Of a stretch of DNA of 31,308 nucleotides, positions 1-31,308 are shown piece by piece. How positions within the stretch are numbered: position 1 is the first letter of the stretch; every line of letters begins with the position of its first letter. Origin of the DNA: a virus. Made by a program: the position numbers and the translations under genes. A model generated the notes under the pieces. The model saw nothing but the letters and a program-made list of their open reading frames with translations. It ran no database searches and was not told the origin of the DNA. The stretch lies in IMG/VR virus record IMGVR_UViG_3300001750_000003, positions 1 to 31,308 of that record. One strand, 5' to 3'.

Positions 1-93
1 CGCCTGACTGGATCACCCCAACCGCCGCCGTTCCACTATTGTTCTTCATGCGTGGTTCGCGTATTAACGGGGTATCTAAAGCCACTGCTGTCG
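1..93. repeat. Terminal direct repeat, left copy (circular join)
   Basis: These 93 bases are identical to 31216-31308. The repeat lies inside one open reading frame that continues through the join, so it marks the overlap of a circular assembly. The exact 93-base length, with no drift, looks like an assembly overlap rather than a biological terminal repeat, though a short true repeat cannot be excluded from sequence alone. Confidence 0.95.
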
Positions 94-466
94 TGCCGGT
101 TAAGGTCTTTGTCTGCGTCACCTCTTCCCAGTTAGCATCAAGCCCGTCTATCTCTATTTCCATCGTATCGGAAGCGCTAGAAGAGACAATATGCGTTATG
201 TCTGCGGTCGTTGAGTAGTTATAAATTCCACCTCCATCCCATACATCCTCTTCAATCGTATCGATGTCAGTATTACGCCCAAATTTATTAATAGTCTTAT
301 GACCTTGAACCGTGCCTTTTGACACTTCTAATAGGAAGCTCACAGCCGCCCCATCGATAACGCCGTCAAAGGCGTCTCTAATACGTTGTAACTCGTCATT
401 GATGTAGCGCCGTAGATCATCTGGGTTCTCTGGTACAGCGCCAGGGTAATATCTAAGACTATCCAC
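1..466 (-). CDS. Virion/tail protein, N-terminal part of a gene spanning the circular join
   Basis: This is the first 155 codons of a 281-residue protein that continues at 31215 and stops at 30836. The start is GTG at 466, which overlaps the stop of the upstream nozzle gene; a GGGAGG ribosome site ends 7 bases before it. The N-terminus reads MDSLRYYPGAVPENPDDLRR and then a helical stretch, a style common in small phage tail proteins. Its position after the nozzle gene and before the ejection-type genes suggests a tail or fibre attachment role. I do not recognise the family. An ATG at 468 in another frame gives no extended product. Confidence 0.85.
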   Translation of the reverse strand, partial: MDSLRYYPGAVPENPDDLRRYINDELQRIRDAFDGVIDGAAVSFLLEVSKGTVQGHKTINKFGRNTDIDTIEEDVWDGGGIYNYSTTADITHIVSSSASDTMEIEIDGLDANWEEVTQTKTLTGTTAVALDTPLIREPRMKNNSGTAAVGVIQSG

Positions 467-467
467 A

Positions 468-2003
468 TTAATGCCTCCCGCTTATAGCATATGAAACAAA
501 AAACCCGTGACACTTCCAGTTAGCGCCAATATCCTGCGTTCTCATTCTTACCGATATATAACGCCCTTTCTCTGTAAAGTGCGCCTCTCTATCTGTTCCT
601 GCTGTATATAGAAACTCGTTACCCCATGAGATATCATCATCAGGGTTAAATTGCGTACCGATACGGATGTATATTTTTGTGCCAGTGTTCGCTGTTATTC
701 TTGGCGTGACTGATTTAACTATTTTTATACTATCAGGGTCGCCTAAATCCATCGTTGCCTTCTCTAACAATGAAGGCATGACCGAGCCATCAATATCGAA
801 AGAGTCCCCTAAAATGTGAATAGCTGATGTAACGGCGCTCGATAACGTGTCTACAGTCGGATTACTAGAGAATGATTTATAAGTTACGCCTGCGTATGAA
901 TCATATATTCCAGTTGATGCTGCATAAGTTGGGCTTGCTTCAAAGTTCGCCACACCTGGTGCTATATGTCGTGTATTAACTAAATCTCTGTACGTCCAAG
1001 TATTATCTTGCCAGTTCCATATAGCTGCTTTATCTGAAAAGCTTTGCCCTGTTGAGGGATAACAAACCCATATTTCGTCGTTTCTGTCATCTCTAACAAC
1101 ATAAGTACGGTCAAAATTATCCGAATCTATGTCATTAAAGATGGTATCTTTTGTTCGCTTATCAGCGATACTCTCGATATTCTGACCATCAAACAGAACA
1201 ATATCACCATCTGCAACCACGAAATGCCGACCCTTAAACTCGACCACACAATTTTTAGCCAATAAACCGCTATTAACCTGAACCTTATCAACACGCATTA
1301 CGCCCTGACCACCAATTAATCGCATGATATAGGTGGAATGGGTTTTATAGATAACAAATAGGTCGCGTAATTGAGCGCCGTCTATAATCTCACCTTTATC
1401 GTCAGTCAAGTAGGTATCACCGGCTAATACTGTCGGGTCTGTGATATCCCAACTAACAGGTAGAGCGCCAGCGTCACTCGCATCTGACCACAACACCCTG
1501 TTTTCTGCCTGTACGCCGCTTGTAGTGATGTTTAAAGCCACTAAAAAGCCCCTGAATGGTCTTACCGCCTGACAGGCTGTACTGGCAGGAAACGCAGGTA
1601 AATCAGCTAATGTACCTGGCGTAACAAAATCATTACCCCAGTATCTAGGCGCATCTAGTGTGTTATTGCAGATAGGAAACGTATTAAACAGTGATGTATC
1701 CCAATCGATACCACTCGTTAAAGCGGTTCCTTCAATATCTTTATCATCCGTGAAGTTCGTTACGCGAGCAACACCATCACCAAAATACAACCATAGCGGA
1801 TCAGCGTGGCTGCCATTAAACAGCAAATGAGTTGCTTGTGCTGTTGTCGTTGAACCGACTACCTCACCGCCTATCTTTTCTGCCGCCCCATCATTAAAGC
1901 GCATATTAATAACATCTGTGTAAACAGAGTCGTCAATATCATGCGGATCTGTATCAAATACTGCGCCATATGGTTTCAATTGTTTTTTTTGGTAACGGCT
2001 CAT
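468..2003 (-). CDS. Tail nozzle / tail-stabilisation protein
   Basis: The 511-residue product resembles the P22 gp10-like and SU10 nozzle-type proteins that extend the short tail below the adaptor. The opening, KPYGAVFDTDPHDIDDSVYTDVIN followed by MRF and a Gly turn, and later repeated beta segments (YFGDGVARVTNF, WNWQDNTWTYRDL) fit the beta-propeller style of that group. This is family resemblance, not a motif proof. The gene abuts the fibre-like gene (shared base at 2003) and its TAA overlaps the region of the next GTG start, so it is translationally coupled within the late operon. Length is normal for the family (about 450-700). Confidence 0.7.
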   Translation of the reverse strand: MSRYQKKQLKPYGAVFDTDPHDIDDSVYTDVINMRFNDGAAEKIGGEVVGSTTTAQATHLLFNGSHADPLWLYFGDGVARVTNFTDDKDIEGTALTSGIDWDTSLFNTFPICNNTLDAPRYWGNDFVTPGTLADLPAFPASTACQAVRPFRGFLVALNITTSGVQAENRVLWSDASDAGALPVSWDITDPTVLAGDTYLTDDKGEIIDGAQLRDLFVIYKTHSTYIMRLIGGQGVMRVDKVQVNSGLLAKNCVVEFKGRHFVVADGDIVLFDGQNIESIADKRTKDTIFNDIDSDNFDRTYVVRDDRNDEIWVCYPSTGQSFSDKAAIWNWQDNTWTYRDLVNTRHIAPGVANFEASPTYAASTGIYDSYAGVTYKSFSSNPTVDTLSSAVTSAIHILGDSFDIDGSVMPSLLEKATMDLGDPDSIKIVKSVTPRITANTGTKIYIRIGTQFNPDDDISWGNEFLYTAGTDREAHFTEKGRYISVRMRTQDIGANWKCHGFFVSYAISGRH

Positions 2004-2683
2004 TAAACGTAGTAACCAACTATATACATCGCTATGGAGACGGTCGATGTGCCTGATGGGGATAAATTTGTGTAATCTATTTCATAATCAAACTCGTTTG
2101 CAGATAACCCGACATCAAATTGGCATGAGCTAAATGTACCTCGACCGTTATCAATATCTGCATGTGCCCTTACTTCTAGTTTTTTATAAACACCTGACCC
2201 TGATATCGTTTCACTTGGATTTGCTACAGAGAGCTTAAAAACAACTGTTCCAGCGCTTAACTTTGTGCTTGATACGTTCATAGCTGAGTGAATAATTGCC
2301 GCACTTGCACTAACGCCGACTGGGAGATGGGCTGAAACGTCTATAGCAGTCTGGGTCTGCGCTGCTAGCGTTGTGTAATTTAAAATAATGACAGGTGTAG
2401 GTAAAAAAACAGGAGTTACATTAGTTAAGCTTTGATAAGTTATTACCGGGTCTTCTATTGTTTTAACGCCTGTGATTGTCTGTGCTGATGCTCTATCAAC
2501 TAAATCATTAATCTCTGCCGCTGTCTTAGTTACCGCTGCCGCGCCAAGATTAGGGAGCGAACCCTGAACCGCTGTCTTGATGTTTCTCAGATGGTCGTCA
2601 GCCTCGTCAAGAGTGTCGGTTGCTCCGTCTGGATTGGTTGCCACTAAATCTTCTATATAAGTTACACCACTCTCTAATCCCAT
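2003..2683 (-). CDS. Tail-fibre-like protein
   Basis: A 226-residue protein. Its N-terminal 50 residues carry the pattern YIEDLVATNPDGATDTLDEA, DDHLRNIKTAV, LPNLG, which I know from the virion-proximal end of many phage fibre and tail proteins. The rest (about 75-226) is Thr/Ser/Val-rich beta sequence ending IAMYIVGYYV, with no enzymatic motif. It sits between the adaptor and nozzle genes with one-base start/stop overlaps at both ends. It is short for a full receptor-binding fibre, so an accessory fibre or adaptor on the tail is likely. Confidence 0.65.
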   Translation of the reverse strand: MGLESGVTYIEDLVATNPDGATDTLDEADDHLRNIKTAVQGSLPNLGAAAVTKTAAEINDLVDRASAQTITGVKTIEDPVITYQSLTNVTPVFLPTPVIILNYTTLAAQTQTAIDVSAHLPVGVSASAAIIHSAMNVSSTKLSAGTVVFKLSVANPSETISGSGVYKKLEVRAHADIDNGRGTFSSCQFDVGLSANEFDYEIDYTNLSPSGTSTVSIAMYIVGYYV

Positions 2684-3288
2684 TACGCCACCTGTACTTG
2701 AGGCAATACATATCGACCACCTTGTGCCGATTTGTTTGCCTGTTTTATTTGTGAATTGTAAACATCAGCCCACTTGGTCATCTCTTCGTCATCTTGAAGA
2801 AACAGATTGACCTGCAACATCATCGCGCTGAGATAAATCATAGGGAATTTAGTCAGGATATCGTTAGTTGCTGTGCCTGTTAAGGTTGGAACACGTGCAT
2901 AGTAGCTAATCTCACCATCTACGGTCGCTGTAACGCTCGGAGCCGGTCTTAATTCGATTTGTCCGCCATGTATCGCATAGCCTGCCGCCGTGCCTTGTGC
3001 GCGACTGTAGATAGCGTCCAACTGCTGAGGTGAGTATGCCTTTATCGGCACTCTCGCACCATCATCTTCAATCTGTATCGCTCTCATTTCCATATAATCG
3101 GCTGGAATGTCATAAAAAGCATCGTCAAACGTGACCGCAAGCCTTTTTTCCATATCAAGCGTTCTTAAATCCTTGTTAATAACGGATTCTGCCAAAATAC
3201 AGAACGTATCCATCTTGGCTGTCAGGTTAGAACGATGCGACCACTCAGCAACCTCGGTTTTAAGCTCGGTATAAGTGCTTATTGCCAT
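2683..3288 (-). CDS. Head-tail adaptor protein (SU10-type)
   Basis: A 201-residue protein resembling the adaptor that attaches below the portal ring in SU10-like podoviruses. Helical N-terminus (YTELKTEVAEWSHRSNLTAK, then FCILAESVINKDLRTLDME), a central beta part (YDIPADYMEMRAIQI, HGGQIELRPAP, EISYYARVPTL) and a helical C-terminus (FPMIYLSAMMLQVNLFLQDD, then WADVYNSQI) give the order seen in that family. Its place, downstream of capsid and upstream of nozzle, agrees. Start and stop overlap the neighbours by one base. Confidence 0.8.
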   Translation of the reverse strand: MAISTYTELKTEVAEWSHRSNLTAKMDTFCILAESVINKDLRTLDMEKRLAVTFDDAFYDIPADYMEMRAIQIEDDGARVPIKAYSPQQLDAIYSRAQGTAAGYAIHGGQIELRPAPSVTATVDGEISYYARVPTLTGTATNDILTKFPMIYLSAMMLQVNLFLQDDEEMTKWADVYNSQIKQANKSAQGGRYVLPQVQVA

Positions 3289-3557
3289 TAGACATCAGTT
3301 ACTACGTTAGTCGGCACAGCTACGCAAGGCGCGTCCGTCTGAGCTATCGTGCCAGCCGGTGCGACATCATCTGCCACTGTCCAGCCGTCTATCCACGCCA
3401 CGCCAGCATCACTGGTTGCTACATGGGGGTTGTCGGTAACAGGTCGGCCTAACAAAGTACCGCTTGCTCTGTAATAAACGCCTTCTGAAAAGGCTTTGGT
3501 TTCTTTCAGGTTGTAACTATTATTAGTCGCTGCACCTGTACACATTTTTCCTGCCAT
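3288..3557 (-). CDS. Small head-module protein with an Rmf-like sequence pattern
   Basis: An 89-residue protein between the 98-residue head gene and the adaptor. Residues about 22-63 read AFSEGVYYRASG, NPHVATSD, then AWIDGW. That spacing of Gly, Asn-Pro and AWxxGW recalls ribosome-modulation-factor-like phage proteins and the 55-residue protein at 15608-15775. The resemblance is by eye and short. By position it may instead be a small head-completion or decoration protein. It overlaps both neighbours by one base, so it is expressed with the structural genes. Confidence 0.65.
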   Translation of the reverse strand: MAGKMCTGAATNNSYNLKETKAFSEGVYYRASGTLLGRPVTDNPHVATSDAGVAWIDGWTVADDVAPAGTIAQTDAPCVAVPTNVVTDV

Positions 3558-3853
3558 TACATTGTCCTCTGTAATTTATTGGGTTTATAAGGGAGGGATT
3601 CATCGGTCATACAAAATGCTTGCCATGCTTTCTTTTTAATCTCAGCATCGGGGCATTGTAAATCAGGATAAATCATGGTTAACACTTCATAATGATCGGT
3701 TGGGATATCAAGCGCCAACCTGCCGAAAGACAGGTCTTTAAGATTCACATCTTTGGCGCAATCCATCCGCGCTTTGAGAGACGGATAGTCTCGCTCTTGC
3801 ATGAGCTTCAATACCGCCCTTGCTTGTAGAGTAAAACTACCCGCCCCGTACAT
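3557..3853 (-). CDS. Small head-module protein of unknown function
   Basis: A 98-residue, largely helical protein directly after the capsid gene, coupled by one-base overlaps on both sides. It has four Cys residues in no zinc-binding spacing (MDCAKD, LQCPD, FCMTD) and a basic C-terminus (KPNKLQRTM). Position suggests a head-completion protein; the sequence itself shows no known family. Confidence 0.7.
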   Translation of the reverse strand: MYGAGSFTLQARAVLKLMQERDYPSLKARMDCAKDVNLKDLSFGRLALDIPTDHYEVLTMIYPDLQCPDAEIKKKAWQAFCMTDESLPYKPNKLQRTM

Positions 3854-4887
3854 TACGCCGTTACCGCTGCTGTGTTGTCGATATCACCGATAAGACCGTG
3901 AGCCTTTTCAGTAGTACAAACCAGCGTCCAATCTGCAGACATCAAGCGTTTCTCACTTAAGCCAACCTTAGCCAGTGGCTCGGTGCGGAAAGAGTGTAAG
4001 AAAGACTGACGAAGGTGCATAGGGTCAAGCATAAACGCGCTTGACTCATCCGTACCCGTATTCTGCTGTAGGCGGTTAGGAATCAAATCCAGTGTTACAC
4101 CAAAATCAGTAACAAACACGTTAACCGAGCCTTTAGCCGTTGCACCACTCTCAGATTGTCCTGTTTCACTAGTCAGAGTCGCGATACGCGCACTTGAGCT
4201 AAATAGGTACTCAGAGAATTTACGGCATACAGATGGAACCATCATTAATACTGTTGGATTGCCGCCTTCTGTATAGATATCTTCTGCAACATCACGTACT
4301 TTAGCCTCTGTCAGTGCTTCGGCCGTGCCTAGAGTCGCCGCATCAACGATACCCGTACCTGTGTTGTAACCACCAGCCGATCCACCAGTACCAAACGATA
4401 CGTTAGTCTCTAGCCAAGCATTTAAGCCACCTGATTGGCCTGCTACTGCATCGGTACCTGCAATCGATGGGTTGTTAGAAAGCATTGCCGCTTCACAATC
4501 TCGACGTAGCTCTTGCTGGCGCATCATAACCTGGTAGCTCAGCTCATTAGCACGACCAATCGTATCAGACTCAATCGCACGGGTAGACACGCGAACATTC
4601 TTAACAGAAGTCTGCGAGTGATTACCTACACGGGAGCCTGTGCTAGTGTCATTGGTCGCTGCGTCTTGATCGGAACCATCAATGGTCTTGTTAGTGGTAA
4701 CTGGCGCTGCTAGTTCGTCTTGCGTCCACTCGTAATATTCGTTGGAATGTGAATCTGTCCCAATCATATCCGTCAGTGGTAGTGGGATTTTTGAGATGTC
4801 CCAAATCTTGTTCATTACATCTTCATTAATTAAACCGTTTACAGCAACCTGTTTGAGATTATAGCTGTCTAAATTACTTGTACTCAT
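3853..4887 (-). CDS. Major capsid protein (SU10 / DUF5309 type)
   Basis: A 344-residue protein matching the SU10-type capsid family (formerly DUF5309). Recognisable pieces are the N-terminal 'NEYYEWTQDELAAP' segment (about 48-61), 'VGNHSQTSVKNVRVS' (about 87-101), the helix YQVMMRQQELRRDCEAAMLS (about 118-137) and the C-terminal 'DPMHLRQSFL', 'EPLAKVGLSEK' stretch. Length is typical. It follows the scaffold gene with about 33 bases between and precedes small head genes, the usual order in this group. It forms the icosahedral shell. Confidence 0.88.
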   Translation of the reverse strand: MSTSNLDSYNLKQVAVNGLINEDVMNKIWDISKIPLPLTDMIGTDSHSNEYYEWTQDELAAPVTTNKTIDGSDQDAATNDTSTGSRVGNHSQTSVKNVRVSTRAIESDTIGRANELSYQVMMRQQELRRDCEAAMLSNNPSIAGTDAVAGQSGGLNAWLETNVSFGTGGSAGGYNTGTGIVDAATLGTAEALTEAKVRDVAEDIYTEGGNPTVLMMVPSVCRKFSEYLFSSSARIATLTSETGQSESGATAKGSVNVFVTDFGVTLDLIPNRLQQNTGTDESSAFMLDPMHLRQSFLHSFRTEPLAKVGLSEKRLMSADWTLVCTTEKAHGLIGDIDNTAAVTA

Positions 4888-4920
4888 CTGTCAATCCTCA
4901 AGTGTATCGAGAATGACTAG

Positions 4921-5937
4921 TTACCGCAGTATTTCTGCAACTGCTGCCGCCTGATCTTTGATCTGTCCGGTAGCTCTAGCCTTCTCAGTTAATCGCTTGA
5001 GAGCTGCGTTACGACCTGGTAGTGACTTTCTAGCTGCTGGACTGTTGGAAGTTGGGGTCTTGCCCTCTATCTTCTCTTTTGCCTTCAACTTAGCCACATC
5101 TGATTTAGACGCTGATATTAACAATCGGATTAATCTTGAATCTTGGACACTTTCAAGGTCTTTCGGTGTAAAACCAAACTTACCTGCATATGCCTGAATA
5201 TCTAAATCAACCTGTGCTCTTACCTTCTCGTCTTTGAGTTCTGGCATAGCTTCAAACAATCGTTCTTGCTGCTGTCTGCGCGACTCAACTTGGTGAGTAT
5301 CCACTGCTTGCTCGGCTAACGTCTCGTTATTTTTCGCCAGTTCAAACTGTGTTCTAAAATCACTCTGTAAAGCTGCGTATTCAGCAGGGTTTTGATGCCT
5401 GATACCTTGCCAATCTATCCGGTTATACTGGTCTTGAATCGCTAATACCTGCGCTCTGGCTTGCATTAACTCATTACTGACCTGTGGTACCGTCTGTAAC
5501 TCATCAGATTTAGTCTGTAAATCTTGCTCTCGTTTAGTTATTTCTGCACGTAAGTTATCAATGTCGGCATTTTTCTCGTAAAAGGTTTTCAACTCTCCGA
5601 GGCTTATCGCGCCACCATCAGGAAGGTTCTCTCCCCGTGATAAGTTCACGTTCAAGGCATACATATCGCTTATTTCGATCTCTAGCTCCTCAGCCAAGTT
5701 ATTTAGCGTATCTATTCCTTGTTCTTCTTCTGAGCTTTCGGCAGATTGTTCTTCTACTTCTTCTGCAAGCGATTCTTGCGGTTGACTTTCGTCGGATACT
5801 TCAAGAGTTTCCTCTTGTGTTTCGGCAGCTTCCTGAGTTTCCTCAGTCTTCTGTGGTGCGTCCTCTGTTAATTCTGTATTTAACAGGCTAGCAATTTGGT
5901 TAACAGGATTCTCTACGTTAGTTGAGCTGGTTCCCAT
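4921..5937 (-). CDS. Capsid scaffolding protein
   Basis: A 338-residue protein with the composition of a phage scaffold: a Glu-rich, disordered N-terminal quarter (about 25-75, runs such as EEVEEQSAESSEEEQ), a coiled-coil middle (about 125-235, Gln/Glu/Arg-rich with 'LQTKSDELQ') and a basic C-terminal tail (about 290-338, KKSLP-like and LKRLTEKARATG) suited to bind the acidic inner capsid face. It lies between portal and capsid genes. It should be present in procapsids and leave before DNA packaging. No protease motif was seen. Confidence 0.8.
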   Translation of the reverse strand: MGTSSTNVENPVNQIASLLNTELTEDAPQKTEETQEAAETQEETLEVSDESQPQESLAEEVEEQSAESSEEEQGIDTLNNLAEELEIEISDMYALNVNLSRGENLPDGGAISLGELKTFYEKNADIDNLRAEITKREQDLQTKSDELQTVPQVSNELMQARAQVLAIQDQYNRIDWQGIRHQNPAEYAALQSDFRTQFELAKNNETLAEQAVDTHQVESRRQQQERLFEAMPELKDEKVRAQVDLDIQAYAGKFGFTPKDLESVQDSRLIRLLISASKSDVAKLKAKEKIEGKTPTSNSPAARKSLPGRNAALKRLTEKARATGQIKDQAAAVAEILR

Positions 5938-5974
5938 GTTCTTGTCCTCTTTATAGGTTATTTTTAGTCAGTTG

Positions 5975-6166
5975 TCAAACTTCTTTACGTATTGCTTTTA
6001 TCAAGCTAAATGTGAGGTTATCAAGCACGTTCATCTTGGCGCCGATAGCATCACGTTCAATCTGATTAGTAGTAGCTACAAACTGCTTAAACAGCTTCTC
6101 TTGTGTCTCAATCTTCGCCGTTTCAACTTTGTTAATTATCGTCTGCTCTAAATTAGGCTGCGTCAT
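5975..6166 (-). CDS. Small helical protein between portal and scaffold
   Basis: A 63-residue, entirely helical protein (MTQPNLEQTIINKVETAKIE and onward) with heptad-like charge spacing. I start it at 6166, where AAGGAAG precedes the ATG; a longer frame begins at 6199 but lies deeper in the portal gene. It overlaps the portal end by 14 bases. Several phages carry a small unnamed gene at this position. Function unknown. Confidence 0.65.
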   Translation of the reverse strand: MTQPNLEQTIINKVETAKIETQEKLFKQFVATTNQIERDAIGAKMNVLDNLTFSLIKAIRKEV

Positions 6167-8279
6167 CTTCCTTTTCCTCCATTTCATGCTCTGGTTCACT
6201 GCCTTCTACGCCTTTGATGGCTTCAAGCTCAATCTTAGTAACCGCATCGCCAATAATCTTAGCCTCATCAGTCTCAGCTTTAACATCGGTCTTGTATTTG
6301 TCCATGCCCAATGTTCTAGCCAGTTCTTCATATTTAAACTGGAACTCGTTGTGCATAGCTTGGTACTTCTGAGCCAGCTCTTCCTTATCAGCCTCATAGT
6401 TACGTATGACCTCAGCTTGCTGGTTGTCCATCTGGCGAGACTGTAGCTGTAACTGAGCATTCGTTAGCATATCCTGCTTCTGTTCCTGTCGCTGTGCTTC
6501 CATTTGTTGCATCTGCTGGTTTTGCTGTGCTGCCATCTGTGATTCAGGGCTATCTGGGTCAATGAGGTATTTCTCAGGGTTATCAATACCAGACATACGC
6601 ATATGGTCTATTTTAAGCTGGTACAACTTGCCTTCATCGGTCGTCACGCCGCCTTTGCCTTGTTGTAGGTCGGCTGAACTATGAACAATCGCTTTTTCTA
6701 GCGCTACGCTCTGCTGTATCTTCTCTGAATTAGTAGGTGGAAGGATGATATTGACCTGCTCACGCTCTAGCCACTGGCTAGGGTTAGTCTGACCCCATTT
6801 GCCACCTATCTTGGCTTGCATATCCTCTGGGAAATACAAACGTAAGAACTTGTGTGTCAATCGATAGATATCATGGATGAGCGTCTTAGCGATATTGTTG
6901 GATATTAACGCTGTGACCTGCTCCAGGTTAGCAATCAACGTATTAACACCCTGGTCTCCAACATTAGAAGGCATAGTCATGCTATTAGCCTGTAGATCAA
7001 GCGATGAGCCTGTGCGCTCGGTTCTCACTTTATCCCAATAGTCCATAACTAATATAAGTGAAGGCGTTACATCGTTAAATGGTACCTCTCTACATGCGTC
7101 TAAAGACTCCATCCTTCTGATAGCGTTATGACGACCATTCGTGAAGTCATCCATTGTTACCATATCCTCAACCACATCGGTCTTTTGATGGGTTCCTGCG
7201 TGTGTATTATCTTCTATCTGACGCAATATGTGAGTCTTGCTGGCCTGTACGTTCTTTAGCTTGTCGTAAGCAGATAGACCGTAGAACCGATGACCCATCA
7301 ACCAGGCAACACCGTTGGCATACGGTACACATTCAGTCTCTTCATTGGATAGCAGGATATTCTCACAAGTCACCACCTTATGTAGCTCTGCGATTCCATC
7401 ACCATCTTGATCTATTCGAATGTAGTGTTCTTCAAGCTCGACAATCTGCATTGAGGGCGAGGTATTAAAGAAGTTCTGCTCGTCATCTATCTGGTTACGC
7501 TCGATACTATCTACCTTAGTGTCTGCTGTGCTGGTAGGTAATCCCATCACTAGCGTAGGATCATGACCCTCTTCAATCAGATTAGACTTAGTTGACCAGT
7601 AGCGCTCTACACAATACGTACACTCTTCAAGGAACGGAGACTTGTGCTCTGAGGTGATACTAAAGTTCTCAGGGGCTACCGCTTCGATGATTAGCTTGCG
7701 TGTGGTGGTAATACGCTTGAGATTAACCACACCCTTTTCTTTATCAAACTTGGTAAAGTCAACTGTCTGATTTTTCTTGTTAGGTTGCATGACCATGTAC
7801 ATTTCTTCCTCAGTCAGCCCCTTGTAGCGCTCTTTCTCCACACCCTCCTTGATATCAACCCGTACCTTAGCTGTGGCATTCTTAGATAACAGCGCATCCT
7901 TAATCAGTGTTTCCAGCATGATAAAGCCGTTATTACGTTCCATTACCACATAGTTACAAAAGTTTGACTCAATACGTGCCTGCTCTTCGTCTTGTTCGTT
8001 AACCGGCTCAAACTGTACAATATTATCCTGTGAGAACGTGGGCATGAGCTGCGTTAACATAGCGTCGATCATATCGGATACATCAAGCGACTGAACAGTA
8101 GAGTTACCATCCACCTCATTACCAATAGGTTTACCTAAATACGCCTTGAGTGCGTTCTGTCTGTCCTGCGTTAGCTCATCGGCTGCAAACTCACTACCAC
8201 TGGCTTGTGAGGACTGATACCGGCACTCGGCTAAGATATCATCATCGGTTAATTTCTGGTTTACTTGTTTACGTTTCAT
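6153..8279 (-). CDS. Portal protein
   Basis: A 708-residue protein of the size and style of podovirus portals, the dodecameric ring through which DNA enters and leaves the head. Typical segments are 'MIDAMLTQLMPTFS' (about 72-85), 'LIKDALLSKNATAKVRVD' (about 126-143), 'APENFSI', and 'GLSAYDKLKNVQASKTHILR' (about 338-357). The last 150 residues are Gln/Met-rich coiled coil (about 565-660), like a portal barrel, and the tail is acidic (EEKEDDAA). It starts 4 bases inside the end of the terminase gene and precedes scaffold and capsid, the classic order. Confidence 0.88.
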   Translation of the reverse strand: MKRKQVNQKLTDDDILAECRYQSSQASGSEFAADELTQDRQNALKAYLGKPIGNEVDGNSTVQSLDVSDMIDAMLTQLMPTFSQDNIVQFEPVNEQDEEQARIESNFCNYVVMERNNGFIMLETLIKDALLSKNATAKVRVDIKEGVEKERYKGLTEEEMYMVMQPNKKNQTVDFTKFDKEKGVVNLKRITTTRKLIIEAVAPENFSITSEHKSPFLEECTYCVERYWSTKSNLIEEGHDPTLVMGLPTSTADTKVDSIERNQIDDEQNFFNTSPSMQIVELEEHYIRIDQDGDGIAELHKVVTCENILLSNEETECVPYANGVAWLMGHRFYGLSAYDKLKNVQASKTHILRQIEDNTHAGTHQKTDVVEDMVTMDDFTNGRHNAIRRMESLDACREVPFNDVTPSLILVMDYWDKVRTERTGSSLDLQANSMTMPSNVGDQGVNTLIANLEQVTALISNNIAKTLIHDIYRLTHKFLRLYFPEDMQAKIGGKWGQTNPSQWLEREQVNIILPPTNSEKIQQSVALEKAIVHSSADLQQGKGGVTTDEGKLYQLKIDHMRMSGIDNPEKYLIDPDSPESQMAAQQNQQMQQMEAQRQEQKQDMLTNAQLQLQSRQMDNQQAEVIRNYEADKEELAQKYQAMHNEFQFKYEELARTLGMDKYKTDVKAETDEAKIIGDAVTKIELEAIKGVEGSEPEHEMEEKEDDAA

Positions 8280-9724
8280 CGTTGGTTCGCTCTATCCATT
8301 CTCGAATAGTCTATGGGTTTTGAGTTCATGCTGGTTTTTACTTTATTAGCAAAGCAGTAGATAAGTGCATCAGCCAGGTTAGGGGACTTCAATGCTCTCG
8401 CTTTCATATCCTGCTTACTTTCTATCTGTATATAACTACTTCCCATCCTTGAACGCTTACGCTGTACACGGGTTAACTCTGCTTTTAATAGCTTGAGGTG
8501 CTTCATTCCGCTATCGAGACTAATCAGTTCATCAGGGTTAGTGAACTCGCCTAACTCCACTGCTCGGTAGGTATTCTCGAATCTATCTCTGAGATACCAC
8601 CAATACTGTGCGCGTTTATTAGCAAATAAGTCATCGTTAATGCGATCATCTTTATACTTGCGTGTTGGGTTGTCCGGTGATTCACTGCCACAGAAGCCAC
8701 TGATGTTAAGCTCGTCATTACCCGCTAACTGTTTAAACTTAATCTTAGCGCCAGCACCAATGCCAATAGAATCATAGACAAGGTCAGTACAATGGTTATC
8801 AAAGGCTACATCGTATGCCTTCTGCACACTTTCTTCCAAATTTCCCGTAGTCCACTGGTTAATATCAGTTATCTGTACACCATGCCTGACTGCATACGCC
8901 TTAGCGTCATTGCCCTCATCTGCGGGATCAAAGCCTATTGCCCTCACGCCCTTAGCTTTGATACCAAGTTTCTTATGAGCATCGATAGCAGCGTCTACCC
9001 ACTCAGGCTGGATGATTGAATCCTCGTAATCAGTATTCGGTTCGCCTCCCCATATATGAGCGTACTTGCGAGGGTTCTCACGCTTACACTTGTCCTTCTC
9101 TGCTCTTAGTTCTTCGGGGAACCAACCTAGTTGGTCTGCATCTTGCCAGCCTATCTTGCGAACATAAACATGTTCATCCTCATAAAAGCCATTCTTCTGT
9201 ATTTCATCAAGGTATGGAGCAACAAATCGTTGATAGGTGGCGCCCATCTCATCATCAGGGTTAAAGCTAATCCATATCTCACTACCTGGTTTACGAATAG
9301 TTGGGATTAGAATATCCCATGAATCCTCTGTAACAGCCTCGGCTTCCTCTACCCAGCAGACATCAACACCCTCAAAGGATTTAATCTTGGTTGTGTTGTT
9401 CTTTAAACCTTCAAAGAAGAAGCCAGTATCGTTCTGACCTGTGATGGATGTGACCGCTATATCATAGAAGTATTCCATCTTTAAACGGTCTACCGTATCG
9501 GATAATAGCTTGTGTACTGATTCCTTGATAGAGCCTTGTAGTTCACGGGTACATAACACCCTTAGCTTGTCATCGTATCCCTTTAGCTCTAGTGCCTGTG
9601 CGAAACCCCACGATTTTAGCCCTCCACGACCACCATAGAATATCTTGAAGCGTTTTGGTCTAAACAGTATGTCGAAACATTCTGCCATTTCGGTTGTATG
9701 CTCTATTTCATTTTGAGCTAACAA
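8276..9724 (-). CDS. Terminase large subunit (packaging ATPase/nuclease)
   Basis: A 482-residue PBSX/phage-type TerL. Walker A is at 31-39 (GGRGGLKSW), Walker B at about 120-129 (VDVCWVEEAE), and the coupling segment 'SFNPDDE' follows at 153-159. The RNase H-like nuclease begins near 265 (FDPADEG) and continues with 'VYDSIGIGAG' and the C-terminal 'ADALIYCFA'. It translocates DNA into the head through the portal and cuts the concatemer. The TTG start at 9724 has AAGG six bases before it and overlaps TerS by 17 bases; an ATG at 9688 (470 residues) is the alternative. The catalytic residues looked for are present. Confidence 0.92.
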   Translation of the reverse strand: MLAQNEIEHTTEMAECFDILFRPKRFKIFYGGRGGLKSWGFAQALELKGYDDKLRVLCTRELQGSIKESVHKLLSDTVDRLKMEYFYDIAVTSITGQNDTGFFFEGLKNNTTKIKSFEGVDVCWVEEAEAVTEDSWDILIPTIRKPGSEIWISFNPDDEMGATYQRFVAPYLDEIQKNGFYEDEHVYVRKIGWQDADQLGWFPEELRAEKDKCKRENPRKYAHIWGGEPNTDYEDSIIQPEWVDAAIDAHKKLGIKAKGVRAIGFDPADEGNDAKAYAVRHGVQITDINQWTTGNLEESVQKAYDVAFDNHCTDLVYDSIGIGAGAKIKFKQLAGNDELNISGFCGSESPDNPTRKYKDDRINDDLFANKRAQYWWYLRDRFENTYRAVELGEFTNPDELISLDSGMKHLKLLKAELTRVQRKRSRMGSSYIQIESKQDMKARALKSPNLADALIYCFANKVKTSMNSKPIDYSRMDRANQR

Positions 9725-9944
9725 ACTTAACCTTGTGCTTGACGGTTTGAGTGCTATCGATGTTACCAGTATGCTCTACTGCTTTAAGGTCTGGGATAGC
9801 CTTAGCTAACAGTATTTTGCATGTGTTTATCTCATTCTGAGTGAGAGGGGTTGGGTCTTTGCCTAAGATACTGTTTTGTAACTTATTTACAATCTCTTCG
9901 GCTTTTATGATTTGCCTGACTTTTGATATGGTTCCAGTAGGCAT
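9708..9944 (-). CDS. Probable terminase small subunit
   Basis: A 78-residue helical protein (MPTGTISKVRQIIKAEEIVN; LLAKAIPDLKAVEHTG) directly upstream of TerL and overlapping its TTG start. Position, size and the Lys-rich tail ending KHKVKFVSSK fit a short phage TerS that recognises the packaging site. The call rests on context more than on motif. Its ATG overlaps the stop of the 57-residue gene before it (TAATG), so the two are coupled. Confidence 0.65.
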   Translation of the reverse strand: MPTGTISKVRQIIKAEEIVNKLQNSILGKDPTPLTQNEINTCKILLAKAIPDLKAVEHTGNIDSTQTVKHKVKFVSSK

Positions 9945-10117
9945 TATTTATTACTCGGTGAGTACTTGGTAACTGTGTTATGTGTTTTTTCACCAACACC
10001 AGAGTACATGTTAGATACCGTACTATCTAGCTTTTTACCAAAGATGCGTTCCCAATTATCCCGTACTTTCTTGTCTGACACTTGAGGTTTGCGTTGTTTT
10101 GAGCCTTTTCCACTCAT
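9944..10117 (-). CDS. Small conserved phage protein upstream of terminase
   Basis: A 57-residue basic protein (MSGKGSKQRKPQVSDKKVRD, then NWERIFGKK). The GKGS...RP...NW.RIFG layout is one I associate with a small unnamed protein found in many phages. It is the first gene after the extended -10 promoter near 10160 and ends in a TAATG overlap with TerS. Function unknown. Confidence 0.7.
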   Translation of the reverse strand: MSGKGSKQRKPQVSDKKVRDNWERIFGKKLDSTVSNMYSGVGEKTHNTVTKYSPSNK

Positions 10118-10219
10118 AGAGCTGGTTTTCTGTTGTTATTTTGATTTATTAAACCGTATTATAACAGATAGTGCAAGTAATTAGACAGATTACTGACTTG
10201 TAGTTGATGTTTTTAAACA
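10118..10219 (-). promoter_or_regulatory. Candidate late promoter (extended -10)
   Basis: This 102-base gap separates the early/middle leftward genes from the late structural genes. Read leftward it contains TGTTATAAT (10158-10166 on the plus strand as its complement), a perfect -10 box with the TGn extension. No good -35 lies 17-18 bases upstream, as expected for an extended -10 promoter or one helped by an activator. A CTTGCA motif just upstream also occurs at the rightward early promoter near 17868. Transcription would start about 10150 and drive the terminase-to-lysis genes. Confidence 0.6.
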
Positions 10220-10330
10220 TTAAGCATAAAAAATCATTATTATGACTGCAACCAATAGACACAGCGCCACAAGGGCAATATTTCCCATTAATGAAAAGAA
10301 TGCCTCCATTTCATCTTCTTTTTCACTCAT
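10220..10330 (-). CDS. 36-residue single-span membrane peptide
   Basis: An acidic N-terminus (MSEKEDEMEAFFSLMG) is followed by one hydrophobic span (about 16-35, ALVALCLLVAVIIMIFYA). The ribosome site AGGAAGAG lies just before the ATG. It is the last gene before the late promoter gap. Function unknown; small inner-membrane peptides are frequent in phage early regions. Confidence 0.6.
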   Translation of the reverse strand: MSEKEDEMEAFFSLMGNIALVALCLLVAVIIMIFYA

Positions 10331-10358
10331 CTCTCTTCCTCTTTGTGGTTGGTTAAAG

Positions 10359-10538
10359 CTATACCTTGTCTGACGGTGCGAACGCTATTGATTTTACCCC
10401 TTCTGGTATATTAATAGCGGTAAGATTTAAGCTATCAACAATCATTCCTTGTGTTGCTTTTCCATGGCTATCAATTTTAAGGCTCTCTTTAGCTCTGTAT
10501 AGGTCTTCGCCAAAAGCTATTCTTATTTTATCATTCAT
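10359..10538 (-). CDS. Small hypothetical protein
   Basis: A 59-residue frame (MNDKIRIAFGEDLYRAKESL, then IDSHGKATQGMIV) with protein-like composition and a C-terminal beta segment. The frame is open further upstream (to about 10586) without a normal start codon, and the ATG chosen has only a weak ribosome site (GAGG, 11 bases away), so the true start is uncertain. It fills the gap between the YbcO-like gene and the membrane peptide on the operon strand. Function unknown. Confidence 0.5.
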   Translation of the reverse strand: MNDKIRIAFGEDLYRAKESLKIDSHGKATQGMIVDSLNLTAINIPEGVKSIAFAPSDKV

Positions 10539-10581
10539 ATCTTTATCAGCCTCAACTGCTCTCGATAATATTGCTTGATGC

Positions 10582-10887
10582 TCATAGTTTTATAAGCCCC
10601 TTCTCTATCAATATCTTTCTGGTTCGCATTGCGCCTTCGTGATGCCATAATTTTACCAATAAACTGTAGTTGCTAATGTAGTCACTAATATCACCATGCT
10701 CCATTCTCCCGTCCAAAACATCATGACAATCTGAGCAGCAGTACGCGCCCTCTGTGTCAGGCTGCTTCATACCCATCCCGCCACCATTGATGTGCGCGAA
10801 TATTACTGTCTCAGAGTTGTGATTGCAGACACCTGGAATCCTTACTTGGCACTCTTCGCCTCTGGCTGACTTTGATATCTTGCTCAT
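10582..10887 (-). CDS. YbcO-like (DUF1364) putative nuclease
   Basis: A 101-residue protein of the DUF1364 family seen in lambdoid phages beside rusA-type genes. The signature is clear: ARGEECQVRIPGVCNHN (8-24) with paired Cys, 'AHINGGGMGMK' (31-41), 'GAYCCSDCHDVLDGR' (47-61) and a helical C-terminus. The Cys/His arrangement resembles an HNH zinc fold, so a DNA-processing role in recombination is likely, though activity is not proven for this sequence. Its ATG overlaps the RusA stop (ATGA), so the two are coupled. Confidence 0.85.
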   Translation of the reverse strand: MSKISKSARGEECQVRIPGVCNHNSETVIFAHINGGGMGMKQPDTEGAYCCSDCHDVLDGRMEHGDISDYISNYSLLVKLWHHEGAMRTRKILIEKGLIKL

Positions 10888-11210
10888 AACGGATACACCA
10901 TGAATCGAATATACTCATCACCTTTTTTCACAATATCCTTAATTAGCTCTAATTTATAAATCCGGCTATCGTTAAATCCGTACTTCTTTTGCAGAATGTC
11001 TATAAATGGCTTGGCGATGTTGTCGATGTCTCCACCTTTACTGCTTAAACCGGCTGTTAGGCTCAATCCAAGCTTGCCCTCTGGCACTTCTAGTTCTTTA
11101 GGTAGCAACATCAGCACTTGGGCTTCATACGCCTTATACTCCGGCGTTTTGAATCGTCTGCCACGCCATGCGTTGTTAACTGATAGCGGCTTGATTTGTA
11201 CTTTCGGCAT
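10884..11210 (-). CDS. rusA: RusA-family Holliday junction resolvase
   Basis: A 108-residue RusA resolvase that cuts four-way junctions during phage recombination and before packaging. The core signature GGDIDNIAKPFIDILQKKYG (59-78) followed by 'FNDSRIY' supplies the metal-binding acidic residues D61, D63 and D81, matching the catalytic Asp set of E. coli RusA; 'PLSVNNAWRGRRFKTPEY' (8-25) is the N-terminal family motif. I start at 11210, where AGAGG lies six bases upstream of the ATG. A longer GTG-started frame reaches 11285 and overlaps the HD gene, but has a weak ribosome site. Confidence 0.92.
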   Translation of the reverse strand: MPKVQIKPLSVNNAWRGRRFKTPEYKAYEAQVLMLLPKELEVPEGKLGLSLTAGLSSKGGDIDNIAKPFIDILQKKYGFNDSRIYKLELIKDIVKKGDEYIRFMVYPL

Positions 11211-11272
11211 CTTTTCCTCTTTCAGCTTCTTAGCGTGTTCTGTTGCCATTTGTAGGATGTGGTTTGTGTTAT

Positions 11273-11722
11273 TCACTGAAAACACTTTCTTGCTTCACCA
11301 AGTTGAATAAATGCACGGTGATATTTTTCCATCCTTGAAATATCTTTGTCTGTCACACCTTTTAGTCGAGTAATATCTGAGTTGTGTTGCAAGTCTTTTC
11401 GTTTAACTCGAATAGCATCATAGTTCGTGCAAATCTTATCTATGTATTCGCCATATACATCTTCTTCATCGTGCGTCAATAACTCAACGGCAGTAATGAC
11501 TCTTTCGCTAAATCCTAAAGAAAATAGTATGTCTATGTCTTGATTGGAGTCCTCGAACACGTCATGCAATACAGCAATAATCGCAAGCTCCGTATCGAAC
11601 ATAAGCTGATTCATTAAGTGCAGCGGGTGGAGAATATAGGGCTTTCCGCCTTTATCGAATTGCCCCTCATGTGCATTAGTCGCTATCGCAATGGCAATAC
11701 CTAAATATTTATTATGATTCAT
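11273..11722 (-). CDS. RelA/SpoT-type HD hydrolase (possible (p)ppGpp hydrolase)
   Basis: A 149-residue single-domain protein of the MESH1/small-alarmone-hydrolase type. 'AHEGQFDKGGKPYILHPLHL' (17-36), 'VLHDVFEDS' (51-59) and 'KRKDLQHNSD' (107-116) correspond to the metal and substrate motifs of the SpoT hydrolase domain: H32, H53-D54, E57-D58, D110 and N114 are all present. No synthetase domain follows. By family, it would remove pyrophosphate from (p)ppGpp, though related HD enzymes also act on NADPH or other nucleotides. The start has AGGGGTGAGAG upstream. It precedes rusA in the operon. Confidence 0.82.
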   Translation of the reverse strand: MNHNKYLGIAIAIATNAHEGQFDKGGKPYILHPLHLMNQLMFDTELAIIAVLHDVFEDSNQDIDILFSLGFSERVITAVELLTHDEEDVYGEYIDKICTNYDAIRVKRKDLQHNSDITRLKGVTDKDISRMEKYHRAFIQLGEARKCFQ

Positions 11723-11743
11723 CTCTCACCCCTAGCTGGTTGT

Positions 11744-11956
11744 CTAAATATTAAATCTATCAAATTCCCACCATCCCTTTAGTGCTCCGTATTCCATTAA
11801 TTCTGTAATGGCATCGTCTAAAGTCGGCTGTCCGTATGGCTTACCTTTCTTGTCTTTTGAGCCATGTTCATGCTCGCGTTTTCTCAGCCTTTTGAGCCTC
11901 AATATAATTGACTCAACTGCTGGCTTATCTTCTTCTGTAACTGGTGGTAGACTCAT
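11744..11956 (-). CDS. Small hypothetical protein
   Basis: A 70-residue charged helical protein (LRLKRLRKREHEHGSKDKKG in the middle, then 'TLDDAITELMEYGALKGWWE'). It starts directly after the stop of the 112-residue gene (TAA then ATG). No family recognised. The basic central part could bind nucleic acid, but that is only composition. Confidence 0.65.
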   Translation of the reverse strand: MSLPPVTEEDKPAVESIILRLKRLRKREHEHGSKDKKGKPYGQPTLDDAITELMEYGALKGWWEFDRFNI

Positions 11957-12295
11957 TTATAAATCCTCTTTTATCTGGCTGTCGTTCAACTGACTATCGT
12001 ATGACGGGAAAGGTACATGCAACCCATCAAAATGCTCTGAAAAATGCCTGTTTAATACATCAAACACCTTTGACACCTCTGCCTGCTCTAACTTTGTCGT
12101 GCTTTTCTCGCCTATCATCACGTCCTGTATTGGCTTCCAGATTATCTCTTTAACCATGCTCTCTGTCACGGGTACGGATACACTTTTTGCCTTCATTAAA
12201 GCCTGCATATCGATATCCTTCTCCTGCATAGCCTCTGATACCATTCTAAACCATAGGTGCAGGGCGTTGTTTTGGGGTTCGGATCGCTGAGTCAT
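11957..12295 (-). CDS. Conserved phage protein of unknown function
   Basis: A 112-residue protein beginning RSEPQNNALHLWFRMVSEAM (4-23), continuing 'IIWKPIQDVMIGEKSTTKL' (about 51-69) and 'VFDVLNRHFSEHFDGLHVPFPS'. I recognise this layout from many phage genomes, always near replication/recombination genes, but I do not know a proven function. It sits upstream of the HD hydrolase and RusA, which fits a nucleic-acid-related role. Confidence 0.75.
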   Translation of the reverse strand: MTQRSEPQNNALHLWFRMVSEAMQEKDIDMQALMKAKSVSVPVTESMVKEIIWKPIQDVMIGEKSTTKLEQAEVSKVFDVLNRHFSEHFDGLHVPFPSYDSQLNDSQIKEDL

Positions 12296-12310
12296 CCGTA
12301 AGCTACCAGG

Positions 12311-12436
12311 CTAAACATTTCTCAACCCTCTGCGAATTAACCACCATTGACGAAACCAAAACACATTCCGATCAAAGGCAAGCTGTCTTTGTTTGCGCTC
12401 ATAGGGGTATTCTTCTTGTGGTGTGCCTTTATTCAT
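12311..12436 (-). CDS. 41-residue basic, Trp-rich hypothetical protein
   Basis: MNKGTPQEEYPYERKQRQLA followed by 'FWFRQWWLIRRGLRNV'. The aromatic/basic C-terminus could lie on a membrane surface or bind nucleic acid. The start is preceded by GAGGTGTGGG inside the end of the upstream gene (8-base overlap). No family recognised. Confidence 0.55.
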   Translation of the reverse strand: MNKGTPQEEYPYERKQRQLAFDRNVFWFRQWWLIRRGLRNV

Positions 12437-12656
12437 CCCACACCTCAATCGTTGTATCCTCTCTGTGATAATTCAGTTCGTCCTTCGCATCCTCTGCCAT
12501 CGCTTTCAGATCACGCTGCTTATCGGTTAGCTTTGTTGTGTAGCGGTTGCTTCCGTCTGAAAGTTGATCGAGCGGAGCCTGGTTTGTTGTAGAGGGTGAG
12601 TTAGCGCGGTTTCTCGCCAAGGTATCCATGAATATATGGTTGTCTTTTATGTTCAT
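12429..12656 (-). CDS. Hypothetical protein, 75 residues
   Basis: A hydrophilic protein (MNIKDNHIFMDTLARNRANS; later 'LTDKQRDLKAMAEDAKDELN'), with GGTGGG as ribosome site formed by the end of the upstream gene. Predicted disordered N-terminus and helical C-terminus. Function unknown. Confidence 0.6.
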   Translation of the reverse strand: MNIKDNHIFMDTLARNRANSPSTTNQAPLDQLSDGSNRYTTKLTDKQRDLKAMAEDAKDELNYHREDTTIEVWDE

Positions 12657-12659
12657 TTT

Positions 12660-13052
12660 TTATACCCACCGTCTTATTGTGCATCTTGCATATTCCTTTC
12701 CATCTTTTTTAAAGAAAGAGTTTTGGCTTTCAAAATAATTGTCAGGCTGCCAACCTTCAGGGCATGTTTCGATTGATAACTTCCTAACTATTTCTTTCCT
12801 TTCTTCGCCGTAAGACAAGTTTTCTGGAATCTCAAACTCGTGGCTTTTATTTTCATGCTTCAGCCCAACATGATCTAAGTTTCTAACGCGCCCCTCACAT
12901 TCCGTTATCATCAGTCTGCCTAGCGCAGCTTGACAAAATTGCTCGGGCGTTAGTTTTACTTCAACGAAATCTGTGTTTGATGTTCTATCTTTGATAGTTA
13001 TAGTAACACCATCGCAATCACCTAAAATCGTTACTCTTGAATCTATTTTCAT
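12660..13052 (-). CDS. Hypothetical protein, 130 residues
   Basis: Begins MKIDSRVTILGDCDGVTITI, with an N-terminal beta domain, 'LTPEQFCQAALGRLMITECE' and a Trp/Phe-containing C-terminal half. I start at the ATG at 13052, whose ATGA overlaps the upstream stop, rather than the TTG at 13067. The N-terminal part resembles small phage proteins annotated only as hypothetical. Function unknown. Confidence 0.65.
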   Translation of the reverse strand: MKIDSRVTILGDCDGVTITIKDRTSNTDFVEVKLTPEQFCQAALGRLMITECEGRVRNLDHVGLKHENKSHEFEIPENLSYGEERKEIVRKLSIETCPEGWQPDNYFESQNSFFKKDGKEYARCTIRRWV

Positions 13053-13180
13053 TTTAATCGGCTCCAATAGTTATCCCCAACCGTAATACGTGCGATCAGG
13101 TGCTTTGCTGTGGTTACTTCGTCGTAGCTACAACATGCTGTTTCTAAGGCTCTTGCAAAGTCTATGGCTTTACTGTCCAT
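13049..13180 (-). CDS. Small hypothetical protein, 43 residues
   Basis: MDSKAIDFARALETACCSYD, then 'EVTTAKHLIARITVGDNYW'. The open frame reaches 13270 through a TTG, but that stretch lies inside the membrane-peptide gene, so I use the inner ATG, which overlaps the upstream stop by 11 bases. Its own ribosome site is poor. Protein-like composition supports it; function unknown. Confidence 0.45.
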   Translation of the reverse strand: MDSKAIDFARALETACCSYDEVTTAKHLIARITVGDNYWSRLK

Positions 13181-13358
13181 TAGGTTGATGATGGTGGGTT
13201 TGCTTATTTTCACTTGCTTCACATTTAAATTTATAATCAGAGTTCCATGTATGTAACGTTCCTTCTTCAACGCATTGTCGAATCAAATCTTTTTCATGTG
13301 AATACCCGCCAACCCAAACGACAAAAATAACTGAAACTATAAAAACTATGTAATACAT
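13170..13358 (-). CDS. Small membrane or secreted protein, 62 residues
   Basis: An N-terminal hydrophobic span (MYYIVFIVSVIFVVWVGGYS) is followed by a hydrophilic part with two Cys ('IRQCVEEGT' and 'YKFKCEASE') that could form a disulfide outside the cytoplasm. GGAGGGG lies a few bases upstream of the ATG at 13358, a strong ribosome site; a GTG immediately before is the alternative start. Function unknown. Confidence 0.65.
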   Translation of the reverse strand: MYYIVFIVSVIFVVWVGGYSHEKDLIRQCVEEGTLHTWNSDYKFKCEASENKQTHHHQPNGQ

Positions 13359-13400
13359 CACACTCCCCTCCGCACCAACTGTTTATTTAACTCTACGTTG

Positions 13401-13434
13401 CAGGATACGCTAAAGGCGCAATCCTGAACTTTTT
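13401..13434 (+). terminator. Hairpin with plus-strand T-run (antisense to the operon)
   Basis: CAGGAT (13401-13406) pairs with ATCCTG (13421-13426), with an inner CGC/GCG helix, followed on the plus strand by AAC and TTTTT (13430-13434). This is the form of an intrinsic terminator reading rightward, opposite to the genes around it. On the minus strand the same hairpin lies in a 77-base gap between two genes and may act as an RNA structural element instead. Confidence 0.4.
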
Positions 13435-13435
13435 G

Positions 13436-13642
13436 TTATGTTGCTCTTAAAATTTTACATCTAGAGTTGGCAGCTAAAACATGTCGCCTGTGAATAGTGT
13501 TTACTATTTCAGGTATTACTTTAGCCTCCATAACTTTCTTAAAGTCATCAACTTGTTTTTGTTGCTCTTTGTTTAACGGCAACATAACAAGTCGGTCAAG
13601 CGGACTGTCACGCTTCGGTGTTTCTTCTTCTGATTTATTCAT
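13436..13642 (-). CDS. Hypothetical protein, 68 residues
   Basis: MNKSEEETPKRDSPLDRLVM followed by 'LNKEQQKQVDDFKKVMEAKV' and a basic tail (IHRRHVLAANSRCKILRAT). Charged and helical. It ends just before the hairpin at 13401-13434. No family recognised. Confidence 0.55.
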   Translation of the reverse strand: MNKSEEETPKRDSPLDRLVMLPLNKEQQKQVDDFKKVMEAKVIPEIVNTIHRRHVLAANSRCKILRAT

Positions 13643-13661
13643 AAGCCACTTACCTCAATCG

Positions 13662-13877
13662 TTAGGCATACACACTGCCTTCCTGCCCTGGTTTATTACT
13701 ATTTGTACAATCCAATCTATGGTCGCTTGCTTTAGGGCAACGCTTATTTCCGCACTCACCGCATAAAATCATCTTTGTAGCGTTTAATAGAAATTCCCCA
13801 GCCAATCCAGTGTCCACCATGATTTTCTTTTCTTCAATACACCGGTGGCACTCGCAATTATCGCTGCCGTCTGTTAT
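13662..13877 (-). CDS. Zinc-knuckle phage protein, start unclear (in-frame UGA upstream)
   Basis: The open frame encodes two Cys clusters: 'CECHRC' near its upstream end and 'CGECGNKRCPKASDHRLDC' (the latter within 13680-13770), then 'NKPGQEGSVYA'. This Cys/His layout is that of a small zinc protein common in lambdoid-type phages. The first ATG in the frame (13820) would lose CECHRC. The frame is blocked upstream by UGA at 13878-13880, and just beyond it in the same frame is an ATG at 13913 with a perfect AAGGAG site. So it is either started at a rare codon (AUA at 13877), read through, or broken by a nonsense change. Confidence 0.55.
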   Translation of the reverse strand: MTDGSDNCECHRCIEEKKIMVDTGLAGEFLLNATKMILCGECGNKRCPKASDHRLDCTNSNKPGQEGSVYA

Positions 13878-14051
13878 TCAGTACATTCTCATAATGTTTT
13901 TGATGTTCTTCATGTGACTCTCCTTTGACTTAGCGTTGATAAATGCTTTAAATGCTGACTCAGCCATGTCCCAAAAATAATTATTAGCAGGTGCAACGCC
14001 TAGTGCTTTACACCAGTTCATCTTCCAACGCCATTTTTGCTCTATGTTCAT
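13878..14051 (-). CDS. Small protein (57 residues) ending at the UGA before the zinc-knuckle frame
   Basis: MNIEQKWRWKMNWCKALGVA then 'NNYFWDMAESAFKAFINA' looks like a small Trp-rich phage protein. Its last 11 codons (from the ATG at 13913) are preceded by AAGGAG and a 6-base spacer, as if a separate translation start lay there, and they are in the same frame as the zinc-knuckle protein beyond the UGA. The true C-terminus of this protein may therefore be disturbed. Confidence 0.55.
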   Translation of the reverse strand: MNIEQKWRWKMNWCKALGVAPANNYFWDMAESAFKAFINAKSKESHMKNIKNIMRMY

Positions 14052-14107
14052 GTCTAGTTACTCGCTTTAGGTGGTGATATGGACAATTACGTAGTTCTTC
14101 GCTCATT

Positions 14108-14332
14108 CTATTCATCTTTAAAATCCACCATCGTAAAATCATCACTGGCGACACGTTTTTCTGTTTTCAATTCCTTCAAATCACGCATTAACTCAGAATT
14201 CTTAGCTATACAGTTAGCTGCCATTCGGAAACGAGTCCAGCGCATAGGCGCATCATCATCAATAATCTGACACAGCGCATACGCCACTCTATCTTCTGCT
14301 CTAGCTGTTTCTTTGTTATATTGTTCGTACAT
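14108..14332 (-). CDS. Hypothetical protein, 74 residues
   Basis: MYEQYNKETARAEDRVAYAL, 'CQIIDDDAPMRWTRFRMAAN', then a helical C-terminus. The 'DDAPMRWTRFRMAA' segment has the look of a conserved small phage protein, but I cannot name it. It lies on the operon strand among similar small genes. Confidence 0.6.
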   Translation of the reverse strand: MYEQYNKETARAEDRVAYALCQIIDDDAPMRWTRFRMAANCIAKNSELMRDLKELKTEKRVASDDFTMVDFKDE

Positions 14333-14356
14333 AATTTATTCACTCAATAGTTATTT

Positions 14357-14671
14357 TCATAAAGGCACGCCATCATCATCAAACCAGTCATCAATTTCAG
14401 CTCTTGAAATATTGGGATGCCGATTTTTATCATCTGTTGAGTAGTAATGCCTATCCTCAAAATTAGTAATTAATATTTTATATAAAATCTGCATACGCGC
14501 GCCTCTTTGAGAGACTTGCTTCTCTAATCCTCTGATTGACATCTTACTATCGGCAATTTCATCGGCTGCCCACGCCAAGTCGTCTTGTACTTTATGGTCA
14601 ATATCTAATCTCTGTGGCTGCTCAAGATAAAGCATCCATCTTGTTAGTCTTTCTGGTGTACCGTCTTTCAT
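14357..14671 (-). CDS. Hypothetical protein, 104 residues
   Basis: Begins MKDGTPERLTRWMLYLEQPQ, with a helical centre (DDLAWAADEIADSKMSIRGL) that may form a coiled coil, and an acidic end (SRAEIDDWFDDDGVPL). The middle resembles host-range/early phage proteins with an 'AADEI...LE' helix, without a firm family. Function unknown. Confidence 0.6.
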   Translation of the reverse strand: MKDGTPERLTRWMLYLEQPQRLDIDHKVQDDLAWAADEIADSKMSIRGLEKQVSQRGARMQILYKILITNFEDRHYYSTDDKNRHPNISRAEIDDWFDDDGVPL

Positions 14672-14700
14672 ACCACTGACCCCTGTTGATTAACCACCAT

Positions 14701-14802
14701 TCATACTCGATTAAGGTAGTATTTGATTAGCTTTGTTCGCTCTGATTCGCGTTGCTTTTTTGTTAGCATCACGGCTTTAGCTTTGATTGATTCAGTTTTC
14801 AT
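14701..14802 (-). CDS. 33-residue basic micropeptide
   Basis: MKTESIKAKAVMLTKKQRES followed by 'ERTKLIKYYLNRV'. It overlaps the end of the 169-residue gene by 11 bases. Strongly basic and helical. Short, so coding status is uncertain, but it fills the gap on the operon strand. Confidence 0.4.
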   Translation of the reverse strand: MKTESIKAKAVMLTKKQRESERTKLIKYYLNRV

Positions 14803-15301
14803 TTACTTTCCCCAGTAATGCGTTCATGTAGCTTCTGCACTGCTTTCGACAGTCATCGACAAAGGTAGGGCTTTTGTAATCAATCCCTGAGCGTGTCCAT
14901 GCCTGTGCTAATAGGTCGCTGTGAGCGTTAGGAACGTGATCGGCACAGTATTTGAATGATGCGCCGTGTACCTTGTTGCTACATTTCTCAATACAGCAAT
15001 GTGTTAACTCCTGAACACTAGATTCGTTCTTAGGCATAATGAAGTCGTCATACCGAGCCTGGTTTAGATAACTGGACACGAAAGGCCATCGGTACGGGTC
15101 TTTATCCGACCTATCCGCCTTAATCATGGCTTTCATATTACCCATTATCCGGTTAAATTCCGCCTCATCAGGGTTTATCTTCTTGAATGCTCTGAATGCC
15201 GGCTGTCTTCCTCCACGCTTTCCTTTGCATAGATCAGCAGGGTAGCTAGTCCAGAGCTTTTCAAACATCTTCTCTAGTTCTTCTGGTGTTGGTTTAGGCA
15301 T
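14792..15301 (-). CDS. Putative replication-associated protein
   Basis: A 169-residue protein. The N-terminal 90 residues ('FEKLWTSYPADLCKGKRGGR', 'AFRAFKKINPDEAEFNRIM', 'DPYRWPFVSSYLNQARYDD') resemble the helical domain found at the C-terminus of phage replication-initiation and helicase-loading proteins. The second half has Cys/His pairs (HCCIEKCSNKVHG, 'YCADH') suggesting a zinc site. No helicase or polymerase gene accompanies it, so it may help recruit host replication proteins. This is the only replication candidate in the genome; the assignment is tentative. Confidence 0.5.
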   Translation of the reverse strand: MPKPTPEELEKMFEKLWTSYPADLCKGKRGGRQPAFRAFKKINPDEAEFNRIMGNMKAMIKADRSDKDPYRWPFVSSYLNQARYDDFIMPKNESSVQELTHCCIEKCSNKVHGASFKYCADHVPNAHSDLLAQAWTRSGIDYKSPTFVDDCRKQCRSYMNALLGKVNEN

Positions 15302-15552
15302 TAACTTATTCTCACATCTTTATTATATTTATGAATTTCTACGTCGCCCTTCCCTTTAACTTGTCTCGTAAAATTAGTCACCTTTTTTGCTGTAAACTCA
15401 ATCCAGCAACCACATTTTTTACATGAAGAATAAAAATTATCTGCTTCTCTAGGGTTTAAAGTTTTTAATAAGCAGTCACCCGACTTGGTTTGAAAACCAT
15501 CAACTTTACCGTGACAAACTGGACAAGAACACTCGTAATCAAACATACCCAT
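15301..15552 (-). CDS. Conserved zinc-binding phage protein
   Basis: An 83-residue protein starting MGMFDYECSCPVCHGKVDGF, then 'QTKSGDC' and 'NFYSSCKKCGCWIEFTAK'. Two CxxC pairs (residues 10/13 and about 44/47) form a zinc ribbon. The MGMFDY...DGFQ.K.G.C...NFY..C..CG.WIEF layout recurs in many phages of Gram-negative bacteria, with no known function. The start is ATG one base into the next gene's overlap (15301). Confidence 0.8.
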   Translation of the reverse strand: MGMFDYECSCPVCHGKVDGFQTKSGDCLLKTLNPREADNFYSSCKKCGCWIEFTAKKVTNFTRQVKGKGDVEIHKYNKDVRIS

Positions 15553-15607
15553 ATCTTGTTAACCTCTTTTATTTTAACCATATCAATCATTTAGATCTTT
15601 AGGGACA

Positions 15608-15775
15608 TTACCCTTTTTGTTGATTGTGCTCTTTTTCAGCTTGATTCCAACCCGTTAGCCACGCTGCTTGCTTGAATATATCGCTAGTGTATTGGAATGG
15701 GTTTCTGTGTTTAGGCACACCTGATTTGTAATCATTGTAGCCAGATTGTTTAGCACCTTCTTGAATAGAAACCAT
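15608..15775 (-). CDS. Rmf-like (ribosome modulation factor family) protein
   Basis: A 55-residue protein with the Rmf layout: a Gly-containing helix (QEGAKQSGYNDYKSG), 'NPFQYTSD' and the diagnostic 'AAWLTGWNQAE' near the C-terminus (E. coli Rmf has NPY/CPY and W..GW.EA at the same spacing). Rmf converts 70S ribosomes to inactive dimers; many phages carry relatives whose real role is unknown. The gene sits among early leftward genes. A second protein with a similar pattern lies in the head module (3288-3557). Confidence 0.7.
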   Translation of the reverse strand: MVSIQEGAKQSGYNDYKSGVPKHRNPFQYTSDIFKQAAWLTGWNQAEKEHNQQKG

Positions 15776-15779
15776 GTTG

Positions 15780-16130
15780 TTAACGCTCTTTTATCTTTTT
15801 TAAGGACGAAAAACTACCCTGTGCCAATTGCACAATTTTATTCACCGGAATCCTATTGATTATCGGGCTTAGGCACATAAACGATATGTTATTGCTTATT
15901 ATCCGTTTGCTGCTAAGACAGCTATCGGCGCTCACGGGTACGATTGTTTTAATACGTGTGGAGGCTTGTTGTTCCACTTCATAAACGCCGTTTATGTACA
16001 CAGTTGCACAGACGTATATAGAAATGTTAATATAGGGCTGTGTTTCTCGTACATTCACATTAACAGCAGCGACACCCGATGTCAAACTGTTAGCAAAGAA
16101 GCCACTTAATTGTGGTTTTTTTGTGCTCAT
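15780..16130 (-). CDS. Hypothetical protein, 116 residues
   Basis: MSTKKPQLSGFFANSLTSGV, then beta-rich 'INISIYVCATVYINGVYEVE' and a basic end (SSLKKIKER). It starts next to the stop of the upstream 94-residue gene. No family recognised. Confidence 0.55.
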   Translation of the reverse strand: MSTKKPQLSGFFANSLTSGVAAVNVNVRETQPYINISIYVCATVYINGVYEVEQQASTRIKTIVPVSADSCLSSKRIISNNISFMCLSPIINRIPVNKIVQLAQGSFSSLKKIKER

Positions 16131-16415
16131 TCATAAACCCTCTTCATTGATTTCTTTGTTGTGGTTAAGGTTGGTTTGCTCTCGGATTTCGATAAGATGT
16201 TCTTTAGCCTTCACAAGTGTCGCTATTAACCCATCGATTTCATCAAAAGAAACCCATAGCTCTTGATAATCAGGTTCATCGTCATCCCATGATGTTTTTA
16301 TATTTATACTTTCAGCATCAGCTAACTCTACTTTTGTAGAGCGCCACAATTTATCGCTGCAAAAATCCCATTCACGATATAATTCTTCATCGCCAACATA
16401 TTTACTCTCACTCAT
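16131..16415 (-). CDS. Hypothetical protein, 94 residues, acidic
   Basis: MSESKYVGDEELYREWDFCS followed by a beta strand region (DEPDYQELWVSFDEIDGLIA) and a helical end. Strongly acidic, which could suit a DNA-mimic or host-enzyme inhibitor, but this is composition only. Function unknown. Confidence 0.6.
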   Translation of the reverse strand: MSESKYVGDEELYREWDFCSDKLWRSTKVELADAESINIKTSWDDDEPDYQELWVSFDEIDGLIATLVKAKEHLIEIREQTNLNHNKEINEEGL

Positions 16416-16445
16416 AATCTTTCCTCATTCTATTGTTGGGTGGGT

Positions 16446-16538
16446 TTATCTTGTTAATGCCAAGTATATAAACAGTGCAATCGATGCTGATGCCACTATA
16501 CCCACCATTGATAACAAAACCTCAAGTAATACTTCCAT
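16446..16538 (-). CDS. 30-residue single-span membrane micropeptide
   Basis: MEVLLEVLLSMVGIVASASI then 'ALFIYLALTR': one hydrophobic helix with an acidic start and basic end. AGGGGGGA lies six bases before the ATG, a strong ribosome site that supports coding. It overlaps the end of the upstream gene by 17 bases. Function unknown. Confidence 0.55.
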   Translation of the reverse strand: MEVLLEVLLSMVGIVASASIALFIYLALTR

Positions 16539-16779
16539 CTATTCCCCCCTGCTCTTTGGTTGTGAGGGCTTGGGAAATTCCATCTAAACAGCTTTCTATA
16601 GCAAAGATATAAACGGGGTCGTCCGAATGAGCACAGCAACCGTTTATTGCTTCTTCTGCCTTCTCCCTGTTGTGGTCGGTTATGAGGGTTATGATTTCTA
16701 TGGCTCTTTCTTCAAATTCACGCTCATAGACTAATTTAGCACCTATAATATCTCTGACTTCTTCTGTTAATTTATCCAT
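16522..16779 (-). CDS. Hypothetical protein, 85 residues
   Basis: MDKLTEEVRDIIGAKLVYER followed by 'EFEERAIEIITLITDHNREK' and 'AINGCCAHSDDPVYIFAIE'. Helical. AGAGG precedes the start, which overlaps the upstream gene by 8 bases. Function unknown. Confidence 0.6.
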   Translation of the reverse strand: MDKLTEEVRDIIGAKLVYEREFEERAIEIITLITDHNREKAEEAINGCCAHSDDPVYIFAIESCLDGISQALTTKEQGGIDGSIT

Positions 16780-17053
16780 GTTCCTCTACCCTCTGTTTGT
16801 TAGGATTCCAGTTAAATTCTTGCTCTATCGCTTCCCAGGTGGTGGTTTGTTCGGGGTCGTCTTTCTTCTTTAAGTCTATCTCGTCGCATTCCCAAAACCC
16901 TGTTGAGCTTTCAGATTTACATGAAGGAACATTTATTACGTATGAGTACCCACCGACAACTCGCATTATCTCGCATTCTTCGCCTATAAATTTCTCACGT
17001 GGCGAATCTGCTCTTGCAATAATAGCTATCTCACCTACTTTAAACCTACTCAC
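16772..17053 (-). CDS. Small beta-barrel-like protein, 93 residues
   Basis: Starting at GTG 17053 (AGGGGG five bases upstream), it reads 'SRFKVGEIAIIARADSPREK', 'FIGEECEIMRVVGGYSYVIN', then 'FWECDEIDLKK'. The FKVGEIAII...GEECEIM..V...Y.V layout is that of a small SH3/KOW-like barrel often found in phages. The acidic C-terminal tail ends NKQRVEEHG. A GTG at 17059 is also possible. Function unknown. Confidence 0.65.
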   Translation of the reverse strand: MSRFKVGEIAIIARADSPREKFIGEECEIMRVVGGYSYVINVPSCKSESSTGFWECDEIDLKKKDDPEQTTTWEAIEQEFNWNPNKQRVEEHG

Positions 17054-17099
17054 AACCACCCCCTAACTTCCCTGTTTTGCTGTCCTCTTTGTTGTTCAT

Positions 17100-17306
17100 T
17101 TATATTTCAACCCGTAATCTTTCAGCCATCAATATTAAATCTCGACTTACTTCCATGAAATCATCATCTGTATAAGCCATAGATTGCTCTAGATGCATTC
17201 TTTGAGCGTTCTCCGCCCTCATGCCCTCAGCCTTTAAATTAATAGCCGCTATCTCAGTTGTTAGCGCATTCATTTCAGCTAACATTCTTATTTCTGCTTC
17301 ACCCAT
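17100..17306 (-). CDS. Small helical protein, 68 residues
   Basis: MGEAEIRMLAEMNALTTEIA and onward, with heptad-like Leu/Ala spacing and the end 'LILMAERLRVEI'. Probably a short coiled coil. It lies two bases from the upstream gene. Function unknown. Confidence 0.55.
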   Translation of the reverse strand: MGEAEIRMLAEMNALTTEIAAINLKAEGMRAENAQRMHLEQSMAYTDDDFMEVSRDLILMAERLRVEI

Positions 17307-17308
17307 AT

Positions 17309-17662
17309 TTAACCCTCCTCTTTAATTGCTTTCAATGCACGTTTACGAGACAGCCTGGCTGTGTTTCTCATTTTTTCGTGAACATCAATATGAGCAAAAA
17401 ACGTCATTTTAATAACACCTGCATTTTTTAATTTAAGCTCATATTTTAAATTGTATGAATTATCGTGAACTCCCATAGCAGGACCTCTTGCTTTATTACA
17501 TCCATAGCAAACTGGCTCTACATTTAATGGTAGAAAATAATCTCTATGGTCATAAACTCTGGCTTGCTTTCCGCAATCAACGCACACTTGAGTATCAGCC
17601 TTCGGTAAAAAGCCACTTTTAACTGCATTGGCTACTAATGCGCTTGCTTTACAGTTAGACAT
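17309..17662 (-). CDS. HNH-like zinc protein, 117 residues
   Basis: CVDCGKQARVYDHRDYFLPL (27-46) and 'VEPVCYGCNKARGP' (about 48-61) give two CxxC pairs around a YDHRDY block, the arrangement of an HNH-type zinc fold. The second His/Asn set of an active HNH nuclease is only partly visible (GCNKARGP), so catalysis is doubtful. The basic C-terminus (LSRKRALKAIKEEG) could bind DNA. Coupled to the RHH gene by TAATG. Confidence 0.65.
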   Translation of the reverse strand: MSNCKASALVANAVKSGFLPKADTQVCVDCGKQARVYDHRDYFLPLNVEPVCYGCNKARGPAMGVHDNSYNLKYELKLKNAGVIKMTFFAHIDVHEKMRNTARLSRKRALKAIKEEG

Positions 17663-17793
17663 TATTTAACCGCCTTTTTAATTGCCTGTCTTATATAAAA
17701 TGACATAGACATGCCTTCTTTTTTCGCTTTTGATTCAGTTTTCTTTTTCAAAGCTTTCGGAATCTGTATTGTTATTGTTGTATTTTCAACCAT
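17662..17793 (-). CDS. Ribbon-helix-helix DNA-binding regulator
   Basis: A 43-residue Arc/CopG-type protein: a short N-terminal strand (TTITIQIP), then helix A (KALKKKTESKAKKEG), a turn and helix B (MSFYIRQAIKKAV). This is the minimal RHH fold, which binds DNA as a dimer of strands in the major groove. AGGTGA precedes the ATG. It is the first gene of the leftward early operon, directly beside the divergent promoters, where an autoregulator would act. It could serve as the genome's early switch. Confidence 0.75.
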   Translation of the reverse strand: MVENTTITIQIPKALKKKTESKAKKEGMSMSFYIRQAIKKAVK

Positions 17794-17884
17794 TTCTCAC
17801 CTGTATCGTTAACGTGTAAAGTTATTATGCGCCTATTTAATAATTAAAGCAAATATATTTAAAAACACTTGCATTATGATTTTA
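17794..17884. promoter_or_regulatory. Divergent early promoter region
   Basis: Leftward: TTGCTT (complement of 17847-17852), 17-base spacer, CATAAT (complement of 17824-17829), followed by the RHH gene. Rightward: TTGCAT at 17869-17874, 17 bases, CATACT at 17892-17897; or a -10 TATGAT at 17875-17880, which would start transcripts near 17886, at the first arm of the leader RNA helix. The AT-rich bases between are likely operator targets for the RHH protein. The assignment is by consensus matching only. Confidence 0.6.
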
Positions 17885-18251
17885 CTTAGTCCATACTAGA
17901 TTCAACAGTTCAGAAACGTGCCATTATAAACACAACCAAGAGGACAGGGCCATGTGAATTAAGTCGTTAGAAGCGATCAAACCGGACTAAGAGAATATTT
18001 ATATAAGTAATGAGAAATAAAGAAGTAGAAGTAAAGGAGGGTTCGGATTTACCAGTGTTGAAGCATAGCCTCCTGTGGAGCTGGTAAGTTGTGTTAGAGA
18101 TGCAGCGGTGTGGAGAGGCATGAAAAAGACGAAGCGAGTAGCCAGTCTAATAGGCCAACGGAGACACACAGCGACTGGGAAGACTCCCCTTTATGCGTAC
18201 CGGCTAGGTCAACCGGATAACCAGACTAGCGACTGGTCTGCATCTCTAACA
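17885..18251 (+). ncRNA. Structured non-coding leader RNA, previously unrecognised by me
   Basis: About 370 bases without a convincing gene, with three self-complementary modules. (1) CTTAGTCC (17885-17892) pairs with GGACTAAG (17984-17991). (2) AGGAGG (18035-18040) with CCTCCT (18069-18074) interleaved with TTACCAG (18049-18055) and CTGGTAA (18081-18087). (3) A perfect 14-base helix, 18092-18105 with 18238-18251, closes a multibranch domain containing GTGTG/CACAC (18108-18112/18165-18169), GGGA/TCCC (18177-18180/18185-18188), CCGG/CCGG (18200-18203/18213-18216) and ACCAG/CTGGT (18220-18224/18233-18237). It lies between the rightward promoter and the first gene, so it is transcribed with the early operon or released from it. 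Cis antitermination, a riboregulator or a trans-acting small RNA are all possible. No known RNA family was recognised. Confidence 0.7.
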
Positions 18252-18284
18252 GTTACAAACCACCAACCAATAGGGGAAGAAATT

Positions 18285-18701
18285 ATGAGTGATCTAACAA
18301 TGAATTTACCGACAGAAATAGTTGAGCGAGCAGTAAGAGATAAAATAAACGCAGCTATAGCAGAGCAACTTGGTGATCCAGAGGAAATGATTAAGAAATT
18401 AGTCGGCGCTGCTCTATCGCAAAAAGTATCAAGTAATGGAGCAGTTGGTCGGTCTGATTACGATAACAAATTTGAGTTTCTTGACCTGCTGGCTGGAAAC
18501 TTTATGCGGGACGCAGCAAAAGAAGCATTGACAGAATTTTTTGAAGAAAACAGAAAAGCTATTAAAGATGCGGTAAAAAAAGAAGTGGCACGAAGCCCAT
18601 CAAAAATGGCAAAGATATTTATGGATGGGATAACTAAAAGCATGACGAGCGTTTATACGCCAAAGGTTGATATTGTATTCAAGACAGAAAGCGATTATTA
18701 A
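18285..18701 (+). CDS. First rightward early gene, unknown function
   Basis: A 138-residue helical protein (MSDLTMNLPTEIVERAVRDK, 'LLAGNFMRDAAKEALTEFFE', 'IKDAVKKEVARSP'). The frame is open upstream to 18075, but that part encodes the leader RNA helix, and the ATG at 18285 has AGGGGAAG seven or so bases before it, so I start there. Ends in a beta-like 'PKVDIVFKTESDY'. No family recognised; its place right after the structured RNA makes it a candidate partner or target of it. Confidence 0.75.
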   Translation: MSDLTMNLPTEIVERAVRDKINAAIAEQLGDPEEMIKKLVGAALSQKVSSNGAVGRSDYDNKFEFLDLLAGNFMRDAAKEALTEFFEENRKAIKDAVKKEVARSPSKMAKIFMDGITKSMTSVYTPKVDIVFKTESDY

Positions 18702-18737
18702 CCACACCAAAACACTAAACGATTAAGGGGAATGAGG

Positions 18738-18887
18738 ATGAAATTCAAAATACATTATGAGCTTCCAAATGGCGAGCCTGATTACGTTGTTATTGAGGGG
18801 GGCACGGTTGAGGAGATACGCAAAAAAGCTAATCATGAGGTAAATAAAAGAAACGCCAAAAATCCTTGGAGTGAAGAGATTAGCTAA
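18738..18887 (+). CDS. Small hypothetical protein, 49 residues
   Basis: MKFKIHYELPNGEPDYVVIE, 'GGTVEEIRKKANHEV', then 'NPWSEEIS'. A beta hairpin followed by a helix is likely; this layout (YEL.NG..D.V.I.G.T.EEI) recurs in small phage proteins. AAGGGG lies upstream of the ATG. Function unknown. Confidence 0.7.
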   Translation: MKFKIHYELPNGEPDYVVIEGGTVEEIRKKANHEVNKRNAKNPWSEEIS

Positions 18888-18922
18888 CACAGGTTAATGC
18901 GCGTGAATGAGGTAATGAATTT

Positions 18923-19057
18923 GGAGAGGTGGCGGAATTGGTAGACGCAAAGTGTTGTTACATTAGTGAAGCGGTGAATCACCCTACAAGGCTAGCTACT
19001 TGAATGCTAGTCGCCAGACACAGGCTAGTGAAGGTTCGAATCCTTCCCTCTCCACCA
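18923..19057 (+). tRNA. Oversized tRNA-Leu-like gene, anticodon not assignable
   Basis: Both ends are canonical: acceptor GGAGAGG (18923-18929) with CCTCTCC (19047-19053), discriminator A and encoded CCA (19055-19057); T stem GAAGG/CCTTC (19030-19034/19042-19046) with loop TTCGAAT; D arm GCG/CGC (18932-18934/18946-18948) like E. coli tRNA-Leu; and a variable arm GCC-7-GGC (19013-19025). The gene is 135 nt rather than about 87. The best anticodon stem, CTAGC/GCTAG (18992-18996/19006-19010), has a 9-base loop TACTTGAAT, and about 43 extra bases, with two small hairpins (18951-18964, 18973-18983), separate it from the D arm. It may be an intron-like insertion, a tRNA mimic or a decayed tRNA. Confidence 0.75.
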
Positions 19058-19078
19058 AACAACAAGAGGATAGATAGA

Positions 19079-19306
19079 ATGAAAGTAATAGTGAATGAAA
19101 AAACAGATAGACGTGATGATGTTAAATATCCTTGCTTAATGATTAACCAAGACACGCAAGCGGTAGCGTTATTTACTAAGAAAAACACAGGTGTAATGTT
19201 GAAATGCTCAGTCAGCTCCTTAAACACAGTTGGTGAATACTCGACAACTTGGGCGGACTGCTTTACACCGTTTCACGGAGATATTACCTTGGATAATGAC
19301 CAATGA
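19079..19306 (+). CDS. Hypothetical protein, 75 residues
   Basis: MKVIVNEKTDRRDDVKYPCL, 'MINQDTQAVALFTKKNTGVM', then a Trp-containing end. The open frame reaches back into the tRNA-like gene, so I start at the ATG with AGAGGA upstream. Beta-rich and compact; the 'YPCLM....A.VLFT....G..L' style occurs in small phage proteins. Coupled by ATGA to the next gene. Confidence 0.7.
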   Translation: MKVIVNEKTDRRDDVKYPCLMINQDTQAVALFTKKNTGVMLKCSVSSLNTVGEYSTTWADCFTPFHGDITLDNDQ

Positions 19307-19692
19307 AAAATATCGATATTATGGCTGATGGCTTAAACCAACAATTCGAGAGTATCAAGCAGATGAAAGAGTTTAGAGGTAAGGGTACGCCTTTTGAGAT
19401 GCCAGAAACCGACATTGATCCAGCCTGTGACACTCAGGGTTATGCTATGGCTAAAGAACGGGCTATTAAGGAAATATACGAAAATAGCGACCTAGTCGAG
19501 ACCATTATTATAAGCAACGCCCAGCGCATCCAAGAGCTTCGCTACGACTACCTAGACCAGAAAGAGACTAACTACACCTCTAACGGTCGTATCGCCCTTA
19601 AAGCTGAACTGGCGAACAGCATATTAAACCTGATAGACGATGAGATCGAAAACATTGCTATCGATTTAGCAAGAAAGGAGGTTGAGCTATGA
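19303..19692 (+). CDS. Hypothetical protein, 129 residues
   Basis: A helical acidic protein (MKNIDIMADGLNQQFESIKQ; 'YAMAKERAIKEIYENSDLVE'; 'IALKAELANSILNLIDDEIE'). It overlaps both neighbours by 4 bases (ATGA), so it is translated in series. No family recognised. Confidence 0.7.
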   Translation: MKNIDIMADGLNQQFESIKQMKEFRGKGTPFEMPETDIDPACDTQGYAMAKERAIKEIYENSDLVETIIISNAQRIQELRYDYLDQKETNYTSNGRIALKAELANSILNLIDDEIENIAIDLARKEVEL

Positions 19693-19889
19693 GTGTTGCT
19701 TATGTGGAAAAACCTGACGATATCCGTTGCACTTTGACTTTCACAATGAAGCTGTCTGAGTGGAAACAGATTAGTAGGACACTCGAAACTAATAATGCGT
19801 GGACTGAGCTTCAGATTATTAACGAGATACATGACTTAGTTGGTCAACTTAATAAAACTTATTATCCAGAGGTCACAGATGAAAACTAG
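19689..19889 (+). CDS. Hypothetical protein, 66 residues
   Basis: MSVAYVEKPDDIRCTLTFTM, 'KLSEWKQISRTLETNNAWTE', then a helix. The 'L.FTMKLSEWKQI...L......W...I...I..L' pattern resembles small phage proteins of unknown role. AGGAGG lies before the ATG (19678-19685). Confidence 0.7.
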   Translation: MSVAYVEKPDDIRCTLTFTMKLSEWKQISRTLETNNAWTELQIINEIHDLVGQLNKTYYPEVTDEN

Positions 19890-20124
19890 CACAGACATAA
19901 CCCCATTGATTAACCTGGTTCTTACTGCCATCGGCTCAGGGTTTCTATTCCTGTCGCTACACAACATCAATGACTTGACGTTAGCGCCTTTGTTATTCGT
20001 GATTGGGCTGGTGTTTATGATTCAGCCGGTTATGTCTATAAGCGAGTGGCTATGTAACCGTAAAGATAAATTCAGCCTTACTGATGCAGAGATAAGGGTA
20101 TTAATGCAGGATAGGAGGGAGTGA
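19879..20124 (+). CDS. Two-span membrane protein, 81 residues
   Basis: Two hydrophobic helices (about 8-25, LINLVLTAIGSGFLFLSL; about 33-54, LAPLLFVIGLVFMIQPVMS) and a charged C-terminus (EIRVLMQDRRE). I start at the ATG at 19879 with AGAGG upstream instead of the TTG at 19840. Inner-membrane protein of unknown role in the early operon. Confidence 0.7.
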   Translation: MKTSTDITPLINLVLTAIGSGFLFLSLHNINDLTLAPLLFVIGLVFMIQPVMSISEWLCNRKDKFSLTDAEIRVLMQDRRE

Positions 20125-20342
20125 TGAAAGTATCAAATCATCAAATAGATTTAATGAAGCATACTGTTAGCGATCCAAAAAGAAATTGGTTTGGAACAAG
20201 TTATGGATGCAAGGATTCCGATGAGTTTGAAAAGCTGGTAAAAGGCGGTTATGCAGTTAAACAAAACGCGCCGTCATGGATGGGTGATGACGTCATTTAC
20301 AGGCTTACAGAAACGGGCAAGGAACTCGTAAACAAGCTATAA
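20124..20342 (+). CDS. Small protein with winged-helix-like end, 72 residues
   Basis: MKVSNHQIDLMKHTVSDPKR, 'NWFGTSYGCKDSDEFEKLVK', then 'YRLTETGKELVNKL'. The last part (GGYAV...VIYRLTETGKELV) looks like the end of a winged-helix domain (wing strand followed by helix), so DNA binding is possible. GGAGG lies five bases before the ATG; a GTG just before it is the alternative start. The resemblance is local. Confidence 0.65.
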   Translation: MKVSNHQIDLMKHTVSDPKRNWFGTSYGCKDSDEFEKLVKGGYAVKQNAPSWMGDDVIYRLTETGKELVNKL

Positions 20343-20354
20343 TATCGGTTCAGG

Positions 20355-20372
20355 GTGCGACAACACCCCTTA
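20355..20372 (+). other. Short hairpin after the winged-helix-like gene
   Basis: GGGTG and CACCC around the loop CGACAA form a 5-base-pair hairpin in the 60-base gap between two genes. No T-run follows, so it is not a clear terminator; it may slow transcription or protect the mRNA end. Confidence 0.35.
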
Positions 20373-20403
20373 CCTAAACTTTAATTACTATTTGGAGTAA
20401 CTA

Positions 20404-20559
20404 ATGCGTGCTAAGAATTATAAACCAAATCCCATCCGAAAGGATAACGAATTAATGTCAGAAGCTATGATTGCTGAGAAAGCTATCGAGCGTCGAAATA
20501 ACATCGTGCCAAATAAAACTAAATCAGCGTCTAAACTCAATATCAGAACTCTTTTGTAG
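20404..20559 (+). CDS. Small basic protein, 51 residues
   Basis: MRAKNYKPNPIRKDNELMSE, 'AMIAEKAIERRNNIVPNKTK', then 'SASKLNIRTLL'. GGAG lies upstream of the ATG. Basic and probably partly disordered; no family recognised. It immediately precedes the Erf gene. Confidence 0.6.
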   Translation: MRAKNYKPNPIRKDNELMSEAMIAEKAIERRNNIVPNKTKSASKLNIRTLL

Positions 20560-20568
20560 GAGAAAACA

Positions 20569-21474
20569 ATGACCGAACCAACCACAAAATTAGTTGAATC
20601 AAAAGAAAGCAATATTATCCATCACCCTGTAACACAGTCAGCACAGGTCATGAACTCACTGACCGCACAACTTGATAACGGGAATTTACAGCCCGAGCAG
20701 TTAGGCATGATTTTAGATGCTCAAGAGCGCGTTTTAGATCGTCAGGCAAAGCAGGATTTTTCAATAGCTATGGCAGAATGTCAGAAAGCGATGCCGGATA
20801 TTTTGAAAACGAAGGAAAATAAGCAAACTAAAAGCAAGTACGAGTCGCTTGATGGTTTAAATAAGGCTATAAGCCCTGTCTACACGTCTCACGGCTTTTC
20901 CATCTCATTTGGTACAGATACCGCACCAGACGAAGATAATGCCATGATTCGCGTTACAGCCGAAGTAAATCATAGCGCGGGGTGGTCTAAGGGTTATCAT
21001 TATGATTTGCCTTACGATATAGCTGGCATAGCTGGAACAGTGAATAAAACAAAGATTCATGCCTCTGGTTCTACTCTGTCTTATGGTCGTCGTTACTTGC
21101 TGAAACTGATATTTAACCTGACAACCGTTGATGAGCTAGACGACGATGGCGCTGCCAATGGACAAAGCGAATTTGAAGCAATGAGCTATGAAGTTGAGCG
21201 GCTCAAGAAAGTGGGTAAGGCGATCATCGAACACACTGGCATTATTAGCACTATCAAATATGGCATCGAGATAGAAATGCTTGCTGATGCCTCAGAAGCA
21301 TGGTCAAGCCTAAGCGACGATGAAAAGAAAAGCCTATGGGTTGCGCCAACAAAAGGAGGCGCATTTACAACCCAAGAAAGAAGAGTCATGTCATCTACTG
21401 AATTTAGACGCGCAAGCATGACCGAAGAGCAGATAAAAGAAGAAATGGATAGGATAGAAAAAGCCGAATCATAA
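20569..21474 (+). CDS. erf: Erf-family single-strand annealing protein
   Basis: A 301-residue Erf-superfamily recombinase, which anneals complementary single strands during phage recombination and circularisation. The Erf core spans about 55-200: 'AMAECQKAMPDILKTKENKQ', 'KYESLDGLNKAISPVYTSHG' (90-109), 'RVTAEVNHSAGW', and the most telling part 'HASGSTLSYGRRYLLKL' (164-180) then 'DELDDDGAANG'. The C-terminal 100 residues are helical and charged, ending RIEKAES, and could contact partner proteins. AGGAG precedes the ATG. With RusA and the YbcO-like protein it makes up the recombination set; no paired exonuclease or single-strand binding protein was recognised. Confidence 0.9.
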   Translation: MTEPTTKLVESKESNIIHHPVTQSAQVMNSLTAQLDNGNLQPEQLGMILDAQERVLDRQAKQDFSIAMAECQKAMPDILKTKENKQTKSKYESLDGLNKAISPVYTSHGFSISFGTDTAPDEDNAMIRVTAEVNHSAGWSKGYHYDLPYDIAGIAGTVNKTKIHASGSTLSYGRRYLLKLIFNLTTVDELDDDGAANGQSEFEAMSYEVERLKKVGKAIIEHTGIISTIKYGIEIEMLADASEAWSSLSDDEKKSLWVAPTKGGAFTTQERRVMSSTEFRRASMTEEQIKEEMDRIEKAES

Positions 21475-21507
21475 CCCATAACTGTATATATTATTGAGGT
21501 TTGAGAT

Positions 21508-21699
21508 ATGGATCAAAAGGAGTTTAATAAAATTATGAGCGGCATGGAAGAAGTTAACCGCAAGATGGTTGATGATATATATAAAAATGCGCCAATGTGT
21601 CACTTTAGAAAAATGAACATAGAAGAAGCGGATACTTCCCACGAGTTATGTAAACAGTGGTGGGAGTGTTCAGTTTGCGGACATACGGAAGCATTATAA
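21508..21699 (+). CDS. Small Cys-rich protein, 63 residues
   Basis: MDQKEFNKIMSGMEEVNRKM, then 'APMCHFRKM', 'HELCKQWWECSVCGHTEAL'. One CxxC pair with further Cys and His residues suggests a zinc site near the C-terminus. Function unknown. Confidence 0.6.
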   Translation: MDQKEFNKIMSGMEEVNRKMVDDIYKNAPMCHFRKMNIEEADTSHELCKQWWECSVCGHTEAL

Positions 21700-21728
21700 C
21701 AACCAATCGCCTATGGCGGGAGATGAGA

Positions 21729-21896
21729 ATGGCATCTTGTGAAAAATGCTGGAAGGAAAGTAACGGTGATATTGATTTGTACCACGAACTTCTTAAAACA
21801 AATCAATGTACACCAGAAGAACAGGCAGGCGGTAAAGAAGCGGGGTTTTGCAAGATTTGTGCGAGAAAGACCATACATGCTCATAGGAGGATGTGA
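21729..21896 (+). CDS. Small zinc-ribbon-like protein, 55 residues
   Basis: MASCEKCWKESNGDIDLYHE, 'LLKTNQCTPEEQAGG', 'GFCKICARKTIHAHRRM'. Two CxxC pairs (4/7 and about 41/44) form a treble-clef or ribbon-like zinc fold; the layout C..CW........Y..L.....CTPE.QAG......C..C resembles a small phage protein family I know only as hypothetical. CGGGAG precedes the ATG at 21729. Confidence 0.7.
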   Translation: MASCEKCWKESNGDIDLYHELLKTNQCTPEEQAGGKEAGFCKICARKTIHAHRRM

Positions 21897-21898
21897 TT

Positions 21899-22090
21899 GT
21901 GAGTGAAATAACAATAGGACGTGTTTTTGAAAGCAAGCACTACGGGCATGTGACCTATGAGGGGAAATGTCAGTCTGATAGGTCGCCTAGTGGTGAATGC
22001 CATAAATTCAGGACAGATAGAGGGAAACTTAAATACATAACTAATGGTGAATTAAGAGACTTTTTCGATAACCCCAAAGGCAACACATGA
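21899..22090 (+). CDS. Small beta-rich protein, 63 residues
   Basis: Starting at GTG 21899 (AGGAGG ends eight bases upstream), it reads 'SEITIGRVFESKHYGHVTYE', 'GKCQSDRSPSGECHKFRTDR', then 'YITNGELRDFF'. Probably a small barrel. The GTG at 21893 is too close to the ribosome site. Function unknown. Confidence 0.6.
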   Translation: MSEITIGRVFESKHYGHVTYEGKCQSDRSPSGECHKFRTDRGKLKYITNGELRDFFDNPKGNT

Positions 22091-22126
22091 CTGATAAAGA
22101 TAACAAGGTATTAACAAAGCGCGCTA

Positions 22127-22291
22127 ATGAAAAATAGAACCGTAAGCGATACCGAAGGTAACAGAGCAAGCTTAAATGCTATGGGTATTCTCTTCTCTAC
22201 ACGCCCTGAGTATAAGCATTGGGGAAAGTTATTTATCAGGGTTTCAGCTAATGACTATAGTCGAATTATTAAGGCAGGGTTGGTGAAATGA
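22127..22291 (+). CDS. Hypothetical protein, 54 residues
   Basis: MKNRTVSDTEGNRASLNAMG, 'ILFSTRPEYKHWGKLFIRVS', then 'DYSRIIKAGLVK'. Basic, mixed helix and strand. Overlaps the next gene by ATGA. The ribosome site is weak. Function unknown. Confidence 0.55.
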   Translation: MKNRTVSDTEGNRASLNAMGILFSTRPEYKHWGKLFIRVSANDYSRIIKAGLVK

Positions 22292-22659
22292 TGGAATTAG
22301 AACAGGTGAATAAGATGAGTAAATGCGTAAAGGATAAATACAGTAGCAGGGTATGTGAAAAAGGCACGAAATGCTGCAATGTGCGTCATAAGATGAGCGA
22401 TAAGCATGAGGCGTTGAGTTTCAAAGAGTGGCTAAAAAAAGAAGATGCCAATATTGATATATACAATTACCCAGAGGAAGCTATGGAGATGGCTTGGAAT
22501 GCAGCATGCTCCCTCTGCCAATCAGCGGTATTGGATGAACTGAATAAGAAAATTGACGATATACCCGCTTTTATGCAATACGCAGGGTGCAGACCACTTT
22601 TATATAAGGATGAAGTCAAAGTCGTAATCGAATCACTGAGAAAGCCGGAGGGAAAATGA
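22288..22659 (+). CDS. Hypothetical protein, 123 residues, Cys-rich N-terminus
   Basis: 'MSKCVKDKYSSRVCEKGTKC' and 'CNVRHKM' near the N-terminus hold four Cys and a His; then 'FKEWLKKEDANIDIYNYPEE', 'MEMAWNAACSLCQSAVLDEL' form a helical middle of the kind seen in phage early proteins ('A...AW.AAC..CQ'). An ATG at 22291 directly follows the first. It overlaps the next gene by ATGA. Function unknown. Confidence 0.7.
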   Translation: MMELEQVNKMSKCVKDKYSSRVCEKGTKCCNVRHKMSDKHEALSFKEWLKKEDANIDIYNYPEEAMEMAWNAACSLCQSAVLDELNKKIDDIPAFMQYAGCRPLLYKDEVKVVIESLRKPEGK

Positions 22660-22811
22660 AAGAAGATATAAGATATGGGTTAGTGGTGTTTTTAACAGGG
22701 GCAGTCTGTGGATTAACTGGGATGCACTTTGATGAAATTAATGCTTTATTTGCCGTCATGATTATATCGGCGGCTATGGGCTTGATATCTTCGATAGGAA
22801 TAAACGAATAA
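22656..22811 (+). CDS. Small two-span membrane protein, 51 residues
   Basis: MKEDIRYGLVVFLTGAVCGL, then 'LFAVMIISAAMGLISSIGI': two hydrophobic segments joined by a short polar turn. GGAGGG lies before the ATG. Function unknown; a holin role is possible from form, but it lies in the early operon. Confidence 0.6.
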   Translation: MKEDIRYGLVVFLTGAVCGLTGMHFDEINALFAVMIISAAMGLISSIGINE

Positions 22812-22844
22812 ACCCCGATCATTAACCAGGCTTAGGAGATAGAT

Positions 22845-23039
22845 GTGAGTGAGATAGTATTCAAATTCGATAGTGAAGAAACCGAAGGCAGATTTGTAGC
22901 ATGGCTGCTTGATGGTGGTGGAGAAGATTCGCTTGGAACATATTGTGAGGTTCGCAATGAAACTTATATAGGGATTAAGAATGTCGACAACAATAAAACT
23001 ATGCTGGTTTCAGATTCAGGCGAGTCTTATGACTCCTAA
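22845..23039 (+). CDS. Small acidic protein, 64 residues
   Basis: GTG start with AGGAG six bases upstream. 'SEIVFKFDSEETEGRFVAWL', 'LDGGGEDSLGTYCE', 'IGIKNVDNNKTMLVSDSG'. The layout (F..WL.DGGGE......) resembles a small phage protein family without known function. Confidence 0.65.
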   Translation: MSEIVFKFDSEETEGRFVAWLLDGGGEDSLGTYCEVRNETYIGIKNVDNNKTMLVSDSGESYDS

Positions 23040-23065
23040 CCCTACTCTACAGTATAGGTGAAGTG

Positions 23066-23263
23066 ATGAATAAAAAAGAAATGATCGAGTTTTTAGAACC
23101 TTTAGACGATGATATAAAAATAGTAGTTAGAGGTGCTAACAAAGCGCTTATGTCACCGATAAGTTACAAATTAGAGCTAGTACCAGAATGCGAGTATCAT
23201 GCAGATATCGTTGTTATTAATATGATTAGCGCTGGTGCAGTTGATACTGGTGTTAGCGGCTAA
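23066..23263 (+). CDS. Small acidic protein, 65 residues, last rightward gene
   Basis: MNKKEMIEFLEPLDDDIKIV, then beta strands ('KLELVPECEYHADIVVINM'). The KE.I.FLE.L.DD..I pattern is typical of small phage proteins of unknown role. A GTG just upstream (23063) is the alternative start. It ends 6 bases from the converging Rz1 gene. Confidence 0.65.
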   Translation: MNKKEMIEFLEPLDDDIKIVVRGANKALMSPISYKLELVPECEYHADIVVINMISAGAVDTGVSG

Positions 23264-23289
23264 TCCTCTCTAATCGCTTCTAATCGCCC
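23260..23289. repeat. Three 10-bp direct repeats at the convergent gene junction
   Basis: CTAATC begins at 23260, 23270 and 23280, each followed by four pyrimidine-rich bases, giving an exact 10-bp period. The array contains the stop codons of both converging genes. It could bind a protein along one DNA face or be a replication slip in a coding end. Confidence 0.5.
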
Positions 23290-23530
23290 TCATACGACTA
23301 TTACCCTCATCGACATAGTTATCCTGTTTTATGATGTAAATAGCCATATCACGCGCTGAGATAGGTTTAACGAGCTTTGGAGGCTTCTTTATATCCTCGG
23401 TCAGTCTAGCATCTCTAGTTGTTGAGTGAGTTGAGCACCCTGTCAGCAGCATCATCAGGGATACCGACATCAAAACACTCGCCAGCAACAATCCTCTCGA
23501 TATAAACCACGTTTTTCTGAGTTTTAACAT
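23270..23530 (-). CDS. Outer-membrane spanin lipoprotein (Rz1-like)
   Basis: An 86-residue lipoprotein: basic N-terminus (MLKLRKTWFISRG), hydrophobic span, then the lipobox LTGC at residues 29-32. The mature part would be anchored by Cys32 in the outer membrane and reach the inner-membrane Rz to fuse the membranes in the last step of lysis. The gene overlaps the 3' end of Rz in another frame by 116 bases, the usual Rz/Rz1 arrangement. The mature part is longer and less Pro-rich than classical Rz1. Confidence 0.8.
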   Translation of the reverse strand: MLKLRKTWFISRGLLLASVLMSVSLMMLLTGCSTHSTTRDARLTEDIKKPPKLVKPISARDMAIYIIKQDNYVDEGNSRMRAIRSD

Positions 23531-23708
23531 CTTTGACTTTTGCCTCTTTCTTGATTTGGGTCAACTTTTTGTCGTCTTTCTTGAGCTGGCTAACGATTGC
23601 TTTGCCCGTATCAGGGCATAGAAAGGCGCGGTAAATAGTAATACCAGAGAATAAACCAATAATAAAGAAAACGCCACCAATAACAATATTAACTTTTCCA
23701 CTAATCAT
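23415..23708 (-). CDS. Inner-membrane spanin (Rz-like)
   Basis: A 97-residue protein with one N-terminal membrane span (about 8-28, IVIGGVFFIIGLFSGITIYR) followed by a charged periplasmic coiled coil (LKKDDKKLTQIKKEAKV) and a C-terminal 'AGECFDVGIPDDAADRVLNS' that matches Rz ends. It pairs with Rz1 encoded in the overlapping frame. Start overlaps the stop of the Lys/Pro-rich micropeptide (ATGA). Together with the endolysin and holin candidates it completes the lysis cassette. Confidence 0.8.
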   Translation of the reverse strand: MISGKVNIVIGGVFFIIGLFSGITIYRAFLCPDTGKAIVSQLKKDDKKLTQIKKEAKVKDVKTQKNVVYIERIVAGECFDVGIPDDAADRVLNSLNN

Positions 23709-23827
23709 GCTACCTTCGTTTTTCCTTTAAACTTCTTGCGCTTAGGCGCTTTCTTTTTAGGGGGTGCTTTTTTCTTTGGTGGTGGCTTCGGTATACTATT
23801 GAAGTGCGCCGTTCTTTTACGAGGCAT
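23705..23827 (-). CDS. 40-residue Lys/Pro-rich micropeptide in the lysis cassette
   Basis: MPRKRTAHFNSIPKPPPKKK, then 'APPKKKAPKRKKFKGKTKVA'. More than a third of the residues are Lys or Arg and the PPKKKAP unit is repeated. Start (TAATG) and stop (ATGA) are both coupled to neighbours, which strongly supports translation. It could bind DNA inside virions, bind RNA, or act on the cell envelope; no family is recognised. Confidence 0.7.
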   Translation of the reverse strand: MPRKRTAHFNSIPKPPPKKKAPPKKKAPKRKKFKGKTKVA

Positions 23828-24171
23828 TATGATTCACCTAAGCTGACAGATACGACCTTTTCTATGATTTTATCCATCTTATCTTCCAGACGTTCATTCT
23901 GCCTTTGGATAACATCATAATGTTCTTGAGACTCATCTTTTAAATCCTTGATAGCATCTTTTACATCATCATTCTGTATCTGCTGAATCTGCTCAATGCG
24001 CTCAACGTCACCAGCAATACTATTGATATATGTCAAGCCTGTTGCACTGGCTAAAATAACGGTAAGCAGTGTTCCACCATTAAACCATTTACTTAGGTGC
24101 CAGTGTTCACTTGTATTTGAATAAGGGCGCTTACGTCTATTTTCAGGGTAATCATGAGGTGATTCAGTCAT
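23827..24171 (-). CDS. Membrane-anchored coiled-coil protein of the lysis cassette
   Basis: A 114-residue protein: basic cytoplasmic N-terminus (NRRKRPYSNTSEHWHLSKWF), one span (about 33-50, TLLTVILASATGLTYINS), then a long acidic coiled coil ending VSVSLGES. The form is shared by some phage holin-like or lysis-accessory proteins. It lies between endolysin and the spanin genes, overlapping the endolysin by 4 bases. The exact role, holin or accessory, cannot be decided from sequence. Confidence 0.6.
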   Translation of the reverse strand: MTESPHDYPENRRKRPYSNTSEHWHLSKWFNGGTLLTVILASATGLTYINSIAGDVERIEQIQQIQNDDVKDAIKDLKDESQEHYDVIQRQNERLEDKMDKIIEKVVSVSLGES

Positions 24172-24560
24172 TTATCTATCTCAAAGTGAGGTAAATCGTC
24201 GAAGTTGTTATCTTTTACTTTCCAGTCAGAATCCCAGTCACCGCCCCACCTTAGTTTTATATTCATCGACTCAGCAACACCTTTAACATAACCAGCAAAA
24301 TAAGTGAATCGCTCCCTGTCATTCCAGTCAATAGGATAAGGCGCTACATCAACAGCACTGGATGGTAGTGTGTTGTGCTTACTGTGCGGATAAGCTAGTT
24401 TGCTCTTTCCCGTCCTTAGCATTTCATTCTGACGTGATTTGGTTCGATGCCCTTCTAAGACAGAGCAATCAAACTTCTTCACAACTTCATTAAACACACG
24501 CTGCAATCTCTCATCGCATGTATCAAGTTTAGATGCTGATTTATTTGAGAATGAAGGCAT
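24168..24560 (-). CDS. Endolysin, M15-family peptidase
   Basis: A 130-residue zinc peptidase of the VanY/M15C type that cuts the peptide stems of peptidoglycan. 'EGHRTKSRQNEM' (36-47), 'SKHNTLPSSAVDVAP' (60-74) and 'DLPHFEI' (122-128) supply the expected metal ligands H62, D71 and H125 and the conserved Arg39. There is no signal peptide, so it needs a holin to reach the wall. Length is typical of single-domain phage M15 endolysins. It overlaps the next gene by 4 bases and is coupled to the 67-residue membrane gene upstream. Confidence 0.9.
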   Translation of the reverse strand: MPSFSNKSASKLDTCDERLQRVFNEVVKKFDCSVLEGHRTKSRQNEMLRTGKSKLAYPHSKHNTLPSSAVDVAPYPIDWNDRERFTYFAGYVKGVAESMNIKLRWGGDWDSDWKVKDNNFDDLPHFEIDK

Positions 24561-24763
24561 TATTTCTCAGACAATGCTTTAGTTGTTATGGTTCTTAAAT
24601 AAACACCGCCAATAGCATGAACCATTCCAATAATGAGACTGAATGCAGCAAATTGCTCTACTGTCATGACGGGTTGGAATAACTGCAAGCTACCATGAAT
24701 CGCTTCAACCATGCCCATCGCTAGATTAAAATCGATAGTTTTTGATTTTGTTATAACGCTCAT
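24560..24763 (-). CDS. Small membrane protein, holin candidate
   Basis: A 67-residue protein with two moderately hydrophobic helices (about 12-33 and 40-58) and the end 'VYLRTITTKALSEK'. This ending, with 'IDFNLAMG' near the start, is one I associate with small membrane proteins beside phage endolysins. GAGGTGGG precedes the ATG. It is the best holin candidate along with the 114-residue protein; neither is proven. Confidence 0.6.
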   Translation of the reverse strand: MSVITKSKTIDFNLAMGMVEAIHGSLQLFQPVMTVEQFAAFSLIIGMVHAIGGVYLRTITTKALSEK

Positions 24764-24829
24764 TTACCCACCTCTTTGTATTGTTCCAATTTAATTTGAG
24801 CCATATCAAGAAACCTGCGAATAGTCCGG

Positions 24830-25168
24830 CTATGGCGCTACTGTTACCGTTATTCCCGTCGGAGGCTTTGGGTTTGCCACCGTTGCGGGTATGGTCGCCT
24901 CCTGGCTATATACGGACACCCTTCCATCAGTGTCTACGGTCGTGATAAATAATGACTGCGTAACAGAGGTAGTAGGTATAGTGAACTCACGGACACTTGG
25001 CAATAACTGCATAATCTCTACGCCTACCGAGTCGTGCACTGTAAACCCAGCTATCTCTGAGGCAGACAAAGGACTTTTATCCTCTCGCTCTGTTGGTGCG
25101 ATGAAGGTAATGGTAGCGGTATCAGCTATTGCTCCAAAGGAGAGTAAAAGTAAGATTATGTATTTCAT
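24830..25168 (-). CDS. Secreted/virion-associated beta protein, possible -1 frameshift product
   Basis: A 112-residue protein with a signal-like N-terminus (MKYIILLLLSFGAIA, cleavage near 'AIADT') and one fibronectin-III-like beta domain ('LSASEIAGFTVHDS', 'SVTQSLFITTVDTDGRVSVYSQ'), ending PPTGITVTVAP. Near the end the frame passes through CCCAAAG, a canonical slippery heptamer (complement of 24866-24872). A -1 shift there enters a frame of 46 more codons ending at 24726, with a Gly/Asn/Ser linker, one membrane span and a basic tail. The 66-base gap before the next gene would then be coding. Function unknown. Confidence 0.65.
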   Translation of the reverse strand: MKYIILLLLSFGAIADTATITFIAPTEREDKSPLSASEIAGFTVHDSVGVEIMQLLPSVREFTIPTTSVTQSLFITTVDTDGRVSVYSQEATIPATVANPKPPTGITVTVAP

Positions 25169-25176
25169 TTTATTGC

Positions 25177-26925
25177 CTATAAATTTTTTGGATGAAACGG
25201 GCTGTTAGCTGACTGAATACCTTGCGCTGTATCAATGTCTGACAATGGTTCACCAAGAGTCTCAGGATTAACTCCATTCCACCACTTGAATCCACCACCA
25301 GCATTAGCTGCATCTTCGACTATCTTTGATAGTGACACGTCACCGAAAGCGTCGATTATTTCTTGCACATCACCATCAAAGTTCTTAACAGCAGTCTCGT
25401 CAACCCCTTCACCTGCATTCCAGTTTGCCACATCACCGTAGTTACTGGTGCGATAGACAAACGCATTAGATGGAGGTGTGAGAACACCATCAGGGTCTTC
25501 AAAGTAATAGTTATTATTCTGCGCGTCCAGCACATCGAGCTGTGGATCAGAAATACTACCCACCTCGACAAACATCCCACGTCGAACCGCGCCTAAGACA
25601 ATAATATTATTATTATAAGCTTTACTTCCAGTATTAAGCTGGCTATTAAATACCCTCGCCCATATTCCACGACCTGTACTGGTTTGACCTGTTACTGGTG
25701 AAGGCGTAACTACGACCGTGTTATTAGCTAACGTCCCGCCACTACAGCCCTCATAACTCAGGTTCGCATCCCACACATCATAGATAAGATTTCCGCAACC
25801 TTCAACTGCATCATTGTCACAATATAAGAGAAGCAAGCCTTGATGGGTACCACGTATTTTATTTCCCCATGCTTTACCAGAGGATAATCCGCTTAGTGTT
25901 AAACCATGAGGCGCGCCACCAATTCCCAATCCTATTGTTTCATTACCATAGGTCTCAGAATCCTGCATAACATCTAAACCAGCGTGCGTAATATCCCCTA
26001 TCTCAATAGCATGACCTTGTAAGCAATTAAAATTAACAGTATTGCCTCTAGTGATTGCCCCCACTGTTGTTCTGTTCGCACCTGTTCCGCTATTACCCCA
26101 AATCTGAATACCAACTGACTCTGTAGCTGATGGGCTTGTAATATCAATATTATTATTTTCGGTTATCGGCGCACTAAATCCCTTCACGTCAAAACAACGT
26201 ACATGGCCAATTGTCGATACAATCTTAATATTGCAGTTTTTAATAGTAGACATTCCGATATTTGCCGTATCTGACTTAGTGAGTTTGAATACTTCCATTA
26301 ATACCAACTGACTTGCTGTGATATCAATATCTAAGCCGTCAACTGTGCTGGAATAATCAAAATCATCAGCGCCATCAGTCGCGCCCGGTGTAATTAGTAA
26401 TCCAGTAAATAAGCCGCGAATTTTACATTGGTTCATTACAAAAGAACCGTTTCCATTATCATTAGCAAGGCATTTAGACGTATTTACACCGATGCCTAAC
26501 CAGCTAACGCGGTTTAAGATGATATTTTTTTCATTGGTAAAATGTTGGATACTCACCATTTGGTTAGTCACGAATTCGTTTGTGAATTCAATATCATTAA
26601 CTGTGACAAGTGCAGTACTATCAGGACGCAAAGCCAGTGTTGTTGTACTGGCGTTACTTTCTAATCGAATACCAGCACCACTACCATTCTCACCACCGCG
26701 TCTTAAACTCATTGTCACGCCTTTAGTTACGATGCGCTGACCGTTGGTGATATATTCTAGCTTGCCTAAACCAGCTAGATTCTCATCGAAAACTACCGTA
26801 TCACCGTTAGCTTGAGTTAATCCAACGAAAGCAGATGGTGGGTAGCAGTTTGCTGCACTCCAATCATCGATAGTTGATGCCCCTGTTGAGCGAGTGCCAG
26901 TTGGTTGAAAATAATAATTAGCCAT
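25177..26925 (-). CDS. Tailspike / receptor-binding protein, right-handed beta-helix
   Basis: A 582-residue protein made of short repeating Asn- and Gly-rich strands typical of a right-handed beta-helix ('NIILNRVSWLGIG', 'VMNQCKIRGLFTGLLI', 'ANNTVVVTPSPVTG', 'AYNNNIIVLGAVRRGMF'). Such trimeric spikes bind and often cleave surface polysaccharide. The N-terminal 30 residues (MANYYFQPTGTRSTG) are a likely virion-attachment part. No catalytic residues can be assigned by eye. It sits just upstream of the lysis genes, where a host-range gene would be exchanged easily. Confidence 0.75.
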   Translation of the reverse strand: MANYYFQPTGTRSTGASTIDDWSAANCYPPSAFVGLTQANGDTVVFDENLAGLGKLEYITNGQRIVTKGVTMSLRRGGENGSGAGIRLESNASTTTLALRPDSTALVTVNDIEFTNEFVTNQMVSIQHFTNEKNIILNRVSWLGIGVNTSKCLANDNGNGSFVMNQCKIRGLFTGLLITPGATDGADDFDYSSTVDGLDIDITASQLVLMEVFKLTKSDTANIGMSTIKNCNIKIVSTIGHVRCFDVKGFSAPITENNNIDITSPSATESVGIQIWGNSGTGANRTTVGAITRGNTVNFNCLQGHAIEIGDITHAGLDVMQDSETYGNETIGLGIGGAPHGLTLSGLSSGKAWGNKIRGTHQGLLLLYCDNDAVEGCGNLIYDVWDANLSYEGCSGGTLANNTVVVTPSPVTGQTSTGRGIWARVFNSQLNTGSKAYNNNIIVLGAVRRGMFVEVGSISDPQLDVLDAQNNNYYFEDPDGVLTPPSNAFVYRTSNYGDVANWNAGEGVDETAVKNFDGDVQEIIDAFGDVSLSKIVEDAANAGGGFKWWNGVNPETLGEPLSDIDTAQGIQSANSPFHPKNL

Positions 26926-26928
26926 TAG

Positions 26929-27318
26929 TTATGCACCTTGAGTAATTGATACGACCTGAGTATCCGCTGCCACTGCATTTGCCACTGCAAAATATGTAGC
27001 GTTAGCTGGAACACCGTATATAATTGTACCGTCACCCTGATCTGCTGAAGAGGCAATATAGTCCCCTGTAGTCGCTGCGCCAGTAGTTATAGTTAGATTT
27101 GCAATAGCATTAGCCGAGCTTGTTCCGAATGCAACCCGTATCGATTCTGTTGTCACGCCACGGTTAACTACTTTTAATTTCAGCGTACCTGTTGCTAATG
27201 CAAGTGCCTGCCCCGTCCCGTCCATCGTTAAATCTGGAAAATAGGAGCCTGGTGAAAATGATGACCCTTTGGATACGGCTCCAGGCCCAGTGCCACCTGT
27301 TCTTATTAAACCTCTCAT
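26929..27318 (-). CDS. Small virion protein (decoration or fibre-related)
   Basis: A 129-residue beta-rich protein (MRGLIRTGGTGPGAVSKGSS, 'ATGTLKLKVVNRGVTTESIR', 'TYFAVANAVAADTQVVSITQ'), full of Gly, Ala and Thr. It lies directly before the tailspike gene in the operon and starts by an ATGA overlap with the Lys-rich micropeptide gene. A structural role is likely; the family is not recognised. Confidence 0.65.
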   Translation of the reverse strand: MRGLIRTGGTGPGAVSKGSSFSPGSYFPDLTMDGTGQALALATGTLKLKVVNRGVTTESIRVAFGTSSANAIANLTITTGAATTGDYIASSADQGDGTIIYGVPANATYFAVANAVAADTQVVSITQGA

Positions 27319-27422
27319 CTTTTTGTCCTCTTGATAATTGTTCGTTTGCCTTTCTTTTTCTTTTTAACCGTCGATACGATGTTTTGCTTGCTTATATCTA
27401 GTGGCTTGCGTTTCTTTTTCAT
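27315..27422 (-). CDS. 35-residue Lys-rich micropeptide in the structural operon
   Basis: MKKKRKPLDISKQNIVSTVK, then 'KKKKGKRTIIKRTKR': about half the residues are Lys or Arg, with no acidic residue but one Asp. Both start and stop overlap neighbours by 4 bases (ATGA), so it is translated in series with an ejection-type protein and a virion protein. A DNA-neutralising virion peptide or an assembly cofactor is possible; no family recognised. Confidence 0.7.
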   Translation of the reverse strand: MKKKRKPLDISKQNIVSTVKKKKKGKRTIIKRTKR

Positions 27423-28942
27423 TCTAATAACTCCGGAAACTCTGGCAACTCATCAACAGATTCAAAAGCTCTACCAGCAGCAGCACCAACTTGACCAGGC
27501 GCATTAGAAGGATAAGCGCCCAACATATTTGCATACACTGGTGAGCCACCAGATTCTAGGTATTTTCTATATATAGGTCTTAATGCAGCACCACCGGCTA
27601 TCGATGTTGGATCTTGAGCCACATTGGCTAACCAGCTTCTTGTTGCTGTTTGCGAGTCTGCAACCCCTCCTATCTCATCGGCTATTCTTACTGCATCATA
27701 ATAATCAGAAACATTACGCTCACGCTTAAACCCGCCTTTATCGATACGGTTCAATCTGCTTGATAGGCTTCGTGGATTTACGTTACCCTTAGTGACAGAA
27801 TTACCAGCCTCCAAAGCTTTTAAATTACGCCACTGCTTACCTGCTACTCTCAGTGCTTCCTTGTCTTTAGGCGAGGCTTTTGCTAATGCGCTATGTAACG
27901 CACCTTTAAATTCGATAAGATCATCAGCGACAGCAGGATTAGTGGTATAAGCGCCCCTTATGTCTTTTTCTACTTTTGAGCTTAATTTATTAAATTCTTT
28001 ACCAGTTAGCTTGCCACTTGCAAGATTTGGGTATTTCTTAACGTAGTTTGATACGAACTTTTCACCGTCCACACTCATATCATCAAAGAGGTTTGCAAGG
28101 TTTTCTTGACCTATATCAATTTCACCTACGTTTTTAGCTACATCATCATAGACTTTGCCAATACGGTCAGCAGCGTTAGCAAATTGGCTACCTCTTATAT
28201 CATCACCAACTTCACCAATAGACTCAAGCGCTAACCGATTAAGTAAAGCTTGGTTATCTTTTTCCATACCCTCAGTCAATCCACTTGTAAACGGCATAGA
28301 ATCAGCGGAGCGTTCTATCTGTTGTAATGGCTTAGATTGTAATTTTTGACCGGGCTTTAACTTAAAATTCAGATCATCGGCGCGCTGCACAAGGCGTTGC
28401 TGCCCTTTCGTTAGCGCTCTTAGTGCTTTCTCGTTACTTTGAGCAACACCGCGTATTGCGCCCATAACTCTAGGAGCCATCTTGCCGACACCGTAACCAC
28501 CAACAGACATAACACCGCCCATGATGCTAGACGCGCCTTGATTATCGCTATATCTAATGCCTTCGCCAGCAGCGCCAATACCCATCTGCGTTAGTAAACC
28601 GCCTGACAATGGGGCTGTAGCTAGATACGGCAATATCTCTCCGCCCATTGTTGAAAATGGTCTAGCCTGTGAAAGTTCGTCATAATATCCCTGCTCTTTC
28701 CTTTGCATGGCTTGTAGTTCTTCCAGTTCATCATTGTTACCTAATGCGGAATGATAGAGCTTTTGCGCCCCTCTCCCTATGTCAGTCAGCGTCTTCCCTG
28801 CGCCAATCATCATAGTCTCACCTATACCGTATTGATCCTCTAAACCATTACCGGCTAGGCTGGCAAGTTCATCATCTGGTAATGCCTCAATGCCACCAGC
28901 CAATGAATTTAACTCATCATCTGTCAGGCTTTCAATTCCCAC
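27419..28942 (-). CDS. Large internal virion / DNA-ejection-type protein
   Basis: A 507-residue protein. The N-terminus holds two copies of a short motif ('SLTDDELNSLAGG', 'ALPDDELASLAGN'), followed by a Gly/Ala-rich hydrophobic stretch (about 100-165, 'APLSGGLLTQMGIGAAGEG', 'SSIMGGVMSVGGYGVGKM') that could insert into membrane, and a long helical rest. This build, and its place after the other ejection-type genes, agree with podovirus proteins ejected with the DNA. The SLTDDEL motif may be a processing or docking signal. The gene overlaps the upstream one by 11 bases. Confidence 0.65.
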   Translation of the reverse strand: MGIESLTDDELNSLAGGIEALPDDELASLAGNGLEDQYGIGETMMIGAGKTLTDIGRGAQKLYHSALGNNDELEELQAMQRKEQGYYDELSQARPFSTMGGEILPYLATAPLSGGLLTQMGIGAAGEGIRYSDNQGASSIMGGVMSVGGYGVGKMAPRVMGAIRGVAQSNEKALRALTKGQQRLVQRADDLNFKLKPGQKLQSKPLQQIERSADSMPFTSGLTEGMEKDNQALLNRLALESIGEVGDDIRGSQFANAADRIGKVYDDVAKNVGEIDIGQENLANLFDDMSVDGEKFVSNYVKKYPNLASGKLTGKEFNKLSSKVEKDIRGAYTTNPAVADDLIEFKGALHSALAKASPKDKEALRVAGKQWRNLKALEAGNSVTKGNVNPRSLSSRLNRIDKGGFKRERNVSDYYDAVRIADEIGGVADSQTATRSWLANVAQDPTSIAGGAALRPIYRKYLESGGSPVYANMLGAYPSNAPGQVGAAAGRAFESVDELPEFPELLE

Positions 28943-29912
28943 GATTAACCACTCCTGTCATCTGTCTGCGCCTTAGCTCTGCTTTTATCTCTTCCGGTGT
29001 GTAACTTTTACCGTCTGAGGCGGTAGGCTGGCTATGCGGTTCTTTCTTACCGAAAGGCAATGGTTTTATGTTCTGTGCCTCAAGCATAAAGTTTGACGAA
29101 TCTAAACCATCAACAGAGTCAGTCAAGTCAATGTATTGTTGCCTAATCTCATCGCGTTCACCTGACCTTGTTTCAGCTAAGTTTTTCATAGTTGTTAAGA
29201 TTTCCTTTCTCGCCTGTATACCCTGCATACCGCCGCCGGATAACTGTGCGATTAAGGCCGAAGCCCATCCGGGCATGCCACCCGCTGCGAGTTTTAACGT
29301 AGCAAGGTCATCGCCCATCACAGACTCATTAGGTAGCGACTGTTTAAGCAAATTACGCATAATGATGAAGTCATCCGTGCCCGTCATGCTGTCTACACCA
29401 CCCGCTTTTGTCGCTAAACTAGCACTATCATTATAATACTGGATTGATTGTCTAAACGGAGCGATATCCTTCTTATAATCATCACCAACCTGGTTGAGTG
29501 CGCCTAAGCGGTCTTTCTGGTCTTTGAAATCACCTTTTCTTAACTTGCTGATGTTGGATTGTTTTAATTGCTCCATCATCATTGCTTTTTGCATTAAAGC
29601 ATTATTATTTGATTGTTGCGTTAGTGGAGCCATCATCTGCGAGGCTTGAGAGGAATCTAATCCACCCACTGTTTGTAATCCAGCATTTAACTGAGCCTGA
29701 GCCATTACGCCCCTATCACTACCTAAAAAACCCGTACCTTGTCTGCCATAGACTTGGGGTACTTGCTGTCGTACATCAATAGGGTTGCCGAACTCGTCAA
29801 ACTCCATACTGGTTCCTGACATTTCAGAAGTAATTGATTCGCCTAGCAATCCACCTATACGGCCTGCTTGCCGCTGTCTTGCTGGTTGCTCTAAATCCCA
29901 AAAAATACCCAT
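28932..29912 (-). CDS. Internal virion / ejection-type protein
   Basis: A 326-residue protein rich in Gln, Met and Asn (MGIFWDLEQPARQRQAGRIG; 'QASQMMAPLTQQSNNNALMQ'), helical in the middle and with a basic C-terminal end ('YTPEEIKAELRRRQMTG'). The style matches ejection proteins of small podoviruses. It lies between two other such genes with minimal spacing. No catalytic motif was seen. Confidence 0.6.
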   Translation of the reverse strand: MGIFWDLEQPARQRQAGRIGGLLGESITSEMSGTSMEFDEFGNPIDVRQQVPQVYGRQGTGFLGSDRGVMAQAQLNAGLQTVGGLDSSQASQMMAPLTQQSNNNALMQKAMMMEQLKQSNISKLRKGDFKDQKDRLGALNQVGDDYKKDIAPFRQSIQYYNDSASLATKAGGVDSMTGTDDFIIMRNLLKQSLPNESVMGDDLATLKLAAGGMPGWASALIAQLSGGGMQGIQARKEILTTMKNLAETRSGERDEIRQQYIDLTDSVDGLDSSNFMLEAQNIKPLPFGKKEPHSQPTASDGKSYTPEEIKAELRRRQMTGVVNRGN

Positions 29913-30833
29913 CTATCGCACCATTGAGTAGTTAACGTGTTTTAACCCGTTTATCTCTGTTACTGAGGCAGGGTTAGCTATCTCAGCTTCCTGAGCCATC
30001 ACACCCATATGAACAGCGTTCTGGCCTTTGTAGTTGTATGTGTAAACAGGTAATCCACCATCGGTACTGCCTACCCGCTTAATATTCTCTTTAGCTCTTA
30101 CGTCAGACAGTACGCCTAACATGCTTGAGGCACCGCTAAGACTAGAGCCGATACCGCCTTGACTTGAGCCACTTGAGCCTCCACCTAACACCGTCGGGCT
30201 ACCTATTAGACTAGCCAATGCGCTCATATCACCGTATTGCGCGCCAAATCCAAGATTAGCTAACTGTGGTGCTGCATTCATGGCACTCTGTGTAGCTTGA
30301 TTCTGAATAGCGTTATTCTGCGACATCTGACCGTAAGCACCTAACTGGTTCTGTATGCCTTGCTGATAATTCTGTGATTGCATCTGATTGACAAAATCCG
30401 TAGCTTGCTGGTTAGCATCGCTCATCGCTAAACCTTGAGCAATACCTTGACGGCTTCCACCGCTGGTATTTGTCATTGCCGAGCCTGTGTTAATACCAGG
30501 CATGATATTTCGGTTAAAATTGCGGTTTATCTGACCCAGCCCTGCATCAATAGCCCCGTTTAAGTTCTGATTCTGCATCTGACCACTGGCGATACTGTTT
30601 AGACCGCCCTGATCGTACATATTCCCGCCGCCCATCTGATTCTCAAAACCTGTTTGAGCACCTTGATTTATCTGGTTAGCGTAGTTTTGCCCCATGTTCC
30701 CATAACTTGCTAACTGTGAACGAGCGTATAAGTCCTGTAAGAACGGGTCTTGAGCACCATAAACCGAAGCCGGAGCGCTTTTGCTCTTGCTTGATCCACC
30801 TAAAATACTGCCAACACTGCTTAAAAATCCCAT
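29913..30833 (-). CDS. Virion protein with S74-like C-terminal segment
   Basis: A 306-residue protein starting MGFLSSVGSILGGSSKSKSA, with a long Gln/Asn/Gly-rich middle of low complexity. The C-terminal 70 residues ('SDVRAKENIKRVGSTDGGLP', 'VYTYNYKG', 'MGVMAQEAE', 'VNYSMVR') match the beginning of the S74 / intramolecular-chaperone-type segment seen in many phage fibre and ejection proteins, but the long helical chaperone part is missing. A tail-tip or ejection role is most likely. It starts 3 bases after the junction-spanning gene. Confidence 0.7.
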   Translation of the reverse strand: MGFLSSVGSILGGSSKSKSAPASVYGAQDPFLQDLYARSQLASYGNMGQNYANQINQGAQTGFENQMGGGNMYDQGGLNSIASGQMQNQNLNGAIDAGLGQINRNFNRNIMPGINTGSAMTNTSGGSRQGIAQGLAMSDANQQATDFVNQMQSQNYQQGIQNQLGAYGQMSQNNAIQNQATQSAMNAAPQLANLGFGAQYGDMSALASLIGSPTVLGGGSSGSSQGGIGSSLSGASSMLGVLSDVRAKENIKRVGSTDGGLPVYTYNYKGQNAVHMGVMAQEAEIANPASVTEINGLKHVNYSMVR

Positions 30834-30835
30834 AA

Positions 30836-31308
30836 TTAAAACCCATCGTCTACTAAAATTAAATCAAATCCTGCACTGACATCAAAATTAACCGTCGAAC
30901 CTATACCTGTTATCTTAATGTCTGCTTTCGCTTCAATTTTTGGATAAGGCGCATACTCATGTTGGAAATGTGATGTGCCTGCTGTAAGCAAACCCACTGT
31001 GTTCTGAACTCTAAATACGCCACCGAAGTCACGCTTCCATAACGTCATGTCAAGTGCACCCGTTGTGTTTGACTTGTTTATATCACCCCAAAAATTAGTC
31101 ATGTAACCTGTTTTACCAGCAGGGACGGTATAAATAGCCATCAATGTCTGCTCGTAGCCTAGACTTATCTGTGCTCTTAGGTTAGCTGCACTAAAACTAC
31201 CTGTTGTCGTGCCAACGCCTGACTGGATCACCCCAACCGCCGCCGTTCCACTATTGTTCTTCATGCGTGGTTCGCGTATTAACGGGGTATCTAAAGCCAC
31301 TGCTGTCG
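30836..31308 (-). CDS. Virion/tail protein, C-terminal part of the gene spanning the circular join
   Basis: This is the 3' part of the 281-residue gene that starts at GTG 466 and crosses the join; bases 31216-31308 repeat 1-93. A GTG at 31300 could be mistaken for a start, but the frame is open through it in the circle and it has no ribosome site. The sequence ('FSAANLRAQISLGYEQTLMA', 'YTVPAGKTGYMTNFWGDINK', 'DFDVSAGFDLILVDDGF'-like end) is beta-rich with the YTVPAGKTG...W pattern of small virion jelly-roll proteins. A capsid- or tail-surface role is likely. Confidence 0.8.
   Translation of the reverse strand, partial: TAVALDTPLIREPRMKNNSGTAAVGVIQSGVGTTTGSFSAANLRAQISLGYEQTLMAIYTVPAGKTGYMTNFWGDINKSNTTGALDMTLWKRDFGGVFRVQNTVGLLTAGTSHFQHEYAPYPKIEAKADIKITGIGSTVNFDVSAGFDLILVDDGF
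31216..31308. repeat. Terminal direct repeat, right copy (circular join)
   Basis: Identical to bases 1-93; see the left copy. Removing one copy leaves a 31,215-bp circle with the junction gene intact. Confidence 0.95.

Follow-up and report, generated by a model that had tools for sequence, protein, structure and literature searches.

The window, by which we mean the whole stretch of DNA that was analysed (31,308 bases, an IMG/VR virus record), encodes phage-like terminase, portal, capsid and ejection proteins, and its nearest annotated terminase records are those of the APSE phages (45-46% identity). The leftward genes encode replication-initiation-like, NinB-like, RusA-like and YbcO-like proteins and are followed by the head genes; an Erf recombinase is among the products of the rightward genes. 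Based on this layout, we infer a phage of the P22/APSE type, in which the rightward operon would correspond to the PL operon.

The first leftward and the first rightward gene start ~490 bases apart (17793 and 18285), and the gap between them (17794-18284) makes up 1.6% of the window. An earlier note, made from the sequence alone, had drawn attention to this long gap ahead of the first rightward gene, and the gap is real: it is bounded by a ribbon-helix-helix (RHH) gene on the minus strand and a 138-codon gene on the plus strand and, except for an in-frame upstream extension of the 138-codon gene, it holds no open reading frame of 60 codons. From ~17900 on, the strand composition becomes that typical of the rightward direction (G>C, A>T). 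The product of the RHH gene matches RHH_1 in Pfam (E 1.7e-5) and the Arc-like repressor in PHROG (E 8e-7). The features of the gap and its borders are presented in Table 1.

Table 1. Features of the gap between the divergent genes and of its borders (window positions)
Feature	Position	Strand	Remarks
43-aa ribbon-helix-helix (Arc-like) gene	17667..17793, end approximate	-	First leftward gene; borders the gap on the left
Weak candidate rightward promoters	17858..17897	+	Weight-matrix ranks 88-141
Leftward sigma70-like promoter TTGAAT-15-TAAAAT	~17884-17905, start about 17872	-	Weight matrix
8-bp helix CTTAGTCC / GGACTAAG	17885-17892 with 17984-17991	+	Closes segment 17885..17991
Small open frame, 25 codons, MRNKEVEVKEGSDLPVLKHSLLWSW	18010..18087	+	Putative; without a good ribosome site
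6-bp helix AGGAGG / CCTCCT	18035-18040 with 18069-18074	+	
7-bp helix TTACCAG / CTGGTAA	18049-18055 with 18081-18087	+	Interleaved with the AGGAGG/CCTCCT helix
Perfect 14-bp helix TGTTAGAGATGCAG (5' arm) / CTGCATCTCTAACA (3' arm)	18092-18105 with 18238-18251	+	
Interior of the 14-bp helix	18106..18237	+	132 nt
Possible N-terminal extension of the 138-codon gene	18120..18284	+	55 codons, in frame; GGAGAGG ahead of ATG 18120
138-codon gene	18285..18701	+	Own ribosome site AGGGGA 18272-18277

Concerning the promoters, the leftward site ranks about 23 among all weight-matrix sites of the window, with a spacer of 15. Since its transcript would start at about 17872, this transcript would exclude the structure at 17885-18251. 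No strong rightward promoter is found in the gap: the strict consensus gives none, and the weight matrix gives weak sites only, which include TTTAAA-17-TTTACT (start about 17893) and TTGCAT-17-CATACT (start about 17904). No terminator is found within the leader. A ribosome-site-like stretch, AAGAGGACAGGGCC, followed by an ATG TGA start-stop pair, is located at 17933-17957 on the plus strand; a stretch in this region resembles the ribosome site of the gene that starts at 17059 on the minus strand.

All the helices named in the earlier note (the 8-bp helix, the interleaved 6- and 7-bp helices and the 14-bp helix) are found in the sequence, but only the last of them goes beyond chance. Of the perfect inverted repeats in the window with arms at most 400 bases apart, the 14-bp one is the longest. 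Among 20,000 dinucleotide shuffles of the gap (17794-18284), 0.045% contain a repeat of at least 14 bp; for the whole window the share is 3.7% (600 shuffles), and one of 3000 leader shuffles reaches the 14-bp helix. These statistics are good evidence, though short of overwhelming. Shuffled leaders contain an 8-bp helix within 110 nt in 26% of cases and interleaved 6- and 7-bp helices in 9%, so these helices of the leader carry no weight as evidence. The segment closed by the 8-bp helix has a fold z of -1.55, and a hairpin at 18046-18088 is possible in the region of the interleaved pair (18035..18087). Within the interior of the 14-bp helix, AGCGACTGG occurs twice in direct orientation (18170-18178 and 18228-18236); a CCAGTC there could pair with either copy. 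The GC content of 18092-18251 is 52.5%, compared with 42.3% for the window, which places it in the top 1.6% of 160-nt windows.

The folding energies do not bear out the ornate fold of ~370 nt that had been described for the plus strand: neither the whole stretch (17885-18251, 367 nt; z = -0.02) nor its first 206 nt (17885-18090; z = +0.63) folds more stably than its shuffles. The 160 nt from 18092 to 18251 have z = -2.77 and an MFE of -51.7 kcal/mol. Because their interior (18106-18237) has z = +0.99, the energy signal of this domain is that of its closing helix; of the proposed multibranch domain with four smaller helices, only the closing 14-bp helix is supported. On the minus strand, the same 160 nt fold better (z = -4.10, MFE -58.8 kcal/mol), and the interior has z = -0.89 with an MFE equal to its centroid. 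Based on the values of both strands, the energy neither backs a large plus-strand structure nor decides the strand.

The 138-aa protein has no confident Pfam or PHROG family. Its relatives are 68% identical in IMGVR_UViG_3300023223_000123 (G001, locus L002) and 26% identical in MT835524; no phage other than G001 was found to have a close homologue. A role of the leader in regulating the 138-codon gene, which had been among the suggestions of the earlier note, could act through occlusion of the ribosome site. A TCCCCT at 18185-18190 is complementary to this site, and the ensemble favours the pairing too little to stand out. With 400 nt of leader the unpaired probability of the site is 0.53, rank 21 among 32 starts counted from the most occluded. 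The site is thus about as open as those of other genes of the phage, and its occlusion is not supported.

As in the earlier note, no known family is recognised: the Rfam 15 scan (including GOLLD, ROOL, group I/II introns and tmRNA) gives no match in 17885-18284 at the gathering score or up to E 10. With BLASTN the leader has no match in phages, plasmids or E. coli either, and pattern searches of IMG/VR and GTDB, both exact and gapped, give nothing or else repeats and chance matches, mostly in coding sequence. A single-sequence covariance model of 18092-18251, run against 92 loci and 32 whole phage records, finds itself and low-scoring coding repeats only. No relative of the leader is present in 49 phage records with related terminases, and the 369 genomes of the class reached via a Polynucleobacter genome give two marginal matches, which were taken as chance. 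The back-translated open frame, used for a sensitive DNA search of IMG/VR and GTDB, finds no relative. The collections searched may omit records very near the window, and close relatives of the leader may exist.

The putL and putR RNAs of HK022 are cis-acting RNAs in the early-operon leaders of lambdoid phages, and the window leader would likewise be an early-operon leader. The put RNAs have a conserved sequence and bring about factor-independent antitermination through the beta' zinc-binding domain. Their similarity to each other served to locate the two in HK022, and a joint model (R1) was built. This model finds putL and putR again, with 90 and 86 bits; its best matches in the window have 7.5 and 6.3 bits and lie outside the leader, so that the proposal of a put-like RNA finds no counterpart there. 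The HK022 RNAs are ~70 nt long with two stem-loops, and putR lies about 270 nt from its promoter (PMC9378689). GOLLD and ROOL are large structured phage RNAs which are often found near tRNAs (PMC12286853). The operon of the window leader also contains a tRNA-like element (18923-19054); however, the leader is far shorter, its fold is ordinary save for one helix, and it has no Rfam match. A search for ROOL by name gave no match, with no positive control responding. The Pseudomonadales-1 RNA (RF03046) is ~160 nt long, as is the window domain, and lies beside a tRNA in a phage with a related terminase (G023). It sits there between the nin-type genes and the terminase, with the tRNA directly after it (L251 14685-14921), whereas the window leader heads the early operon. 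Up to E 10, the window contains nothing that matches RF03046, while the same search scores G023 at 103 bits. A GAGTAGC in the window that resembles the Pseudomonadales-1 RNA was judged to be chance. In lambda, the N-leader is a long leader before the first gene of the PL operon and contains nutL and an RNase III hairpin. The window leader resembles it in being long and in having a hairpin ahead of the first gene in an operon of the PL type, and differs from it in that no N-like protein is recognised in the window and the ribosome site stays open in the fold.

In G001, the 138-aa gene is the fourth of its operon, and three genes separate it from a structured stretch at the operon head (2809-4007, ~1.2 kb). 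This stretch is without convincing genes and contains perfect repeats of 14, 13, 12, 10, 10 and 10 bp. Its fold has z = -7.16 on the plus strand and -5.49 on the minus strand, and all of its five helical sub-domains but one have z of -4.5 or lower on the plus strand. Positions 2966-2993 resemble a promoter, and 3938-3963 a terminator stem; a faint tRNA-like element, below the Rfam cut-off, lies at 2873-2950, and the stretch itself has no Rfam match. The G001 stretch illustrates how a real ornate leader RNA would look by these tests, and the window stretch falls short of that. The two have no sequence in common, and the parallel between them is positional because G001 and the window have only the 138-aa gene in common. 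A by-product of the analysis is an unmatched candidate for an undescribed ornate phage RNA (non-coding, ~1 kb), which makes a much stronger case than the window leader. That the two stretches are a large and a reduced form of one undescribed class of phage early-leader RNA is very improbable; this idea is based on the presence of the 138-aa gene in both operons and of a tRNA-like element nearby in each record. Near the end of the G001 stretch, 90 nt (3796-3886) are 75% identical to Vibrio breoganii phages; these conserved 90 nt are also found at L232 6001-6090. They may form the end of a small gene (QL..K.I.GAG.FK...D..L*) or represent an att site.

The reading that we prefer, although it falls somewhat short of an even chance, is that the window stretch is the non-coding leader of the rightward early operon, with one real long-range RNA helix, a ~160-nt domain and a use in cis. 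The operon it would head comprises the 138-codon gene, small genes and the Erf recombinase gene, and appears to share its layout with the PL operon of P22/APSE-type phages. The 14-bp helix would close the domain just upstream of the first gene and, if the leader is transcribed rightward, may fold it off as a unit in the cell; the most likely use of such a domain would be to control, in cis, the passage of RNA polymerase or the processing or stability of the early transcript. The excess of the 14-bp helix, the energy of the 160-nt domain, its raised GC, the composition switch and the long non-coding operon head in G001 speak for this reading. Against it speak the ordinary fold apart from the arms, the better minus strand, the weakness of the rightward promoters, the lack of a terminator inside and, for the G001 parallel, its merely positional nature and the three genes that separate the G001 stretch from the 138-aa gene. 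What the stretch contains is one real helix in a plausible non-coding leader, and a large RNA is unproven. If real, the leader would add to the RNA-based control elements of phage early leaders, among which, to our knowledge, understanding is limited to put, nut and a few immunity RNAs.

An ordinary spacer or remnant, whose repeat would be the single long match that 31 kb happen to yield, would also fit the whole-window shuffles, some of which reach 14 bp. The absence of a homologue from the searches and the remaining helices, all within chance, point the same way, but the repeat sits in the one 490-base gap and adjoins a raised-GC block, and we regard this explanation as unlikely. Perfect arms around an unstructured interior are also what a DNA element would give, be it an invertible segment, a pair of binding sites for a protein or a small inserted element of 160 bp whose ends the arms would form. 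The ends are TG...CA and the flanks nearly match (GTTG/GTTA); however, there is no exact target duplication, no second copy in the window or IMG/VR and no recombinase among the proteins scanned, and GTDB gave only four unrelated chance matches, those examined being largely in open frames. A DNA element is quite unlikely; neither the further copies nor the exact target duplication of a small inverted-repeat (MITE-like) element are seen.

A start at ATG 18120 would make the region at least partly coding and would lengthen the 138-aa protein to 193 aa through a basic N-terminal extension (MKKTKRVASLIGQRRH...). The 55 codons are open and in frame with the 138-codon gene, a ribosome-like site lies ahead, and the codon score (0.035) is 1.8 sd above off-frame sequence, yet 2 sd below genes. 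Against this, the G001 homologue uses the conserved internal start, which there has a site of its own and stops upstream, the extension is without any protein relative, and the 14-bp repeat is left unexplained; we consider the extension possible, do not favour it and rate it as improbable. A functional RNA on the minus strand, either antisense or a leftward leader RNA over 18251-18092, would agree with the better and well-defined fold of that strand, including the interior. That strand is nevertheless pyrimidine-rich, its interior is close to shuffled sequence by z, and it has no good minus promoter in 18250-18600, the best leftward one being left of the domain; such an RNA is improbable.

Some further structured elements were observed in the window and in other phage records. 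The tRNA-like element of the window (plus strand, same operon as the leader, Rfam tRNA 40.8 bits) contains an acceptor stem, D-arm, T-arm and CCA. It is ~132 nt long with an oversized anticodon/variable region, and is not called by ARAGORN. The ORF listed from 19004 probably has its true start near 19079. G041 contains a 1.6-kb gap at the ORF cut-off used (L253 9995-11562); its first 700 nt have z = -3.9, with no Rfam match. In G017, a tRNA-like element of 43.7 bits is found on the minus strand (L243 8931-9024). Its anticodon loop seems to hold an extra hairpin, and it sits in a structured non-coding gap of 874 nt with z = -4.1.
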